Shown here: piece after piece, positions 1 to 64,000 of the stretch
How the letters are laid out: each line of letters begins with the position of its first letter
Numbering within the stretch: position 1 is the stretch's first letter
Assembly (NCBI GenBank): GCA_002841295.1
Contig: PHEU01000002.1
Coordinates: 1-64,000 of the forward strand
From: Actinobacteria bacterium HGW-Actinobacteria-6
Lineage (GTDB): Bacteria > Actinomycetota > Coriobacteriia > Anaerosomatales > Anaerosomataceae
Direction: 5' to 3'
Length of the DNA stretch: 64,000 nucleotides
Program-made: the position numbers and the translations under genes
Notes under the pieces: generated by a model
What the model was told of the DNA's origin: nothing
The model's database searches: none
What the model saw: only the letters and a program-made list of their open reading frames with translations

Positions 1-276
1 GGCATTTCCCGAGGAGTCCGAAGCGGTCTTACCTGCGTCGAAACGACCCGGATCCCCCGTGAACCCTGTCTTCAGAACCTAGAACCCCGTCCATCTAACA
101 ATGAATGTACTGACTCAGTATGAACGCATAAGTGCCAGAAGTACTGACTCTGTAAGACACGGGCGCAGCTGCGGTATTCCGTGTAAGTGAACTCCCCGCG
201 CCCCGATGGCCAGAATACCCCAGGCGAAGGCGGATGGCACGAAGAGTTCTGCAGTCTGCGTAAGCGCACTCGGGAA
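1..276. other. non-coding left edge with short repeats
   Basis: No convincing gene is visible here; the open frames that cross it have no ribosome binding site and no recognisable motif. It lies just beyond the doc stop codon. It contains a 10-bp direct repeat (listed separately) and one ATCTAAC (93-99) matching the RYYYAAC half of an integron attC core, but no matching GTTRRRY partner within the next 170 bases, so I do not call an attC site. Confidence 0.5.
107..150. repeat. 10-bp direct repeat containing a palindrome
   Basis: GTACTGACTC occurs at 107-116 and again at 141-150, one 34-bp step apart. The first copy is part of a perfect 6+1+6 palindrome, TACTGACTCAGTA (108-120). The spacing is near three helical turns, as for tandem operators, but no adjacent gene is visible inside the window to assign it to. 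Confidence 0.5.
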
Positions 277-690
277 CTAGGTACTGTCCGCCCGCGGAAC
301 CAGGTGTGTCCTGACCCAGCCCGCGAGATCTTCCTCGGTAAGCTCGCCTGCCGCGAGTGCCACGATCGTCGTTACGACCTCGCTTTCGGCGGCGCGCAGA
401 TCAAGTCCGTTCAGCCCCAGGAACACCGCCATCGCAACGAATGCGACGCGCTTGTTGCCATCAGCATAGGGATGGTTGCGGGCGATTCCGAAGCCGTACG
501 AAGCAGCCAGTGACGCTAGGTCCACCTCGGGTTCGTACGCGTACCGTTGCTGCGGCCGTGCCAGCGCCGACTCGAGCGAGCCCTCGTCACGCAAGCCGGA
601 CAAACCACCGTGCGTGCGTAGCAGATCAACATGAATCGCATCCACAACGAGACGCGACACCCACCGGGGTTCTTGTGACGGCGCCGACAC
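277..690 (-). CDS. doc: Doc-type (Fic family) toxin, death-on-curing protein
   Basis: 137 aa with a GTG start, five bases after the stop of the upstream antitoxin gene. It carries the Fic/Doc active-site loop HPYADGNKR at residues 73-81 (consensus HxFx[D/A]xNKR) and the usual Doc length of about 125-140 aa. Known Doc toxins phosphorylate elongation factor Tu and arrest translation; that activity is inferred here. The pairing with an AbrB/MazE-fold antitoxin, rather than the Phd of phage P1, is seen in many chromosomal copies. The module is one of two toxin-antitoxin pairs lying downstream of an integron integrase. Confidence 0.9.
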   Translation of the reverse strand: MSAPSQEPRWVSRLVVDAIHVDLLRTHGGLSGLRDEGSLESALARPQQRYAYEPEVDLASLAASYGFGIARNHPYADGNKRVAFVAMAVFLGLNGLDLRAAESEVVTTIVALAAGELTEEDLAGWVRTHLVPRADST

Positions 691-695
691 CGAGT

Positions 696-923
696 CTACT
701 TGGCCAGCTCGCGCAGGGCGTTGCGGTAGGTGCGGCCAACCTCGGCGGCAATCGCAAGCGCCTCTTCGGTGTCGGGATCGTAAGGCGTCAGCAAGATGCC
801 GCGATCAGTCTCGATCGCGATGACGGTGTCCCCCGCTGCGAGTTTCAGTCGGTCAGCCATGTCCTTGGGCAGCGTGGCGGCAATCGAGCCGCCTGCCCGC
901 CGCAACTTCACTCCCTGGACCAT
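696..923 (-). CDS. AbrB/MazE-family antitoxin paired with Doc
   Basis: 75 aa from the ATG at 923, chosen because GGAGG lies 7 bases upstream; a longer frame to 962 has no ribosome binding site and would run through the inverted repeat at 956-973. Residues about 1-45 form a SpoVT-AbrB swapped-hairpin DNA-binding domain (MVQGVKLRRAGGSIAATLP, then a short acidic strand), and the rest is an acidic tail of the type that wraps a toxin. It should neutralise Doc and repress its own operon. The stop codon is six bases from the doc start, so the two are cotranscribed. Confidence 0.85.
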   Translation of the reverse strand: MVQGVKLRRAGGSIAATLPKDMADRLKLAAGDTVIAIETDRGILLTPYDPDTEEALAIAAEVGRTYRNALRELAK

Positions 924-955
924 GGTGGCCTCCGATTCGATGTCGTATGCCGAGT

Positions 956-973
956 GTAGCATATTTGTGCTAC
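956..973. promoter_or_regulatory. inverted repeat upstream of the AbrB-doc operon (candidate operator)
   Basis: GTAGCA and TGCTAC form a perfect 6-bp inverted repeat separated by TATTTG, 33 bases upstream of the antitoxin start. On the minus strand it overlaps a possible -10 (TATGCT). Autoregulation through such a site is typical of toxin-antitoxin operons; binding itself is inference. Confidence 0.45.
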
Positions 974-979
974 TTCAGC

Positions 980-1234
980 TTAGTAGTGGTACCGCAACTG
1001 CGCGATGAACACCGACTCGCCTTCAATGCGGTACACGAGCCTGTGTTCGTCGTTGATTCGGCGCGACCAGTAGCCGGCGAGCGCGTGCTTGAGTGGCTCG
1101 GGCTTGCCGACGCCTTCAAACGGCGTGCGTTCGATCTCGCGAATGAGCGTGTTGATGCGGCGGAGCACCTTTCGGTCCGTCCGCTGCCAGTAGAGGTACT
1201 CCTCCCAGGCGCTCTCGGAGAAGACGAGCCTCAC
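980..1234 (-). CDS. yoeB: YoeB-type (Txe) mRNA endoribonuclease toxin
   Basis: 84 aa, exactly the family length. It has the RelE-fold YoeB hallmarks: W-x-E-Y-x-x-W near the N terminus, GVGKPEPLKHALAGYWSRRI in the middle, and the terminal H-R-L-V-Y ... YHY with the catalytic His and final Tyr residues. Known members cleave mRNA in the ribosomal A site. The start codon overlaps the stop of yefM (ATGA), so translation is coupled. The stop lies only 57 bases from the start of the next antitoxin gene, leaving no room for a normal integron attC site between the modules. Confidence 0.93.
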   Translation of the reverse strand: MRLVFSESAWEEYLYWQRTDRKVLRRINTLIREIERTPFEGVGKPEPLKHALAGYWSRRINDEHRLVYRIEGESVFIAQLRYHY

Positions 1235-1482
1235 TCGGCCAGCTCGCGTTCGTGTCCGCGGCCCGATTCCAGCTCGGCGATAGACTCAAGCAGCCGCCGG
1301 GCGTTCTTGGGACTGCGCAGCAGATACGACGTCTCTTCAAGCGCCTCGTAGTCTTCAAGCGAGATCATAACCACCGACGACGACGCTCTGCGGGTGACGA
1401 TGATCGGCGTGTGATCTTCGCACACACGGTCCATTTCGCTCGCGAGATTGCTGCGAAGTGTCGTGTAAGGGATGGCGTCCAT
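1231..1482 (-). CDS. yefM: YefM-family antitoxin (Phd/YefM fold)
   Basis: 83 aa from the ATG at 1482, preceded by GGAGG at 7 bases; the longer frame to 1563 is rejected. The N terminus MDAIPYTTLRSNLASEMDRV and the central PIIVTRR ... VVMISLEDYEAL are typical of YefM, with a disordered acidic toxin-binding C terminus. It should neutralise YoeB and repress the pair. It begins 77 bases after the stop of the integrase gene on the same strand. Confidence 0.93.
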   Translation of the reverse strand: MDAIPYTTLRSNLASEMDRVCEDHTPIIVTRRASSSVVMISLEDYEALEETSYLLRSPKNARRLLESIAELESGRGHERELAE

Positions 1483-1502
1483 GGCGGTCCTCCGATTATC
1501 TG

Positions 1503-1528
1503 ACCTGCACAGGTAATGGTACAGGTTA
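1503..1528. promoter_or_regulatory. candidate YefM operator
   Basis: ACAGGTAA (1509-1516) and ACAGGTTA (1521-1528) form a direct repeat with a 12-bp step, and ACCTGCACAGGT (1503-1514) is an imperfect palindrome. The elements sit 20-45 bases upstream of yefM, where the known E. coli YefM-YoeB operator (TGTACA-cored palindromes) lies. Function is inferred from position. Confidence 0.4.
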
Positions 1529-1559
1529 CAACCGCCCGCGTGCAACACGCTCGCTCCCC

Positions 1560-2534
1560 TCACAGCGCATCGAACGGGCTCTTCACGCCAAGTCCTCCCT
1601 TGTTGAGCACGTGGGTGTAGATCATCGTCGTGTTCAGGCTCTTATGGCCGAGAAGCTCCTGGATCGTGCGGATGTCGTAGCCGCACTCGAGCAGGTGTGT
1701 TGCGAACGAATGCCGCAGCGTGTGGCACCCGACGTGTTTCGCCACGCCCGACGCGCGTGCCGCCTCGCCCACCGCTCGCTGGATGATCGTCGGGTGCACG
1801 TGGTGGCGCCCCTGCTCGCCGGTCTTCCTGTTGCACCACCGGCGCTCCTGGGGGAAGACCCACTGCCAGCCCCACTGCGTCGGGGCGTTGGGGTACTTGC
1901 GATCGAGCGCGTCGGGGAGCACCACGCGACCCCACCCGTCGGCAAGATCGCGCTCGTGGACCGCCCGCGCTCGCCGTAGCTGCGCCTGAAGCGGCGGCTT
2001 AAGCGTGTCAGGGAGCATCGTCACGCGGTCCTTCGCGCCCTTGCCGTTGCGCACAAGGATCTCGCCGCGCCCGAAGTCGATGTCTTGCACCCGCAGACGC
2101 AGGCACTCCATGAGCCGCAATCCCGAGCCGTACATGAGCGACGCCATCAGCCACTTGTCGCCGTCGAGCTGATCCAGCAACTCGCGCACCTCGGCACGCG
2201 TCATCACAACCGGCAGCCGTTCGGGCTTGCGCGCACGAATCACCCCGCTAAGCTGACCCACTTCGCACCCGATGACGTGCCGGTACAGAAACAGCAATGC
2301 CGAGAGGGCCTGCGTCTGCGTGGAGGCGGCTACATGCTCTTCCACGGCCAGATGTGTGAGGTACGCATTGATCTCGGCCTCGCCCATCTCGGCAGGATGC
2401 CGGAGATGGTGAAAGCGGACGAAACGCGTCACCCACAGGCAGTACGCCTGCTCTGTTCGACGGCTGTAGTGGCGCGAGCGTAGCGCCGCCCGCAACTGCG
2501 ACATGAGTTGCCCCGGACGCGTTTTCTGCTCCAC
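1560..2534 (-). CDS. intI: integron integrase (tyrosine recombinase IntI)
   Basis: 324 aa, GTG start with GGGGAG just upstream. The tyrosine-recombinase tetrad is complete: R140, H271/R274 (HTLRHSF), H297 (LLGHKS) and Y306 (TTMIYTH). The feature separating IntI from XerC/XerD is present: the extra domain around residues 205-228, [14 protein letters not shown] then WGWQWVFP, very like the matching part of IntI1, and the C terminus [12 protein letters not shown] also follows the IntI pattern. IntI recombines attI with attC to insert gene cassettes. Two toxin-antitoxin pairs, frequent stabilisers of integron arrays, follow in the same direction, as in the reverse integrons known from spirochaetes, but no attC could be identified by eye. 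Confidence 0.92.
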
Positions 2535-2543
2535 ATCGCTCCC

Positions 2544-2564
2544 CTCGGCAAGTGTTCTGCCGAG
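2544..2564. promoter_or_regulatory. hairpin next to the intI ribosome binding site
   Basis: CTCGGCA (2544-2550) and TGCCGAG (2558-2564) are perfectly complementary with a 7-base loop. On the minus strand the second arm runs directly into the GAGGGGAG that serves as the intI ribosome binding site, so folding could limit access to it. No LexA-type box was found in this spacer. Confidence 0.4.
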
Positions 2565-2685
2565 CGTATACGGCGGCGCTAAACGACCGCTGAACCCGCT
2601 CTTAACGGAGGCGCCGTTGCGTTCATCAAGCGCTTGGGAATACCACTAGTGTGCACAACCGGCGACTGAGGGGCTGCCGAACACG

Positions 2686-4707
2686 ATGTTGCGCGATGCA
2701 CACAGCGGGCAGCCAGACAGCGCCCGTGAACACGAGATGCTGCGAGCCCTGGTCGAAGGCACCCCGGATGCGGTTTACGTCAAGGACGCGTCAGGGCGCT
2801 ACCTGCTCTTCAACAAGGGCGCCTCGGCCGTCGTCGGCCAACCCGCCGAGGCCGTGCTCGGCAACGACGACACCGCACTATTCCCTGCGGACGAGGCGGC
2901 CGCAGTCATGGCTGGCGACCGGCGGGTCATGGACTCGGGCAGCGCGCAGACGTACGAAGAAGTCGTAACCGACGCCGAGGGGATCACGCGGACATTCCTC
3001 TCGACGAAGGGTCCCATACGCGATGCAGACGGCATCGTGACGGGGATCTTCGGTATCGCACGCGACATCACCCCTCTGCGAGATGCCGAGGCGGCAGAAG
3101 CAGCATCCGCACTCCAGCTCAAAAACACCATGGATGCGATGCTTGAGGGCTGTCAGATCATCAACCGCGACTGGCGCTACACCTACCTCAACGACACAGC
3201 TGAGCGGCAGGCACATAAGTCGAAGGCTGCTCTGCTCGGAAAGGACTTCCGCACGGTATGGCCGGGAGCCGAGGCGACAGACCTCTTCCGCGCCATGAAG
3301 GACTGCATGGACACGGGCACCGCGCATCGCATGGAGAACCGGTTCGAGTACTCGGAAGATGAAAGCGGATGGTTCCTGCTCGACATCCAGCCGGTCCCAG
3401 AGGGCATCTTCATCCTGTCGACGGACATCACCGAACGTAGAGATACCGAGGACGCGCTCAAGGAAGCACTCAACCGTCTGCGTACGTTCGTCGAGTCGAA
3501 TATCGTCGGGGTGGTAATGGCCAGCAGCTCGGGAGCTATCGTCGAGACAAACGACTACTACCTGAACCTCATCGGGTACAGCCGCGAAGAGTTCGATGCC
3601 GGCCTGGTTGATTGGCGCTCGATCACGCCCCCCGAGTGGCTGCCTGCCGATGATCGTGCGATCGAAGAGATGAACGAGCGCGGTGCCTGCACGCCATACG
3701 AGAAGCAGTATCTCCGCCGAGACGGCAGCCGGGTTTGGGTCTATCTCGCCGATACACTCCTGCCCGGTCCCGATAGGCTGATCGCCGCTATCGCAATCGA
3801 CATCACCGGTCGCAAGAACGCCGAGGCAGAGCTCGATCTGCATCACCGTCATGTCGAGGATCTTGTGGAAGCTCGCACCCGCGAACTGGCGTCCGCAAAT
3901 CAAGAGCTAGAGATGTCGAACGAGGAGTTGGACGCCACGAACGAGGAGTTGCAGGCGGCTAATACCCGGCTGGAAGTCTCGACCGGCGCGCTGCTACAAC
4001 TGAACCATGAGCTTCTCGACGCAACGCAGGCCAAGAGCCAGTTCCTAGCGAGCATGAGCCACGAGCTCCGCACGCCGCTTAACTCGATCATCGGCTTCTC
4101 GGACATTCTGTACCGCGGCATGGTCGGTGAGTTGGAGGAAGAGCAGCATAAGCAAGTGGGAATGATCTACCACTCCGGTCAACACCTGCTCTCGCTTATC
4201 AACGAAGTCCTGGATCTGTCCAGAATCGAAGCTGGCGCCGTCGAGATCAACATGACGGAGGTCGACCTCGCCCAGACGGTCCGCGAGGTGGCCGAAACCC
4301 TGCGTCCACTTGCAGCCGAAAGAGACCTGAAGCTTCAAATTCACGTGCCGGCGACGTTGAATTCGGCGATCACCGACGAAAGCAAAGTCAGACAGATCCT
4401 GCTCAACCTCGGCGGCAACGCAATCAAGTTCACGGACCGCGGACAGGTCCAGATCAGCGTGACGGCGGCCGTACATGAGTTCCGCATCGCAGTGGCAGAC
4501 TCTGGCCGAGGAATCGCCGAGGGCGAGCTCTCGCACATCTTCGACGAGTTCGCGCAGATTGATCAGGTGGACCAAGCAAAGTCCGAGGGAACCGGACTCG
4601 GCCTAACGATCTCACGCCAGTATGCCGAGTTGCTCGGCGGCAGGATCGAAGTGACGAGCACACACGGCACCGGCTCCACGTTCACGCTCGTCCTGCCCGC
4701 GAACTGA
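2686..4707 (+). CDS. sensor histidine kinase with three PAS domains (orphan)
   Basis: 673 aa, apparently cytoplasmic (no membrane segment). In order: PAS at about 22-130 (TPDAVYVKDASGRYLLFN), PAS at about 150-250, PAS at about 265-380, a coiled coil with repeated EELDATNEELQAAN heptads at about 385-445, HisKA with the phospho-acceptor in SMSHELRTPLNS (H near 459), and HATPase_c with N (NLGGNAIKF), G1 (DSGRGIAEG) and G2 (GTGLGLTIS) boxes. No receiver domain or response regulator gene is adjacent, so partner and signal are unknown. It ends 8 bases from the convergent rlmKL stop. Its kinase core closely matches three other kinases in this window. Confidence 0.92.
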   Translation: MLRDAHSGQPDSAREHEMLRALVEGTPDAVYVKDASGRYLLFNKGASAVVGQPAEAVLGNDDTALFPADEAAAVMAGDRRVMDSGSAQTYEEVVTDAEGITRTFLSTKGPIRDADGIVTGIFGIARDITPLRDAEAAEAASALQLKNTMDAMLEGCQIINRDWRYTYLNDTAERQAHKSKAALLGKDFRTVWPGAEATDLFRAMKDCMDTGTAHRMENRFEYSEDESGWFLLDIQPVPEGIFILSTDITERRDTEDALKEALNRLRTFVESNIVGVVMASSSGAIVETNDYYLNLIGYSREEFDAGLVDWRSITPPEWLPADDRAIEEMNERGACTPYEKQYLRRDGSRVWVYLADTLLPGPDRLIAAIAIDITGRKNAEAELDLHHRHVEDLVEARTRELASANQELEMSNEELDATNEELQAANTRLEVSTGALLQLNHELLDATQAKSQFLASMSHELRTPLNSIIGFSDILYRGMVGELEEEQHKQVGMIYHSGQHLLSLINEVLDLSRIEAGAVEINMTEVDLAQTVREVAETLRPLAAERDLKLQIHVPATLNSAITDESKVRQILLNLGGNAIKFTDRGQVQISVTAAVHEFRIAVADSGRGIAEGELSHIFDEFAQIDQVDQAKSEGTGLGLTISRQYAELLGGRIEVTSTHGTGSTFTLVLPAN

Positions 4708-4715
4708 ACGAACGC

Positions 4716-6938
4716 TTACCCGCGTCCTACGTCCGGTTGTTCTTTGCGCCTGATCTCGTAGCACTGGTGGATCTTCGAGTTGCGCTCAAAGTCCGGCGGA
4801 ATGGTCACGTTGGTCACGTTCTGGATATCGAGCTCGGGCAGCTCCTCAAAGGCAAGTTTGAACTTGCGGAAGTTGTTGGAGAACACGAGCACGCCGCCTG
4901 GCGCCAAGAGCGCCGCCGTGTCGCGCAGCAGCTCCACGTGGTCGCGCTGCACGTCGAAGGTGCGCTCCCCCATCTTCTTGGAGTTCGAGAAGGTGGGCGG
5001 GTCGAGAAAAATGAGCCCGTACGGCTGCTGGTGGCCGACCTCGATGCGCTTGCGCTCGTCGACGATCCACGACAGCACGTCCACGCGCTCGAAGCGCACG
5101 GTGTTGCTCTCGGCAAACCCATTGAGCGCCATGTTGCGGCGCGCCCAGTTGAGGTACGTCGCCGACATGTCCGCGGTCGTGATGTGCGTCGCCCCGCCGG
5201 CTGCGGCATACACGCTCGCAGCACCGGTGTAGCCGAAGAGATTGAGGAAGCGCAGTCCGTCCGCGTACTCGCGCAGCGCCTGCCGGGTCATCCGGTGGTC
5301 GAGGAAGAGCCCCGTGTCGAGGTAGTCGTGCAGGTTCACCAGCAGGCGCAGTCCGCCCTCGGCGACCTCGATCTCCGTGCCGAGCGTGTCCTCTCGGCGC
5401 TCGTACTGCGACTCACCGCGCTGGCGCTTGCGCACCTTCACCGCGACGTCTTCAGGTGCCACGCCGAGAACCTCCGGCACGGCCGCGACGATCTCGGCCA
5501 GGCGCTCCTCGGCACGACCTGAGTCGATGCTTGGCGGCGGCGCGTACTCCTGGATGTGCGCGAAGCGACGGCCCTCATCGAGACCGGCACCTTCGTAGAT
5601 GTCGATAGCCACGGCGTATTCGGGCAGGTCAGCGTCGTAGACGCGCCAGCACGTAACGCCCTCGCGCCGTGCCCACTTGCCGAGGTGCCGCAGGTTCTTG
5701 CGCACGCGGTTCACGAACATCTCGGCACCGGAGGACAGGCCAAGCGGCGCCGGGCGTACCTCGGCACGCACAACGCGCGCGGAGAGCTCGAAGAGGTAGA
5801 GCTTCACCTCGACCGCACCGTTCATGAACGAGTACGACTTATGCGAGCGCAGCTTGGTCGCGCGCGCCAGGTCCGGCTCGCTCGTGAGGATAGCTGCGGT
5901 CCAGCCGTCGAAGCTCTCCACGAGCCGCTCGCCGAGACGCGCGTAGAGCCCGGCAAGGTCTTCCCCGCTGCCGAGACGCACGCCATACGGCGGGTTCGTG
6001 ATGATGAGTCCGGGCGCGGCATCTTCCGGCGGCTTGGTGTGCCCCAGCTCGCGCACGTCGAGCACGACCGAATCGCCGAGACCCGCACGCTTCACGCACG
6101 CACGCGCAAGCTCGATAGCGCTTGAGTCGACGTCGCTGCCTGCGATGCTCGGCATCGCTTCCACACCCGCCTCGGCACGCGCGTCGGCGTCGTCGAGCAC
6201 CGTGTGCCATACGTCCGGATCATGGCCGAGCCACCCCTCGAAGCCCCAGCGCTGGCGCAGTAGGCCCGGCGCGCGGTCGGCGGCCATGAGCGCGCCTTCC
6301 AGAAGCAGCGTGCCTGAGCCGCACATCGGGTCGAAGAGCGAGCCGCCAGCTTCAGCGATCGCTGGCCAGCCGGCGCGCACGAGAAGTGCGGCGGCGAGGT
6401 TCTCCTTGAGTGGCGCCTCGGCCTGCTCGCCCGGCGCGCGGTAGCCGCGACGGTGCAGCGGGTCGCCCGAGAGGTCGATCGAAAGCGAGCCAGCGCCCTT
6501 GTGCAGGCGAAGGTTGAGGCGCACGTCCGGCGACTCGATATCCACCGACGGCCGCTCGCCCGTGCGCTCGCGCACCTGGTCGACGACCGCGTCTTTCACC
6601 TTGAGCGCGGCAAATCCCGAGTGTGTGATCCCCGGCGTGCGCCCGACGGCGTCGACCGCGATCGTCGTCTCTGCCGAGAGGTGCTGCTCCCACTCAACGG
6701 CCGCGACGCCTGCGTACAGGTCATCGGCGGTCATCGCGGGGAAGCTCGCGAGCGTGAGCAAGATGCGGCTGGCAAGCCGCGACCAGAGGCACGCGCGATA
6801 TGCGATCTCAAGCGTGCCCGAGAACGAGACGGCAGCGCGCGATTCGCGAACGTCGGAGGCGCCCAGGGCGCGAAGCTCCTCGGCAAGGAGCGACTCGATG
6901 CCGATGGCGCATGTGGCTATCAGTGTGTGAGTTGTCAT
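4716..6938 (-). CDS. rlmKL: bifunctional 23S rRNA methyltransferase RlmKL (m7G2069 / m2G2445)
   Basis: 740 aa from the ATG at 6938, where the protein begins MTTHTLIATCAIGIESLLAEE as in RlmL; the upstream extension to 7133 would overlap the neighbouring methyltransferase. Order: THUMP RNA-binding domain about 50-155, RlmL-type m2G methyltransferase with catalytic NPPYGVRLG, then a C-terminal RlmK-type Rossmann methyltransferase with LNLFGYTGAASVYAAAGGA and DPPTFSNSKKM. Length and order match the E. coli fused enzyme (702 aa), which modifies G2069 and G2445 of 23S rRNA. There is no obvious Shine-Dalgarno sequence at the start. It follows another methyltransferase gene by 37 bases on the same strand. 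Confidence 0.95.
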   Translation of the reverse strand: MTTHTLIATCAIGIESLLAEELRALGASDVRESRAAVSFSGTLEIAYRACLWSRLASRILLTLASFPAMTADDLYAGVAAVEWEQHLSAETTIAVDAVGRTPGITHSGFAALKVKDAVVDQVRERTGERPSVDIESPDVRLNLRLHKGAGSLSIDLSGDPLHRRGYRAPGEQAEAPLKENLAAALLVRAGWPAIAEAGGSLFDPMCGSGTLLLEGALMAADRAPGLLRQRWGFEGWLGHDPDVWHTVLDDADARAEAGVEAMPSIAGSDVDSSAIELARACVKRAGLGDSVVLDVRELGHTKPPEDAAPGLIITNPPYGVRLGSGEDLAGLYARLGERLVESFDGWTAAILTSEPDLARATKLRSHKSYSFMNGAVEVKLYLFELSARVVRAEVRPAPLGLSSGAEMFVNRVRKNLRHLGKWARREGVTCWRVYDADLPEYAVAIDIYEGAGLDEGRRFAHIQEYAPPPSIDSGRAEERLAEIVAAVPEVLGVAPEDVAVKVRKRQRGESQYERREDTLGTEIEVAEGGLRLLVNLHDYLDTGLFLDHRMTRQALREYADGLRFLNLFGYTGAASVYAAAGGATHITTADMSATYLNWARRNMALNGFAESNTVRFERVDVLSWIVDERKRIEVGHQQPYGLIFLDPPTFSNSKKMGERTFDVQRDHVELLRDTAALLAPGGVLVFSNNFRKFKLAFEELPELDIQNVTNVTIPPDFERNSKIHQCYEIRRKEQPDVGRG

Positions 6939-6975
6939 GCGGACACGGTACCACGGCTGGCAAGCCGAGGCGGGC

Positions 6976-7785
6976 TTACTCCGGTGCCTCGGCGGTGATC
7001 GAGTACATGAGCGGCAGGTCGGGAGCGCCTTCCGGCATGCGCCAGAAACCGTCTGCGCCCTTGACCATCGTCGGGAACCACTGGAACGCCAGGTACGGGT
7101 ACTCGCGAAGCGACGTGATGCGCAGTCCCGCACCGACGAGCGAGTTCACGATCTCATCAAAGGTGTGCTGCCACGAGTACGACGTGGCCTTGATGCCCGA
7201 GTCGGGCGCGGCGTAGCTGCCGTCTTCTTCCCAGCGCAGCACGTTGGCGTCAAAGTACGGATACTTGAACGGCGGGACGAGCGCCTCGGTGTAGTCGTCG
7301 AACATCCACAGGAACGGGTGGTGCTCGGCGATGAAGAAGCGGCCGCCCGGCTTGAGCGCACCGGCGATCACCTCGGCCCATCGCTTTAGATCGGGCAGCC
7401 ACGAGATTGCGCCGTATGAGGTGAAGATGACGTCGAACCGCTCACCCTCCAGATGCTCGAGCGTGTCGTAGATGTCGCAGCAGATGAACCGCGCATCCAG
7501 CTCGAGCTGCTCCGTCAGTTCGCGCGCGATCGCGACGCCGCGCTCAGAGAAGTCGACTCCCACTACGCTCGCGCCGTGGCGCGCCCACGACAGCGTCGTC
7601 TGCCCAAAATGACATTGCAGGTGCAGAAGCGACTTGCCCGCCACGTCGCCGACGCCTTCAAGCTCGACTTGATCGATCGTCTCTCGGCCGGCGAGGAATC
7701 CCTCGGTGTCGTAGAACTCGGAGCCAACGTGCGCATCGGCCCAGGCGTTCCAGAGCTCGCGATTGGCGGCGATTGGATCTTCCAC
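6976..7785 (-). CDS. class I SAM-dependent methyltransferase, substrate unknown
   Basis: 269 aa from the GTG at 7785, chosen because GAAGGGGAT lies about 5 bases upstream and the upstream frame enters the next gene. Motif I is LHLQCHFGQTTLSWARHGA with GVDFSE as the acidic post-I loop, followed by CDIYDTL and an LKPGG(R)FF strand. The C-terminal part is rich in Trp and Tyr (APDLPLMYSI at the end). Enzymes of this type are annotated only as general methyltransferases, and the substrate cannot be read from the sequence. It probably shares a transcript with rlmKL. Confidence 0.85.
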   Translation of the reverse strand: MEDPIAANRELWNAWADAHVGSEFYDTEGFLAGRETIDQVELEGVGDVAGKSLLHLQCHFGQTTLSWARHGASVVGVDFSERGVAIARELTEQLELDARFICCDIYDTLEHLEGERFDVIFTSYGAISWLPDLKRWAEVIAGALKPGGRFFIAEHHPFLWMFDDYTEALVPPFKYPYFDANVLRWEEDGSYAAPDSGIKATSYSWQHTFDEIVNSLVGAGLRITSLREYPYLAFQWFPTMVKGADGFWRMPEGAPDLPLMYSITAEAPE

Positions 7786-7837
7786 AGTATCCCCTTCGTC
7801 GGCGACTATGCCTCCGTCAAGAATACCGCAGCAGGCG

Positions 7838-8827
7838 TCAGCCCCGCACGACCGCGCGGGCTGTCGCGCGCAACCAGTACACCCAGAATCCGGCGACCTC
7901 GCGTGCAACGAGCTTCGGCGTCTGCACGATCGGCAAGCTCGCAGTCGCGGGCACCGTGCTCACGTCCCAGCCGACGGCCGCGTACGCAAGTTTGATTCTC
8001 GGCAGGTGGTAGAACTGGCTCACGACGAGCACGCGCTTCGTATGGTCGCGCGCAAAGAGCGCGGTCGTGTTGCGCACAGTTGAATCCGTGTCGAAACCTT
8101 CGTGGTCGAGCACGATCGCCTCGGCAGGGACACCAAGCGCGATGGCGCGGGTGCGCATCGCTTCGGTCTCATCCACACCACTCGCACCGACCGCCCCGGA
8201 CATGATGAGCTTGGGCACAAGTCCGGCTCGGTAGAGATCGGCGGCAGTCCGCACACGGTCCTCTAGTGACGTCGAGAGCGAGCCATTCGCGTTCGCCTTG
8301 GCGCCAAAGACGACCGCGGCATCCGCCGCGCGCCGGTAGTCCGTCGTGCCGAAGAAGAAGACCTGCGAGAGCGACATCAACAGCGCGGCGACAACAGCCA
8401 CCGCGACCACAGCACGCATGTCTCGGCGGGAAGGTTGCCCTGGGCTGCCGACAAGCACCCGCCATGCGATGAAGCCGAATCCCGCAGCGATGACTGCCGA
8501 GAACGGCAGCGGCACAGCCGGAGTGATGCTCCCGGCGTGCCATGCGGTGTAGAACCCGGCAGCGTTCCAGATGGCTGCAAGCGCAAGCGCCGCGCAGAGT
8601 GCGGCAGTGGCCGAGGTACGCCTCGGCGACATCACGGGTTTCAGCGCGTACGCACCAAGCGCAAGCGTTGCGCCAAGCAGTAAGAACGCGGAGAGTGCCG
8701 GACCGAGGAAGTGCAGATCGACCCACCAGAGGTTCTGGACGAGGCCCTGGCCGCGGATGCCGGCGAGCCCATTGGCGAACGAGAAGAGCCCAAAGAACAG
8801 TGCGATGCCACGTGCGATCCTCGTCAT
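7838..8827 (-). CDS. DUF218 family membrane protein (YdcF/SanA/ElyC-like)
   Basis: 329 aa. The N-terminal half has about five hydrophobic segments (residues 5-25, 38-60, 70-92, 100-125, 140-160), and the C-terminal half (about 165-315) is a DUF218 domain: AADAAVVFGAKANANGSLS, KLIMSGAVGASGVDETEAM and the strand KRVLVVSQFYHLPRI. E. coli relatives SanA and ElyC act in envelope barrier function and envelope polysaccharide assembly; the exact reaction is unknown. The conserved polar loops should form the active site outside the membrane. It precedes the methyltransferase by 52 bases on the same strand. Confidence 0.85.
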   Translation of the reverse strand: MTRIARGIALFFGLFSFANGLAGIRGQGLVQNLWWVDLHFLGPALSAFLLLGATLALGAYALKPVMSPRRTSATAALCAALALAAIWNAAGFYTAWHAGSITPAVPLPFSAVIAAGFGFIAWRVLVGSPGQPSRRDMRAVVAVAVVAALLMSLSQVFFFGTTDYRRAADAAVVFGAKANANGSLSTSLEDRVRTAADLYRAGLVPKLIMSGAVGASGVDETEAMRTRAIALGVPAEAIVLDHEGFDTDSTVRNTTALFARDHTKRVLVVSQFYHLPRIKLAYAAVGWDVSTVPATASLPIVQTPKLVAREVAGFWVYWLRATARAVVRG

Positions 8828-8908
8828 GAACGTCCCCCTGGCGTCGGCGACCTGCTCAGCCAGTATCGCCTGGCGGGCAGCCCCCGCGCGGGAGTCGTCA
8901 ACGGGTCG

Positions 8909-9220
8909 TCACTCGGCTTCGGCGTGCTGCTTGCCCGCCTTATAGAGGCCGAGGCTGACGCGATGCGGTCCCGGCGTCCCATACGGCACGAAGGCGATAC
9001 GGTCGCCGGGCATCACGATGCGCTCAAGCGGATAGACGGTCCCGTTGCAGAAGATGCCCTCGATCTGATCGTGCGGCAGGCCGAGCTCGGTGGCGATGTC
9101 GCCAGCCGACATACCGCCCTCCGGCACCTCACGTGTCACGGTGGTGGGCTGGCCGTTCTCGCACCGCAGCGTATGCAGACAGCCGAATGTGCGAATTGTT
9201 ACTTCTCGCGTGTCGCCCAT
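8909..9220 (-). CDS. MoaD/ThiS-like beta-grasp protein without the C-terminal Gly-Gly
   Basis: 103 aa, ATG start with GGGAGG 6-7 bases upstream. The layout VTIRTFGCLHTLR ... MSAGDIATELGLP ... IFCNGTVYPLERIVMPGDRIAFVPYG is the MoaD/ThiS ubiquitin-like fold (strand-strand-helix, then N-G-x-x-x-x-L ... GDRIAFVP). True sulfur carriers end in Gly-Gly; this one continues past PYGTPGPHRVSLG to an acidic tail ending HAEAE, so it cannot be thiocarboxylated in the usual way unless processed. It is transcribed divergently from a molybdenum-cofactor-sulfurase-like gene, suggesting a shared sulfur or cofactor role (inference). Confidence 0.7.
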   Translation of the reverse strand: MGDTREVTIRTFGCLHTLRCENGQPTTVTREVPEGGMSAGDIATELGLPHDQIEGIFCNGTVYPLERIVMPGDRIAFVPYGTPGPHRVSLGLYKAGKQHAEAE

Positions 9221-9328
9221 GAAGTGCCTCCCAGCTTTGCCGTCTTCTCAGATGTACCACAACCACGACCTCCCGCCACGCGTTACCATGTACGCGACGC
9301 ACAAACCCGAAACACGGAGCAGCAGCCG

Positions 9329-10759
9329 ATGAGCGAGAAGACCGAAGCATTCCGCGCAGCATACGAGGCGTTCCTCGGCAGGTATGCAGGGTATGACGCG
9401 GCCGCCATCGACGCGCTGCGCGCCGATGGCTACGAGCGGCTCGACCGCCGCGAGCACGTCTACCTCGACTACACGGGCGCGGGCCTGTACGCGGCGTCGC
9501 AGGTGGAGCAGCACCGCGAGCTTCTGCTGGACGGCATCTTCGGCAACCCGCACTCGCACAACCCGAGCGCGGTGGCGGCCACGCATCTGGTCGAGGCCGC
9601 GCGCGAAGCCGTCTTCGCGTACTTCAACGCGTCGCCGGAGGAGTACGAGGTCATCTTCACGGCGAACGCGAGCGGTGCGCTCAAGCTCGTCGGCGAGTCG
9701 TACCCGTTCACCCCCGAGAGCTGCTACCTCGTGAGCTACGACAACCACAACTCGGTCAACGGCATCCGCGAATTCGCTCGCCGAAAAGGTGCGAAGGTCA
9801 CCTACGTGCCAGTCCGAAACCCCGACCTGCGCCTGGACGCCGAGCTCATCGAACGCGGCCTCGCCTGCGCAGAGCCAGGCAGCGACAACTTGTTCGCGTA
9901 CCCCGCGCAGAGCAACTTCTCCGGCGTGCAGCACCCGCTTGCGTGGATCGCCGAGGCACAATCGCGCGGCTGGGACGTGCTCTTAGACGTGGCGGCGTTC
10001 GTGCCGACGAACCGGCTCGACCTCTCAGTCGTCAAACCGGACTTCGTGCCGGTGAGCTTCTATAAGATGTTCGGCTACCCCACCGGCGCGGGCGCGCTCA
10101 TCGCGAAACGCGAGAAGCTTGGCAAGCTCAAGCGACCGTGGTTCGCCGGCGGCACGATCACGCTCGCAAGCGTGCAGGGCGACGGCTGGTACCACCTCGC
10201 GGCCGGCGCAACCGGCTTCGAGGACGGCACAGTCGACTTCCTCGGCCTGCCGGCTGTGACGATCGGGCTTGAACACCTCTCGGCGATCGGCATCGATGCG
10301 GTGCACGAGCGTGTCTCGGCGCTGGCAGGCTGGCTGCTCGAGCAGATGACGTCGATGCGGCACAGCAACGGGGCACCGATGGTGCAGATCTTCGGGCCCG
10401 AGACGATGGACCGCCGGGGCGCCACGATCGCGTTCTACCTGCTCGACCCGACAGGCACCCCCTACGACGTCTACGGCGTGGAGCGAGAGGCTGGCGCGCA
10501 GGGCATCTCGGTGCGAACGGGCTGCTTCTGCAACCCCGGCGACGGCGAGGTCGCACACAACATCACGCGCGAAGAGATGGCCGAGTGCTTCGAGACGCCG
10601 GAGGTTCCGGTGACGCTGCAGCACTGCCAGAGCATCATCCAAGACGCCACCGGCAAGGCGCCGAACACCATCCGCATCTCACTGGGACTGGCGTCCAACT
10701 ACGCGGACGCTCACAGCTTCACAACATTCGCCGAGACGTTCCGCGACAGAGTCCGCTAG
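9329..10759 (+). CDS. class V aminotransferase / cysteine-desulfurase family, molybdenum-cofactor-sulfurase-like
   Basis: 476 aa from the ATG at 9329 with GGAG upstream; the open frame extends far upstream but that part is antisense to neighbours. It has the NifS-like fold: YLDYTGAGLYAASQ at the N terminus, TANASGALKLVGESYPF, the PLP lysine in VSFYKMFGYPTGAGALI, and the catalytic cysteine loop RTGCFCNPGDGE, characteristic of the sulfurase (Mocos/ABA3) N-terminal domain rather than IscS or SufS. No MOSC domain is attached. A role in sulfurating molybdenum cofactor or another acceptor is plausible; a membrane formate dehydrogenase is encoded in the same window. Its stop overlaps the convergent neighbour by four bases. 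Confidence 0.85.
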   Translation: MSEKTEAFRAAYEAFLGRYAGYDAAAIDALRADGYERLDRREHVYLDYTGAGLYAASQVEQHRELLLDGIFGNPHSHNPSAVAATHLVEAAREAVFAYFNASPEEYEVIFTANASGALKLVGESYPFTPESCYLVSYDNHNSVNGIREFARRKGAKVTYVPVRNPDLRLDAELIERGLACAEPGSDNLFAYPAQSNFSGVQHPLAWIAEAQSRGWDVLLDVAAFVPTNRLDLSVVKPDFVPVSFYKMFGYPTGAGALIAKREKLGKLKRPWFAGGTITLASVQGDGWYHLAAGATGFEDGTVDFLGLPAVTIGLEHLSAIGIDAVHERVSALAGWLLEQMTSMRHSNGAPMVQIFGPETMDRRGATIAFYLLDPTGTPYDVYGVEREAGAQGISVRTGCFCNPGDGEVAHNITREEMAECFETPEVPVTLQHCQSIIQDATGKAPNTIRISLGLASNYADAHSFTTFAETFRDRVR

Positions 10760-11487
10760 CCAGCCCAGGGCGGCACGAGCCGCTCGGCTGTGCGCAGCGC
10801 GCGACGGTGACGCTCGAAGCCGGGGTCGTGCTCGGCCATGATCGCCCAGAAGCGTGCCGAGTGATCCATCGCCCGCAGGTGACAGAGCTCGTGCAGGATC
10901 ACGTAGCGCACCAGCTCCGGCGACAAGAAGAGCAGCTTCGCATTGAGGCTGACGGTCCCGCGCGGCGAGCAGCTCCCCCACCGCGAGCGCTGCAGCCCCA
11001 CCCGCACGCGCGCGACACTGAAGCCATTTGAAGCAGCCAACTCCGACACCATCGGGCCGAGCACCGCGTGCGCGCGACGCGTGAGCCAGCGCCTCAGTGC
11101 GGCCTGGCAGGCAGCTTCGTCGTGCACCGCTCCAGTAAACGTGAGTCGCCCGGCACCCTCGCGCGCCGTGACGCCGCTCGCTGCCGAGGCGCGATACCCG
11201 ATCGCCAACGTCTCGCCAGTCGCGAGGAGCGCCACTTCGGTCGGGAGCCCGTCGCCGTGCTCGGCACGCACGACCTCCGCCCGCGTCCTCGCGCGTTCGA
11301 GCGCCTTGAGCACCCATTCGCGCCGCGCCTCCACGATCGCAGGCACGCGCCGGGCCGCAAAGCGCCTCGGGATCGTCACGACCACCTCGGCATCGCGCGT
11401 GACCGTGATCCGGACGTGCTTCGCCCTCGGGCTTACGCGGAGCGTGTAAGCGATATCGGAGTGGTCGGCGCTCGGTTCCGGGGTCAC
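10756..11487 (-). CDS. YgjP-like zinc metallopeptidase domain protein (DUF45)
   Basis: 243 aa from the GTG at 11487, supported by GAGAGGA upstream. The C-terminal half carries the zinc-binding signature HELCHLRAMDHSARFW (HExxH plus a third histidine), preceded by RWGSCSPRGTVSLNAKLLF, which is diagnostic for the YgjP/SprT-like DUF45 family. The N-terminal half has the beta-rich part VRITVTRDAEVVVTIPRR. The family is widespread next to type I restriction or metabolic genes, and its substrate is unknown. Here it stands alone, ending tail to tail with the aminotransferase gene. Confidence 0.88.
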   Translation of the reverse strand: MTPEPSADHSDIAYTLRVSPRAKHVRITVTRDAEVVVTIPRRFAARRVPAIVEARREWVLKALERARTRAEVVRAEHGDGLPTEVALLATGETLAIGYRASAASGVTAREGAGRLTFTGAVHDEAACQAALRRWLTRRAHAVLGPMVSELAASNGFSVARVRVGLQRSRWGSCSPRGTVSLNAKLLFLSPELVRYVILHELCHLRAMDHSARFWAIMAEHDPGFERHRRALRTAERLVPPWAG

Positions 11488-11690
11488 GCGTGTCCTCTCG
11501 GCTGATGTCGTCGCCAATGGTACCGCGAACTGAACGTACAACCGCTGGAGTAGTTGTGAATGCCGTGCCTCCCCGGGGAGCAATGCAAAGATGCGCCCCC
11601 GGTCAGACGCTCGACCATGCATGTCAGAGGACGCTGGTAGCGTGGCGGAACGACCCGACCCGGACGGTCGGCTCATCAGCGGGAGGCATG

Positions 11691-11930
11691 ATGAACGCAG
11701 TACACATACGAACTCACGGTCTTGAAGACGATCAGTGCACGGCAACAGTCGAGATGGTGGTGGATGAGCTCGAAGGGGTTGTGGCGGTCGTGGCGGTGAA
11801 ATCTCTGGGCATCACATCCGTGCTCTTCTACGAGGAGACGATATCGACACGCTCGATTCTCAGGACAATCAGGTCGGCTGGATACGATGCACGCCTGTTG
11901 CGCGGCGACCCTGTGGCCGCCGCAAGCTGA
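11691..11930 (+). CDS. heavy-metal-associated (HMA) fold protein lacking CXXC
   Basis: 79 aa; two ATGs (11688, 11691) follow GGGAGG, and the second has the better spacing. The pattern GLEDDQCTATVEMVVDELEG then VVAVKSLGITSVLFYEET and IRTIRSAGYDARLL matches the beta-alpha-beta-beta-alpha-beta HMA fold of copper chaperones, but the CXXC metal loop is reduced to DDQC with a single cysteine. It may bind metal weakly, bind something else, or be a relic. It lies just upstream of the hemerythrin gene in the same direction, so the two could share a transcript. Confidence 0.65.
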   Translation: MNAVHIRTHGLEDDQCTATVEMVVDELEGVVAVVAVKSLGITSVLFYEETISTRSILRTIRSAGYDARLLRGDPVAAAS

Positions 11931-11977
11931 CCGCGCATCGGAAACAGCTACCGTTCAGCCCATGTAGGGGGAATACT

Positions 11978-12406
11978 ATGATGAGAGTTCGCGACGAAGG
12001 GACACCGATGCCGTACCTGGAGTGGAACACCGAGCTGGAAACAGGTGTCGCAGAGATAGATGACCAGCACAAGATGCTCTTCAAGCTGATCAACGACCTT
12101 CACAGCGCAGCGGAGGAAGCGCCCGACGACGCTGACGCCGTCGAGGACGCTATGTACACGCTTTCTGACTACGTTGCGGAGCACTTCGGCGACGAAGAGG
12201 CGCTCATGGCCGAGCACAACTACCCCGGACTGGCCGCACACCACGACATGCACCAGCGTCTCATCGCGCGAACGCTGCACTTCATGACGCAATTCGTGAA
12301 CGGCGGCAAGGTATCGCTCGCCGATCTCACTGAGTTCCTCGGCAGCTGGCTCCAGGGTCATATCGTCGAGCAGGACTGCAAGTTCGCGGCGACACTCAAA
12401 GGCTGA
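11978..12406 (+). CDS. bacteriohemerythrin
   Basis: 142 aa from the ATG at 11978 (GGGGGAA upstream); the ATG at 12008 (AAGGG upstream) gives 132 aa beginning MPYLEWNTELETGV, which is the more usual N terminus. The di-iron ligands are all visible: H in DDQHKMLF, H and E in EHFGDEEALM, two histidines in HHDMHQRL, and H/D in HIVEQDCKF. Such proteins bind oxygen reversibly and serve in oxygen delivery, detoxification or sensing, which fits an oxygen-sensitive organism. It is probably cytoplasmic, with no signal peptide. Confidence 0.93.
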   Translation: MMRVRDEGTPMPYLEWNTELETGVAEIDDQHKMLFKLINDLHSAAEEAPDDADAVEDAMYTLSDYVAEHFGDEEALMAEHNYPGLAAHHDMHQRLIARTLHFMTQFVNGGKVSLADLTEFLGSWLQGHIVEQDCKFAATLKG

Positions 12407-12412
12407 CATCCG

Positions 12413-12502
12413 CCACTTGTGACGCAAGACACGCATAGTGCTATGGAGCCGCCAAAGTGGTGCCGATACTCCTACTGAGGATTGGTCAAACCCTGTAGGA
12501 GT
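12413..12502 (+). promoter_or_regulatory. structured leader with a hairpin covering the ribosome binding site
   Basis: Between the hemerythrin stop and the DUF4091 start, ACTCCTAC (12468-12475) is perfectly complementary to GTAGGAGT (12495-12502), and the second arm contains the AGGAG ribosome binding site. Upstream, CGCCACTT (12411-12418) can pair with AAGTGGTG (12455-12462, one G-U), enclosing the small hairpin CATAG/CTATG. This looks like a translational control element. I could not match it to a riboswitch class I know. Confidence 0.45.
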
Positions 12503-12511
12503 TGATTATTC

Positions 12512-14473
12512 ATGGCACGCCTTCGCGCGCAGCGCTTCTCGGCCCGAATCGCACTGCTGCTCGTCGCAGCACTGTGCGTCGCCGTTATCCCGCCGACCGC
12601 GATCGCGGACACCGCTCCCCCCGACTACACGTACTGGTTCGGCTATGCGATGGACAAGATCTACCCGACCACCAACTCCTCAAGTGCCAAGCTCGCCTCG
12701 GCAGCACCGGGCACAATGACGCTCAGCGGCGCGAGGGCCGAATTCGAGGGCCGGCAAATCGCCATTCGCCCGACCGCCTCCTCGCTCCGGGACATCTGGA
12801 TCGCGCCGTCCAACCTCACCGCGACCGACGCCAGCGGTAACGTCTCCACCATCTCTTCCGAGAACGTCAGCACGTACAAGGTCCACTACGTGAACATCAC
12901 GAACCCGTCGTGGGGGTACACCCGCAAGGGTCTCGAGCCCGATCCGCTCCTCCCGATGACGCTCGCAAACGGCGAGCGACTCGGCTGGCGCTCTGGCCTC
13001 TCGGCGGACCTCACGCGGCGTAGCGCCACGGCAGGCAAAACGCAGCCGTACTACGTGCTCTTCCGCATCCCGAGGGACGCCACGCCCGGCACCTACACCG
13101 GCACCCTCAAGATCACATGCACCGGCACCGACGGCACACCCGCACCCGACCTCGTGATTCCCGTCTCCCTTAAGGTCTACAAGTTCTCGGTCGAGAAACA
13201 GACGATCAAGACCGCGTTCGGACTGAATTTGCAGTGGGCGGCCTACGCGAACAGCGAGGCTCACGGCTGGCTCTCAAAGAATGCGAATCCGCCCAAGACG
13301 CGCGTTGCCGAGACGACCACGTTCAAGGGCGACCAGATCGGCGGCTGGATGCAGTACATGGCCGATCACCGTCTCACGCCACAGACGATGATCACGGCAT
13401 GGGAGAACGGTAGCGACTGGGCACCCCCGGCAGACAGCGGTGACATGGTTGCACGCGACGCGCTGCTGACCGACTTCTTGAGTTCCGGGGCGGCGACCAC
13501 CTTCGACGGCAATCGATACAGCTACTCCGCAGCCAAGCTGCCCGAGTTTGGCGCACCCAGCTACGTCAAAGACCCGTTTGCGAGCGCCGCAAACACGGCC
13601 AAAGCGGCGCAGTACTACCGCACCATGACCGCCGAGCTTGCTCCGTATTTGAACCGCACGTACGCGTACCCGATTGATGAACCTACAGCCTCGCAGCGTA
13701 CCTTCGTCGAGAAGTACGCCGCCTTCATACACAAGAACGCTCCCGGCGTTAAGTACATGGTCACGGCCGATCCGGTCGTCATGAACTACAAGCTTCTCAA
13801 GGACGTGGATATCTACACGAACAAGCTGCACTTCTTCTATCGCGACTACACAACCTGGATCAAGCCGATCCTAAACGCGAAGAAGAGCGTCTGGATCTAC
13901 TCACACTGCACCACCTGGCAGACCGTCGTACCGACATACATGATCGACCAACCACTTGCCGGGTCACGCGCGCAGGGTTGGCTCGCATACGACACGGCCG
14001 CCGAGGGACTGCTGTACTTCAGCGTCAGCGCCTGGCGCCCAAAGGTGAGCGCAACCACCTATCGCGACCCGTACGCCGACCCGCTCTCGTATCGCACGAC
14101 ATCGGGCGGTGTCCCCTTCTACGGTAACGGCGACGGTTCGCTCGTATACCCCGGCTACTACCCGGCGCTCGGCCTGAACGTTGAGGGTGCGCCGCCAGTC
14201 GGCAGCCTCCGAATGGAAGCCCTCCGAGACGGGCTCGAAGACTACGAGTACCTGAAGCAGATCAAGACGCTGTATGGTTCCTCGGCAGCAACCACGTACC
14301 TGCGCAAGATCATCGGGCCACTCCCGGCACGTGTCGCCGGCGTGCTGCTGTTCCCGTCATGGTCCAAGACGCCGTCGGCCTACAACGCCGCTCGCAGCGA
14401 CATGGCGGACAAGATCGAGCGCTACCGCGTGCGGCCGGATCGCACCGGTGCGAAGAGCCGCGGCATCCGCTAG
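12512..14473 (+). CDS. secreted DUF4091 / GH123-like glycoside hydrolase
   Basis: 653 aa with a signal peptide (RFSARIALLLVAALCVAVI, cleavage likely after the IADTA region near residue 32). The family hallmark is the C-terminal SLRMEALRDGLEDYEYL, which identifies DUF4091, related to GH123; the central TYAYPIDEPTASQR supplies an acidic pair (D389-E390) in the place where GH123 enzymes have their catalytic Asp-Glu. The N-terminal part is a beta-sandwich (TPGTYTGTLKITC). GH123 enzymes remove beta-N-acetylgalactosamine; substrate here is unknown. No cell-wall anchor is visible. Its stop overlaps the convergent rlmA stop by four bases. Confidence 0.8.
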   Translation: MARLRAQRFSARIALLLVAALCVAVIPPTAIADTAPPDYTYWFGYAMDKIYPTTNSSSAKLASAAPGTMTLSGARAEFEGRQIAIRPTASSLRDIWIAPSNLTATDASGNVSTISSENVSTYKVHYVNITNPSWGYTRKGLEPDPLLPMTLANGERLGWRSGLSADLTRRSATAGKTQPYYVLFRIPRDATPGTYTGTLKITCTGTDGTPAPDLVIPVSLKVYKFSVEKQTIKTAFGLNLQWAAYANSEAHGWLSKNANPPKTRVAETTTFKGDQIGGWMQYMADHRLTPQTMITAWENGSDWAPPADSGDMVARDALLTDFLSSGAATTFDGNRYSYSAAKLPEFGAPSYVKDPFASAANTAKAAQYYRTMTAELAPYLNRTYAYPIDEPTASQRTFVEKYAAFIHKNAPGVKYMVTADPVVMNYKLLKDVDIYTNKLHFFYRDYTTWIKPILNAKKSVWIYSHCTTWQTVVPTYMIDQPLAGSRAQGWLAYDTAAEGLLYFSVSAWRPKVSATTYRDPYADPLSYRTTSGGVPFYGNGDGSLVYPGYYPALGLNVEGAPPVGSLRMEALRDGLEDYEYLKQIKTLYGSSAATTYLRKIIGPLPARVAGVLLFPSWSKTPSAYNAARSDMADKIERYRVRPDRTGAKSRGIR

Positions 14474-15303
14474 TCCAGGCTGATCTGTCGATACGTCGCC
14501 ACGTTGACCGAGAGGGTCACGGACGTGGATTCGCTGAGTGCCGCAATGCGGGCGCCCCGTTTCTCGGCGACATGCCATGCGCTCGGCCCCATACCGGCCA
14601 CGGCCGCCACGTCGTCGCGTGACAGCTCCAGCTGAGTCTCGACGAGCACGCTCGCGACCCGCTCAAATCGTCCCTCGAACGCCGTCTCAAGACGCTCGTC
14701 CTTGCGGTCGTCGACAGTAAGCATGCCAAGAATCTGCACGATCTCACCGAGATGCCGCGGCGTGGGCGTCACGACAACGAGTGAACCGCCTGGCACCAGC
14801 ACGCGCTCGAACTCGGCCGGGTTTCTCGGCGAGAAGATGTCGAGCAGCACGGCGACAGTGTCGTCGCGCATCGGCAAGCGGTCCCACGCGTCACACACGA
14901 CCGCGCCGATACGCTCATGCGCACGAGCAGCCCGCTTCGAAGCCGCCTTTGAGATGTCGAGTGCGATACCAACGCGCTCGGGAAGCCGATCAAGCACCGC
15001 CGAGAGGTAATATCCGGTCCCGGCGCCAACCTCGGCGATGCAGCCCTCGGCGCCATCGGCGAGCGCATCCGCTGCTGCCTCGGCCACCGCATCCGCAATC
15101 GCCGAGTAATACCCACTGCCGAGAAACGTCGTGCGCGCTTCGACCATCGCCGGCGTGTCAGCCGTGCCGATGGACGCGTCGCCACGCAGCATGCTCACGT
15201 AGCCCTGGCGCGCGATATCGTACGCGTGCCCCACTTCGCAGCGGAGCACGTTGTCCACCTCGGCAAGTGCATGGCCGCACTTCGGGCACTCGATGTACTG
15301 CAT
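14470..15303 (-). CDS. rlmA: RlmA-family 23S rRNA (guanine-N1) methyltransferase
   Basis: 277 aa from the ATG at 15303; a GTG at 15318 would add five residues, but the ATG places the zinc finger at the usual distance from the start. The zinc-binding motif is CPKCGHALAEVDNVLRCEVGH followed by YDIARQGYVSML, typical of RlmA(I)/RlmA(II). The methyltransferase domain has EVGAGTGYYLSAVLDRL, LDISKAASKRAA and the strand LVPGGSLVVVTPTPRHLGE. Gram-positive members methylate G748 of 23S rRNA (RlmA(II)/TlrB) and can influence tylosin response; which guanine is modified here is not known. It follows a nitroreductase gene closely. Confidence 0.87.
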   Translation of the reverse strand: MQYIECPKCGHALAEVDNVLRCEVGHAYDIARQGYVSMLRGDASIGTADTPAMVEARTTFLGSGYYSAIADAVAEAAADALADGAEGCIAEVGAGTGYYLSAVLDRLPERVGIALDISKAASKRAARAHERIGAVVCDAWDRLPMRDDTVAVLLDIFSPRNPAEFERVLVPGGSLVVVTPTPRHLGEIVQILGMLTVDDRKDERLETAFEGRFERVASVLVETQLELSRDDVAAVAGMGPSAWHVAEKRGARIAALSESTSVTLSVNVATYRQISLD

Positions 15304-15323
15304 GATGTCCGCGAGCACGACCT

Positions 15324-16139
15324 CTACCCGCCCAGCGGATCAAAACGCGCGACATCCGCACCTTCAAGATCGGTCCACGTGCCCGAGACGCCCTCAGCGC
15401 GCGCACCGAGCTCCGCGTGCAGCATGGCAATACCGGCGTCGAGGCGTCGCGTGATGTGCGGCGCGAACTCCGGACCTGCCACGCGCACCACGAGTCCGCC
15501 GTCTTCGAAGGCGAAGCGCCACGGCTGCCGGTTCACGGCCGATGGCGCCCACTGCGCGTGCTTGACGGCGCCGTGCGCCCACGCGGGCCATGCGCCGTTC
15601 ATATCCGGGGCGAGCACCGCGAGAGACTTACGGCGATCGAGGGTGTCCACGTGACGTTTCGGGCGTCCAAAGACGCCCGTCTCGGCCACCGGCGTGCCGA
15701 GCGGCGATGCGCCAAAGACGCGCTCGTCGTCGCCGAGGCCGGTGAGCGCCAGCGCGCGCTTGCGGTCGATGCCGCCGCCGACCCACACGGTCCCGAGGCC
15801 AAGCGCAGTCGCTTCCAGCATGAGCGCCTCGCTCACATAGCCCACGTGGTTGTCCCGGCCGACAGCTTCCCCGCTGCCGAGGAAGATCATGGCCGAGGCA
15901 GCCCCGGTGATGCGGCCGTACGAGCCGACGATGCCGGTGAACATATCCTCAGGCGATTCAGCGAGGACAGCCGTGCGAGCGTCGGAGAATGGCCGGAATT
16001 CCTCGGCCATTGTGGTGAGCGACGCTATTGCCGCGGCGTCGGCGGGACGGTTATCGTACGCGCGCTTTGAGCGACGCGTGAAGATTGCGGCCGTCCATGT
16101 GTCGGCGCGGGACTCAAAGAGTTCACGAACATCGGTCAT
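15324..16139 (-). CDS. nitroreductase-family protein (TM1586-like putative nitroreductase)
   Basis: 271 aa, ATG start with GAGGAAGG upstream. N-terminal FTRRSKRAYDNRPAD contains the RRS-R flavin phosphate-binding motif; SEALMLEATALGLGTVWVGGGID is the typical nitroreductase helix, and the second half repeats the fold (WAPSAVNRQPWRFAFEDGG), which is the two-repeat form of the TM1586 group that packs two domains in one chain. It would bind FMN and reduce nitro compounds or quinones; the physiological substrate is unknown. The gene ends a few bases before rlmA in the same direction. Confidence 0.82.
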   Translation of the reverse strand: MTDVRELFESRADTWTAAIFTRRSKRAYDNRPADAAAIASLTTMAEEFRPFSDARTAVLAESPEDMFTGIVGSYGRITGAASAMIFLGSGEAVGRDNHVGYVSEALMLEATALGLGTVWVGGGIDRKRALALTGLGDDERVFGASPLGTPVAETGVFGRPKRHVDTLDRRKSLAVLAPDMNGAWPAWAHGAVKHAQWAPSAVNRQPWRFAFEDGGLVVRVAGPEFAPHITRRLDAGIAMLHAELGARAEGVSGTWTDLEGADVARFDPLGG

Positions 16140-16234
16140 TGTGTGCCTTCCTCTGTCAGTTGCGAGTGCTATCGTCGTACGTAACGGTCCGCAGGTAAAC
16201 CGCGGGTGTCGTCGCTGGTGGATCAGGGGGAACC

Positions 16235-17461
16235 ATGACGAGCATAGACCGAGACAAGCTTACCGAGCGAGCGACCGTGCATCTTGAACGACTGTGCGCC
16301 GGCCTTGCAGATCGCCACACCGGCGGCGCCGGGAATGTGGCTGCCAACGCGTACTTCGCCGACATCGCTTCGCGCGCCGGGCTCGACGTTGAGCGCATCG
16401 GATTCGACTGCTTCGAGTGGGAACCCGGACCAGCATACCTTGAGACGACCTCCGGCATACTCACGGCAAAACGCGGCCCATACTCGCTCCCATGCAAAGC
16501 CGAGGCCACATTGGTCGCGGCCACCACCGTCGGCGAGCTTGAAGCACTCGATGCCGAGGGGTGCGTGCTGCTACTCCATGGACCGATCGCCTCGGCGCAG
16601 CTCACGCCGCGCGGCTACCCGTTCTATTCGGTGGACGAGCACACGCAGATTCTCTCGGCCATCGAAGCCGCGAGGCCTGCCGCCATTATCGCCATCACCG
16701 GTCGAGACGAGATGGCCGGCGCCATCTACCCCTTCCCGCTCATGAACGACGCAACGGTCGATGTCCCCTCGGCGTACGTCAGAGACGTCGACGGCCCCGC
16801 ACTGCTCGCCCACGTGGGTGAAACAGTGCGCTTCACGATGGACGCGAAGCGCATACCCACCCGTGCCGAGCAGGTCATCGTGCGTACGCCCGGCACCGGC
16901 GTGGGCCGCATCCTCGTGAGCGCTCACATCGACACCGCGCGTGAGACGCCTGGCGCGCTCGACAACGGCACGGGCGTCGCGTGTCTGCTCGGACTGATCG
17001 AGGAGCTCGCAGGTCGCCCGTCGCGTCACACGATCGAAGTGCTGCCCTTCAATGGCGAGGACAACTACGCGGCCAAGGGCGAGCTCGTGTACCTCGCGGC
17101 GAATCCTGACGGGTTCAGCGACGTGACCGTCGTGGTCAACATCGATGCAGCCGGGCTGGCCGGAGCCGCCACAGACGTGTCGTTCTACAGCTGCCCCGAT
17201 GTGGTGAACGAGGCTGCAGAAGCCGCAATGGCGCCGCTTGCGTCGGTGCAAACGGGTCCCGCGTGGCCGGCGAGCGACCATATGGTCTTCGCGATGCAGG
17301 GCATCCCTGCGATGGCGATTGCCTCGGCCGAGCTCACACGAGTCGTCGGTGAGATCGCACACACAGAACTCGACACGCCGGACCTCGCGGATCCGGCGCT
17401 CATGGCCGACATCGTCGAATTCATCCTCAGGTTAATCGAGGAGCTCGATGCCCGCGCGTAG
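16235..17461 (+). CDS. M28-family metallopeptidase (aminopeptidase-like)
   Basis: 408 aa, ATG start with GGGGGAA 5 bases upstream. The di-zinc ligands can be followed in order: ILVSAHIDTARE (His), GALDNGTGVA (bridging Asp), LPFNGEDNYAAKGE (Glu pair), VVNIDAAG (Asp) and the terminal IAHTELDTPD (His). An inserted PA-like region lies at residues 90-190. No signal peptide is seen, so a cytoplasmic peptidase is likely. Relatives remove N-terminal residues from peptides. It is convergent with tdk, six bases apart. Confidence 0.88.
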   Translation: MTSIDRDKLTERATVHLERLCAGLADRHTGGAGNVAANAYFADIASRAGLDVERIGFDCFEWEPGPAYLETTSGILTAKRGPYSLPCKAEATLVAATTVGELEALDAEGCVLLLHGPIASAQLTPRGYPFYSVDEHTQILSAIEAARPAAIIAITGRDEMAGAIYPFPLMNDATVDVPSAYVRDVDGPALLAHVGETVRFTMDAKRIPTRAEQVIVRTPGTGVGRILVSAHIDTARETPGALDNGTGVACLLGLIEELAGRPSRHTIEVLPFNGEDNYAAKGELVYLAANPDGFSDVTVVVNIDAAGLAGAATDVSFYSCPDVVNEAAEAAMAPLASVQTGPAWPASDHMVFAMQGIPAMAIASAELTRVVGEIAHTELDTPDLADPALMADIVEFILRLIEELDARA

Positions 17462-17467
17462 CCGCAA

Positions 17468-18034
17468 CTAAGAAGGGCGGCCGGGCACCTCGTGGCAGTC
17501 CGGACAGCGCGCTTCGTAGAAGTCGCCACCGCCAACGAGGATCGTCGGCGAATCCCACGGCGCAGGTGTGCCGTCGATGATTCGCTGCGTTCGCGTCGCG
17601 ACGCCGTGGCATTTCTGACAGATCGCCGTGAGCAGTGAGAGCTCGTCGGCCAGCGACATGAGCGCCGGCATGATGCTGAACGGCTCGCCGCGGAAGTCCT
17701 GGTTGAGCCCGGTCACGTACACCTGACACCCGTTGCCAAGCAAGTGGCGCACGACGCCGATGAGGTTCTCGCCGAAGAACTGCGCTTCCTCGATCGCCAC
17801 CACACGACATGGCCCCTGCTCGATCTCTGACGCATCCGAAACGACGACCGCGCCCATCTCGGTTCCAAGACGTGAACGCGCCTTGTCACCATCGCGTGAA
17901 TCGACCTCGTGCTTGTAGATGACGATCTCATCGCCGATCACGCGGTGCCGCGAAAGCAGCCTGATGAGCTCGCCGGTCTTGCCACTGCTCATGCATCCCG
18001 CGATAACGTGTAGTCGTCCCTGCTTTCCGATCAC
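17468..18034 (-). CDS. tdk: thymidine kinase
   Basis: 188 aa, GTG start with GGGAGG upstream. It has the type II (TK1-like) features: P-loop GCMSSGKTGEL at residues 13-23, VVAIEEAQFF containing the catalytic glutamate, the lasso strand VYVTGLNQDFRGEPF, and a structural zinc site from two C-x2-C pairs (CQKC, CPDC). It phosphorylates thymidine with ATP for the salvage pathway. Length is normal for the family. Confidence 0.95.
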   Translation of the reverse strand: MIGKQGRLHVIAGCMSSGKTGELIRLLSRHRVIGDEIVIYKHEVDSRDGDKARSRLGTEMGAVVVSDASEIEQGPCRVVAIEEAQFFGENLIGVVRHLLGNGCQVYVTGLNQDFRGEPFSIMPALMSLADELSLLTAICQKCHGVATRTQRIIDGTPAPWDSPTILVGGGDFYEARCPDCHEVPGRPS

Positions 18035-18158
18035 GTTCGCCTCCCGTTGCGTCGAGTCACTCCCCCAGCATACCGCGACCCGTCAGATATGTGAGCCGCC
18101 ACATAGGGAAACCTCTTCTCTACCGCTGCGGAGCAGTGTACCGTTGAGACTAGGCCAA

Positions 18159-19577
18159 ATGGACACGCCTCTGGCGGATGCTCGTTTGGGCTTGTTGTCC
18201 GCGCCGATTAGGAAGCGGAGTGCCGTGGCTCTGAGCCTTGTTCAGAATATCGCGCTGCTCATCATGCTTAGCGCAGTACTGCAACTCATAATTCGGCGCT
18301 GGCACACGAACTCGCTCGGACGGCAAACACTCACGGGCGTGCTCTACGGTGCCATCGTGATTGTCGGAATGCTCACGCCGGTCGAGTTGGCGCCGGGAAT
18401 CATCTTCGACGGCCGCTCCATCATCCTGGCGATCGCAGGACTCTTCGGGGGGCCGATCACCGCGACGATCGCGGCGCTCATTGCAGGCGCGTATCGGCTG
18501 TACCTCGGCGGCTCGGGCATCATTATGGGTACGCTCGTCATCGCCGAGTCTGCAGCGATCGGCTCGATCTTCTACTACGTGCGTCACCGCCACGAAGCAA
18601 CCATGCACTACCTGAGCCTCTGGGGCATCGGCCTGGCGGTACACGCAGTCATGCTGGCGCTTACACTCACCCTGCCTTCGGCGAGCAGCACCTCGGTCTT
18701 CAACTCGATCACACTTCCTGTCATCACGCTCTACCCTCTCGGCTTCGTACTGGTCGCACGCCTGCTGCTCGACCAGGAACAGCGACTTCGCGATGAGATC
18801 GAGCTACGAGGACTCAATGAGTCACTCGAAGCGCAGGTCGCCGAGCGAACCAGCGCGCTTCAGGCTGTCAATGAACGCCTCGCGGCGGAGAGCGATGCGA
18901 AGACGCGGTTCCTCCGGTCGATGAGCCACGAGCTACGGACACCACTCAACTCGATCATCGGGTTCTCGGACATCCTCGGGAAGGGCATGGCCGGTGATCT
19001 CAATGAGGAGCAGCAGCGACAGATCGAGATGATCGGCGGTGCAGGGAAGCACCTGCTCGCGCTCATCAACGACATCCTCGATCTGAGCAGGATCGAAGCG
19101 AACGCCGTGAAGGTTGAGCGCGACGCGATCGACCTTCACGGGCTGGTCGACGAGATTACCGCAACGCTCGCTCCCGAGGTCGGATCGAAGGGCCTCGCGT
19201 TCAACGTTGATTTCGAGGCCGAAGAGATGACGTTCGTCTCGGACAACCGCAAGCTCAGCCAGATCCTGCTGAACCTCGCAGGCAACGCGATCAAGTTCAC
19301 CGCGCAGGGCTCCGTCACTCTGCGCGTTCACCGCACAGGGAACACACTCACCTTCGCGGTCGAGGACACGGGCTCCGGCATCGCCGAGGATCAGCTGGCA
19401 GCCATCTTCTCCGAGTTCACACGGGGCGAGCGCACGCCGGATCAGAGCACCGAAGGAACCGGCCTTGGTCTGGCGATCTCGCGCGGCCTCGCCGAGATGC
19501 TGGGCGGACGCATAGAGGTCCAGAGCGAGATCGGCCGCGGCTCTATCTTCACGCTCGTGTTGCCGGTCGAGCACTAA
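18159..19577 (+). CDS. membrane sensor histidine kinase with a 5TM LytS-type sensor (orphan)
   Basis: 472 aa from the ATG at 18159 (weak ribosome binding site; TTG at 18144 is an alternative). Residues 25-205 hold six or so membrane segments with the 5TM-5TMR_LYT signature GRSIILAIAGLFGGPITA and AGAYRLYLGGSG. A coiled coil links it to HisKA (SMSHELRTPLNSIIGFSDIL, H257) and HATPase_c (NLAGNAIKF, DTGSGIAEDQ, GTGLGLAIS). LytS-type sensors respond to membrane state or cell-wall signals; here the output is a standard HisKA kinase and not the LytS type. No response regulator is adjacent. Confidence 0.9.
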   Translation: MDTPLADARLGLLSAPIRKRSAVALSLVQNIALLIMLSAVLQLIIRRWHTNSLGRQTLTGVLYGAIVIVGMLTPVELAPGIIFDGRSIILAIAGLFGGPITATIAALIAGAYRLYLGGSGIIMGTLVIAESAAIGSIFYYVRHRHEATMHYLSLWGIGLAVHAVMLALTLTLPSASSTSVFNSITLPVITLYPLGFVLVARLLLDQEQRLRDEIELRGLNESLEAQVAERTSALQAVNERLAAESDAKTRFLRSMSHELRTPLNSIIGFSDILGKGMAGDLNEEQQRQIEMIGGAGKHLLALINDILDLSRIEANAVKVERDAIDLHGLVDEITATLAPEVGSKGLAFNVDFEAEEMTFVSDNRKLSQILLNLAGNAIKFTAQGSVTLRVHRTGNTLTFAVEDTGSGIAEDQLAAIFSEFTRGERTPDQSTEGTGLGLAISRGLAEMLGGRIEVQSEIGRGSIFTLVLPVEH

Positions 19578-19637
19578 CCGACATGCATCGCACGCCGGAG
19601 TCGTATCATGGTTCCCGGCCATTAGAGAGGACTCCGC

Positions 19638-20138
19638 GTGAATCAGAAGGTTGTTGCTGCCCAGAACGTTAGCCGCATGTGCATGGTCTGTGGCCGAGAC
19701 AACCCCTGGAGCCTCAAAGCGCGCTTCTACGAGCTTGAGAACGGCGAGCTCCTTGGCGAGTTCGATCCACTGGATGCACACCAGAGCTATCCCGGTCGCC
19801 TCCACGGCGGGATCTCATCGGCAATGCTAGACGAAACCATCGGGCGCGCCATCAACATGAATGACCCCGATGCGTGGGGCGTCACCGTAGAGTTGAGCGT
19901 CCGCTTCCGCAAGCCCGTCCCCACCGACGCGCCGGTACGCACCATCGGTCGCATCACAAAAGACTCCAAGCGCATCTTCGAAGGCAGCGGCGAAATCGTC
20001 CTTGAAGACGGGACCGTTGCCGTCGAGGCCACCGGCCGCTTCATGAAGCTCCCGATCGACAAGATCGCGGACGGCGATTTCTCGGCCGAGTGGTTCACCG
20101 ACGAGCGCGAGCATCCGGCGGACGTCGAGCTGTCGTAG
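19638..20138 (+). CDS. PaaI-like hotdog-fold thioesterase
   Basis: 166 aa, GTG start after GAGAGGA. The hotdog signature YPGRLHGGISSAMLDETIGRA matches PaaI/4HBT thioesterases (HGG loop, then the catalytic acid in the following helix); FRKPVPTDAPVRTIGRI is the adjoining strand pair. An N-terminal CMVCGRDNPWSL segment, a conserved Cys pair, is seen in a subset of this family. It probably hydrolyses an acyl-CoA; the substrate is unknown. It lies between a histidine kinase gene and the MarR-ABC operon, with its own start signals. Confidence 0.85.
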   Translation: MNQKVVAAQNVSRMCMVCGRDNPWSLKARFYELENGELLGEFDPLDAHQSYPGRLHGGISSAMLDETIGRAINMNDPDAWGVTVELSVRFRKPVPTDAPVRTIGRITKDSKRIFEGSGEIVLEDGTVAVEATGRFMKLPIDKIADGDFSAEWFTDEREHPADVELS

Positions 20139-20172
20139 CTCCAACCGCGCTGTAAGAATCCTCAGAACCACC

Positions 20173-20201
20173 TTGCGCTTCACGCTGCACGCGTATATAT
20201 T
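20173..20201 (+). promoter_or_regulatory. promoter of the marR-ABC operon
   Basis: TTGCGC (20173-20178) and TATATT (20196-20201) are separated by 17 bp, a good sigma-70/SigA-type match. The predicted start falls inside the operator pair directly downstream, which suits repression by the MarR protein encoded next. Confidence 0.55.
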
Positions 20202-20207
20202 AGCCAC

Positions 20208-20233
20208 CTAACTATTAGGCATCTAACCATTAG
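20208..20233. promoter_or_regulatory. tandem MarR-type operators
   Basis: CTAACTATTAG (20208-20218) and CTAACCATTAG (20223-20233) are two copies of the palindrome CTAA-N3-TTAG with a 15-bp step. They lie just 3' of the -10 box and 24 bases upstream of the marR start, the expected place for autoregulation by the encoded repressor. Confidence 0.65.
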
Positions 20234-20256
20234 CATGCTCACTAAGGAGCTCGCGC

Positions 20257-20793
20257 ATGCACCACAGATTGCATGACACTGAAAGCGACCACGAGCATCA
20301 CCGGATCGAGGGTGTCGATCCTCTCTCGGCAGAGGTATTCCGGGCATTCAAGTCGCAGATGGTGCTGAACAGACGCCTTATGACGAAGATGTTCACCGTC
20401 GAGACGATGCACCCGGCACAGGCGATGTGCCTGCGCGCGCTCAGCCGCGAGGATGGCATCAGCCAGACCGACCTTGCCGATGCGCTGCACGTATCGCGTC
20501 CGACCGTCACCACGATGCTGCAGAAGATGGAGGCAGCCGGTGTGATCGAGCGGCGCGACGACGAGCACGATGCGAGGCTCACGCGCATCTACATGACCGA
20601 AGCCGGCAGGGCGATGAGCGAGCGCTTCCACGCGCTCTTCGCCGATAGCATCAGCGCAAGCGTGGGACAAATGCCAGAAGATGACCGCCGAGAACTCGTG
20701 CGGCTACTCGACGATTTGAACGAGCACGTCCGTCGCGCGATCGAGGCCTTCGACGAGACGGATACCAAAGGAAAGGGCGAAACCACCCGATGA
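20257..20793 (+). CDS. MarR-family transcriptional repressor
   Basis: 178 aa, ATG start with AAGGAG 8 bases upstream. The winged helix is clear: REDGISQTDLADALHVSRPTVTTMLQKMEAAGVIER followed by the wing RRDDEHDARLTRIYMTEAG. N-terminal and C-terminal helices should form the dimer interface. It is the first gene of a three-gene operon, overlapping the first ABC gene by four bases (ATGA). Repression of the exporter and release by an exported drug or metabolite is the usual arrangement for MarR-ABC-ABC operons; the ligand is unknown. Confidence 0.92.
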   Translation: MHHRLHDTESDHEHHRIEGVDPLSAEVFRAFKSQMVLNRRLMTKMFTVETMHPAQAMCLRALSREDGISQTDLADALHVSRPTVTTMLQKMEAAGVIERRDDEHDARLTRIYMTEAGRAMSERFHALFADSISASVGQMPEDDRRELVRLLDDLNEHVRRAIEAFDETDTKGKGETTR

Positions 20794-22517
20794 TCAAGCT
20801 CATGCGTTTTCTGAAACCATACTGGAAGCAGCTCACCATCGTCATGGTGCTGCTGCTCCTGCAGGCTGTCGCGAACCTCTACCTGCCCGAGCTCAACGCC
20901 GACATCATCAACAACGGTGTGGCCAAAGGCGACACGGCGTACATCATGCGTATCGGCGGCTGGATGCTGCTCGTCACGCTTCTTCTCGGCATAGCATCGA
21001 TCATCTCGGTGTATTGGGGCTCCAAGACCGCCATGGCGTTTGGCCGGGACGTGCGTCACGCGCTCTTCCGTCGCGTGGAGAGCTTCTCGCTCGCCGAGTT
21101 GAACGTCTTCGGTCCGCCGTCGCTCATCACCCGCAACACCAACGACGTGCAGCAGGTCCAGATGGTGACGCTCATGTCACTGAACGTGATGATCTCGGCG
21201 CCGTTCATGGCGATCGGCGGCGTCATCATGGCGCTTCGCCAGGACGTGCCGCTCTCCGGGCTCATCGTCGTGGTCATCCCGTTCATGGCGGTCATCATCG
21301 GCAGCCTTATGCGCAAGGCGCTGCCGCTCTTCCAGTCGATGCAACTGAAGGTCGATCGGGTGAACCAGGTCATGCGCGAGAAGCTCACGGGTATTCGCGT
21401 GATTCGCGCATTCGTACGCAGCGACTACGAGGAGCGCCGCTTCGACGAAGCCAACCGCGACCTCACCGACACCTCGCTCAGAGTCGCGCGTCTGTTCGCT
21501 ATCATGCTGCCGTCGCTGATGGCGATCTTCAACCTCACGCTGGTGGCCACGATGTGGTTCGGTGGCCTACGTATCGAGAGCGGCGCGATGCCCATCGGCA
21601 ACCTCACTGCATTCCTCACGTACATCATGCAGATCCTCATGTCGGTCATGATGGCGACCGTCATGTTCGTCATGGTGCCGAGAGCCGAGGCTTCTGCCGT
21701 ACGCATCAATGAGGTGCTCGACACAGAGCCCCAGATCGTCGATCCGGAGGTTCCCACCGAGCCCACCGGCAGCCACGGCTATCTGGAGTTCGACAACGTC
21801 GAGTTCCGTTACCCCGGTGCCGAGGATGCCGTGCTCTGCGGTATCTCGTTTAAAGCCGGACCCGGACAGACGACGGCGATCGTCGGCAGCACCGGCTGCG
21901 GCAAATCCACACTCATCAACCTCATCCCGCGCTTCTACGACGTCACCGGCGGGCGCGTGCTCGTCGACGGTGTGGACGTACGCGAGATGACACAGGCAAC
22001 GCTGTGGGAGCGCATCGGCTTCATCCCGCAGAAGGCGTTCTTGTTCAACGGCACCGTCGCAAGCAACCTGCGCTACGGCAAAGAGGACGCGACCGATGAT
22101 GAACTCTGGCATGCGCTCAAGGTAGCGCAGGGTAAAGCGTTCGTCTCGGCGATGGATGAAGGGCTCGACGCGTCTATTTCACAGGGCGGCTCGAACGTCT
22201 CTGGTGGTCAGCGTCAGCGACTGGCGATAGCGCGTGCACTCATCAAGCGCCCCGAGGTGTACGTCTTCGACGACTCCTTCTCGGCACTCGACTTCAAGAC
22301 CGACTCTGCATTGCGCGGAGCGCTCAAGGCCGAGACACACGACGCCACCGTGCTCATCGTGGCGCAGCGCGTCAGCAGCATCATGCATGCAGATAACATC
22401 ATCGTGCTCGACCAGGGCACCATCGTTGGCCAGGGTACACATGACGCGCTCATGCAGAGCTGCGAGACGTACCGCGAGATCGTGAGTTCGCAGCTCACCG
22501 AGGAGGAGATCGCGTGA
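20790..22517 (+). CDS. ABC exporter half-transporter, degenerate-site subunit
   Basis: 575 aa: type IV exporter membrane domain (six segments, residues 1-310) plus an ATPase domain with Walker A GSTGCGKST, signature NVSGGQRQR and Walker B VYVFDDSFSALD. The usual catalytic Glu after Walker B is Asp (FDDS), as in the degenerate-site subunit of heterodimeric exporters such as TM287/288 or BmrC/D. It is translationally coupled to marR and overlaps the next ABC gene by four bases, so the two products should pair. Likely a drug or lipid exporter. Confidence 0.9.
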   Translation: MIKLMRFLKPYWKQLTIVMVLLLLQAVANLYLPELNADIINNGVAKGDTAYIMRIGGWMLLVTLLLGIASIISVYWGSKTAMAFGRDVRHALFRRVESFSLAELNVFGPPSLITRNTNDVQQVQMVTLMSLNVMISAPFMAIGGVIMALRQDVPLSGLIVVVIPFMAVIIGSLMRKALPLFQSMQLKVDRVNQVMREKLTGIRVIRAFVRSDYEERRFDEANRDLTDTSLRVARLFAIMLPSLMAIFNLTLVATMWFGGLRIESGAMPIGNLTAFLTYIMQILMSVMMATVMFVMVPRAEASAVRINEVLDTEPQIVDPEVPTEPTGSHGYLEFDNVEFRYPGAEDAVLCGISFKAGPGQTTAIVGSTGCGKSTLINLIPRFYDVTGGRVLVDGVDVREMTQATLWERIGFIPQKAFLFNGTVASNLRYGKEDATDDELWHALKVAQGKAFVSAMDEGLDASISQGGSNVSGGQRQRLAIARALIKRPEVYVFDDSFSALDFKTDSALRGALKAETHDATVLIVAQRVSSIMHADNIIVLDQGTIVGQGTHDALMQSCETYREIVSSQLTEEEIA

Positions 22518-24517
22518 GCGAGAACACCACACACACTGAAACTGCCGCCCCCCGACCGGGCGGTCCCGGCCGCGGTCCCGGCGGTGGCGGCCCCTTCGGC
22601 GGCCACGGCATGTCCGCGCCGGTCACGAAAGCGCGCGACTTCAAGGCCTCGCTCAAGCGGCTTGGCAACTACCTGGCGCCCTTCAAGGTGCAAATCGTCC
22701 TGGTCGTCGTGCTCGCCGTCGTGAGTGTGACCTTCAGCATCATCGGTCCGAAGATACTCGGCAACGCAACGAACCTGCTCTTTGAAGGCGTTATCGGCAA
22801 GCAGCTTGGCAACTCTCTTCCGGCGGGCCTCACGCAAGATCAGGTCGCGCCAATGTTGCGGGAAGCCGGACAGACCGAGTTCGCCGACATGATCGCGAAC
22901 ATGAACATCGTGACCGGGCAGGGCGTGGACTTCACGGCGATCGCCGGGCTCCTCGGCCTGCTTGCCGGCGTGTACCTGCTAAGCGCGCTCTTCGGCTGGC
23001 TTCAGGCGTACATCATGGCCGGCGTCGCGCAGAAGACGATCTACGGCATCCGCAAGCAAGTCGATGAGAAGCTTGCGCGCCTCCCGCTCAAGTACTTCGA
23101 TGACAACCCCCGCGGCGATACGCTCTCACGCGTCACGAACGACATCGACAACATCGCCAACACGCTCTCGCAGTCGGCGACCCAGATCATCACCGCCGTG
23201 CTCACCATCATCGGCGTGCTCGTCATGATGTTCTCGATCTCACCGCTTCTGGCCGGCATCTCGCTCCTCGTCATCCCGACGAGCCTGGGCGTCGTCATGC
23301 TCATCGCAAAGCAGTCGCAGAAGCAGTTTGCGGCGCAGTGGGAGCGGACCGGCAAGCTCAACGGCCATGTCGAGGAGATGTTCACGGGCCACAGCGTCGT
23401 GAAGGTCTTCGGGCGCCAGGACGAGGCCGTTGAGACGTTCGATGTGGAGAACGAGGCGCTCTTTGATGCCAGCTTCAAGGCGCAGTTCATCTCGGGCACG
23501 ATCATGCCGACCTTGAGCTTCCTCAACAACCTGAACTACGTGGGCGTGGCGGTCATCGGTGGGCTGCGTGTGGCCAGCGGTCGCCTGTCACTCGGCGACG
23601 TACAGGCATTCATCCAGTACTCGCGCCAGTTCACGCAGCCGATCACGCAGACCGCAAGCATCGCCAACACACTGCAGTCCACGGTCGCCTCGGCAGAACG
23701 CGTCTTCGAGCTGCTCGATGCTGCCGAGGAACGCCCCGACACCGAGACGCCCGTGCGCATCGAGAAAGCGACCGGCCACGTCGAGTTCCAGAATGTCGCC
23801 TTCAGCTACGACCCGTCGAAGCCGCTCATCGAGGACCTCAGCCTTGAGGCGATGCCCGGTCAGACGGTCGCAATCGTCGGACCGACCGGTGCCGGCAAGA
23901 CCACGCTCGTGAATCTGCTGATGCGCTTCTACGAAATCGACGGCGGCGGCATTCTCATCGACGGCGTCGACACCCGCGACATGACCCGCGACGACCTGCG
24001 ACGGACCTTCGGCATGGTGCTGCAGGACACGTGGCTGTTCAAGGGCACCATCCGCGCGAACCTGGAGTATGGCCGAGAAGATGCCAGCGATGACCAGATG
24101 GTCGCCGCCGCCAAGGCCGCCTACGTCGACCACTTCGTGCGCACGCTTCCCGACGGCTACGACACCGTCTTAAACGACGACAGCTCCAACATCTCGCAGG
24201 GTCAGCGCCAGCTGCTCACGATCGCTCGCGCCTTCCTCGCCGACCCGCGGATCCTCATCCTCGACGAGGCGACGAGCTCGGTCGACACCCGTACCGAGGC
24301 GCTCATCCAGCGCGCCATGACCGAGCTTATGAAGAACCGTACGAGCTTCGTCATCGCACACCGTCTCTCGACGATTCGCGATGCCGATCTCATTCTCGTC
24401 ATGAACGAGGGTGCGATCATCGAGCACGGCACGCACGCAGACCTGATCACACAGCACGGTTTCTACTACGACCTGTACAACAGCCAGTTCTCAGAAGCGC
24501 TCGAGGAAGCCGTGTAG
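22514..24517 (+). CDS. ABC exporter half-transporter, catalytic subunit
   Basis: 667 aa. It begins with a Gly/Pro-rich cytoplasmic tail (residues 10-35), then six membrane segments with a long extracellular insertion between the first two (about residues 85-135), then the ATPase domain: Walker A GPTGAGKTT, signature NISQGQRQL (departing from LSGGQ) and a canonical Walker B ILILDEATSSVD with catalytic Glu. Together with the Asp in the partner's Walker B, the altered signature would form one inactive composite site, leaving one active site, the classical asymmetric heterodimer. A strong terminator follows. Confidence 0.9.
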   Translation: MSENTTHTETAAPRPGGPGRGPGGGGPFGGHGMSAPVTKARDFKASLKRLGNYLAPFKVQIVLVVVLAVVSVTFSIIGPKILGNATNLLFEGVIGKQLGNSLPAGLTQDQVAPMLREAGQTEFADMIANMNIVTGQGVDFTAIAGLLGLLAGVYLLSALFGWLQAYIMAGVAQKTIYGIRKQVDEKLARLPLKYFDDNPRGDTLSRVTNDIDNIANTLSQSATQIITAVLTIIGVLVMMFSISPLLAGISLLVIPTSLGVVMLIAKQSQKQFAAQWERTGKLNGHVEEMFTGHSVVKVFGRQDEAVETFDVENEALFDASFKAQFISGTIMPTLSFLNNLNYVGVAVIGGLRVASGRLSLGDVQAFIQYSRQFTQPITQTASIANTLQSTVASAERVFELLDAAEERPDTETPVRIEKATGHVEFQNVAFSYDPSKPLIEDLSLEAMPGQTVAIVGPTGAGKTTLVNLLMRFYEIDGGGILIDGVDTRDMTRDDLRRTFGMVLQDTWLFKGTIRANLEYGREDASDDQMVAAAKAAYVDHFVRTLPDGYDTVLNDDSSNISQGQRQLLTIARAFLADPRILILDEATSSVDTRTEALIQRAMTELMKNRTSFVIAHRLSTIRDADLILVMNEGAIIEHGTHADLITQHGFYYDLYNSQFSEALEEAV

Positions 24518-24539
24518 GCCCCAAGAGTCGCCAAGACCG

Positions 24540-24578
24540 ACAAACGCGCCGCTTCCGAGTTAGGGGCGGCGCGTTTGT
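24540..24578. terminator. bidirectional terminator hairpin
   Basis: ACAAACGCGCCGC (24540-24552) and GCGGCGCGTTTGT (24566-24578) form a perfect 13-bp stem with a 13-base loop. It sits between the convergent ABC and CDGSH genes, and both outer sides carry short T or A runs within the stem, so it can serve either direction. Confidence 0.85.
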
Positions 24579-24591
24579 ATTCCCGGAGTCT

Positions 24592-24837
24592 CTACCCGAG
24601 CTTCGTGTGGGAGCCGTCGCAGTACGGCGGCGTACTTGTCAGCCCGCAGTTGCAGATCGCGGCCGAGCCCTTGTCGGTGATCTCGAACACCAATGGTGTC
24701 GCCTCGCTCCCCTCGTGTGAGCCATCACACCACGGTACCGTTGCCGTCTTGCCGCACCTGCACCATGCATACGTGCCGGGACTCAACTCGGTCATCAGCG
24801 GGTGTGTCGTCGCCTGATCATTCTGGAATCTCACCAT
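24592..24837 (-). CDS. double CDGSH iron-sulfur protein
   Basis: 81 aa from the ATG at 24837, preceded by AGGAGG; a longer frame to 24861 is rejected. Two CDGSH motifs, CRCGKTATVPWCDGSH and CNCGLTSTPPYCDGSH, each give three Cys and one His for a [2Fe-2S] cluster, as in mitoNEET. In bacteria such two-motif proteins are small cytoplasmic electron or iron-sulfur carriers. The sequence is otherwise short and has no membrane segment. No functional partner is evident next to it. Confidence 0.92.
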   Translation of the reverse strand: MVRFQNDQATTHPLMTELSPGTYAWCRCGKTATVPWCDGSHEGSEATPLVFEITDKGSAAICNCGLTSTPPYCDGSHTKLG

Positions 24838-24911
24838 TTTCGCCTCCTCTCGACAGCGCATGGGGGGAACATACCCACAAGGAGCCGAGAAGAAGCCGTG
24901 AAGCAGAATCG

Positions 24912-25748
24912 CTAGCGGATGCCGTACGGCATGACAGCGATTGCCTCGGCAGGTCGACGTGCGACGGCGACCTCATGGTGCTCGCTTGGTACTGGGACCT
25001 GCAGCTGCATCGCGAAACTGCCGGCCATCAGCGCAGCGGCAGCCGCGATCGAGTACGTCAGGGCCGGTCCGAACGCCCCCAGCAGCATGATGACCGTCGC
25101 GAAGAACGCGGCACCTCCCCATGATCCGAGAACCGCGCTGCGCAAGAGGCCGTGCACCGCATCGCTCTTGCTGTTGCGGTGGAATGAGACTGCCATGATC
25201 GTCGCCAGTACCGGCAGTGGCGCGAGGAGTCCGCTCATCTCCGGCCCCAGGAATCGCGCGCTGGCTGTGATGAGCAGCACCACGAAACCGGCAGCGACCA
25301 TTCGAATCGCGAGCGAGCGCTTGCGCGGTGCCGCCACCGTCGGCGCCTCGTCGGGCTCGGCGATAGTGAAAGCGAGCGACGTGAGAGCCATGAGGACGAA
25401 ACCGAGTATCCACCCGAGCGACATGTGGACCAGCGACAACAGCCACACGCTCAGGAAGAATGCCACGAGCGAAGCGAGCAACGACTCCTGCCACGGGCGA
25501 TACCGTGAAACGAACGCATACGACGCACAGAATGCAGCTGCCGCAACGAACCCCAGTAGCGTTCCGTACGCGGCACTGACAGCGAAGCGTGACCCGTACT
25601 GGGCGAACAACATCACCGAGACCGGACCGGACACCAGAGGCATGCCAAGGATGAGTCCGCCGACCACAGCGCCCCATTTGTGCATCGCGAACGTCGATGT
25701 CGCAAGCAACAGTGGGCTGATCAGCACCTTGGCCATTATGAGCAACAA
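24912..25748 (-). CDS. polytopic membrane protein of unknown function
   Basis: 278 aa; a TTG at 25748 follows GGAGAG, and an ATG at 25736 (MAKVLISPLLL) is a shorter alternative. I see about eight hydrophobic segments, arranged as two similar halves joined by a charged loop near residues 133-145 (AEPDEAPTVAAPRKR). Conserved-looking GMPLVSGPVSVMLFAQYG in the first half suggests a transport pocket. I do not recognise the family. It is transcribed divergently from a LysR regulator with 119 bases between them, a common arrangement for a regulator and its transporter target. Confidence 0.6.
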   Translation of the reverse strand: MLLIMAKVLISPLLLATSTFAMHKWGAVVGGLILGMPLVSGPVSVMLFAQYGSRFAVSAAYGTLLGFVAAAAFCASYAFVSRYRPWQESLLASLVAFFLSVWLLSLVHMSLGWILGFVLMALTSLAFTIAEPDEAPTVAAPRKRSLAIRMVAAGFVVLLITASARFLGPEMSGLLAPLPVLATIMAVSFHRNSKSDAVHGLLRSAVLGSWGGAAFFATVIMLLGAFGPALTYSIAAAAALMAGSFAMQLQVPVPSEHHEVAVARRPAEAIAVMPYGIR

Positions 25749-25867
25749 TGTCTCTCCAAACGTTGAAGTGTCCAGGTCTCACTGTTCACCTTCGGCGTTA
25801 AAGAGCGTAGAGTCTATTTGTTCTTATTTGTGGTAAGCCTCATATTTATTGATGCTCTGGAGAAACG

Positions 25868-26794
25868 ATGCTCAACACGAACCGTCTGCGAATCCTGCGT
25901 GAAGTGGCCGAGCGCGGCACGATCATCGCCGCCGCCGAATCGCTCTACCTCACACCACCGGCAGTGAGCCACCAGCTCAAAGTCCTCGAGGCCGAGGTCG
26001 GCATCCCGCTGCTTGCACGCACTCCCCGCTCGATACGCCTCACGGATGCCGGCATCCGGATGGTCGCCCATGCCGAGACGATCCTCGCTGAATGCGAGAC
26101 CGCCGTCGCCGACGTGATGGCCTTCTCGACGCAAGTGACGGGTCACATACGACTCTCGACGTTCCAAACGGCAGCGCAAAGCTTCGCCTTGCCGGCCGTG
26201 GCAGACGTCTTGCGACAGTATCCGCTGCTCAACGTGGTCATCAACGAGTTCGAGCCAGAGCGAGCGGTTGCCGCGCTCAAGGCCGGACAAATCGACATCG
26301 CGTTGTCGCACGAGTGGGATTATGTGCCTCGGCCTAAAGACCCCGGAATCGACCGCTACGAGCTGCTTTCCGAGCCGATCGTCGTACTGCTCCCGGTCGG
26401 ACATCCGCTGGCATCGGGGCCCGTGCGACTCAAAGACCTCGCGTTGGAGCGCTGGTGTGTGGCGCAGGAGACGACCTCCAGTCGGCGCGCGGTTGTGCGC
26501 ATCGCGCAGTCCGCCGGGTTCGTACCCAACGTCGTCCTGGAAAGCAACTACTTCCGAGCGATCGGTTCTGCGGTCGAGGCCGGACTTGGCGTGGGCGTCG
26601 CGCCGCTCATGACCGACCTGCGCGGGCTCGACATCGTGATACAGCCACTCCTGGAGCCAAGGATGGAACGCCGCATCTTCGCGGCAGTGCGGCGTGGGTC
26701 GGGCGGAGCACCCGCGATGCGCGCAGTACTCGACACGCTCAAGGCGGTCGCGGATTCCTTGGGCCCCGAAGGGCTGCCTGAGTTCCGGCCGTAA
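25868..26794 (+). CDS. LysR-family transcriptional regulator
   Basis: 308 aa, ATG start with GGAGAAACG upstream. N-terminal helix-turn-helix: RLRILREVAERGTIIAAAESLYLTPPAVSHQLKVLE, the standard LysR signature. The remainder is the periplasmic-binding-like effector domain (VRLKDLALERWCV, AVEAGLGVGVAPL). As with most LysR proteins it probably regulates the divergent gene, here the unknown membrane protein; the effector is not known. A terminator follows. Confidence 0.93.
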   Translation: MLNTNRLRILREVAERGTIIAAAESLYLTPPAVSHQLKVLEAEVGIPLLARTPRSIRLTDAGIRMVAHAETILAECETAVADVMAFSTQVTGHIRLSTFQTAAQSFALPAVADVLRQYPLLNVVINEFEPERAVAALKAGQIDIALSHEWDYVPRPKDPGIDRYELLSEPIVVLLPVGHPLASGPVRLKDLALERWCVAQETTSSRRAVVRIAQSAGFVPNVVLESNYFRAIGSAVEAGLGVGVAPLMTDLRGLDIVIQPLLEPRMERRIFAAVRRGSGGAPAMRAVLDTLKAVADSLGPEGLPEFRP

Positions 26795-26810
26795 ACGAGT
26801 CAGAACGCAG

Positions 26811-26837
26811 AACGGCCCCGCCTGAAGCGGGGCCGTT
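26811..26837. terminator. terminator hairpin
   Basis: AACGGCCCCGC (26811-26821) and GCGGGGCCGTT (26827-26837) form a perfect 11-bp stem with a 5-base loop, between the convergent LysR and cell-wall-binding genes. Confidence 0.85.
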
Positions 26838-26869
26838 CGTTGGTGCAGAAGCGTCAGAACACTCGTCGC

Positions 26870-29227
26870 CTACATGCCAAGGATAGAGAGCACCTCGGCC
26901 TTCACAGCCGGACTCACCGCAGTCGGACCACCGAGAATGTAGACGGTGGTGATGTCCACGGCATTGTCCTCAAGCTTGCTTGCCGCTGCTGGCGCAAGGG
27001 CTGCAGGCGGGGTCAGCAGCACGACCGCGCCCAGGCGTCCGAGCGAAGCTCCACCGGCAAGCGCATCCGGGAAGTTCATGCCGCAAGCGATACCCACGCC
27101 GTTCCAGTGCATGCCGCTGTCCACACCGTACTGCGCGATCATCGCCGCAGTCTCGTAGCGATTCGCACCGGCGAGGCGCTCAACGTCACCCGCACCGATG
27201 AGCGACGCCAGATAATTCTCTGCGGTCTGCGAGACAGCGGTCTCTCCGCCGAGAATAATCGCATGGCTCAGGTCAGCTGGCGCGTAGACACTATGGCTCA
27301 AGGGATTCTCGAGAAGAATCGGCCACGCAAGCGCAGCTGAAAGCGGCGCTGCAGCCATCGCGTCGGCGTAGTTGCCGCCGGTAGTCACAAGCGCTGTGCC
27401 GTCGTACGCACTAGGCCGAAGCTCGATCACCTTGTTCGTGATCGCCTTCGCGGTCCAGTAGCGGTCCCTGCCGGCCAGACGATCGACGTAGCCCGAGAGC
27501 ATGTCATCGAGAACCTGCTCGATGGCCACTGAGACTGCCTTCTCATTGCCCAGGATGTACGCGTCAACCGCACCTAGACGCGTGATCTCTGCCTTCACCG
27601 CCGTAGAAAGCCCGCCTGGCGCTGCAAGTAAGATCGGAGCGTCAACAGCGCCGGCCAACGCCGAGCCGCAGAGCGCATCCGGCCAGTTAGCACCGGTTGC
27701 GATGATGACCGCGTCGGACCCGTTCGGGAACGCTTCCTGCGAGATCTGGACGGAGGTCTCGTAGCGATCGGCGCCCGCCAGACGGAAGTCGCCGTCTGTC
27801 AGGTCCACTTCGAGCATGCGAACGAACACGTCATCTTCGAAGTTTATGTCCGTAGCTGAGAACATGTTCCCCGACTCGAAGGCGACCGTGCTACCGTCAC
27901 CGCTCAGGAAGATGTAGTCCACGTCATCCCCGGGCGATGCTGACGCCGGCGACACGTTCTTGGGACTGATCGTCGAATACGGAGGCATCGCCATGTAGTG
28001 ATACACGTCCTCTGCAACGTCATACCAGTACAGGTCCTGATCGTAGTTCGTGTCCTCAGGAACGTAGTCGCGACCCGTGAAGAACACGACCCTGCTGGCG
28101 TCATCGTTGATTGCCGCACTGCGGGCGCCGCGATACGGCTCGTCCATGGTCTCCAGAACCGGTGATATCAGCTGGATCTCCTGCGTCATGAAGCTATACA
28201 GGTAGACATCCTTGTCGCCGTAACCGCTGTTGGTGTCCTCGGGAACCAGGCTGGAGAAACACTCGAACGACAGATACTGCCCGTTGCCGCTCAGCATGAC
28301 CTCGCCGCTTTCGGGCCAATTGGCATCAGCAGCGGTCGTCCCACCGTTGAGTGCGACAAAGTCGATCTCGCCGGTCTGCATGTCCTTGCGGTAGTAGTCG
28401 TAGCCGGAGCCGTTGATATCGGCCGCATCAACGTTGCGCCGCGTGATGAATGCGACGTAGCGACCGTCATCGCTGATACCGACGGGCTTGGCGCCGTACA
28501 TCCAGTTCGACATGTCGGTGTCAGCGGGAGTGACCAGTGTCGTCTCGCCCGACTCCAGGTCATAGCGGTACACATCACGGTAACCGGAGTTCACATCTTC
28601 GGGTGCAATGCTTGCGTGCGTGCCAACCACAACATACTCGCCATTGCCGCTGATCATCGCACTGAGCTCGCCATCGCCGATGTCCGAGCCATCGCCCGCG
28701 AGGTCGCAGTAGATGAATTCACCCGTCTGCATGTCGCGGACGTACACATCGATGCCATCGCCACTTCCGGGGCCGTTCCCATTCGTGTCCTCGGGGACGA
28801 AGTCCTTGCCCGAGATGAAGGCCACGTACCGGCCGTCATCGCTAATGGTTGGACTCCTCGAGCCACGATCCCAATCGGAAGCATCCTCGCGGATCGATGA
28901 GACCATCGTGGTCTCGTTCGACACCCGGTCGCGCAAATAGATGTCGAGCGTGTAGTCATTGACGTCATCGCCGGCAAGATTGGTCGCCCGCGACTCGAAG
29001 GCGACATAGCGCCCGTCATCGCTGATGGCAGGCGTACTCGACCAGTCATCGCCCTGCGCGCCGCTGCTCGAGACACTCACGAGCTCGGGAACCAGCGGGG
29101 AGTACATCGTGGTCGGCGTGACCGCAACGGCCCCCGCGGGTCCGGCTATAACCCCGAACACGAATACCACCGCCATAAAGACGCGTGCAGCCGATCGGCC
29201 AAATGTACGCCGAGAAGTACCGAACAT
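26870..29227 (-). CDS. secreted beta-propeller protein with three cell-wall-binding repeats
   Basis: 785 aa from the ATG at 29227 (GGGAGGGG upstream). Signal peptide at residues about 1-35 (VFMAVVFVFGVIAGPAGAVA). Residues about 45-490 hold seven propeller blades recognisable by ISDDGRYVAF or variants followed by PEDTN and D-[IV]-Y-x-R-D, TolB/WD40-like. Then three cell-wall-binding repeat 2 modules (about 500-785), each RLAGADRYETS ... TGANWPDAL ... ILGG. These modules anchor proteins to Gram-positive walls. The propeller's ligand is unknown. A second protein of similar design is encoded at 51831-53747. Confidence 0.9.
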   Translation of the reverse strand: MFGTSRRTFGRSAARVFMAVVFVFGVIAGPAGAVAVTPTTMYSPLVPELVSVSSSGAQGDDWSSTPAISDDGRYVAFESRATNLAGDDVNDYTLDIYLRDRVSNETTMVSSIREDASDWDRGSRSPTISDDGRYVAFISGKDFVPEDTNGNGPGSGDGIDVYVRDMQTGEFIYCDLAGDGSDIGDGELSAMISGNGEYVVVGTHASIAPEDVNSGYRDVYRYDLESGETTLVTPADTDMSNWMYGAKPVGISDDGRYVAFITRRNVDAADINGSGYDYYRKDMQTGEIDFVALNGGTTAADANWPESGEVMLSGNGQYLSFECFSSLVPEDTNSGYGDKDVYLYSFMTQEIQLISPVLETMDEPYRGARSAAINDDASRVVFFTGRDYVPEDTNYDQDLYWYDVAEDVYHYMAMPPYSTISPKNVSPASASPGDDVDYIFLSGDGSTVAFESGNMFSATDINFEDDVFVRMLEVDLTDGDFRLAGADRYETSVQISQEAFPNGSDAVIIATGANWPDALCGSALAGAVDAPILLAAPGGLSTAVKAEITRLGAVDAYILGNEKAVSVAIEQVLDDMLSGYVDRLAGRDRYWTAKAITNKVIELRPSAYDGTALVTTGGNYADAMAAAPLSAALAWPILLENPLSHSVYAPADLSHAIILGGETAVSQTAENYLASLIGAGDVERLAGANRYETAAMIAQYGVDSGMHWNGVGIACGMNFPDALAGGASLGRLGAVVLLTPPAALAPAAASKLEDNAVDITTVYILGGPTAVSPAVKAEVLSILGM

Positions 29228-29304
29228 AGCGTCATCCCCTCCCATGTAGACAATCCCACGCCCTACCAAGGCGGAGGTCCACCAACCCTATGCAGGTACT
29301 ATAC

Positions 29305-30488
29305 CTATTCGGGCCGCGCAACAATCACACGAATTCCTTCGCGCCACGTCTGCGAGACCACCGGCGATCCCGGGCGGTACGCGAGGTGCACGTGCGACGG
29401 CGCGTCAAGCGCTGCGAAGTCTGCCGAGCACCCCGGTGCGAGACGCCCGATGTCAGTGCGCCTGAGTGCGGCGGCGCCTCCGCGCGTGGCGGCAACGAGC
29501 GCCTCGGCGGGCGTCATACGGTACTCGCGCACCGCAAGCGCGACCACGAATGGCATCGAGGTCACAAACGCCGAGCCGGGATTGCAGTCAGTGGCGAGTG
29601 CGACGGTGATGCCGGCATCGAGCAGCGCGCGAGCGTCTGCGTAGCGCGAGCGGGTCGAGAACTCGGCGGCTGGCAGGAGCGTCACGACGGTGTCGCCAAG
29701 TGAGAGCGCGTCCAGGTCCTCCTCCGAGAGGTACGAGCAGTGATCCACGCTGGCGGCATCGAACTCGACTGCCAACTGCGCGCCGGGACCATAGCCGAGT
29801 TGGTTGCCGTGCACGCGCGGAAGCAGCCCGGCTGCAACGCCGGCAGCGATCACACGGATGCTCTCAAGTTCGTCGAACGCCCCGTCCTCGCAGAAGACAT
29901 CAATCCAGCGTGCAAACGGGGCGCACTCGGCCAGCATCTCCCCGGTGACGAGCTTCAGGTACGCCTCGCGATCATCCATGTACTCGGCAGGCACGACGTG
30001 TGCGCCGAGGAAGGTGGTCTCACTGCTGAACTCGCTTGCGACCTCGAGGATGCGACGCTCGGTGGCGACGTCCAGGCCGTAGCCGCTCTTGATCTCCACG
30101 GTCGTGGTTCCCGAGGCGTGCATCTCGGCAAGCAGGCGGCTCGCAGTGGCGCGCAGCTCATCGGTGCTTGCGGCGCGCGTGGCCGCGACCGTCGTCATGA
30201 TGCCGCCGCCGGTGTACGGCTCCCCCGCCATCCGCGCCCCGAACTCCGCCGAGCGCTCGCCCGCGAACACCAGGTGCGTGTGGCTGTCGACGAAGCCCGG
30301 CACCACGGCGCGGCCACCAAGCTCGACGCGCTCATCGGCTGCGGGCGCATCGCTTGCGCGACCCACCCACGCGATGCGGCCGTCCTCGGCGATGAAGGCA
30401 GCGTCGTGCAGGAGCCCCAGCGCGCTTTCGTCGCCGAGCGTCGGCTCGCAGGTGGCAAGCTCGCCGATGCCAGTGAACAGCGTCGCGC

Positions 30489-30492
<4 letters not shown>
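29305..30492 (-). CDS. hutI: imidazolonepropionase
   Basis: 395 aa from the ATG at 30492, which overlaps the hutU stop (ATGA); the frame upstream is a shadow of hutU. It is an amidohydrolase: [19 protein letters not shown] with the metal-binding [29 protein letters not shown] and the aspartate in [10 protein letters not shown]. It opens imidazolone-5-propionate to N-formimino-L-glutamate, third step of histidine degradation. It is the last gene of hutH-hutU-hutI; no hutG or ftcD is attached, but a formimidoylglutamase-like gene lies at 37164. Confidence 0.96.
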
Positions 30493-32149
<1,657 letters not shown>

Positions 32150-32153
<4 letters not shown>

Positions 32154-33688
32154 TCCAACGCTCCAATCGCTTCTTCCACGGCGGCCACAAGCGCGCCGGA
32201 TACAACCAGTCCGTGCACCGCCTCGATCTCCGCCGAGAGGAACCGGTCCGGTCCCGGCCCTTCTACGTGCTCGCGCACGAGCGCGTGCACTGCGCCCGTC
32301 GCAGGCGCCGGCGTGAGCGGTGCGCGGAAGTCGAGCGCCCGGGCCGCCGTCAGCACCTCGATCGCAAGCACCCGCGAAAGCCCGTCCACGCTGCGCCGCA
32401 GCTTGCGCGCCGCGCTCCAGCCCATCGACACGTGATCTTCCTGCATTGCCGAGGACGGTATCGAGTCCACGCTCGCCGGCGCGGCGAGGCGCTTCATCTC
32501 GCTCACGATTCCTGCCGCCGTGTACTGCGCGATCATGTGGCCCGAATCCACCCCCGGGTCGCCCGCCAGAAACGGCGGCAGTCCGTGGTTGCGAGCCACG
32601 TCCAGCATGCGGTCGGTGCGCCGCTCGGCCATGCTCGCCAGGTCGGCCGCAACGATCGCCAGGAAGTCGAGTACGTACGCCACCGGCGCGCCGTGGAAGT
32701 TGCCATTGCTCTCAACGCGACCGTCCGGCAGCACCACCGGATTATCGACCGCCGAGGAAAGCTCGCGCGCGGCGACCATCTCGGCGTGCGCGATCGTGTC
32801 GCGCACCCCGCCCGCCACCTGGGGAGCGCACCTGAGCGAGTACGCGTCTTGCACGCGGACGTCTCCCTCGGCATGCGAGGCGACGATCCCCGATCCCGCC
32901 AGCACGCGCGTGATGTTCCGCGCCGAGGCGGCCTGCCCGGGATGCGGGCGCAGCGCCTGCAAATCCGCCGCGAACACGCGATCCGTGCCGAGCAGCGCCT
33001 CCACGCTCATCGCCGCCGAGATGTCGGCGAGCTTGGCCAGCTCGCGCAGGTCCGTGAGCGCGAGCGAAAGCATGCCGAGCATGCCATCGGTGCCGTTGAT
33101 GAGCGAGAGGCCTTCTTTCTCCTCAAGCTCGACCGGTGCGAGGCCGGCTGTCGCGAGCGCCTCAGCAGCGCATTTGCGGCTACCGTCCGCCGTCCGTACG
33201 ACGCCCTCGCCCATGAGCGCGAGTGCACAGTGCGCGAGCGGCGCGAGGTCGCCAGAGCACCCCAGCGAGCCGTACTCGAAGACGATGGGCGTGATGTTCG
33301 CGTTCAGCATGCCGAGGTACGCCTCGGCAGTGGAAAGTCGCACGCCGGTGCGGCCGGTCGCAAGCGTCGCGAGACGCAGGAGCATCATCGCGCGGATGAC
33401 TTCGGTCTCAACCTCGGCGCCACTGCCCGCCGCATGGGAGCGCACGAGCGAGCGCTGCAGCTGGTGGCGCATCTCGGGCGCGATGTACTTGGTCGCAAGC
33501 GCGCCAAAGCCGGTGCTTACGCCGTAGACGGGCCTGCCTGATGCGGCGAGTTCGTCGATCCGCGCGCGGGCGGCCTCGATGGCGACGACGGCCTCGGCGG
33601 CAAGTTCTACGCGCGCACCGCCACGTGCGACGGCGACGACATCGGCACTAGTGAGCGAACGTGCCCCGACAACTACGGTTGAGTTCAT
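32150..33688 (-). CDS. hutH: histidine ammonia-lyase
   Basis: 512 aa from the ATG at 33688. It carries [13 protein letters not shown] (catalytic Tyr near residue 55) and the prosthetic-group loop [17 protein letters not shown]. The usual Ala-Ser-Gly that cyclises to the MIO electrophile is Cys144-Ser145-Gly146 here (codon TGC); I believe similar Cys-Ser-Gly loops occur in some actinobacterial enzymes. It converts histidine to urocanate and ammonia, opening the hut pathway. It leads the operon; an upstream hairpin and an inverted repeat lie in the 409-base spacer. Confidence 0.95.
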
Positions 33689-34097
33689 TGTCTCTGAATC
33701 GCCTCTCGCTCGATGCCTGGTGCGGGCAGTAGATCGCACCAGTCTGCAACTCAGAATACAGTCTACCCCCGAATGCGCCGGGGGTTTCTCATGGACCGGC
33801 CTGGTCTCGGCGCTCATCCGACAATTGCCCTCATGCTTAACACATGATTCTGTGACCAAACCTGAACCGCTGAGCCTCACTCGTTCGACAATTCACAAAA
33901 GGTTTGTTAATCTAGACTCAACCACCAAATAACAAAGCGTGCGGACGCGCGCACAAAACCGGTTCCGATGCGCCATTCAACCAAGCGGCTTCGCAGGACA
34001 CATTGGCAGAAGCCGCAACGCCTAGGACTTGACTGCACACGCTCAGTACCTGGTCTTTTATCCACTGAGCTGCGAAAAGTGAAAGGAGTTGATGTTG
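33689..34097. other. intergenic region between hutH and the cytochrome operon
   Basis: 409 bases between divergent operons with no gene. It holds an inverted repeat GGTGCG (33719-33724) / CGCACC (33735-33740), a hairpin CCCCCG (33766-33771) / CGGGGG (33779-33784), both close to hutH, and an AT-rich stretch at about 33890-33935. A TTGACT (34029-34034) resembles a -35 box for the cytochrome genes, but I see no well-spaced -10. Confidence 0.5.
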
Positions 34098-34601
34098 ATG
34101 GAGAAGAAGGTTGATGACGAATCAGAAGTCGTCCGACCCGCCCGGAAGAAGAGGCGGCTCTATGTTCTCCTGGGAGCGCTCGTTGCGGTCGGACTCATAG
34201 CTTTTGGTGCCATTGAGTACACCTCATCGCCCGGATTTTGTGCGTCGTGTCACGAAATCGCTCCCTCTGTCGACGGATGGCGATCTTCGGCCCATGCCGT
34301 TGACGACGCTGCGACGTGCCTGGACTGCCATGCAGATCCCGGCTTCGTCGGCGAGATGATCGCGCACATCGGCGGGCTGCAAGAAGCATACGTTCACGTG
34401 ACGGAGAAACCCTCAGCGCAGGACATCGATGGCCTCGTGCCGCAGGCTCGCTGCCTCGAGTGCCATGACGACGCGTGGGACGACGACGCATTCCCTGACG
34501 ACCACCCTACCAAGGAAGCGCCGTGCGGAGTCTGTCACCGTGAATCGGCTCACACGAACGAAAAGGCCGCGTTCATTCCTGCCGCCAAAGGAGGTGAGTA
34601 G
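34098..34601 (+). CDS. NapC/NirT (NrfH)-type membrane tetraheme cytochrome c
   Basis: 167 aa from the ATG at 34098, 9 bases after AAGGAG (ATG at 34092 is too close). One membrane anchor (residues about 21-41, LYVLLGALVAVGLIAFGAI) precedes four CxxCH heme sites: CASCH, CLDCH, CLECH and CGVCH. This is the quinol-oxidising NapC/NirT/NrfH architecture, which passes electrons from menaquinol to a periplasmic or surface reductase. It is coupled to the next gene, whose ribosome binding site overlaps its stop region, so the partner reductase is presumably the 11-heme protein. Confidence 0.9.
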   Translation: MEKKVDDESEVVRPARKKRRLYVLLGALVAVGLIAFGAIEYTSSPGFCASCHEIAPSVDGWRSSAHAVDDAATCLDCHADPGFVGEMIAHIGGLQEAYVHVTEKPSAQDIDGLVPQARCLECHDDAWDDDAFPDDHPTKEAPCGVCHRESAHTNEKAAFIPAAKGGE

Positions 34602-34604
34602 ATC

Positions 34605-35954
34605 TTGAATACCAGAATCGCTAAAAGACTGCTCACAGTCGCTCTCGTCGCTCTCGCGGCCGCTGCTCTGCTCGGCCTGACGGGCTGCGCCACTGAGCAA
34701 CTCAAGGCCGAAGCAGGACAGGTATCATGCGCTGGCTGCCACACCGATCGAGAACTGCTCAAGGCTGATCTCGCTGCTACGCCGCTCCCTGTCGTCGAGA
34801 AGGCCGAGAGCTCGGGCGAGGGTTGAGGTGGATCGTTGCCTCCGGTGGAGGCCGACCTCGCAGCACTCGTTAGCCTGGAGTTCTTCGACACCACTCACGG
34901 CAAGATGGATTGCCGTGATTGCCACGGTGGCGTGAAGTTCGCCGCCAACAGAACCGAGGCTCATGAGGGTATGGACCCGCTCCCTTCCGCGAAGTATGCG
35001 GAATCGGTTTGTGCGCCCTGCCATGACGACATGACCTCAACGTTCGCGACGAACATGCACGCCGACACGTCGGCTGTTTCGGGTGCCACTGACGCGCTGG
35101 TACTTGAGCGCGCCACCGACGTTGAGACGGTGAAGATGGGCCTCGCCAATAACTGCGCGACGTGCCATGTCTCCGGCTGTGGCGATTGCCACGTCTCCCG
35201 TCCGCAGTTCAACGGCGGCGGATTCGTTCGTGGTCACGTTTTCTACGCCGAGCCGAACTCCTCGCTCAACTGCATGGGCTGCCACGGAAGCCGCATTGAG
35301 AAGGAGTACACCGGCAAGGGCGAGAGCGAGAAGACCACGCTTACCGCTGATGTGCACTGGAGTCCCGGTGGCATGCAGTGTGTCGACTGCCACACGGTCG
35401 AGTGGATGCACGGTGGAGAAGAGTACGCCTCGCGATATGAGTCGCCCGAAGCTCCCCAGTGCACCGACTGCCACGAGATCGACAAGAGCATTGAGATGCA
35501 CGCGGAACATGCACTGCCTGACTCAGAGGTCTACCTGCAGTGCCAGGTCTGCCACGCGCAGGATTACAACAACTGCAGCTCATGCCACGTCGCAAAAGAC
35601 GCCAAAGACCTTCCCTACTACGAGACCGAGTCCAGCGGCTTCGATCTGAACATCGGACGCAACTACGCGCAGGACGACTCGCGCCCATGGGACTACATCG
35701 TCGTGCGGCATGTCCCTGTGGCTGAGAGCACATTCGACTTCTACGGGAAGGACGCGCTCGGCAAGCTCGATGCGCTTCCGACCTGGAAGTACGCAACACC
35801 GCACTCGATCCAGCGCGTCACCCGTCAGACAAAGGACGGTTGTGACAGCTGCCATGGGAACCGCGACATCTTCCTCACCGAGGACGACCTCGCCGGTCTC
35901 TCTGATCTTGAACGTAAGGCGAACACAGACGTGTTGGTTACCGATATCCCGTAG
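34605..35954 (+). CDS. 11-heme c-type cytochrome lipoprotein with an in-frame UGA
   Basis: Read from the TTG at 34605 (GGAGGTG 9 bases upstream) this is a 449-codon frame with a TGA at codon 74 (34824-34826). The first part has a lipoprotein signal (LLGLTGC) and one CAGCH; the second, in the same frame, has ten more CxxCH sites (CRDCH, CAPCH, CATCH, CGDCH, CMGCH, CVDCH, CTDCH, CQVCH, CSSCH, CDSCH) but no signal peptide of its own. Heme attachment needs export, so both halves most likely belong to one protein. The TGA lies in a linker, GEG-stop-GGS-LPP, and would be glycine (GGA) with one base changed. Readthrough as selenocysteine, a recent nonsense mutation, an assembly error, or restart at TTG 34836 are the options. 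Confidence 0.75.
34824..34852 (+). promoter_or_regulatory. UGA codon followed by a SECIS-like hairpin
   Basis: Eleven bases after the in-frame TGA, GCCTCC (34838-34843) pairs perfectly with GGAGGC (34847-34852) around a GGT loop. The loop begins with G, 17 bases after the UGA, within the spacing that bacterial SECIS models accept (from memory, about 16-37). GAGGT just after the UGA can also pair with ACCTC at 34855-34859. The same bases hold a GAGGTGG that could act as a weak ribosome binding site for TTG 34836. Confidence 0.4.
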
Positions 35955-35983
35955 TGGGACTCGGAAGTAACGAGGAGGAAAGA

Positions 35984-37006
35984 ATGACAAGCAAGAAATG
36001 GTTAGTGCTAGCGTTGTCCATGGTTCTCGCGATGTCGCTCGTCGCAATGCCGGGTTGCGCCGCGAAGGACGAGGCGCCTGCAGAAACTCCGGCTGCTGAA
36101 GTCGAAGCTCCTGCATTCGATGCATCGCAGGCAATGGTCGACGCCGCCGCCGAGTACTTCAACGGCGAGCCCGTCCCCACCATCTCGGCCGACGATCTCT
36201 ACACGATCGTTCAGTCCAAGGACCCCGGCTACCAGATCGTCTCCGTACGCAGCCCCGAGGACTTTGCCAAGGGTCACATCGAAGGCGCGATCAACATCCC
36301 CTTCAAGGCAATCGGTACCGAGGAGAACTTGGCCAAGCTGGACCCGAACAAGAAGATCGTCGTGGTCTGCTACACCGGTCACACCGCTTCTGAGACCAAC
36401 ATGTTCTACAACATGCTCGGCTACGACGCTGTGACGCTTAAGTTCGGCATGTCTGGTTGGACGAAAGACGAAGCTGTCTATGCCCTCGGTACGTTCCCGA
36501 CTGGCAAGGCTGCCGGCTACCCCACGGTGACCACCGTGACCGAGTCCGCCGGTGGTTTCGATCTCCCGGCCGTGACTGCCGAATACGCTGACGCACGCGC
36601 AGCGATCATCGGCCAGGCAGATGCGTACTTCGCCTCTGAGCTGCCGTTCACGATCACCGCTGAGGACGTCTACAACCTCGTGCAGTCGAAGGATCCGGGC
36701 TACCAGATTCTCTCGGTGCGCGGCGCTGAGGACTACGCCAAGGGCCACATCGATGGCGCGATCAACGTGCCGTGGGTCAAGATCGCCGACCCGACGATGC
36801 TCGCCAAGCTCGACCCGAACAAGAAGGTCATCGTCTACTGCTACACCGGTCACACCGGTGGCGAAGTGGCAATGTTCCTGAACCTCATGGGCTACCAGGC
36901 CATCAACATGAAGTTCGGCATGTCCAGCTGGAACAGCGACGCCGCTGTTGGCGGCAACGCTGGCTATGATCCTGCTACGGTCAAGGGCTATCCGACCGTC
37001 AAGTAA
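35984..37006 (+). CDS. tandem-rhodanese lipoprotein
   Basis: 340 aa from the ATG at 35984 with GGAGG 5 bases upstream. Lipoprotein signal ending MSLVAMPGC, so it is anchored outside the membrane. Two similar rhodanese domains follow (about 60-180 and 215-330), each with an intact active-site cysteine in the loop CYTGHT, and each preceded by VQSKDPGYQI. Rhodaneses carry sulfane sulfur as a cysteine persulfide. It lies 29 bases after the multiheme cytochrome gene and before a terminator, so it belongs to that operon; a sulfur-handling role in respiration is inferred. Confidence 0.9.
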   Translation: MTSKKWLVLALSMVLAMSLVAMPGCAAKDEAPAETPAAEVEAPAFDASQAMVDAAAEYFNGEPVPTISADDLYTIVQSKDPGYQIVSVRSPEDFAKGHIEGAINIPFKAIGTEENLAKLDPNKKIVVVCYTGHTASETNMFYNMLGYDAVTLKFGMSGWTKDEAVYALGTFPTGKAAGYPTVTTVTESAGGFDLPAVTAEYADARAAIIGQADAYFASELPFTITAEDVYNLVQSKDPGYQILSVRGAEDYAKGHIDGAINVPWVKIADPTMLAKLDPNKKVIVYCYTGHTGGEVAMFLNLMGYQAINMKFGMSSWNSDAAVGGNAGYDPATVKGYPTVK

Positions 37007-37027
37007 TCAGAACCAAGCGTATGTAGC

Positions 37028-37061
37028 CGAAGGGGCTCTGCAGAGATGCAGAGCCCCTTCG
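37028..37061 (+). terminator. terminator of the cytochrome-rhodanese operon
   Basis: GAAGGGGCTCTGCA (37029-37042) and TGCAGAGCCCCTTC (37047-37060) form a perfect 14-bp stem with a GAGA tetraloop, extended by C28-G61. It lies 20 bases after the rhodanese stop. Confidence 0.88.
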
Positions 37062-37163
37062 CTATCCCGCGCCTACGAGGTTCACGCCGCACCTGATGGG
37101 GCATCTTGTGAGAGACTCTGAACAGCGAAGATGACATCCGCCGCCTGAAACAGAGGAACCACG

Positions 37164-38087
37164 ATGAGCGCACACGACCTTCCTGGCGACCCGCTCTGGC
37201 CAAGAGCATCCGCGTGGCTCACTCCCGCGAGTGACGCTCACCCCGAGGGCGACATCGCGCTACTCGGCGTGCCTGCGTTCCGCTCCTCGATCACCCCGAC
37301 AGGCGCGAATGCCACGCCCGCCGCAGTACGCGAAGCACTCACGCGCTACTCGACCTACTCGGCCAGCAGAGATATCGATGTCGCAACGGTCTCGGCGATC
37401 GACCTCGGCGACGTGGACGAACCTGATGGCGCCGCAGGGCACGCGCGTGTCACTGCCGCGTCGGCCGATGCCGAGGGCCGCTTTCCACTGCTCATCGCCA
37501 TCGGCGGCGATAACTCCGTAACGCTACCGGTGATGACAGGCCTCGCGCGCGGCGACCTCAGCGGCTGGGGGCTCGTCACGGTCGATGCACACCACGACCT
37601 GCGCGACGGCAAGAGCAACGGCTCCCCCGTCCGCCAGCTCATCGATGCCGGGCTGCCGGCAGAGCACGTGGTGCAGATCGGCATCGCGGACTTTGCCAAC
37701 TCGCCCGCGTACGCGAAGCGCGCCAAAGACCTCGGCATCACCGTTATGACGCGCGCGTCTCTTCGCGGTCGCAACATGGCAGAAGCTGCCGAGGAGGCCC
37801 TGCGCATCGCGGGACACGGCGGTCGCCCGGTCTACGTGGACCTCGATGTCGACGTCTGCGATCGCGCTGAAGTGCCCGGCTGCCCCGCAGCGGCGCCCGG
37901 CGGCATCACAGCCGATGAGCTACGACAACTCGCGCAGCTGTTCGCCTCGGACACGCGGGTGCGAGGCATCGACATCACTGAGATCGATGCCACGATCGAT
38001 GCGGAGGACGGCAGAACCGTGCGGCTCGCGGCGCTCCTGGTGCTCGAGATCGCGACGGGCTATGCGCTACGCCCGGATGCGACCTGA
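37164..38087 (+). CDS. ureohydrolase, probably formimidoylglutamase
   Basis: 307 aa, ATG start with GAGGAA upstream. It is an arginase/agmatinase-fold enzyme: GGDNSVTLPV, VTVDAHHDLRDG (the DAHxD manganese ligands) and YVDLDVDVCDRAEVPGCPAAAPGG, followed by DITEIDATID. The CPAAAPGG loop and nearby hut operon favour formimidoylglutamase (HutG), which completes histidine breakdown to glutamate and formamide; agmatinase or arginase cannot be excluded from sequence alone. A following arginine deiminase/carbamate kinase set shows arginine is handled by the other route. Confidence 0.8.
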   Translation: MSAHDLPGDPLWPRASAWLTPASDAHPEGDIALLGVPAFRSSITPTGANATPAAVREALTRYSTYSASRDIDVATVSAIDLGDVDEPDGAAGHARVTAASADAEGRFPLLIAIGGDNSVTLPVMTGLARGDLSGWGLVTVDAHHDLRDGKSNGSPVRQLIDAGLPAEHVVQIGIADFANSPAYAKRAKDLGITVMTRASLRGRNMAEAAEEALRIAGHGGRPVYVDLDVDVCDRAEVPGCPAAAPGGITADELRQLAQLFASDTRVRGIDITEIDATIDAEDGRTVRLAALLVLEIATGYALRPDAT

Positions 38088-38090
38088 GTT

Positions 38091-39032
38091 CTACCGACGC
38101 TCCGAGGGCACCTCGGCAACAACGTTGGTGCCGGCTTCACCGGTAACGATGAGCGCAATGTCCTCAAGCTTGCCGATTGCTGCACGATTGCCGGTCTTGC
38201 GGACGAAGCGCTTCGCCGCCTCGACCTTCGGTCCCATCGAACCAGCCGCGAACTCGTGCTCATCGAGCACCTCAGGAGTGGTCCAGCCGAGCACACACTG
38301 CTGCGGGGTGTCCCAATCAAGGCACACGCCCTCGGCATCGGTGGCCATGATGAACAGATCGGCACCGAGCTCGCGCGCAAGCAGCTCACCCGCGAAGTCC
38401 TTGTCGATGACTGCTTCGATTCCAACGAGCGTACGGGTGCCATCGGGCAAGTAGACAGTCGGGATGCCTCCCCCGCCAGCGCAGATAACAACCGAGCCCT
38501 TCTCGACGAGCCACTTGATGGGCTCAAGTTCGAAGATGCGCTTGGGCTGTGGTGATGCGACAACGCGGCGCCACGTTCGACCGTCTTGCTTGAACACCCA
38601 GCCCTTCTTGAGGGCCAGCGCGTCGGCGATGTCCTTCTCGTAGCAGGGCCCAACGAACTTCGTCGGGTTGTCGAAGGCCGGGTCGTTCGGGTCCACTTCC
38701 ACCATCGTGAGCAGCGTAGCGAGCCGCTTTGAGAACGGCAGCACGTTGCCCAGCTCCTGCTCGACCATGTACGCGATCATTCCCTGCGTCTGCGCGCCGA
38801 GGACGTCAAGCGGGTACGGCTCAACGTCAGTGTATGCGGCGGCTTGCAGTGCGAGCAGTCCCACCTGCGGACCGTTGCCGTGCGCGATGATGAGGTTGTG
38901 GTCCTCGGCAAGCGGAGCGAGAGCGCGCGCAGCAATCTTCACGTTGGCGCGCTGTGCTTCCGCGGTCATCGGTTCCGAGCGACGCAGCAGCGCGTTGCCG
39001 CCGAGCGCCACCACGATGGTTAACTTCTCCAT
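38091..39032 (-). CDS. arcC: carbamate kinase
   Basis: 313 aa of normal length. Family marks: [81 protein letters not shown] (split in text as one region) and [17 protein letters not shown]. It makes ATP from carbamoyl phosphate, the last step of the arginine deiminase pathway. arcA lies at 41777 on the same strand, but two cell-envelope genes on the opposite strand separate them and no ornithine carbamoyltransferase is in the window. A 17-bp palindrome lies 42 bases upstream of its start. Confidence 0.95.
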
Positions 39033-39073
39033 TCACGATCTCCTTCGTCATTAAACTTATGCGGCGTGACCGT

Positions 39074-39090
39074 ATGCAGAAACTCTGCAT
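39074..39090. promoter_or_regulatory. palindrome upstream of arcC
   Basis: ATGCAGA-AAC-TCTGCAT is a perfect 7+3+7 palindrome between the divergent arcC and MBOAT genes, 42 bases upstream of the arcC start. Its size and TGCA-rich form recall arginine-repressor boxes of other actinobacteria; this is a guess, and arcA has no matching site nearby. Confidence 0.4.
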
Positions 39091-39183
39091 GCCGATACAT
39101 ACTACCCGCCGGAACCCAGCGTTGACAGCAATACCTGTGCTAGAATTCGCCGACGTTGAAGGCGGCGTTTCACGGGAGGGCGC

Positions 39184-40680
39184 GTGCAGTTCACTTCAGT
39201 CGAATACCTGGCCTTCCTAGCCCTCTCGGTGATGGTGTATTTCGCGCTGCCCGGCACCAAAAGCCGCACCATCTGGCTGCTAATCGCAAGCTACGTCTTC
39301 TACATCTCCCTCTCGGCTCGCTGGACGCTCGCGCTCTTTGGAATCACTGCTGTGGGATACGTCTTCGGCCTTCTCATCGAACGCAGCGGACCAGCCTCCC
39401 GGGGTGCCGCAATCCCCCGGCGAACCCGCCGCTTGCTTGCGGTCGGGATCATCCTCGTGGCGGGTACGCTCTTCTTCTTCAAGTACGCCGCATTCTCGGC
39501 AACGCTGCTCAACGGCGCGCTTTCACTTGTCGGCACGTCCGCGCGCACGCCCGTACTCACACTGGCGCTGCCGATCGGCATCTCCTTCTGGACGTTCCAG
39601 TCGATCGCGTACCTCGTCGACATCGCCCGCGGCAAGCTCGTGGCCGAGAGAAACCCACTCCGCTTCGCGCTCTTCGTGAGCTTCTTCCCGCAGGTAGCCG
39701 CCGGCCCGATCGCGCGCGGCGGTCACCTTCTGCCCCAGCTGGCCGAGAAGCACAGCTTCTCGTATGAGCGCATGCGCTCGGCGCTCCTGCTGATGGCGTG
39801 GGGCTTCCTCAAGAAGTTGCTCATCGCAGACCCACTCGGCGTTATGGTGCGTACGGTCTTCGACAAACCTCACGCGTTTGGGAGCGACGGGGTGCTGCTC
39901 ATCGGCGCAGCCGTCGCGTTCTCCATTCAGATCTACTGCGATTTCTCGGCATACACCGACCTCGCGCGCGGCGCCGCCCGGCTCTTCGGCGTTGACTTGA
40001 TGAAGAACTTCGATCGTCCGTACGCGGCGCGCTCCATCAAGGAATTCTGGCGCCGCTGGCACATGACGCTCATGGCCTGGCTGAAGGATTACATCTACAT
40101 CCCGCTCGGCGGAAGCCGGGTCGCCGCGTGGCGGCGGTATGCGAACATCCTGGCGGTGTTCCTGCTGAGCGGCCTGTGGCACGGTGCCGGCCTGACCTTT
40201 GTCGTCTGGGGCCTCCTGAATGGCCTCTATCAGATTCTCGGCGACGTACTCGCCCCTGCACGCGCGAAGGCGCTCGCAGCATTCAGGATTGACCGGGACG
40301 GGCACGTGCACCGCACGCTTCAGACCCTGACCACCTTCAGCCTCATCACGATCGCGTGGGTGTTCTTCCGGGCGAACACACTCGGCGACGCCCTCTACAT
40401 TTTGCCGAGGATGCTCAACTTCGGCCCGAGTGCGCTCTGGCACCCAGGCACCCTCGAACTCGGTCTCTCGGTACCGCAGATGCAGGTCACGGCAATCGCG
40501 ACCGTCATCGTCTTCTCGGCAGAGTGGCTCTCGGCCCGGGTCAGCCTGCCGGCGCTCCTCTACCGACAGCCCCTCGTGGTGCGGTGGTTCGTCTACGAGT
40601 TCACGATCCTCGCGATCGCAATCTTCGGCTACTACGGCCCGATGTTCTCTGCCGCCGACTTCGCCTACTTCAAGTTCTGA
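39184..40680 (+). CDS. MBOAT-family O-acyltransferase (AlgI/PatA-like)
   Basis: 498 aa, GTG start with GGGAGGG upstream. About eleven membrane segments. Diagnostic motifs: ISFWTFQSIAYLVDI, SFFPQVAAGPIARGG, FCDFSAYTDLARGAA (as YCDFSAYTD here), FWRRWHMTLMAWLKDY and the catalytic His in LSGLWHGAGLTFVVWG (H333). Such proteins move an acetyl group across the membrane for O-acetylation of polysaccharide or peptidoglycan. The next gene, 7 bases away, encodes the SGNH partner that would complete transfer. Confidence 0.92.
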   Translation: MQFTSVEYLAFLALSVMVYFALPGTKSRTIWLLIASYVFYISLSARWTLALFGITAVGYVFGLLIERSGPASRGAAIPRRTRRLLAVGIILVAGTLFFFKYAAFSATLLNGALSLVGTSARTPVLTLALPIGISFWTFQSIAYLVDIARGKLVAERNPLRFALFVSFFPQVAAGPIARGGHLLPQLAEKHSFSYERMRSALLLMAWGFLKKLLIADPLGVMVRTVFDKPHAFGSDGVLLIGAAVAFSIQIYCDFSAYTDLARGAARLFGVDLMKNFDRPYAARSIKEFWRRWHMTLMAWLKDYIYIPLGGSRVAAWRRYANILAVFLLSGLWHGAGLTFVVWGLLNGLYQILGDVLAPARAKALAAFRIDRDGHVHRTLQTLTTFSLITIAWVFFRANTLGDALYILPRMLNFGPSALWHPGTLELGLSVPQMQVTAIATVIVFSAEWLSARVSLPALLYRQPLVVRWFVYEFTILAIAIFGYYGPMFSAADFAYFKF

Positions 40681-40687
40681 GGACGCG

Positions 40688-41761
40688 ATGACTTCTGTGA
40701 CACATACAGGTCGCTTCAGACGCCTCGCGGCGTCGGTTGCCTTCTGCCTGCTCACAGCTGCGCTGTTGACGTACACCGGCGACGTTCTGAAACCGCCGAG
40801 AACCGGAGCATCGAACGGAGCCATCTGGTCGACATTCACCAAGCTTGAGCCCGACAGCATCGACGTGCTCTTCCTCGGCAATTCACACACCTTCACCGGC
40901 GTCGACCCCGCCACACTCTGGCGCACCTCTGGCATCCCGTCGTTCGTCAACGCCGGCCCCACCCAAAAACTCGCCGTCACCAACTACTACTTGCGTGAGT
41001 CGCTTCGCAGCCAGCACCCGAGCGTCGTGGCAGTCGAGATGTCGTCGCTCTCCTACCCCCGCCTCAAGTTCGACCAGGCCTTCCACGACATCAACATCAA
41101 CTACATGCCCTGGTCTGCCGAGAAGATCGCCGCCGGCATTATGGCGACTCCCTTGAATGAAAGCGTCGGCGCTCTGCTCGACCTCTGGACGTATCACGGA
41201 CGCTGGCCAGACATCAGGCGGTCGGACTTCAACCTTCTCGAGAAGGACCGTGGCGGCGAATACCTCAACGGCTTCTCGCCGAGAACGAAACCGAAAGCCG
41301 TCCCCGAGACCCCGCATACGATTGCGCCTGACGCTATTGCCAAGACGAACAGGTCACTCGAGTACAACCTTGAATCGCTGCGGCAGATCGCAGCCACCTG
41401 CGATGAGCGTGGAATCGAGCTGCTCCTGTTCCTCACGCCGACCGGTCCGCCGAACGACTACAGCTATCAGCTTGGTCGCGTCGGCGCCACCCTTATGGCG
41501 GAGTTCGACAACGTGCACGTCCTCGACCTCAGCGAGCCGGGTGCTGTTCCGGGACTCTCGTACACCGACGATTTCTTCGATGGCGGCCATCTCGTCTACA
41601 CCGGGGCCGAGAAATCCTCCGCCGTACTGGCGAAGTATCTCGCCGACACCTACGGGCTTAAGGATCGCCGGGGCGACAGCGCGTACGCGAACTGGAGCGA
41701 AGCTGTCGAGCTGCGAGACGCGTTCGTCCAGCGCCACAAGGAAGCGCCCAAGGAGAAGTAG
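40688..41761 (+). CDS. SGNH/AlgJ-like O-acyltransferase partner, membrane-anchored
   Basis: 357 aa from the ATG at 40688; the upstream frame overlaps the MBOAT gene out of phase. One N-terminal anchor (residues 12-30, LAASVAFCLLTAALLTY). The block I motif VLFLGNSHTFTGVDP holds the SGNH serine, and the C-terminal DDFFDGGHLVYTGAEK holds the Asp and His, so the catalytic triad is complete. It should sit outside the membrane and pass acyl groups delivered by the MBOAT to a surface glycan. The polymer is unknown. Confidence 0.82.
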   Translation: MTSVTHTGRFRRLAASVAFCLLTAALLTYTGDVLKPPRTGASNGAIWSTFTKLEPDSIDVLFLGNSHTFTGVDPATLWRTSGIPSFVNAGPTQKLAVTNYYLRESLRSQHPSVVAVEMSSLSYPRLKFDQAFHDININYMPWSAEKIAAGIMATPLNESVGALLDLWTYHGRWPDIRRSDFNLLEKDRGGEYLNGFSPRTKPKAVPETPHTIAPDAIAKTNRSLEYNLESLRQIAATCDERGIELLLFLTPTGPPNDYSYQLGRVGATLMAEFDNVHVLDLSEPGAVPGLSYTDDFFDGGHLVYTGAEKSSAVLAKYLADTYGLKDRRGDSAYANWSEAVELRDAFVQRHKEAPKEK

Positions 41762-41776
41762 CGCGCTCTGAGCGTT

Positions 41777-43045
41777 CTACTCGAGTGCGTCGCGTGAGAT
41801 CGGGCAGGTCATGCAGTGACAGCCGCCCCGACCCTTGCCAAGCTCACTACCCTCGATCTCGAATACCTCGATGCCCGCGTTACGCAGCGCCGCATTCGTG
41901 TGCATGTTCTTGGAGTATCCGATGACCACGCCCGGCTCAAGCGCGACGACATTGTTGCCGTCATCCCACTGCTCGCGCGCCGCCTGAAACGCGTCACCAC
42001 CGGTCGGTATGACTCGCAGCTTCTTGACCTCAAGCGCGTCTGCAACGGCGTCGAGCAGGCTCTTCTCGGCGGTTATGTCGAAGCAATCGGCCGCCTCACC
42101 GGGTCGTATGCTGTAGACCTGCATCGACTCGATGACCGGCGGGTACATCGTCACGGCGTCGCGATCGACAAAGCCGAAGACGGTATCGATGTGCATGTAC
42201 GCGCGATCGACCGGCATGCGGCACGCGATGATCCGCTCGGCAGCGCCTGCAGAGAAGAGCGAGTGCGCCAGATGCTCGACCATTCGGCCGGTGGAGCGCT
42301 CCCCCATCCCCACGAGGACGGTCTTGTTGCCGATAGGCATCAAGTCGCCGCCTTCAAGCGAGTTGCCCTGACCGAGGTCCTCCACGCCAAACCGGCCTGC
42401 ATCGCCCTCGGGGGGATACCAGAACTCAAAATCCGCCCCGGCAAAGCGCGGGTGGTAGCGGTAGATGATCGAGGTGTTCACGACCTCGAGACGCCGCGCA
42501 TGCCAGAAGAGCGGCGGCAGGATCACGCCGCCATAGAGCCACGCGCTGGAATCGCGCGTGAAGAGGCTGTTCGGCAGCGGCGGCAGAACGAACGAGTTCG
42601 GCTCGGCAAGCACGGCACCGAGCGAGTGGCGATTGAGGGCGTCCAGGTCGAAGCCTTCCAACTCCTCGATGAGCAGACCACTCACAAGTGCCTCGGCGAG
42701 CTGCTGAGGCGGCATGCCGAGCAGGAAGGCACGCAGATCTCGCACCATCGACGGGCCGACGGTGTAGGACGACACGAGGCGCGTCACGACGTCGGCGCGT
42801 GCCTCGGCAGATGCCGTGAGCGTCTCAACCAGCAAATCGAAGAGGTAGAGCACCTCCACGCCGCGGTCGCGCATGACCGTGGTGAAGTCATCGTGCTCGC
42901 GCTGCGCGCGCTCGACCCACACGAGGTCGTCAAACAAAAAGCGCTCGCGATTATGCGGAGTCATGCGCTCGAGCGCAAGGCCCGGACGATGTACGAGCAC
43001 GGTTCTGAGTTTACCGACTTCAGAGTATGCACCGAGCGTTGTCAT
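41777..43045 (-). CDS. arcA: arginine deiminase
   Basis: 422 aa. Marks: VGKLRTVLVHRPGLALERMTP, FTRDSSAWLYGGVILPP, SLEGGDLMPIG (EGGD) and the C-terminal GRGGCHCMTCPISRD with the nucleophile C411. It converts arginine to citrulline and ammonia, the first step of the pathway ending at ArcC. There is no strong ribosome binding site; AAGG lies 10 bases upstream. The arc genes are not contiguous here, unlike the usual arcABC operon. Confidence 0.96.
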   Translation of the reverse strand: MTTLGAYSEVGKLRTVLVHRPGLALERMTPHNRERFLFDDLVWVERAQREHDDFTTVMRDRGVEVLYLFDLLVETLTASAEARADVVTRLVSSYTVGPSMVRDLRAFLLGMPPQQLAEALVSGLLIEELEGFDLDALNRHSLGAVLAEPNSFVLPPLPNSLFTRDSSAWLYGGVILPPLFWHARRLEVVNTSIIYRYHPRFAGADFEFWYPPEGDAGRFGVEDLGQGNSLEGGDLMPIGNKTVLVGMGERSTGRMVEHLAHSLFSAGAAERIIACRMPVDRAYMHIDTVFGFVDRDAVTMYPPVIESMQVYSIRPGEAADCFDITAEKSLLDAVADALEVKKLRVIPTGGDAFQAAREQWDDGNNVVALEPGVVIGYSKNMHTNAALRNAGIEVFEIEGSELGKGRGGCHCMTCPISRDALE

Positions 43046-43181
43046 GTGACCCGACCTTCTGCGCGGATTAAGCTGCTACGCCATTCTATCCGGTCGGGCG
43101 CTCGTCGGCACCCTGCGTTCACGGGCTGGTTGAATCGGGCGGCAACGTGGGTATGTAACCACTTTGCTCGGGGGCGAATTC

Positions 43182-44717
43182 ATGATGGACGCAGCATCCC
43201 CCCAACGTGTCGTGCTGATCGAGGCCGGCTCGCCGGGTCTGAACATCTACTCTCACGTGGCTATGGGACGCGGGGTACCGTTGCTCGCCACCGTCCTCCG
43301 TGACGAAGGGTACGACATCACGGCCTTCGTCGAGGACATCTCCGGCAAGGATTCGATCGCGTGGGACGTTGTCGCCGAGGCAGACGTGGTCGGCTTCTCG
43401 GCAATCACCTGCACGCTCACTCGCACTGCCGAACTCGTCCAGGAGACCCGCCGCCACAACCCCGACGCGACCATCGTCATGGGAGGGCCCGAGCCCACGT
43501 GCGCGCCGCAACGCGCGTTCGAGGCCGGCGCCGACTTTGTCATCCTCGGCGAGGCCGAGTTCTCGCTGTCGCAGTTCCTGCGCGCGCTGCGCGATGACCC
43601 CGCCGCCGTACGTGAAGTCCCCGGGATCGTCTGGCTGGAGAATGGTGTGCTGCACTTCGGCCAGCCGCCCGTGCAGCTCACCGCCGAGGAGATCTCGGCG
43701 CTGCCGCTTATCGACATGGGTCTCGTACACCAGGCCGAGAAGCGGACCGTGGGGCTCGTCTGGCGCTCGCGGGGATGCCCGGAACGCTGCGAGTTCTGCG
43801 AGGTACACGAACTGTGGCCGCGGTACACGCTTCGGGATGAGCAAACCAGCGTCGAGGAGCTGCTTCACTGCCAGGAAGACGGCGTTGGCGGAAGCTTCCT
43901 CATCGACGACAACTCCGCCGCGAACAAGCCGTCCTTCAAGCGCTTCCTTGAGGGCGCGATCTCACGCGGGGCTGCTCGGCCGCTCACGCTGCAGCTCCGG
44001 GCCGATGCGTTCTTCGACAAACGAGGCCGCCTCGATAAAGAGTTGTTGCGACTCCTTCGCGACATCGCTCCCGTCACCACGGTATGCGTCGGCGTCGAGT
44101 CGGCCGAGGACACCGATCTTGCGGCGATCGGAAAGCAAACGACGAGCGCACTGACCGCCCGTGCCCTCGCCGCGGTGCGGCGATACGGCCTGCTGGTGCA
44201 TGGCATGTTCATCGCCTTCGGCAATGACACGGCGGAGACGCTCAAACGAAACGGGGAGTTCGCCCGCAAGTACGTGACATCGCTGCAGTACCTTTTCGAA
44301 GCCCCACTGCCCGGCACGAAGAGCACCGCGCGTCACGAGAGCGCAGGTCACGTGCTCTTCCACGAGATCCCGGAGCTCAAGTACGTTGACGGGATGCACG
44401 TCGCGATTCGTCCGGAGCGCATGTCGGCGCGTCAGATGCAGGAGATCGTCACTGCCGAGTACCGCAAGTTCTACTCCACGATCAGGATTGCCCGGGCCTT
44501 CATGAGCGGCCTGTTCCTCCGACATCGACGACTGGGGCGCGGCATGCGCCGCTACCTGAAGACGCTGCCGCTCAGACGCCGGATGCGCGAGTGGGTGTGG
44601 CTCCACCTGGAGTTCAAGTTCGCACCGTGGGCAGTGCTCCGCGTCGGTCGCGAGCGCGTGATGGCGTTTCTCGAAGACACGGAATACGCGATGTACCTGC
44701 GCAGGTTGGACGGCTAG
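43182..44717 (+). CDS. B12-binding-domain radical SAM protein
   Basis: 511 aa from the ATG at 43182 (GGGGG 7 bases upstream). N-terminal cobalamin-binding-like Rossmann domain, residues about 10-140 (GLNIYSHVAMGRGVPLLATVL, GGPEPTCAP, ADFVILGEAE). Radical SAM core from about 190: RGCPERCEFCEVH gives the CxxxCxxC cluster motif. The C-terminal third (about 400-511) is rich in Arg and hydrophobics and resembles the tail of other class B radical SAM enzymes. The family covers methylations and ring rearrangements; substrate is not known and no obvious pathway partner is adjacent. Confidence 0.87.
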   Translation: MMDAASPQRVVLIEAGSPGLNIYSHVAMGRGVPLLATVLRDEGYDITAFVEDISGKDSIAWDVVAEADVVGFSAITCTLTRTAELVQETRRHNPDATIVMGGPEPTCAPQRAFEAGADFVILGEAEFSLSQFLRALRDDPAAVREVPGIVWLENGVLHFGQPPVQLTAEEISALPLIDMGLVHQAEKRTVGLVWRSRGCPERCEFCEVHELWPRYTLRDEQTSVEELLHCQEDGVGGSFLIDDNSAANKPSFKRFLEGAISRGAARPLTLQLRADAFFDKRGRLDKELLRLLRDIAPVTTVCVGVESAEDTDLAAIGKQTTSALTARALAAVRRYGLLVHGMFIAFGNDTAETLKRNGEFARKYVTSLQYLFEAPLPGTKSTARHESAGHVLFHEIPELKYVDGMHVAIRPERMSARQMQEIVTAEYRKFYSTIRIARAFMSGLFLRHRRLGRGMRRYLKTLPLRRRMREWVWLHLEFKFAPWAVLRVGRERVMAFLEDTEYAMYLRRLDG

Positions 44718-44721
44718 CGTC

Positions 44722-46926
44722 CTAGTGCACGGAGACGACCTCCGCCCCACCTCCGTCATCAGAGCTCGGTGCCGTCAACGCGAACGTGAACACGAAGGTA
44801 GAGCCTGTCCCCTCCACGCTCGACAGCGTCACATCGCCACCCATGAGGCGCGCCAGCCGGCGCGAGATCGGAAGTCCCAGTCCGGTACCGCCCTGCGGGT
44901 TGTCGCCGGGGCGGCCCATGCTTTTGAACTCGTCGAAGACTTCTTCGAGACGGGACTTCAAGATGCCGACACCCGTGTCAGTCACGGTGATGCGAGCATG
45001 GTCGTTGACCGTATCAAGCGCGATCGTCACGCCGCCCGTGTCGGTGAACTTCACCGCGTTGCTGAACAGGTTGAGCAGAACCTGCCGCACGCGATCCTCG
45101 TCCGTACGCACCAGTAGTCCCGCTTCCGGCACGCGGATATCAAGCGAGAGCCCACGATCCTTCGCCATCGGTGCCATGATCTCCGCCGCTGAACTGACGA
45201 GTTCGGCAATATCGAACTCATCGACCTCAACGAGCATCGCTCCTGCCTCGATCTTCTCAAGATCGAGCACGTCGTTCACGAGCGCCAGGAGGTGATTTCC
45301 AGAACGCACGATCATGCCGAGCTGTCGTTCCTGCTCATCGTTGACCGGCCCCGCGAGTCTTGAAAGCAGAATATTCCCGAAACCGAGAATCGAGTTCAAT
45401 GGCGTCCGTAGCTCGTGGCTCATGTTCGCAAGGAAACTCGACTTGGCGTTACTCGCGGCATCGGCTGCCTCGGCCGCTACGCGGAGTCGGGCCGCCTCTT
45501 TCGATTCTGTGATGTCGATCATGACGCCAACCAGCCGAACGCCACCGGATTCATCTGCGTGCACCGAGACGACGTCCTCGATCCACACGACCTTGCCGTC
45601 GGGTCGGACTACCCGGTACTCGATATTGTGGTCCCCGCCGTGACCGGTCGCCATCACGCAGGCATTCACCGCGGCGTCACGGTCCTCAACGTGCAACGTC
45701 TGCGCCCAAGAGTCGAGATCAGTCCATACCTCGGGCGCATAGCCGAGAAGCCGCTCGGCCTGCGGACCGACGTACACGAATCGATCTGCATCCATGTCGT
45801 ACTCCCACGGAATGGCCTGGAGCGACTCCACGAGGAAGCGGTACTGCCGCGCGGAGGCCGCGAGGTCTTGCTCACGCCGTTTCACCGCATCGGTCATATC
45901 ATGAAGCGCCGATCCGAGCCTCTGAAGCTCGACTTCCCGGAAGCCCGTGGGTGCCGATCCGTACTCTCCTCGAGCCACGTGATCCGCATAGGCCGCAAGT
46001 TCACTGACCGGCTGCGCCAATCGCTTTGAGAAGGGTTCTGCCAGCGTCATCGCGAACGTCGCCGCAAGGATGATCAGCAGCACGACAACGTACTGACTTC
46101 CCAGAATCGTCTCCCGCGCCGGTTTCCACGGTTGCATCGCAAGGGCGACCCAGCCGACTTGCCCCACGACGCGTGCCGAGCCGAGATACTCCGTTCCCTG
46201 CCAGGTGTAGCGTCCGTGCGCCAGGGTTCCACCCGACAGAACCGCATCAACGATTGCGATGCTGCGAACGTTCGGACGCTGCGCCAAGACGATCTCATCG
46301 GGATAGAAGATCGGCACACCATTCCCATCGATCACGACCGGCAGCGCAGACAACTCCTCGGGAATGTCAAAGACAACCATCTCCGAAAGTGTCAGATTGA
46401 CGACGATCACACCGGCTCGAACGGGTACGACGTAGGAGAGCGCCGGCTCGCCGGTCATCGGTGAGAGATAGACGTCGGACCACGCGGGCTTACGTGTTGC
46501 GAGGGACGAGGCGACCGTACGATCCCTGGACCGATCCAGACCGACGAACCATGCACCCTGCATACCGGTTCTGGTCTCGAGCGCGGCCGCCTGCACGATG
46601 CCAGCATCGTCGAGCAACAACAGGGATTCGATTTCGGGCGTGCCGTCGATGATATCCCGCCAATGCTGCCCGGGATCCTCGGTGTCGAGGATCTCCTGAT
46701 AGCTCTGGCCGAGATACGGTGCGACTACCGCTTTCGGCACCTCGAGCGACTGCTCGATCTGCGTCGCGAGTGCTATGGCACTCAGATCATTGGAACTGAC
46801 GATCTGGTCGGACAGCATGCCCCGCACAAGGATGACCGAAACGACTGCAACGACAAGCAACGGTAGCAGCGCGGCCAGCACGAGTCGTCGCGAAATCGCT
46901 GTTCTGAACGAGTGAGACCGCCACAT
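44722..46926 (-). CDS. membrane sensor histidine kinase: extracytoplasmic sensor, HAMP-like linker, PAS (orphan)
   Basis: 734 aa. Membrane segments at about 15-35 and 275-297 bracket an extracytoplasmic double-Cache-like domain (AWFVGLDRSRDRTVASSL, PAWSDVYLSPMTGEPALSYVVPV). A HAMP-like linker follows (KRLAQPVSELAAYADHVA), then PAS at about 365-485, HisKA (NMSHELRTPLNSILGF, H near 503) and HATPase_c (NLFSNAVKF, DTGVGILKSR, GTGLGLPIS). It starts two bases after the stop of a substrate-binding lipoprotein gene, so the lipoprotein likely presents a ligand to this sensor. No response regulator is adjacent. Confidence 0.92.
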   Translation of the reverse strand: MWRSHSFRTAISRRLVLAALLPLLVVAVVSVILVRGMLSDQIVSSNDLSAIALATQIEQSLEVPKAVVAPYLGQSYQEILDTEDPGQHWRDIIDGTPEIESLLLLDDAGIVQAAALETRTGMQGAWFVGLDRSRDRTVASSLATRKPAWSDVYLSPMTGEPALSYVVPVRAGVIVVNLTLSEMVVFDIPEELSALPVVIDGNGVPIFYPDEIVLAQRPNVRSIAIVDAVLSGGTLAHGRYTWQGTEYLGSARVVGQVGWVALAMQPWKPARETILGSQYVVVLLIILAATFAMTLAEPFSKRLAQPVSELAAYADHVARGEYGSAPTGFREVELQRLGSALHDMTDAVKRREQDLAASARQYRFLVESLQAIPWEYDMDADRFVYVGPQAERLLGYAPEVWTDLDSWAQTLHVEDRDAAVNACVMATGHGGDHNIEYRVVRPDGKVVWIEDVVSVHADESGGVRLVGVMIDITESKEAARLRVAAEAADAASNAKSSFLANMSHELRTPLNSILGFGNILLSRLAGPVNDEQERQLGMIVRSGNHLLALVNDVLDLEKIEAGAMLVEVDEFDIAELVSSAAEIMAPMAKDRGLSLDIRVPEAGLLVRTDEDRVRQVLLNLFSNAVKFTDTGGVTIALDTVNDHARITVTDTGVGILKSRLEEVFDEFKSMGRPGDNPQGGTGLGLPISRRLARLMGGDVTLSSVEGTGSTFVFTFALTAPSSDDGGGAEVVSVH

Positions 46927-46928
46927 GG

Positions 46929-48071
46929 CTACTCGGCTCTTACGAACGCGCTGTCGAGGATAGTCATGAGGAAGTAGTCGCGCACGACATCACCGTTCTC
47001 GTCAATTGAAACGACACCCTGTACAGCGGAATACGAACGACAACCGTCGAGCTCGCGCTTCAGTGCCTCGCGCGTCTGGGCTCCTTCCAACAGCGAGACG
47101 GCAAGCCGCGTTGCATCATATGCGTGCACTGATGCGAATCCCGCTTCGTAGCCGAATCGCTTGCGGAATCGCTCGGCGAAGTCCCTGTACGCAGGCGCTG
47201 AGGACTCCCGGTCAAAGGTGTTGAGGAACATCATTCCCTCGACCGCACGTCCTCCGTAGCCGATCACGACCTCGGTAGCTGACCACTCACTGGTGATGAG
47301 GTGGCCTTCGAACCCCCTGTTCCTCATGAGCGTGGCGATCCTGGCGGTATCGAGCGCATTTGCCAAGACGAACACGCACTGCGGATCAGAGACAAGCGCG
47401 TTGGTGATGGCAACGTCGTACGTATCCAGCTGTCCCGAAGTGATCTGATCCGAGGCGACCACCGTACCGTTGAGATCAGTGAAGGCCGCGGTGAAGTTGC
47501 GCGCCCAAGTCTCGGTATGCGATGAGTTCGCGAGGTCATATATCATCGCGACTCGTGTATGGCCGAGACTGTCGTGGACGACTGTCGCAAGCTCGTGAGC
47601 GGCGCTCGAATTGTCAGGGTAGAGACGGTAGAAGAAGTCAGCCTTGCCTGTGAGTGCATCCGTGCTCGTCGTGGGGCTGATAAATGGCACCTTGAGCTCA
47701 TCTGCCAGCGGCGCGACCGCAACCGCTATCGCACTTGTCATCGGGCCTATCACAGCAAGGGCACCTGCTGCTTCCAGATCGCGAAACGCGCTCGCTGCCC
47801 TGGTGGCATCCTGTGCGTCATCGGCCGGAAGGAGCATCACTTCTCTGCCAGCGATGCCGCCGGCGAGATTCGTGTCCTCAATTGCGAGCAGAGCGCCATC
47901 GCGGCCGGCAACGCCGAGGTCGGTCGTGCGCCCCGACATGCCGCCGAGGTAGCCGATCACGATGGGCTCGCGATGCGAGGTGCAGGCCGGGATGAGGCCA
48001 CACGCGACGACAGCAAGCGTGACTACCAGAAACACTCGAACATCTCGGGTACGTTGCATCTTAGCGCCCAT
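46929..48071 (-). CDS. branched-chain-amino-acid-type substrate-binding lipoprotein
   Basis: 380 aa from the ATG at 48071 (ATG at 48059 is an alternative; neither has a strong ribosome binding site). Lipoprotein signal with LIPAC as the likely lipobox. The body is a type I periplasmic-binding (LivJ/Peripla_BP_6) fold: IVIGYLGGMSGRTTDLGVAGRDGALLAIEDTNLAGGIAGR, VIGPMTSAIAVAVAPLADELKVPFISPTTS. No ABC permease or ATPase gene is nearby; the following gene is a sensor kinase 2 bases away. A sensory rather than transport role is therefore likely (inference). Confidence 0.88.
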   Translation of the reverse strand: MGAKMQRTRDVRVFLVVTLAVVACGLIPACTSHREPIVIGYLGGMSGRTTDLGVAGRDGALLAIEDTNLAGGIAGREVMLLPADDAQDATRAASAFRDLEAAGALAVIGPMTSAIAVAVAPLADELKVPFISPTTSTDALTGKADFFYRLYPDNSSAAHELATVVHDSLGHTRVAMIYDLANSSHTETWARNFTAAFTDLNGTVVASDQITSGQLDTYDVAITNALVSDPQCVFVLANALDTARIATLMRNRGFEGHLITSEWSATEVVIGYGGRAVEGMMFLNTFDRESSAPAYRDFAERFRKRFGYEAGFASVHAYDATRLAVSLLEGAQTREALKRELDGCRSYSAVQGVVSIDENGDVVRDYFLMTILDSAFVRAE

Positions 48072-48197
48072 CGTCGGGACCCCGAACCAAGAACGTGTGT
48101 GTTCAATGTATGCGCGTTCAAGGCGAACGGCAATAACCCAACGACAGGCGGTACGGCAGCCCCCAAACGTGACAGCGTAGCCATTCTTGATGCTGGG

Positions 48198-48203
48198 TAC
48201 AAT
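48198..48203 (+). promoter_or_regulatory. candidate -10 box for the heliorhodopsin gene
   Basis: TACAAT lies 61 bases upstream of the GTG start in the 192-base divergent spacer. No convincing -35 box occurs at 17-18 bp, so this rests on the -10 alone. Confidence 0.3.
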
Positions 48204-48263
48204 TCCCTGTGACACTCAAGGCCCGAGCAGCTACGCTTCGGGTCCGAAACCCGGGAGGACAGC

Positions 48264-49022
48264 GTGGCAGACGACACCCGCTTCAAGCGCTTGCGGCTCT
48301 ACAACATCGTGATGGGATTATTCCATCTCGGGCAGGGCATCGCGATCGCGACGCTCTCGAACAGCTTCAAGCTGCCGGTGACCGCCACACTCATGCAGGG
48401 ACCTCCCGGCACGCCCCCAGGAGTGCCGACAACGCTCTTCGAGATCCCGCTCGGTTGGGCTGTGGCGACGTTCGTGTTTCTCTCGGCGCTGGCGCACTTC
48501 ATCATCGCGTCGCCGCTGGCATTTGACTGGTACGTGAAGAACCTCAAGCAGAACCGCAACTACGCGCGCTGGATCGAGTACTCGGTCTCCTCGACGCTCA
48601 TGGTCGTGCTCATCGGCCTGTTGCCGGGCATCTTCGACATCGCGGCGATCATCGGCATCGCCGGCGCGAACATCTCGATGATCCTCTTCGGCTTGCTGAT
48701 GGAGAAGTACGAGTCCCCCGGGAATCCGAACTGGCTGTCGTACATCTTCGGCTGCATCACCGGCGCGGTCCCGTGGATAGCCATCGCCGTCTATCTCTGG
48801 GCTCCAGGTCAAGTGGCCGAGCCGCCCGCGTTCGTCTACTGGATCTTCTTCTCGATGTTCATCTTCTTCATGAGCTTCGCGCTCAACATGGTGCTGCAGT
48901 ACAAGAAGATCGGCCCTTGGAAGGACTACCTATTCGGCGAGGCTGCGTACATACTGCTGAGCCTCACCGCGAAGTCGCTGCTCGCATGGTTGGTCTTCGC
49001 GAACACGCTGATTCCGACCTAG
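48264..49022 (+). CDS. heliorhodopsin
   Basis: 252 aa, GTG start with GGGAGG upstream. Seven hydrophobic segments; the family marks are all present: N-terminal RLYNIVMGLFHLGQGIAIA, the third-helix ARWIEYSVSSTLM with the counterion Glu at E105, and the retinal-binding lysine K237 in SLTAKSLLAW (E107 and K241 in the founding protein 48C12). Heliorhodopsins are inverted-topology, light-sensing microbial rhodopsins with no pump activity in most cases studied. No carotenoid or retinal synthesis gene is in the window. It is divergent from a substrate-binding protein/kinase pair and convergent with a nitroreductase gene, 7 bases away. Confidence 0.93.
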   Translation: MADDTRFKRLRLYNIVMGLFHLGQGIAIATLSNSFKLPVTATLMQGPPGTPPGVPTTLFEIPLGWAVATFVFLSALAHFIIASPLAFDWYVKNLKQNRNYARWIEYSVSSTLMVVLIGLLPGIFDIAAIIGIAGANISMILFGLLMEKYESPGNPNWLSYIFGCITGAVPWIAIAVYLWAPGQVAEPPAFVYWIFFSMFIFFMSFALNMVLQYKKIGPWKDYLFGEAAYILLSLTAKSLLAWLVFANTLIPT

Positions 49023-49029
49023 GCCGCAC

Positions 49030-49800
49030 CTACTCAGACTCCGGCGCGCACCAGCGCTCGAGCCACCAACGAACGGAACGGTTCATCTCGGCCATATAGG
49101 CCGGGGTGAACTTCCGTTTGTAGACCTTTTGTCCGATGTTCGTGATGCCGGGACCGAAACCGTGCGGCGAGTGCATCGCCCCGAGATCGTCGGATACCCC
49201 GGCAAGCTCTTCATCGGTTAGGCGATGGTATGAGTTGGAGTGCACCATGTGCTTCTCGTAGTGAGGCGTTGGCTCACGAATGGCCGCGGGATGCCCGAAG
49301 CACAGCATCGCGATCGGCAGCGTGTGTTGCGGCAGGCCGAGAAGCTTCGCATGGATCTCCCCCTGCTCCAACACGTCCCCGATGTAGCACGAGCCAATGC
49401 CGAGCGATTCAGCGGCGACCACCGCGTTCTGCGCAGCGATGAGCGCGTCAGAGCACGACATCATGAGGTCGCCGACGTCGGGGGTCGCGCGGTGCTCGAC
49501 GCCCTCGACCTGCTCGGCACCTGAGAAGCGGAACAGATCGATCCACTTCTGCATGTCGGCAACGAACACCAACACCAACGGCGCTTTCGCAATGAACGGC
49601 TGATCGTCGCAGGTGTCCGCAAGGCGGTCTTTCAGCGCCTGATCGGTCACGTCGATGATCGAATAGAGCATCATGTTGCCCGCAGTAGGCGCGCGCAGTG
49701 CGCTATGGAGTATAGCTGCCTTCTCGGCAGCGGTTATCTCAGTCGCGGCGTAGGTGCGAGTCGAGAAGCGCGCGTCCAGCAGTGCCAGCGTAGAGTTCAT
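49030..49800 (-). CDS. nitroreductase-family FMN oxidoreductase
   Basis: 256 aa. FMN-binding marks: RFSTRTYAATEIT (the R-S-x-R motif), ALRAPTAGNMMLYSI, AAESLGIGSCYIGDVL and LPIAMLCFGHPA. The C-terminal extension (IGQKVYKRKFTPAYMAEMNRSV) places it with NfsA/FRase-like members. It likely reduces quinones, flavins or nitro compounds with NAD(P)H. It lies tail to tail with the heliorhodopsin gene; a functional link is speculative. Confidence 0.87.
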   Translation of the reverse strand: MNSTLALLDARFSTRTYAATEITAAEKAAILHSALRAPTAGNMMLYSIIDVTDQALKDRLADTCDDQPFIAKAPLVLVFVADMQKWIDLFRFSGAEQVEGVEHRATPDVGDLMMSCSDALIAAQNAVVAAESLGIGSCYIGDVLEQGEIHAKLLGLPQHTLPIAMLCFGHPAAIREPTPHYEKHMVHSNSYHRLTDEELAGVSDDLGAMHSPHGFGPGITNIGQKVYKRKFTPAYMAEMNRSVRWWLERWCAPESE

Positions 49801-49865
49801 CGCGAATCCAATCGTCCGGTTGACTTGAGTATACGGAACCTCGGCAATCGGACCGACCCGGGATA

Positions 49866-50525
49866 CTACTCGACGACGAGCACGCCTTCATGGCCGTCCT
49901 GGCTACACACGATCTCGTACTCGCCCGCATCAAGAGCGGGCAGCTCGACCGTGCCGCCACTTGAGATGTCCTGTTCCACGCCAAGTTCCGGCAGCTTGAC
50001 CGATACCCGGCACTCTTTACCCGGCGCGAACTCCATGGTAAGCGGGATTCCGGCCTGAGCGAGAATCATCGTGGGGTCGAAGTGCGCCCCATCATCGTTG
50101 ATAGCGATCCGCTGGGTCGCGCCATCTTCGTCCAACATGGTCTTGGTGTAGTCGGCTGCTGTTGCCACGAGATAACCAGCCTCCACGAGCTTGCCTCTAA
50201 TCGTATCTTCATCGATGACGGCATCGTCGAACGTGACCGTCAACACCAGGCTCTCGGCATTGAGTTCAGCCTTGCCGATGCCCTGAACACCAACGAGCGG
50301 CTGGAAGATATGCGTCGATTCATGCTCCGCGTCTGAGCCCTCCAGCAGCTTCACCTGGAAATCGGCCGAGGAGTTGGTATCGCCCATACCGATCACGAGA
50401 GAGATCGCGTCGGCAGAGACGCTCCGCGATCCGGCCCGCTCCATCACGAACTGAGGAACTACAAGCAGCGCCAGAACGACGACGACGGCCGCGAGGATGA
50501 TCTGTGGTGGCTTGATCCGCTTCAT
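49866..50525 (-). CDS. membrane-anchored cupredoxin-like protein with an HMA-like domain
   Basis: 219 aa from the ATG at 50525 with GAGGTACAC upstream. One N-terminal membrane segment (residues 8-28). Residues about 75-115 follow the HMA fold pattern (GVQGIGKAELNAESLVLTVTF, then IRGKLVEAGYLV) without a CXXC. Residues 140-219 form a cupredoxin-like strand set ending EYEIVCSQDGHEGVLVVE, where C and H (from C-x3-G-H) could be copper ligands. A metal-handling or redox role outside the membrane is likely. A second HMA-like protein without CXXC is at 11691. Confidence 0.7.
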   Translation of the reverse strand: MKRIKPPQIILAAVVVVLALLVVPQFVMERAGSRSVSADAISLVIGMGDTNSSADFQVKLLEGSDAEHESTHIFQPLVGVQGIGKAELNAESLVLTVTFDDAVIDEDTIRGKLVEAGYLVATAADYTKTMLDEDGATQRIAINDDGAHFDPTMILAQAGIPLTMEFAPGKECRVSVKLPELGVEQDISSGGTVELPALDAGEYEIVCSQDGHEGVLVVE

Positions 50526-50659
50526 GTGTACCTCACTGTTCGGGGTTCCGCATGACGTGCATACGCGCGCATAGCAGCACTGAGTATGCCATTCCAGGCT
50601 GTGCTGAGCGCGGGGTAGTATGGAACCACACGAGAAGTTCATACGTCCGAGGAGCCCTC

Positions 50660-51613
50660 ATGCCGGAGCGTTACACCGCAGCAGTCGTCCAGGCCGCGCC
50701 GATCCCCTTCGACCGCGACGCAACGATCGACAAGGCCATCGCTCTCATCGCTGAAGCCGCCGAGAAGGGCGCCGCACTCGTGCTCTTCCCTGAAGCGTTC
50801 GTGCCGGCGTACCCGCGCGGACTCGCGTTCGGCACGGTCGTAGGTAGCCGGGCTCCAATCGGCCGCGATTTGTGGCAGCGCTACTGGAGCGCATCGGTGG
50901 ACGTTCCGGGCGAGGCGACCGCGCGCATCGGCGAAGCCGCCCGCGAGCACGGAGTGCACGTCGCAATCGGTGTGATCGAGCGCGAGGGCCGCTACGGAGA
51001 CGACGGTGGCACCCTTTACTGCACAACGCTCTACTTCGGCTCAGACGGCACGCTTCTCGGCAAGCACCGCAAACTGAAGCCCACAGCCGCCGAGAGACTC
51101 ATCTGGGGCGAGGGTGACGGCAGCACGCTTACGGCCGTTAGCACGGAACTGGGGACGCTTGGCGGGCTGATCTGCTGGGAACACTACATGCCGCTCGCAC
51201 GCATGGCCATGTACGGCAAGGGCGTGCAGGTGTGGCTCGCGCCCACAGCCGACGCACGCGACGAATGGCAGTCAACGGCACGCCACATCGCACTTGAGGG
51301 TCGCTGCTGGTTCCTCGGCTGCAACCAGTTCGTCACCAGGGACATGTACCCAACGGACCTTCCAGAGGTCGAGCTGCTCGCCAATCAGCCCGAGGTCATG
51401 TCGCGCGGCGGCAGTGTCATCATCTCCCCGCTCGGACAGGTCGTCGCTGGCCCGCTGTGGGACCGCGAAGGCATCCTCTACGCAGAGATCGATCTAGCCG
51501 AGGTAAGCCGCGCCAAGCTCGACTTCGATCCAGTCGGTCACTATGCGCGTCCGGACGTCTTCCGCCTCATCGTCGATGAGCGCGAGAAATCAGCGGTGGA
51601 GTACAAGCGTTAA
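50660..51613 (+). CDS. nitrilase
   Basis: 317 aa from the ATG at 50660 with GAGGAG upstream. The catalytic triad is in place: E45 (VLFPEAFVPAYP), K138 (KHRKLKPT) and C172 (GLICWEHYMPL). The FPEAFVPAYPRG and ICWEHYMPLAR motifs mark the true nitrilase branch (aliphatic and aromatic nitriles or cyanide) and not amidases. It would hydrolyse a nitrile to a carboxylic acid and ammonia; the natural substrate is unknown. It stands alone, divergent from the cupredoxin-like gene. Confidence 0.9.
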   Translation: MPERYTAAVVQAAPIPFDRDATIDKAIALIAEAAEKGAALVLFPEAFVPAYPRGLAFGTVVGSRAPIGRDLWQRYWSASVDVPGEATARIGEAAREHGVHVAIGVIEREGRYGDDGGTLYCTTLYFGSDGTLLGKHRKLKPTAAERLIWGEGDGSTLTAVSTELGTLGGLICWEHYMPLARMAMYGKGVQVWLAPTADARDEWQSTARHIALEGRCWFLGCNQFVTRDMYPTDLPEVELLANQPEVMSRGGSVIISPLGQVVAGPLWDREGILYAEIDLAEVSRAKLDFDPVGHYARPDVFRLIVDEREKSAVEYKR

Positions 51614-51790
51614 CAACGGGTATAGCCCTCCTATGTGGAATGCCGGGGCTGTGATTTCTGCCTTTCACGCCACGGCGGGGTAGGCGCTCTCAGGGGAAGA
51701 TGCGCAGCTCGCACGGACTGCATGGCACAAGTGTGACATCGTTCGCCTCTGCCCTACGGGGTGCTCGACTCAACCTCCACTGCACTCGGA

Positions 51791-51811
51791 GCCGACATGG
51801 TTCGTGTCGGC
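51791..51811 (+). promoter_or_regulatory. hairpin in the leader of the second cell-wall-binding gene
   Basis: GCCGACA (51791-51797) and TGTCGGC (51805-51811) form a perfect 7-bp stem with a 7-base loop, ending 9 bases before the AGGGGGAG ribosome binding site. The whole 217-base spacer is otherwise without recognisable elements. Confidence 0.4.
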
Positions 51812-51830
51812 AGATGGAAGGGGGAGCACG

Positions 51831-53747
51831 ATGAGAGGCAGACGCACACTGACGGTCTTCCTGACGACCCTGGTGGCGATGTCGCTCACTGTTCCAGCGT
51901 GGGGAACAACCGCCTTCACCTCGACCGGCATCGCCACTGGCGGAGCCGCCATGGAGACCAACCCCGAGACTGCTGGAAAGTGGGTGGTCTATCAGACAAG
52001 CACCCCGATCATACCCAGCTCTCATGGCAACGTGGTGATGCGCGACATGACCAACGGCTCCATCGTCACCATTGGCAGTGGTGACGATGCTGATCAGACG
52101 AACCCGGACGTCTCGGGCAACAGGGTGGTCTACGAAGACGACGCAACCGGGAACAAGAACGTCCGGGTCTATGATCGAGAACTTGCGGTGGACTTCCCGA
52201 TCGCTACCACAACTGCGAACGAGGTCCTGCCTCGAATCTCCGGCAACCTCGTCGTGTGGCTCAACGACAGTACCAAAGAGCTCTGGTACCGCGATCTGTC
52301 GCGTGGCAACACGGCAAAGGTGCCTGTGGCATCAAACGTCACGGTCTTCGATGTCGACAACGGCAGCATCGTATGGGCCGAAGCGCTTGTTGCCGAGTAC
52401 ATCTACATCTTCGATCCGAGTCAGGACGCGTCACCCAGGCTGGTCTACGCCGTCAGCGCTGCTGACGACATCTCGTCCATCCGGTTCCACGGCGAGGCGA
52501 TCACCTGCACAGCCAACAGTGCGAGCGGACCAAGAGTCATTCGCCTGAAGTTGAACTTCACGGGAATCATGACGTTCCCCACCGACACGATGAACCCTGA
52601 TGCATTCCACGATACGCTCGCGTTCCAAGACGACGTGGTAACCAACGACCAGATTCGGTGGACGCAGATGGATGGCGATACGACGTTCATCGGCTCAGAC
52701 TCCTACAACGAGGGTGACGCTGCGATCTTCGGGCGGCGCATCGCCTACGAGCAGTACACGGCCATGCTGAACACCGACATATACGTGGCGAAGTCTCCTT
52801 CCGAGGTCGCCCGAACCGCCGGGTCGGACAGGTACATGACCGCAGTGAACACCAGTGAGTCGTACTTCACCAGGTCGAAGAACGTGATTCTGTGCACCGG
52901 AGAGAACTTCCCTGACGCGCTTGCCGCCGGCCCCCTCGCGAGAGCTCTGAAGTGTCCCCTGCTGCTCACACGGAGAACGGCAGTCCCGGCGGCGACGATG
53001 ACGGAGATGGCGCGGCTTGATGTTGAGAAGGTGTTCATCATCGGCGGACCTGCGACGATTTCCGCCTCGGCGGAAGAGCAGCTGGTGACCGCGGGGTACA
53101 CCGTGCGCCGAATCGCAGGGGACGACCGCTACGAGACATCGGTGAAAGTCGCACTGGCGATGACAGAGGTCTACGAAGGCATCTACGGGATCGATATGGC
53201 CTTCTTCGCCAAAGGCGATAACTTCCCGGACGCCCTGGCGCTCGGACCGGTCGCCGCCGGCGCACTCTCGCCGATCATCCTGGTGCGCTCCACCTCACTC
53301 CCCGGCGATGTCGCAAGCGCTGTCGACACGCTCAATATCACGAGCGGTGTCATAGCAGGAGACACATACGCGGTTTCAAGCAGTGTCCAAAGCCAACTGG
53401 AATCGCTGATGGCCGCCAACGGAGCCGACCCGCACCCGATAGAGCGCTGGTCTGGCGCAAACCGTTACGCGACGGCCGTAGACATCGTGGAGAACGGGCT
53501 GGCCAACCGCTGGATAGACCTTGACACGGTGGGCGTGGCAATCGGCACGAACTTCCCTGATGCGCTGGGGGGCGGCGCTGCACTTGGGTACTACGGCTGC
53601 CCGGTTCTGCTGGTGGGCAATCCCGACCCGCTCATCAGCTGGGTCGGCGCTCATAAACATGAAATCGGCAGAATGGATATCTTCGGGGACACTAGCTCGG
53701 TTCCATACCTGGTTGAGGAGCTTCTCGACAACACCATGGCGTACTGA
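51831..53747 (+). CDS. secreted beta-propeller-like protein with three cell-wall-binding repeats
   Basis: 638 aa from the ATG at 51831 with AGGGGGAG upstream. Signal peptide at about 1-26 (VFLTTLVAMSLTVPAWG). Residues about 30-325 carry repeated VSGNRVVYEDD / ISGNLVVWLND strands, as in TolB-like propellers. Three cell-wall-binding repeat 2 modules follow: AGSDRYMTAV ... TGENFPDAL, IAGDDRYETSV ... KGDNFPDAL and WSGANRYATAV ... GTNFPDAL. It should be displayed on the cell wall. It is shorter than, and probably paralogous to, the protein at 26870-29227, and is followed by a terminator. Confidence 0.9.
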   Translation: MRGRRTLTVFLTTLVAMSLTVPAWGTTAFTSTGIATGGAAMETNPETAGKWVVYQTSTPIIPSSHGNVVMRDMTNGSIVTIGSGDDADQTNPDVSGNRVVYEDDATGNKNVRVYDRELAVDFPIATTTANEVLPRISGNLVVWLNDSTKELWYRDLSRGNTAKVPVASNVTVFDVDNGSIVWAEALVAEYIYIFDPSQDASPRLVYAVSAADDISSIRFHGEAITCTANSASGPRVIRLKLNFTGIMTFPTDTMNPDAFHDTLAFQDDVVTNDQIRWTQMDGDTTFIGSDSYNEGDAAIFGRRIAYEQYTAMLNTDIYVAKSPSEVARTAGSDRYMTAVNTSESYFTRSKNVILCTGENFPDALAAGPLARALKCPLLLTRRTAVPAATMTEMARLDVEKVFIIGGPATISASAEEQLVTAGYTVRRIAGDDRYETSVKVALAMTEVYEGIYGIDMAFFAKGDNFPDALALGPVAAGALSPIILVRSTSLPGDVASAVDTLNITSGVIAGDTYAVSSSVQSQLESLMAANGADPHPIERWSGANRYATAVDIVENGLANRWIDLDTVGVAIGTNFPDALGGGAALGYYGCPVLLVGNPDPLISWVGAHKHEIGRMDIFGDTSSVPYLVEELLDNTMAY

Positions 53748-53771
53748 TTTCCGCAAAGCAGTAATCACTGT

Positions 53772-53798
53772 GAGGGGCGGGCCTCATGCTCGCCCCTC
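53772..53798. terminator. terminator hairpin and adjacent palindrome
   Basis: GAGGGGCGGGC (53772-53782) and GCTCGCCCCTC (53788-53798) form an 11-bp stem with one G-U pair and a 5-base loop, between the convergent cell-wall-binding and LysE genes. AGCTGAC-C-GTCAGCT (53800-53814) is a further 7+1+7 palindrome that overlaps the LysE stop. Confidence 0.78.
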
Positions 53799-53812
53799 GA
53801 GCTGACCGTCAG

Positions 53813-54394
53813 CTAGAACAGCGACACGGCGCAGTAGACCAGCAGCCCGGCCATGATCCAGGCTACGACTTTGCCATTCTGAGACAAGAAGCGCTCGAAG
53901 ATCGAGCCGAACATCGCCCAGCTGCTTGTCGCTACGAAGCTAACCGCCGCCATGAAGAAGCAGAAACCCGCGAGGACCCACGGCGACTTGTAGTACGGCA
54001 CCAAGAACGTCGACGCGGATGTGACGCCGTACAAAATGGCTTTGGGATTAAAGAACTGCAGTACGACTCCCGAGAGGAACCCACTACCTGACGCATCCTT
54101 CTCGGCATGGGTGCCTGCGGTGAGAGTCTTGTACGCAAGCCACAGGATGTACGAGGCTCCGACGACCGTCATTACGGGCTTGATGCTGGGCATCGCGTTA
54201 TAGAGCGACAAGGTGAATGCGCAAGACAGCGCCATCACGACGAAGAAACCGGCGAACACACCTGAAGTGAACCGCAGGCTCTTGCGAAAGCCATGCTGGC
54301 TTGCTGTAGACATCGACATGATGTTGTTTGGCCCGGGAGTGAATGTTGTGAGCATCACGTAGGACAGGAACGCGAACGGGTTGGGCACTCTCAC
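53813..54394 (-). CDS. LysE/RhtB-family amino-acid exporter
   Basis: 193 aa with about six membrane segments. N-terminal FTPGPNNIMSMSTASQHGFRKS is the family signature (TPGPNN) and FFNPKAILYGV is the conserved loop of the fourth segment region. Nearest in style to EamB (cysteine/O-acetylserine export); substrate cannot be fixed. It is followed in the leftward direction by a terminator and lies 24 bases after a VF530-family gene on the same strand. Confidence 0.88.
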   Translation of the reverse strand: MRVPNPFAFLSYVMLTTFTPGPNNIMSMSTASQHGFRKSLRFTSGVFAGFFVVMALSCAFTLSLYNAMPSIKPVMTVVGASYILWLAYKTLTAGTHAEKDASGSGFLSGVVLQFFNPKAILYGVTSASTFLVPYYKSPWVLAGFCFFMAAVSFVATSSWAMFGSIFERFLSQNGKVVAWIMAGLLVYCAVSLF

Positions 54395-54418
54395 GCCTTT
54401 CTCGGCGAGTGTTAGAGT

Positions 54419-54640
54419 TCAGGACAGCTTGGACTTCACGTACAGGTCCTCGACTTGCTTGCGAGCCCAGGGCGTGCGCCGCAGGAACTTGAGCGCGGAC
54501 TTGACGCTCGGGTCGTTCTTGAAGCAGTTGATGTCGATCATCCCTGCAAGCCCGTCCCACCCGTACTTCTCCTGCAGCTTGACGACGATAGTCTCAAGCG
54601 TCATGCCGTGAAGCGGGTCCTTCTGGTGCGTCTCGGACAC
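54419..54640 (-). CDS. VF530-family DNA-binding protein (DUF2132)
   Basis: 73 aa. The whole chain fits the family: [59 protein letters not shown]530 proteins are small double-stranded-DNA-binding proteins known mainly from structural genomics, with unclear roles. It precedes the LysE-type gene on the same strand. Confidence 0.88.
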
Positions 54641-54678
54641 GGTTCAGCTCCTTCGAGCTACGTTGAGCAACTGGTTCG

Positions 54679-54707
54679 ATGACACGACAGTACACTCCTG
54701 GTACTGT
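54679..54707 (+). promoter_or_regulatory. promoter giving an apparently leaderless transcript
   Basis: ATGACA (54679-54684, 5 of 6 to TTGACA) and TACTGT (54702-54707) are 17 bp apart. Seven bases after the -10 comes ATG 54715, so transcription would start at or one base before the start codon. No Shine-Dalgarno sequence precedes that ATG, which supports a leaderless mRNA. Confidence 0.5.
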
Positions 54708-54714
54708 TGCGACC

Positions 54715-55554
54715 ATGCAGAATCACAGATTCGCCTACTTCAATGGAGCAATCATGCCGGCCGAACAGGCCGCTGTTTCGCCGTACGATGTCGGGCTCCT
54801 CAGGGGCTACGCGGTCTTCGACTTGCTCCAGACGATCGGCGGCGTGCCGTTCCAGTTTACCGAACACATCACCCGCCTCCGGGCCTCGGCCAAGATGCTC
54901 GGACTTGAGGTCCCCGCGACTGATGATGAGATTGCCGAGATCACGGTAGAGCTCCTGCGGTTGAACGAATGTACCGAGGCGACCGTGCGCTACGTTCTCA
55001 CCGGTGGCGAGTCGCCGGACGGAATGCATTTCGACCCCTCGACGCCCACATTCCTCATAATCACGCACAACATGTTCGAGGTTCCTGAGCAGTTCTACGT
55101 AACGGGAGCGAAGCTCATCACGCACGAGTATCGCCGAGAACTTCCTGAGGCCAAGACCACGAACTACCTCACGTGGCTGCGTAATCATCATAAGCTCGAC
55201 GCGGCCGGTGCGATTGACGTTCTGTACCACGCCGACGGACTCGTCTCGGAAGCCGCGACCGCAAGCTTCTACGTCGTCCGGGATGGCCGGATCTGCGCGC
55301 CCGGTGAAGGCGTCTTGCGCGGAACCATTGGCGAACTCGTGATGGGCCTGACCGCCTCGGAATACGAACTCGTGCTCGGCCCCGTTACGCTCGAAGAGGC
55401 GTTCGGCGCCGAGGAAGCCTTCATCACCTCAAGCGTTCGCGGAGTCGTGCCGATTACCCGCATTGACGACAGCACGATTGGCGACGGCACGGTCGGCCCC
55501 GTGACCACGCGCCTCATGGAGATCTGCCGCGCTGCGATGAAAAAGGCGGACTAA
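54715..55554 (+). CDS. class IV aminotransferase (branched-chain/D-amino-acid type)
   Basis: 279 aa from the ATG at 54715; the upstream ATG at 54679 falls on the -35 box and adds residues unlike the family. Fold type IV PLP enzyme: FAYFNGAIMPAEQAAVSPYDVGLLRGYAVFD, PLP lysine in LPEAKTTNYLTWL, then LVSEAATASFYVVRDG and GVLRGTIGELV, AEEAFITSSVRGV. It could be a branched-chain aminotransferase, D-amino-acid aminotransferase or aminodeoxychorismate lyase; the sequence does not decide. It is convergent with the PatB-like gene. Confidence 0.85.
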   Translation: MQNHRFAYFNGAIMPAEQAAVSPYDVGLLRGYAVFDLLQTIGGVPFQFTEHITRLRASAKMLGLEVPATDDEIAEITVELLRLNECTEATVRYVLTGGESPDGMHFDPSTPTFLIITHNMFEVPEQFYVTGAKLITHEYRRELPEAKTTNYLTWLRNHHKLDAAGAIDVLYHADGLVSEAATASFYVVRDGRICAPGEGVLRGTIGELVMGLTASEYELVLGPVTLEEAFGAEEAFITSSVRGVVPITRIDDSTIGDGTVGPVTTRLMEICRAAMKKAD

Positions 55555-55579
55555 GCTCGAGCCGTCAGCGCCCGCTTGC

Positions 55580-56731
55580 CTAGACCGGCGGATGGCAGAC
55601 AAGGCCGATGCGATCGATTATCTGATCGAGCACATCCGGATGCGTCGCGAAGTTCAGCCGCGCAAAGCCCTCACCCGCCGCGCCAAAATCGGGACCCGAC
55701 GACAACCCGACGCGGCCGTGCTTGAGCAGGCGTGCTGCGGGATTCGCTGCGATTTCGGTCTCCCTGAAATCGAGCCACGCGAGGTAGGTCGCCTGCGGCA
55801 TCGCGATTCCGACCTCCGGGAGCTCAGACGCGAGCCTCGCCATCAGATGATCGCGGTTGGTGCGCAGGACGCCGAGCGTCTCAGTTAACCACGGCTCTCC
55901 ATGCGTCCAGGCGGCGAGCGTCGCGCGTGCGCCAAGCGCATTCACGCCGCCGAGTAGGTGCGGCGGCAGTGCCGCAACGCCCTCGGCAACCCGCGCATCA
56001 CCCAGGTGAGCCACCGCGCAACTCAGCCCGCCGAGGCTGAAGCTCTTGCTGGCTGCAGTCACAGTGACGCACCGCGACATCGCTTCGGCGCCGAGCGACG
56101 CGAACGGGATGTGGCGCGCGCCTGGATACACGAAGTCCTGCCAGATCTCGTCGCTGATGACGAGCAGGTCGCGCTCCTCGGCAACAGTCGCTACAGCACG
56201 CAGCTCGTCGAGGTCGAAGACCCTGCCGGTCGGGTTATGCGGATTGCAGAGAATCACCGCACGGGTTCCCGGCTCGATTGCCGAGCGGAGCAGGTCTTCG
56301 TCGATGCGCCACTCGGCCTGATCAAGACGATACTCGACAAGCGTGCGCCCCGACTTCTCAATCATCCCGAAGAACGGCGGGTACACCGGCGTGAAGAGCA
56401 GCACGCCGTCCCCCGCCGACGTGCCGACCATCAACGCCGTTGCGATGGCCTGAAGCGATGTGGAGAAGACCTTCGTCCGCTCGACGTCAGGGCGCCAGCC
56501 GAAGCAGCGCTCGGACCACTCGGCCCAGGCCTTCGGGATGCTGTCGTCGAACGAGACGCCGTTGTAGCCGAAGTCGCTCGCATCGACCATCGTGCGCAGC
56601 GCATCAGTGATTGCGGGCGCGGTCGGAAAATCCATGTCCGCCACCCATGCAGGTATGACGTCATCGCCAAAGTAGCGCCACTTGATTCCCGAGAGCGCCC
56701 TGAGGCGCTCGATGTCGCTCGATTGGCTCAC
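55580..56731 (-). CDS. MalY/PatB-type aminotransferase (cystathionine beta-lyase-like)
   Basis: 383 aa, GTG start with GAGGGG upstream. MalY/PatB marks: KWRYFGDDVIPAWVADMDFPTAP, GYNGVSFDDS, CNPHNPTGRVF, VISDEIWQDFVYPG and the PLP lysine in VTAASKSFSLGGL. PatB enzymes cleave C-S bonds of cystathionine or cysteine. It overlaps nothing and runs in the same direction as yqeY, 12 bases downstream of that gene, so the two may share a transcript. Confidence 0.92.
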   Translation of the reverse strand: MSQSSDIERLRALSGIKWRYFGDDVIPAWVADMDFPTAPAITDALRTMVDASDFGYNGVSFDDSIPKAWAEWSERCFGWRPDVERTKVFSTSLQAIATALMVGTSAGDGVLLFTPVYPPFFGMIEKSGRTLVEYRLDQAEWRIDEDLLRSAIEPGTRAVILCNPHNPTGRVFDLDELRAVATVAEERDLLVISDEIWQDFVYPGARHIPFASLGAEAMSRCVTVTAASKSFSLGGLSCAVAHLGDARVAEGVAALPPHLLGGVNALGARATLAAWTHGEPWLTETLGVLRTNRDHLMARLASELPEVGIAMPQATYLAWLDFRETEIAANPAARLLKHGRVGLSSGPDFGAAGEGFARLNFATHPDVLDQIIDRIGLVCHPPV

Positions 56732-56743
56732 AGGCTCGCCCCT

Positions 56744-57187
56744 CTAGACAAGCTTCGCGCCGACGATTTTGGCCACCTCGGCCTTGTCGCAATTGCCGCC
56801 GGTCTCGGCACCAACCAGGCCAATCACCTTGCCCATGTCGCGCTTGCCCGCGAAATCGCCAGCGGCCAACACGCGATCAACGACCGCGGCCAGCTCGTCG
56901 CCGGTCACCTGCTTGGGCAGGTACCCCTCAAGAATCGCGATCTGCTGCTGCAGGAGCGCGGTCCGCTCGGCGTTGGTGTCTGCCTTGATGGAACCCTCGA
57001 GCGTCTCCCCCGTCTGCTTCAGCACCTTCTTGAATGCCGAGACGACCTCTTCGTCCGTGAGGCTCTTACCGGTATCCTTCTCGCGGGTTTCGATCTCGTT
57101 CTTGATGAGCCTCAGAATCCCGAGGCGGATCTTGTCATGCTCGCGCATGGCTTTCGTAATCTCGCTGGTGATGAGGTTCTTGTCCAT
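56744..57187 (-). CDS. GatB/YqeY domain protein
   Basis: 147 aa from the ATG at 57187 with GGAG upstream. The whole chain is a YqeY domain: MREHDKIRLGILRLIKNEIE, LTDEEVVSAFKKVLKQTGET, IAILEGYLPKQVTGDELA and GKVIGLVGAETGGNCDKAEV. The domain is the tRNA-binding tail of the GatB amidotransferase subunit; the free-standing form has an uncertain role in tRNA metabolism. It lies upstream of the PatB-like gene on the same strand. Confidence 0.93.
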   Translation of the reverse strand: MDKNLITSEITKAMREHDKIRLGILRLIKNEIETREKDTGKSLTDEEVVSAFKKVLKQTGETLEGSIKADTNAERTALLQQQIAILEGYLPKQVTGDELAAVVDRVLAAGDFAGKRDMGKVIGLVGAETGGNCDKAEVAKIVGAKLV

Positions 57188-57280
57188 GTTCTGCTCCGTT
57201 CTTCGCGCACACGTGCGCGCAAGGTGTCCAGCAGAACTTACCACGACCGGCCGAGAACGTCCCGCCGCACCAGACGGGCG

Positions 57281-59443
57281 CTACGCGAGACCGCGCATGA
57301 CCACGACCGTGAAGGTCGATCCCACACCCGGCTGGCTGGACACGTCGATCCGTCCCCCGAGAAGCTCTGCAAGGCGACTCGCAATAGCAAGACCAAGACC
57401 GACACCATCCGGTCTGTCCCCGTCCGGCCGCGGAGCCTGGTAGAACTGATCCATGATTCTCAAAATCTCTCCCGATGAGATACCTGAACCCGTGTCCGTC
57501 ACCGCAAGCGTGACAACTGACAGATCGTCCGCCCCAACACGTATCTCCACCGAGCCCTCGTCGGTGAACTTCACTGCATTTCCGACGAGATTCAAGAGAA
57601 TCTGGTGCAGTTTGGCCGCATCGCTCGTGATAATCACGGCGTCATGCGGCAGCTCGGCCGTCAGCGTGAGACCGCGCTCCTCGGCGAGTACGCGTGAAGA
57701 TCCGACGACGGTATTGACCAGGTCGCGGACATCGAATTCGGACAACTGCACCTCAATGGCTTGCGCCTCGATGCGCGCCAGATCGAGGATCTGCGAGACG
57801 AGGGAGAGCAGGTGCCGACCGGATGACTGCACCATACTTAGCTGCTTCGTTTGCTCATCATTAAGGGGTCCGGTCAGGCCGCTCAACATGAGGTCGCTGA
57901 AGCCGATGATCGAGTTGAGCGGCGTCCGTAGCTCGTGACTCATCGTCCGCATGAACTGGTCTTTCACCTGACTCGCCTCTTCAAGATCTGCGATGACCTG
58001 AGTCAGCTCGGCCGTACGGGCTGCGACCTCGTGCTCAAGGTCGGCCCGTTGCCGCTCGGTCTCCGAGAGCAGCTCATCGCGATCAGACCTGAGCCGTATG
58101 GCGTCGATGGCGTTGCCGATACTGACGGCAAGCTGAGCAACGAGCGTCACTTCTTCGTCATCGAAGCGATTGACCTCATCGGAGTACAGATGAATGATCC
58201 CAAAGCACTGTCCACCTGCGAAGACCGGCAGAGCGGCGAGGGACATGAGACCGAACTCCGTCGCAGAGCTCGCCCACGGCCTGAAGCGCGGATCGTTCAT
58301 CGTGTCGCGGCAGACAACAGGCTTGCCGGTGCGGATCGCCGTGCCGGCCGGACCGCGACCACGCTCCGTATCAGACCATACGATGTCAAGATTATCCGCG
58401 TAACCTAATGCTTTGCCGGAGGCACCCACGACAGTAACGGTCTGCGCAGCATCGCTACACGCCTTCCCGATGAGTACCAGCGCATAGTCGCCCCTCTCCA
58501 CCGCCACACGACACACCGCCTCGAAGAGATGCTCGGTGGTATCCACGTCGGTGATGACCCTGCGACATTCATTCAACATGGAAAGTGCCCTGTTTGCCCG
58601 CGTCAACCGTGCGTCATTGGCAACCAATTCCGCGTAAACGGTCTCAATCGGGCGTGAAACCGCCGAAACGAAGATCCCTGCCATCACGAGCACGAACCCG
58701 GAGAGCTGCGCCAGATGACCGAGTACGTTCAAGAGTCCGGTCGTGTCGACGTAGAGCGTGAACAACAGACTGGCTGCGATGAAGAAGCCGATGGCGAGCA
58801 GCGTTAGGTCAGCCATTCGGCGACCGATTCGTTCTCGGCGTTGCCAGAGCATCACTGCGGCGAACGCAAGCACCGCGACAATCGCGTACTCGCTCCAGAT
58901 CTTGAACGCGGTGAGTCCGCTGCCGTCGATGTAGCACGTCGGGAAGATTCTCCACACGATGATCGACATGACCAACAGGCCGACCGGAACGCACGTGATG
59001 AGGAATCCGACCATGACATTGGCGCGGCGGCCTGTGAAGAACGGCGCCGTGACGAGCACCGCCGCAAGAATGTACCGGCCCACGACCCAGAGCTGAGTCG
59101 TGGGGTTCGCATCACCCGGCATAAGCGGCGGCACCAACACGTTCATGCCTTTGTACGCGACCGCATGAAGAAGCAACACGAACGCCAGTGGCGCCATCCC
59201 CGCCCCAAGAACCGCAAGGAATCCGTTCGGGGCGGTCTTTCGCGTAGACCAGGCGACGAGTGCGATCGCGGAGGCTGCAAGGACTGCGGTCAGTTCAACA
59301 AGCATGTGGAAGAGCAGGTAGTTCCACCCGGCGACAAGCCAAGCGCCCGCGATCAGAACGACGAATACCGAGAGACCCATCGCCATGGTGCGGGGTGTCA
59401 ACAGAGTGTTGGGGTTCCTTGCATTTGTGCTCTCTTGTGTCAC
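57281..59443 (-). CDS. membrane sensor histidine kinase with MASE3-like sensor and GAF domain (orphan)
   Basis: 720 aa from the GTG at 59443, preceded by GGAGGA; a frame to 59509 lacks signals. Residues about 15-270 hold eight or so membrane segments resembling MASE3 (FVLLLHAVAYKGMNVLV). A GAF domain follows (about 300-450: LFEAVCRVAVERGDYALVLIG), then a coiled coil, HisKA (TMSHELRTPLNSIIGF, H near 502) and HATPase_c (NLVGNAVKF, DTGSGISSGE, GVGLGLAIA). No response regulator is adjacent. It is one of four kinases here with near-identical cores. Confidence 0.9.
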   Translation of the reverse strand: MTQESTNARNPNTLLTPRTMAMGLSVFVVLIAGAWLVAGWNYLLFHMLVELTAVLAASAIALVAWSTRKTAPNGFLAVLGAGMAPLAFVLLLHAVAYKGMNVLVPPLMPGDANPTTQLWVVGRYILAAVLVTAPFFTGRRANVMVGFLITCVPVGLLVMSIIVWRIFPTCYIDGSGLTAFKIWSEYAIVAVLAFAAVMLWQRRERIGRRMADLTLLAIGFFIAASLLFTLYVDTTGLLNVLGHLAQLSGFVLVMAGIFVSAVSRPIETVYAELVANDARLTRANRALSMLNECRRVITDVDTTEHLFEAVCRVAVERGDYALVLIGKACSDAAQTVTVVGASGKALGYADNLDIVWSDTERGRGPAGTAIRTGKPVVCRDTMNDPRFRPWASSATEFGLMSLAALPVFAGGQCFGIIHLYSDEVNRFDDEEVTLVAQLAVSIGNAIDAIRLRSDRDELLSETERQRADLEHEVAARTAELTQVIADLEEASQVKDQFMRTMSHELRTPLNSIIGFSDLMLSGLTGPLNDEQTKQLSMVQSSGRHLLSLVSQILDLARIEAQAIEVQLSEFDVRDLVNTVVGSSRVLAEERGLTLTAELPHDAVIITSDAAKLHQILLNLVGNAVKFTDEGSVEIRVGADDLSVVTLAVTDTGSGISSGEILRIMDQFYQAPRPDGDRPDGVGLGLAIASRLAELLGGRIDVSSQPGVGSTFTVVVMRGLA

Positions 59444-59555
59444 TCTGTGCTCCTCCGACCGACCAGCAACCGCGTAGCGGCGATGCCAGTATATCCCCAT
59501 TGCGGTCATTGGAAGCGCGACACATCAGGAGGCTACGAACGGGTCGGCAAAGCGC

Positions 59556-60506
59556 CTAGGCAGTCGCTGGCTCCGCTGCCAGTTGCGGCTCTGCACCGGG
59601 AGAGAGCAGCAAGAACGCGTACCGGACTGCGACATACGCGACCAGGAGCACCACAGCGGCATCAATCGCCGCAACGACCCCCGGAGGCGCGAGCGGGCCA
59701 GCGCCAGCAGTTGCGAAGAACAGGCTCGACTGCTTGAACGCAATCGCCGAGATGACGATGGGGAACGTGAGGGCCGAGCAGCTGGGGCAGAAGCGGTTGG
59801 TGAGGATTCTCGGGAGGCGCGTAAACACGTAGAGCAGACTGACCGCAGCCATGCCGAGAAGCGCATACACGACCCCGACCTGCTTGACGGGAGCCACTGC
59901 CAGGTAGCCGACGAGGCAGAGGCTGGGCGGCGCGGCGAAGATGACCACCGTGGGCAGCACAGGCTCCGGCAGATCGCCGGCCTTCACCATGCGATACACG
60001 ACAACAGGCAGTATCGCGACGTACCCGGCCATGCCGGCGTACGCGAGAATACGGCCCAGGGCTACGGCCTCGAATGCGGGGCTGGTGACGCTAGCGACGA
60101 CGAAACCGACGAAGATCAAGAACCAACTGGGAAGCACCTGCGCGAGCTTGAACGCTCCAACGAACCTCACCAGGAACACCGCGGAGACGAGGAGCTGCAA
60201 CACGAGCGCCGCGACCCAGAGTGCCTTGGCCGGCGCGGCGGCATACGGCTTGAGATACGTGGCCAGCAGCATCAGCGCCATGAAGAATGTTGGGAACACA
60301 GCAAGGATAGCGGGGTTCTTCAGCTCGGCGCGCACGGCCTGGAAGTCGAAGGCAATGCGCAAGGTGATCATGATCACGAGCACGGCCGAGACCGCGCCGC
60401 AAACTGCGCGGGCGATTGGCGAATACGGGAGCAGAAGGTTTCCGAGCGCGGCGGCGCCAAGGGCGAGGCCGGACATCGGAATCGGGATTCTACGGATGAA
60501 AGACAT
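59556..60506 (-). CDS. TDT-family (TehA/SLAC1-like) membrane transporter
   Basis: 316 aa with about ten membrane segments. The start RRIPIPMSGLALGAAALGNL matches the first helix of the tellurite-resistance/dicarboxylate transporter family, and the even hydrophobic spacing fits the ten-helix TehA fold. FCPSCSALTFPIVISAIAF in the eighth segment region is also family-like. TehA-type proteins are anion channels or dicarboxylate/tellurite/sulfite carriers; the ion cannot be told here. The C_GCAxxG_C_C gene ends 4 bases before its upstream side, same strand. Confidence 0.85.
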   Translation of the reverse strand: MSFIRRIPIPMSGLALGAAALGNLLLPYSPIARAVCGAVSAVLVIMITLRIAFDFQAVRAELKNPAILAVFPTFFMALMLLATYLKPYAAAPAKALWVAALVLQLLVSAVFLVRFVGAFKLAQVLPSWFLIFVGFVVASVTSPAFEAVALGRILAYAGMAGYVAILPVVVYRMVKAGDLPEPVLPTVVIFAAPPSLCLVGYLAVAPVKQVGVVYALLGMAAVSLLYVFTRLPRILTNRFCPSCSALTFPIVISAIAFKQSSLFFATAGAGPLAPPGVVAAIDAAVVLLVAYVAVRYAFLLLSPGAEPQLAAEPATA

Positions 60507-60509
60507 CGG

Positions 60510-60989
60510 CTAGCCTTCCTGCTCGACGTCGCGAAGCCCTAGCTCGCGCGCAATGATCTCAGCGGTCTTCTCGGCCATCTCGCCGGTGAACGCGATGCAC
60601 TGCGCCTTGTGCTCGCCGCTCGCCATGTCCATGCCTTTGGTCTGGACGCTGCAGCACAACACGCGGTGGCTATCGCGGAACGCCTGCTGAAGTTCGTTCG
60701 CGAGTGCCATGGCCTTCACCGACTTCGGATCGGTCGGCGTGCTTGGGCCCGTTCGCCCGAACACGTAGCCGAGGCTGATCACGCCGCCGGACACCGCGCC
60801 GCACATGCACTTTGAACGACCGACGCCGATGGGAAAGCCTGAGGCTGCGGCGATCAGCGCCTCGGGCATCTCAGGGGCGACGTTATCCCTGACGGACGCG
60901 ACGATCGACTCAGAGCAGTAGTAGTTGCCCTGCCGGAAGTACGCCTCGGCATCTTCCTTGACCTTCTGAACGCTGAATGACTCGTTCAC
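60510..60989 (-). CDS. C_GCAxxG_C_C family redox protein
   Basis: 159 aa from the GTG at 60989 with AAGGGG upstream; the frame to 61043 is not used. The defining cysteines are seen in order: NYYCSES, RSKCMCGAVSGG (the C_GCAxxG element, with Met in place of Gly), HRVLCCSV and AQCIAF. The family is common in anaerobes and thought to bind a metal cluster or perform redox chemistry; function is not established. It precedes the TDT transporter gene by 3 bases and is likely cotranscribed. Confidence 0.88.
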   Translation of the reverse strand: MNESFSVQKVKEDAEAYFRQGNYYCSESIVASVRDNVAPEMPEALIAAASGFPIGVGRSKCMCGAVSGGVISLGYVFGRTGPSTPTDPKSVKAMALANELQQAFRDSHRVLCCSVQTKGMDMASGEHKAQCIAFTGEMAEKTAEIIARELGLRDVEQEG

Positions 60990-61123
60990 TGGGATCCCCT
61001 TGTGCTGAGTGTGTAGGCCTCGGCGCCTGAAGAACCGTCTCATATCGAGGGTCCACGAGCGTGTGGTTATACTATGTGATACATTCTATAAGAGCAAGTG
61101 ATGTTCTGTGTCTCAGAGAGTTC

Positions 61124-61171
61124 TAACACCAAGCAGGCCCGCCTCTTCCGAGACGGGCCTGCTTGGTGTTA
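61124..61171. terminator. long terminator hairpin after fdhE
   Basis: The two 18-base arms 61124-61141 (TAACACCAAGCAGGCCCG) and 61154-61171 are perfectly complementary with a 12-base loop. It lies 23 bases after the fdhE stop in the transcription direction and lacks a clear U run, as is frequent in high-GC actinobacteria. Confidence 0.72.
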
Positions 61172-61193
61172 CGCAAAGACTAGCTATGAGGGG

Positions 61194-62096
61194 CTAGCAG
61201 CTACTCTTGCCGCCATCACCGGTCGCCGTATAACCCTGATCCGCTGCCACTGCCTCAAGAACGGCTGTGACCGCGTCCTCGACAACCATCGAGACTGGCT
61301 TCCCAAGATCGTCGATGAACGTGAACTTGGCGTAGCCGTGACACTCCTCGCACAGGTGAAGTCGATGGGCCGAGTCTCCCTCAACGTACGTGTAGCGAAG
61401 CACGTCGGGGTTCCGGGTTCCGCACCGAACACACCGCAGTCGCTCGTAGCTCCACTCGGCATGGCAGTGTCCGCACCACAGCCTGCGCTCCGCGCCCTGA
61501 AGCTGTGAGCTCTCGCCCATCATCCCCATAGAAGCGTCGGCACCGCACACCGGGCAGCGACCTGAGCCCCAGGCACGGAAGTCGAACTCCGCCGCCTCCA
61601 GGGCAGCCCCGGAGGGGCCGACAAGGAACGGCACGAGCGCAGAGACGAGAACGAAAGCGATCGTCACCGGTGCCAGGGCGGTCTCCGGCGTCAGATTCAT
61701 CCCATTCGCGACTTCAGCGACAAACGCCTCGGGCGAAAGCACTGCACGCGCCAGCAGATCCGCGTTGATTACACCCGCAAGATCGGCATCCAGCAGCGCG
61801 GAGCTCTGCTCGGCAGACAAGCCCGCTGCATCGCTCACGTAGTGGGCGATTTGCACGGCCACATCCACGTACTCAGCCACCGACATCTCAGGCGCGCTTA
61901 CGCTGAAAATCGGCCGACCGGCGACGAGCGCCTCACGCGCGGCATCAGCGGCGGGCGCATGGTACGGGCGAATAACTGCCGCAGCGCCTGCCTGGATCTC
62001 CCACAGCCCTTTGAGGAACTGCAACCTGGCCGCGTCGCTGCCTCCAGCAGTCTCGAGATACGCGCTGGTTACTTTGTTGACGAGATCCATGTTCAA
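61194..62096 (-). CDS. fdhE: formate dehydrogenase accessory protein FdhE
   Basis: 300 aa; a TTG at 62096 follows GGAG, with an ATG at 62090 close by. C-terminal zinc/iron-binding cysteines: RCPVCGADASMGMM, RRLWCGHCHAEWSYERLRCVRCG and HLCEECHGYAKFTFIDD, as in FdhE. FdhE is a rubredoxin-like chaperone needed to mature and check membrane formate dehydrogenases before export. It is the last gene of the fdh operon, after a hairpin in a 96-base spacer. Confidence 0.92.
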   Translation of the reverse strand: MNMDLVNKVTSAYLETAGGSDAARLQFLKGLWEIQAGAAAVIRPYHAPAADAAREALVAGRPIFSVSAPEMSVAEYVDVAVQIAHYVSDAAGLSAEQSSALLDADLAGVINADLLARAVLSPEAFVAEVANGMNLTPETALAPVTIAFVLVSALVPFLVGPSGAALEAAEFDFRAWGSGRCPVCGADASMGMMGESSQLQGAERRLWCGHCHAEWSYERLRCVRCGTRNPDVLRYTYVEGDSAHRLHLCEECHGYAKFTFIDDLGKPVSMVVEDAVTAVLEAVAADQGYTATGDGGKSSC

Positions 62097-62122
62097 AATG
62101 ACTCACTCCTTCTCGCGGCGAC

Positions 62123-62148
62123 GGGGTCGGACCCGATGGTCCGACCCC
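62123..62148. promoter_or_regulatory. intercistronic hairpin between the gamma-subunit gene and fdhE
   Basis: GGGGTCGGACC (62123-62133) and GGTCCGACCCC (62138-62148) form a perfect 11-bp stem with a CGAT loop, inside the operon. It may be an RNA processing or stability element, or a partial terminator lowering fdhE expression. Confidence 0.65.
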
Positions 62149-62192
62149 CCGCACGCGGAATGCGTATCTAGCGTAGTGAAACGGTCGAGCAA

Positions 62193-62864
62193 TTACTCCT
62201 CGATTACGTTCTTGCCACTCGCCAGCTCTACCTCGGCCCAGTGACCCCAGTGATAGCGGGCCTCCTCTACGGTCACGCGACCGTTGCCGAGCATGAGCCG
62301 AGCCAACCCGCGATACGGCTGCCAAACACCCGCACCGAGGTAGACGTGCACAACCATGATGCACGCAATCAGGAAGAAGGCGACATCATGCAAGAAGAGC
62401 GCAATGCGGAAGACATCCGCCGACACAAACGCGCCGGCCCACAAGACAACACCCGTAACGGCAATGAGAACCGCCGCGAAGATCAGCAGAGCGTCCGCAA
62501 GACGCTGTCCTGACTTGACCTCATGCTGTTTGGGCATGTGTGTGGTCTTTGGCGTGAACAGGTACTTCGCAAACAGCACCATGAACCGCTTGTCGTCCGC
62601 GTCCCAGGGGGCGAACAGGTTCTTCACGATGTGCACGAATCCCTTGGGGGCCGCAATCAGGCCGTACAGGGGAGCGACGATGAACACCACGGCGAACACC
62701 CTGTGAGAGATCCTGAACATCTGTACAACCTCGGGTCCGACGGCGCGGCCAAGCGCAGGAATGAACACTACCGCTCCGCTCACGAGGAGAATGAGAGTCG
62801 CGACCATGTGAACGCCGTGAATCACTCGCTTGAACAGACTATGGCGCTGAATGTAGACAGTCAC
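62193..62864 (-). CDS. formate dehydrogenase gamma subunit (cytochrome b)
   Basis: 223 aa, GTG start with GGAGG 10 bases upstream. Four membrane segments with histidine ligands for two b hemes: FKRVIHGVHMVATLILLVSG, FRISHRVFAVVFIVAPLYGL and FLHDVAFFLIACIMVVHVYLG. This is the FdnI/FdoI type that passes electrons from the iron-sulfur subunit to menaquinone. The gene starts 2 bases after the beta-subunit stop, within the fdh operon. Confidence 0.92.
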   Translation of the reverse strand: MTVYIQRHSLFKRVIHGVHMVATLILLVSGAVVFIPALGRAVGPEVVQMFRISHRVFAVVFIVAPLYGLIAAPKGFVHIVKNLFAPWDADDKRFMVLFAKYLFTPKTTHMPKQHEVKSGQRLADALLIFAAVLIAVTGVVLWAGAFVSADVFRIALFLHDVAFFLIACIMVVHVYLGAGVWQPYRGLARLMLGNGRVTVEEARYHWGHWAEVELASGKNVIEE

Positions 62865-62866
62865 GG

Positions 62867-63694
62867 TTACTTCGCCTCCTTCGCGGCATCGTCCTTCGGC
62901 TTGCTCTTGACGTTCATGCCTTCACGCTCGTAGCCCATGCTCGCCAGGAAGGAAACGCCGAGACCACCGATCATGGCTGCGACGCCCAGGCCCGTAAGCG
63001 GCTTGAGCAGCGACATCAGGCCACTGACATCCGACGCCTTCGGGTCACGAATGAGACCGTGCGCCTCGTAGCCGTACTTGGCGACGAACAGCGAGTGCAT
63101 GCCGCCCATCTCGGTCACTCCGTAAAGCTCAGCCTTGTCGAAACCGGCCGCCTTGAGCTCGGCAACGCGCGCCTCGCCCTCGGAAACCATCTCGTCACGT
63201 GAGCCGAACGTCATCGCACCGGCGGGACACGTCTGCACGCAGGCGGGTTCGCGGCCCTGCTCGACGCGGTCGTCGCACATGGTGCACTTGTTGGTGACGC
63301 TGAAGTTCTCACGGTACTTCGGAACATCAAACGGGCACGCAACGGTGCAGTACTTGCAGCCGACACACTTGGAGCTGTCAAGCTTGACGGTGCCATTCTC
63401 AAGCTTGCTGATGGCGCCAACGGGGCAGACCTCGAGGCAGGCAGGCTCCGCACAGTGGTAGCAGGCTCGCCGAGAGAATGCCCACTCGATGCCTTCAGGC
63501 GCGTCCTCCTCGCGAAACTCCATGAGAAGGCGTGTGTCGCCGTTCAGATCGGACATGCTCTGGTAAGAACCCGTGAACTCGTAGTCATCCTTGGTCAGGC
63601 TCGAAGGGAGCATGTTCCACTGCTTGCACTGGACCTGGCAGCCCTTGCAGGCGCTGCATTTCGACGAGTCGTACAGAATCGCTGATTCAGTCAT
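62867..63694 (-). CDS. formate dehydrogenase beta subunit (four-cluster ferredoxin)
   Basis: 275 aa, ATG start with GGAGGGA upstream. Four [4Fe-4S] cysteine sets: CSACKGCQVQCKQ, CYHCAEPACLEVC, CVGCKYCTVACPF and CTMCDD ... CVQTC. A C-terminal membrane helix (GLGVAAMIGGLGVSFLAS, near residues 235-255) fits the FdnH/FdoH type, where it anchors the complex. It relays electrons from the molybdenum or tungsten subunit to the cytochrome b. It lies 14 bases after the alpha-subunit gene. Confidence 0.94.
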   Translation of the reverse strand: MTESAILYDSSKCSACKGCQVQCKQWNMLPSSLTKDDYEFTGSYQSMSDLNGDTRLLMEFREEDAPEGIEWAFSRRACYHCAEPACLEVCPVGAISKLENGTVKLDSSKCVGCKYCTVACPFDVPKYRENFSVTNKCTMCDDRVEQGREPACVQTCPAGAMTFGSRDEMVSEGEARVAELKAAGFDKAELYGVTEMGGMHSLFVAKYGYEAHGLIRDPKASDVSGLMSLLKPLTGLGVAAMIGGLGVSFLASMGYEREGMNVKSKPKDDAAKEAK

Positions 63695-63708
63695 CAGTCA
63701 TTCCCTCC

Positions 63709-64000
63709 TTAAGCCTTCTCGATGTTGACGAGGTACGCCTTGAACTCAGGGATCGATGTGTTTGCATCCCCGACGTTAGGCGTGAGGTCGTTGGCGATAG
63801 CACCGGTTGCCTGGCCGGAGGCGTAGCCCCAGTGCCAGGGCATGCCCACCTGATGAACGGTCTTGCCGTCGATCGTGAAAGGCTTGAAGCGCGGCGTGAC
63901 CATGGCAAGCATCTCGACTGAGGCGCGGTTGTTGTACACCTTGACCATATCGCCGTTCGCTACGCCCTTCTCCTCGGCAAGCTCCACCGACATCTCGACG
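63709..64000 (-). CDS. formate dehydrogenase alpha subunit, C-terminal end (cut by window)
   Basis: Only the last 97 codons lie in the window; the gene continues past 64000. The visible part is a molydopterin dinucleotide-binding domain: AEEKGVANGDMVKVYNNRASVE, MPWHWGYASG and NDLTPNVGDANTSIPEFKAYLVNIEK, typical of FdnG/FdoG-type enzymes. The catalytic Cys or selenocysteine and the Tat signal are outside the window, so whether this enzyme uses selenocysteine cannot be seen. It heads the alpha-beta-gamma-fdhE operon. Confidence 0.88.
   Translation of the reverse strand, partial: VEMSVELAEEKGVANGDMVKVYNNRASVEMLAMVTPRFKPFTIDGKTVHQVGMPWHWGYASGQATGAIANDLTPNVGDANTSIPEFKAYLVNIEKA

Follow-up and report, generated by a model that had tools for sequence, protein, structure and literature searches.

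The window analysed here is a stretch of 64,000 nucleotides (positions 1 to 64,000 of contig PHEU01000002.1) from Actinobacteria bacterium HGW-Actinobacteria-6. On its forward strand lies an operon of three genes, the second of which is divided by an in-frame TGA that we interpret as a selenocysteine (Sec) codon. The features are as follows.

34089..34601, + strand: NapC/NrfH-like four-heme membrane cytochrome c, putative quinol-oxidising electron feeder (PF03264, E 1.1e-13)
34590..34597, + strand: Shine-Dalgarno-like GGAGGTGA of the cytochrome gene (read directly)
34605..35954, + strand: predicted Sec undecaheme lipoprotein cytochrome c, 449 aa, a single gene through the UGA (from the frame and homologues)
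34824..34826, + strand: predicted Sec codon TGA, residue 74, in G-E-G-U-G-G-S (TGA or Cys in homologues)
34838..34852, + strand: SECIS-like hairpin, GCCTCC/GGAGGC stem and GGT loop (comparative stem tests)
35954..37006, + strand: double-rhodanese lipoprotein, partner gene (PF00581, two domains, E 4e-35)

The cytochrome gene starts at TTG 34605, downstream of GGAGGTGA and directly after the NapC/NrfH-like gene. Its frame (34605–35954, +) contains the TGA at 34824–34826 as its sole internal stop and ends with TAG 35952–35954. Before the TGA there is one CxxCH together with a lipoprotein-type signal (lipobox Cys28), whereas the part behind it has ten CxxCH and lacks a signal. The joined cytochrome has eleven CxxCH in total; it is exported as a lipoprotein and carries eleven c-type hemes. 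This frame reading bears out the initial annotation, which had described a single in-frame TGA between a signal-bearing one-heme part and a ten-heme part, and the hairpin it had pointed to (GCCTCC-GGT-GGAGGC, 34838–34852, starting 11 nt past the UGA) is present as described, its loop separated from the UGA by 17 nt. The product of 34089–34601 scored 62 bits against the NrfH model, under the model cut-off, and the rhodanese lipoprotein (35954–37006) bears a CYTGHT loop in both of its domains.

Across 29305–43045 the operon is surrounded by amino-acid degradation genes. Upstream, on the minus strand, are hutI-, hutU-, and hutH-like genes, and downstream is a hutG/agmatinase-like gene followed by carbamate-kinase-like and arginine-deiminase-like genes, the last two named by eye. 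An Rfam search of 28–42 kb returned no relevant match and no SECIS family, a PHROGs search gave no match, and promoter and terminator scans yielded nothing informative.

Searches for the cytochrome gene in Coriobacteriia covered 296 genomes at class level and 69 at order level. It was detected in 10 of the 69 order genomes, and each copy spanning the site had one and only one internal TGA, always at the same position and flanked in Coriobacteriia copies by the motif GEG-U-GG[SQ]. A wider profile search extended the gene to the phylum of a Desulfobacterales MAG (L037), where 48 of 395 genomes carry it. Almost every copy there has a single TGA, which in some 50 sampled copies occupies the same column as in the window. 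In the class of an Ignavibacteriales MAG, profile searching recovered the gene from 50 of 245 genomes, none with an internal stop. Relatives from Bacteroidota/Ignavibacteria have uninterrupted frames with Cys at the TGA column (e.g., GGG-C-GG), and one Desulfobacterales MAG relative, L037 itself, is likewise uninterrupted with Cys at this column. The loci read out have Sec or Cys there in all cases except L072 (Tyr), and Gly was found at the column in none of the homologues examined. Apart from the heme motifs, the only conserved Cys/Sec position is residue 74, and in a tree built without the TGA column one change divides Sec from Cys, with one more required for the Tyr copy. Comparison with L027 after the UGA gave 161 differences at third codon positions versus 44 and 40 at first and second positions, an approximately fourfold excess which indicates that the sequence past the UGA encodes functioning protein and is under purifying selection.

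The Cys form in L037/G298, a Desulfobacterales MAG with Sec machinery, is nested within the Bacteroidota clade and represents either a horizontal transfer or a mis-binned contig. The Tyr copy L072 (717 aa frame, 255–2405, minus strand) includes two fused rhodanese domains and is placed on a very long branch; either the reaction may have been lost or the protein may have a different function.

The source genome contains selA (608 bits), selB (373 bits), the tRNA-Sec gene selC, and selD, all within 39–48 kb of contig C63, so all four genes that the initial annotation had proposed looking for are there. The selC gene has the anticodon UCA and was detected with Infernal at 53.5 bits (cut-off 47), having been missed by ARAGORN, and selD has its own in-frame TGA. 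Among relatives, selA was present in every tested TGA-form genome except two assemblies that are 85–86% complete. A selA match over the cut-off was missing in three of four Cys-form genomes, and neither selA nor selD exceeded the cut-off in three Ignavibacteria/Bacteroidetes genomes tested. SelB and tRNA-Sec(UCA) would decode the UGA as selenocysteine, making both reading frames one gene.

From these comparisons we infer that TGA 34824–34826 almost certainly encodes selenocysteine and is not a mutation. The initial annotation had left undecided whether the locus represents a new selenoprotein class or fresh nonsense; homologues and sel genes together strongly support the former and refute the latter. 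The homologue alignment it had suggested, with TGA or Cys and never Gly at the column, points to Sec and against nonsense. Its argument against Sec, based on the position of the site in a Gly/Ser linker a single base from GGA, fails because the G-[U/C]-G motif is itself conserved.

Other explanations of the interrupted frame fare poorly. Two proteins could be made from one transcript if translation stopped at the UGA and re-initiated at TTG 34836, just upstream of which the window has AGGTGG. We regard this as highly improbable: re-initiation there fails because the codon is CTG in L027, L029, and L030 and CTT in L043, and the second part would have no signal peptide for heme attachment. Moreover, the Cys relatives are single uninterrupted chains, and the Sec site lies mid-frame in the long multidomain proteins L074 and L100. 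A recent nonsense mutation (GGA to TGA) or an assembly error in a formerly intact gene is scarcely credible. One base change from Gly would suffice for the former, and the window does come from a draft assembly of 69 contigs, but the same TGA occurs in all spanning Coriobacteriia copies and in about 50 from another phylum, the homologues have Cys and not Gly, and purifying selection continues past the TGA. Sequencing error is excluded, as it cannot recur in dozens of independent assemblies across phyla. Reading of the UGA as Trp or Gly, through a variant code or plain readthrough, fits a frame open on both sides of the codon but can be dismissed with near certainty, given that the aligned residue is Cys and that the genome has full Sec machinery, including a selD with an in-frame TGA.

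Decoding of the UGA as Sec would be directed by the hairpin just downstream, a role for which there is comparative support and no experiment. Taken alone, the window hairpin is unremarkable, since 11% of synonymous recodings that preserve the peptide equal it (p 0.11), and the weight therefore rests on comparison across genes. Covariation was assessed with the stem at a fixed distance in 24 Sec genes whose alignment is gap-free. In this set 97.9% of cells are paired and double changes occur in four of the six pairs, with 18 double-change cells versus 4.3 in shuffles; sliding the partner by one base lowers pairing to 50–56%. The mean longest stem near +16 to +22 in 41 Sec genes is 6.07 bp versus 3.15 (sd 0.22) in synonymous recodings, and the same measure for 21 Cys genes is 2.57 versus 2.21. 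The hairpin is absent from Cys relatives. A loop of 3–4 bases, mostly G[GU]U, lies 16–20 nt after the UGA in 33 of the 41 Sec genes, and stems differ by subfamily at the same place (e.g., GGCUCC/GGAGCC, GGAGCC/GGCUCC, and GCCUCC/GGAGGC). A clear hairpin at the expected place was missing, being weak or displaced, in eight of the 41 (L055, L060, L066, L067, L068, L071, L074, and L078). Sec and Cys genes were not clearly told apart by free-energy z-scores over 45 nt, whereas the fixed-position stem test distinguished them. The family hairpins agree with the bacterial SECIS consensus. In two deep subfamilies (L067–L071 and L075–L078) Sec stands in other motifs (AG-U-GV and EG-U-AG), and the hairpins are either distinct from those elsewhere or not clear.

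The cytochrome has consistent gene partners. Of 61 distinct loci (duplicates removed), about 53 have a rhodanese protein encoded next to the cytochrome or fused to it. Within the order, the rhodanese is found in 10/10 cytochrome-bearing genomes, three of which encode it elsewhere, and in 2/59 genomes without the cytochrome (P 2e-10, treating genomes as independent). Fusions are C-terminal in L072 and L073 and N-terminal in L074 and L100. The NapC/NrfH-like gene adjoins the cytochrome in the window's family and in L027–L030, and forms a one-frame fusion with the Sec cytochrome in L031, L033, L015, and L018. The single gene, Sec codon, SECIS, and partner genes are each supported by sequence, and with comparative data of this kind, in the absence of proteomics or selenium labelling, we consider a selenoprotein working in a three-gene system very likely, a judgement that does not extend to its substrate.

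The predicted structure of the cytochrome (mean pLDDT 88, pTM 0.81) has as its top structural match the octaheme tetrathionate reductase 1sp3 (VIA-align Z 8.9, rmsd 4.5, 265 residues, model residues 95–449). Hydrazine dehydrogenase and hydroxylamine oxidoreductase follow as distant matches (Z 3.5–4.3). Foldseek found no significant match in the PDB, so the modelled fold suggests but does not show kinship to octaheme tetrathionate reductase. Sequence searches of the PDB returned only short matches in heme regions. The match to 1sp3 is moderate and leaves out Sec74. Nine His outside the heme motifs are invariant (98, 120, 152, 211, 251, 269, 299, 302, and 400). With eleven hemes and nine possible distal His, no conserved distal His remains for two hemes, which would suit a substrate site; we infer that one of the two is the likely reaction site near Sec74.

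Several known systems share features with this operon. ExtKL of Geobacter (NF040886) is also a multiheme c-type cytochrome whose annotated gene is split by a Sec UGA and whose cluster includes a rhodanese lipoprotein. However, ExtKL is pentaheme (PMC5877670) and the window protein has eleven hemes, and ExtKL has porin and Rieske/cytochrome b genes nearby. The NF040886 model did not match the window protein at E 0.001 and matched only one of 53 relatives (E 7e-4). The octaheme tetrathionate reductase of Shewanella oneidensis (TIGR04315, 1sp3) is likewise multiheme, has sulfur chemistry of the kind proposed for the window protein, and is its top structural match, but has eight hemes instead of eleven; TIGR04315 did not match the window protein, and the best relative reached 35.2 bits against a cut-off of 375. 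In Dethiobacter alkaliphilus, the SirA/Otr-like cytochrome DealDRAFT_1917 occurs with rhodanese genes and is up in thiosulfate-grown cells (PMC10376724). Its placement beside rhodanese-domain proteins is like that in the window operon, a likeness drawn without sequence comparison, but it is described as octaheme, with no mention of Sec (PMC10376724). Studies of other organisms in which sulfur reduction is linked to rhodaneses offer analogies only. As in NrfHA/NapC-type systems, a NapC/NrfH-like partner would feed a multiheme reductase, but the catalytic partner in the window is not NrfA, and Sec and rhodanese have no counterpart in NrfHA.

A 2026 review recognises 119 prokaryotic selenoprotein families/subfamilies, and the only c-type cytochromes it names are ExtKL and a GenBank-annotated TIGR04315 octaheme with Sec (PMC13188914). 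Our family is absent by name from that inventory (PMC13188914), NCBIfam release 20 has no model naming it, and no report of the family as a selenoprotein was found in the open-access literature (subscription papers were not covered). It appears to be a new family of Sec-containing multiheme cytochromes, outside ExtKL and TIGR04315. The model for the 'GUxG' selenoprotein (NF049953) was also tried, with no match in the source genome and none over the cut-off in seven relatives. Standard gene calling splits the gene in Sec-using lineages, and a fairly common anaerobic respiratory protein can therefore hide as fragments.

Electron direction, donor, substrate, and heme geometry are all inferred in the mechanism that we propose. 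Membrane electrons would probably reach the eleven-heme protein through the NapC/NrfH-like subunit, and the double-rhodanese partner probably binds or passes on sulfane sulfur as a persulfide. The Sec selenolate may attack the S–S bond of thiosulfate, tetrathionate, polysulfide, or the rhodanese persulfide, with heme electrons then reducing the Se–S adduct and releasing sulfide or thiosulfate. That sulfane-sulfur compounds are the substrate class is plausible but unsettled, resting as it does on gene neighbours and fold alone and on no assay. The broadest reading is likewise plausible but unsettled: an undescribed, widespread selenoenzyme family of eleven-heme respiratory reductases in which the single Sec works at a heme active site or as a ligand to it, and a dedicated rhodanese supplies the sulfane sulfur. 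If true, this would represent Sec-plus-heme chemistry for sulfur respiration, of which we know of no characterised example. The family brings together selenium, multiheme electron transfer, and the sulfur chemistry of rhodaneses. It is a concrete candidate for the respiration of sulfur compounds in uncultured Coriobacteriia and Desulfobacterota of the subsurface, and its natural Sec and Cys versions make the contribution of selenium to a heme enzyme directly testable.

Culture work lends some support to a sulfane-sulfur substrate. Anaerosoma tenue, a cultured member of the order Anaerosomatales, reduces both thiosulfate and elemental sulfur but neither selenite nor selenate (PMC9686372); L028, a same-family relative of the source genome, is assigned to this order. 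Quinones were undetected in cultured members of Anaerosomatales (PMC9686372), which weakens the quinol route. The acceptor of a real selenoprotein could instead be a metal(loid) such as selenite or tellurite, as has been proposed for the Geobacter ext cluster, a reading which we consider unlikely without setting it aside. ExtKL, the nearest named Sec cytochrome, is clustered with a rhodanese lipoprotein (PMC5877670), selenite/tellurite reduction is impaired in cells that have lost the porin ExtI (PMC5877670; PMC6148476), and there is weak similarity to the ExtM/ExtN/ExtO models. However, those matches are far under the cut-off and may reflect heme motifs only, and two cultured members of the order reduce neither selenite nor selenate (PMC9686372), although their carriage of the gene is not established.

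The rhodanese partner of the proposed sulfane-sulfur reductase also occurs in other arrangements. L074 and L100 are long single chains combining double rhodanese domains with the Sec cytochrome, with a CHB_HEX domain in L074 and SLH domains in L100, as if tethered to the cell surface. A rhodanese partner (62% identical) without the cytochrome was found in a same-family genome (G047:C1:490701-491717), and another genome, G019, has a second copy of the rhodanese partner elsewhere.

Follow-up and report, generated by a model that had tools for sequence, protein, structure and literature searches.

The locus considered here raises the question of how an apparently anaerobic actinobacterium comes to keep a heliorhodopsin (HeR) when no gene for making retinal lies nearby. 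It belongs to a 64,000-nucleotide stretch (the window) of the genome of Actinobacteria bacterium HGW-Actinobacteria-6, a member of the order Anaerosomatales. The gene occupies positions 48264..49022 on the plus strand and encodes 252 aa from a GTG start, as indicated by its open reading frame and by profile, PDB and model matches. Just 5' of the start a Shine-Dalgarno-like GGGAGGA stretch can be read (48249..48263, plus strand), and a promoter scan of positions 47950-49100 around the gene gave no sigma-70-like match above chance. The protein matches the Pfam family Heliorhodopsin (PF18761) over the whole profile (1-242/242, E=2.8e-98, 328.5 bits) and the NCBIfam equivalog NF038020 at 321.9 bits (cut-off 100). 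Placement by profile search had been set beforehand as the point on which the identification could fail, and both profiles gave full-domain matches. Heliorhodopsins were also the sole matches in a phmmer search of the PDB, the best being 48C12 (E about 3e-73).

An AlphaFold model, for which the 35 order sequences served as alignment input (pLDDT 85, pTM 0.82), contains seven transmembrane helices and, in the first extracellular loop that joins helices 1 and 2, a pair of strands. In a Foldseek comparison this predicted fold superposes on 48C12 (6su3) with a TM score of 0.92 and an rmsd of 2.0 Å; type-1 rhodopsin structures reach 0.53-0.69 at 10-18% identity. The retinal-binding lysine K237 (codon 48972-48974, plus strand) lies in helix 7 within S233-L-T-A-K237, an SxxxK motif whose serine and lysine are invariant in 35/35 intact order sequences. 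The helix 3 counterion E105 (codon 48576-48578, plus strand), in W103-I-E105-Y-S, is equally invariant (35/35). Both positions were assigned from motif position and alignment, where K237 pairs with K241 and E105 with E107 of 48C12, so the Lys/Glu pair is present. The complete signature that the original prediction had read from the letters (WIEYS with E105, K237, seven membrane segments, 252 aa) is thus borne out by profiles, PDB, model and residue positions alike, and the gene encodes a true, full-length, intact heliorhodopsin (type-3 rhodopsin). By homology to 48C12, it is expected to have the inverted topology, with a cytoplasmic N terminus. A type-1 ion-pumping rhodopsin was considered and rejected: helix 7 carries SxxxK, not DxxxK, and Heliorhodopsin was the only Pfam family matched.

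The host genome (2.35 Mb, 69 contigs, 95% complete) has an anaerobic look, as had been proposed. Within the window we found genes for arginine deiminase, carbamate kinase, a formate-dehydrogenase beta subunit, NapC/c7 multiheme cytochromes and a bacteriohemerythrin, and family searches of the whole host genome gave no match to heme-copper (COX1) or cytochrome bd oxidase. An anaerobic lifestyle is therefore well supported for this host; terminal oxidases are present in its genus mates G017, G018 and G019. The first Anaerosomatales brought into culture are obligate anaerobes of subsurface origin, and some isolates of the order come from the deep subsurface (PMC9686372). Elsewhere in the window, hutH, hutU and hutI lie close to a formimidoylglutamase-like gene and the carbamate kinase in a region of histidine degradation and amino-acid fermentation (29305-39032). 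The left edge (280-2534) encodes a Fic/Doc-family protein together with a tyrosine recombinase, and these may represent a small mobile element.

Where, then, would retinal come from? The original prediction had noticed no retinal gene near HeR, and this absence extends to the full host genome and across the order. Family profile searches of 69 order genomes, host included, found BCD (Blh/Brp), RPE65-type dioxygenase and phytoene synthase (SQS_PSY) in 0/69, and likewise no CrtI over the cut-off (0/69); the weak CrtI matches seen in every order genome were generic FAD-binding domains below the cut-off and were discarded. These negatives are meaningful, since the BCD profile finds matches in 17/296 genomes of the phylum, and the PSY and RPE65 profiles also match in controls. 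A rhodopsin photosystem linked to blh, with its own retinal synthesis, was accordingly rejected, none of Blh/Brp, the RPE65-type enzyme or CrtB/CrtI being found in any of the 69 genomes. In the 296-genome phylum sample, where the search for cleavage enzymes covered BCD, 79 genomes have HeR and 73 of these show no BCD match, the two occurring together in only six (G133, G218, G223, G238, G259, G312). In this phylum, then, HeR usually occurs without Blh.

The gene had also been called unexpected in an anaerobe, and here our results point the other way. Heliorhodopsin matches occur in 41/69 order genomes, so that its presence in the host is typical rather than exceptional. Full-length copies number 35 genes in 34 of the 41 (G067 has two); the other matching genomes hold pieces at contig edges, or remnants. 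Most carriers have no detected oxidase. A terminal oxidase is rarer with HeR (6/41) than without it (11/28; Fisher p=0.025, ancestry ignored), an effect that comes largely from one family and that reaches p=0.10 among genomes at least 90% complete. Photolyase is commoner with HeR (19/41 against 5/28; Fisher p=0.02, ancestry again ignored). Heliorhodopsins are already known from strictly anaerobic Firmicutes (PMC8612252) and from Bathyarchaeota whose genomes lack essential retinal-synthesis genes (PMC7110647), so the window HeR belongs to a known kind. Among the papers searched, none joined heliorhodopsin with both anaerobic and Coriobacteriia, and the paper describing the order makes no mention of rhodopsin (PMC9686372).

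In a quick tree, the order HeRs form two sister clades, A (including the window HeR) and B, both patchily spread; within the window's own genus some species have clade A and others clade B. This pattern implies duplication or transfer with losses. G067 holds one HeR of each clade (L051 and L070). G009, which is of the same family and has a genome complete in one contig, carries a divergent copy (L049) that is only 46% identical to that of the window and sits on a very long branch. Truncated or frameshifted remnants occur in G003, G056, G040, G066 and G037 (L076, L074, L075, L073 and L078, respectively), that of G003 well within a 157-kb contig; such remnants reflect either decay, HeR being dispensable in some lineages, or assembly error.

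The intact copies show no sign of such decay in their photochemical core. For 48C12, the chromophore and hydrogen-bond network comprises N16, H23, Q26, S76, H80, Y92, R104, E107, Y108, S111, E149, E230, S237, K241 and W246 (PMC9726877), to which N14, H21, Q24, S74, H78, Y90, R102, E105, Y106, S109, E147, E226, S233, K237 and W242 correspond in the window protein. All 15 are invariant in 35/35 intact order HeRs, where 66/252 positions are invariant overall (hypergeometric 5e-10, uncorrected for family-wide conservation). As the network is conserved throughout the family, what matters is rather that it has stayed intact in an order that lacks retinal genes. The dN/dS ratio between the window HeR and that of the sister species is 0.08, and seven other pairs give 0.04-0.13. 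HeR is under strong purifying selection, with the Schiff-base lysine among the invariant positions.

The surroundings of the gene are poorly conserved. On one side, a lipoprotein-type periplasmic binding protein (Peripla_BP_6; 46929..48215, minus strand) is divergent from HeR and is otherwise found beside it only in G017; because of its lipobox, LIPAC, its true start is probably an ATG near 48059-48071, which would leave an intergenic gap of about 190 bp to HeR. It is followed by a HAMP-PAS-HisKA-HATPase histidine kinase, identified by profile match (44722..46926, minus strand, opposite to HeR). On the other side, a nitroreductase-family flavoprotein (49030..49800, minus strand) lies tail-to-tail with HeR, with 7 bp between the stop codons. 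Both flanking genes being on the opposite strand, neither is co-transcribed with HeR, which forms a single-gene unit. We looked for a universal operon partner in the order and found none, neighbour clusters recurring in few loci at most. Among clade-B loci (L056, L062, L063, L057, L065), a MarR-type regulator lies 64-82 bp upstream of HeR on the same strand in three, a DUF1295-type-like membrane reductase (judged by eye) within 1 kb in four, and an SDR-like oxidoreductase convergent with HeR in two, all of these patterns falling within 1 kb of HeR. The arginine deiminase gene (41777..43045, minus strand) is single copy in the host, as in nearly all genomes having it; it lies about 5-7 kb from HeR in the host and G017, and adjoins HeR in other genera of the order, being tail-to-tail at 20-42 bp in four genomes of two families (L040, L043, L044, L045). 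This association is a weak lead and could simply stem from a gene order inherited in common.

We consider it reasonably likely that the intact HeR works as a slow light sensor rather than a pump and draws its retinal from the surrounding community, in an anaerobe that has no known retinal route of its own. The apoprotein would take up all-trans-retinal shed by aerobic or phototrophic neighbours, and the retinal would form a Schiff base at K237. If the model for 48C12 applies, the Schiff-base proton may move upon illumination via E105 to H78/H21, and this movement could alter the shape of HeR and hence a protein partner. The partner is probably encoded elsewhere in the genome, given that HeR forms a monocistronic unit without conserved neighbours. 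The payoff might be that an oxygen-sensitive cell is warned of light and thereby of photo-oxidative and DNA damage. External loading has a precedent in TaHeR, which is cited in PMC9296517 as binding retinal rapidly by way of an opening, a route used by organisms that lack a retinal pathway; the same paper offers precedents for scavenging by heliorhodopsin and other rhodopsins. The subsurface origin of some members of the order counts against a light sensor, light being absent there, and conservation of the network could instead reflect a light-independent structural role. More tentatively, and with rather more doubt than belief, we suggest that an order of mainly anaerobic Coriobacteriia may keep functional HeRs whose retinal comes entirely from other organisms, or else from an undescribed oxygen-independent synthesis, which would make light sensing a shared community good.

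Other readings of the locus have to be set against this one. The original prediction proposed that HeR feeds light input to the adjacent binding protein and histidine kinase or to the nitroreductase. The same genes do flank HeR in the sister species G017, whose HeR is 94% identical, and histidine kinases have been reported near heliorhodopsins across phyla (PMC8612252). However, the nitroreductase and the binding protein are found again next to HeR in only that one of 39 order loci, and neither lies near HeR in any of 80 loci of named genomes (some contigs being shared with the order loci). With genes on opposite strands on both sides, and four histidine kinases in the 64-kb window making a nearby kinase unremarkable, the proposed coupling fares poorly, and we regard it as distinctly improbable. 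That HeR is a recent foreign gene or an assembly contaminant without a role would agree with the patchy occurrence of the two clades in the order and in the window's own genus, which shows that transfer or loss has occurred. Yet HeR lies on a 177-kb contig, its GC content of 0.60 is less than 1 sd from that of the window tiles (0.63 +/- 0.03), and the G017 copy has the same neighbours, so that this is a chromosomal gene and not part of a stray contig. Synteny and composition led us to reject contamination, and with its nearest relatives in the order and a dN/dS of 0.08, a recent arrival with no role is hardly credible.

Two further readings share with the scavenging sensor the lack of known retinal genes. 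The host might make retinal by an unknown, possibly oxygen-independent route; such routes exist in the phylum, as shown by Aurantimicrobium minutum, which produces retinal although it has neither blh nor diox1 (PMC7734400), and conserved photochemistry residues would fit a self-supplied chromophore. A. minutum comes from another lineage of actinobacteria, though, and without phytoene synthase in any of the 69 genomes there is no carotenoid precursor by a known path, so we hold this to be rather unlikely. Alternatively, light might be of secondary importance, and HeR would then serve as a scaffold or regulator, chiefly in its apoprotein form or with a different ligand. Heliorhodopsins do bind and regulate partners, namely glutamine synthetase (PMC9529153) and an ABC transporter (PMC11109279), and both the missing retinal genes in 69 order genomes and the subsurface habitats of cultivated relatives (PMC9686372) would suit such a role. 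It would nevertheless predict relaxed constraint at K237 and the proton relay, all of which is invariant in 35/35 sequences, and we judge it unlikely.

A sensor loaded with scavenged retinal thus remains our preferred reading, and the value of the window HeR is that of an order-level test bed for a known question rather than of a new kind of protein. For the retinal source of anaerobic heliorhodopsins, and their need for retinal, this order offers a clean contrast: many genomes, no known retinal or carotenoid gene, and a photochemical core that is fully kept. The order also has cultivated members (PMC9686372), which makes retinal uptake, spectral activity and light response testable if an isolate carries HeR.

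Among known systems, 48C12 (6su3, 6su4, 6uh3) is closest, with full-length homology, about 50% identity in the structural alignment at the TM score of 0.92, and counterparts in the window HeR for E107/K241 and the whole hydrogen-bond network. It comes from a different lineage, and small length differences place its lysine at 241 rather than 237. TaHeR, from a Thermoplasmatales archaeon (6is6, 7u55), is also similar (TM about 0.90, 46% identity) and, as noted above, is cited for its uptake of external retinal through an opening (PMC9296517); unlike the window HeR it is archaeal. The Firmicutes MORN-HeR (PMC8612252) and the Bathyarchaeota HeR (PMC7110647) resemble the window HeR in having anaerobic hosts, and the Bathyarchaeota, like our host, are missing essential genes of retinal synthesis (PMC7110647). 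The window HeR differs from both in that it lacks a fused MORN or zinc domain and belongs to an actinobacterial order.
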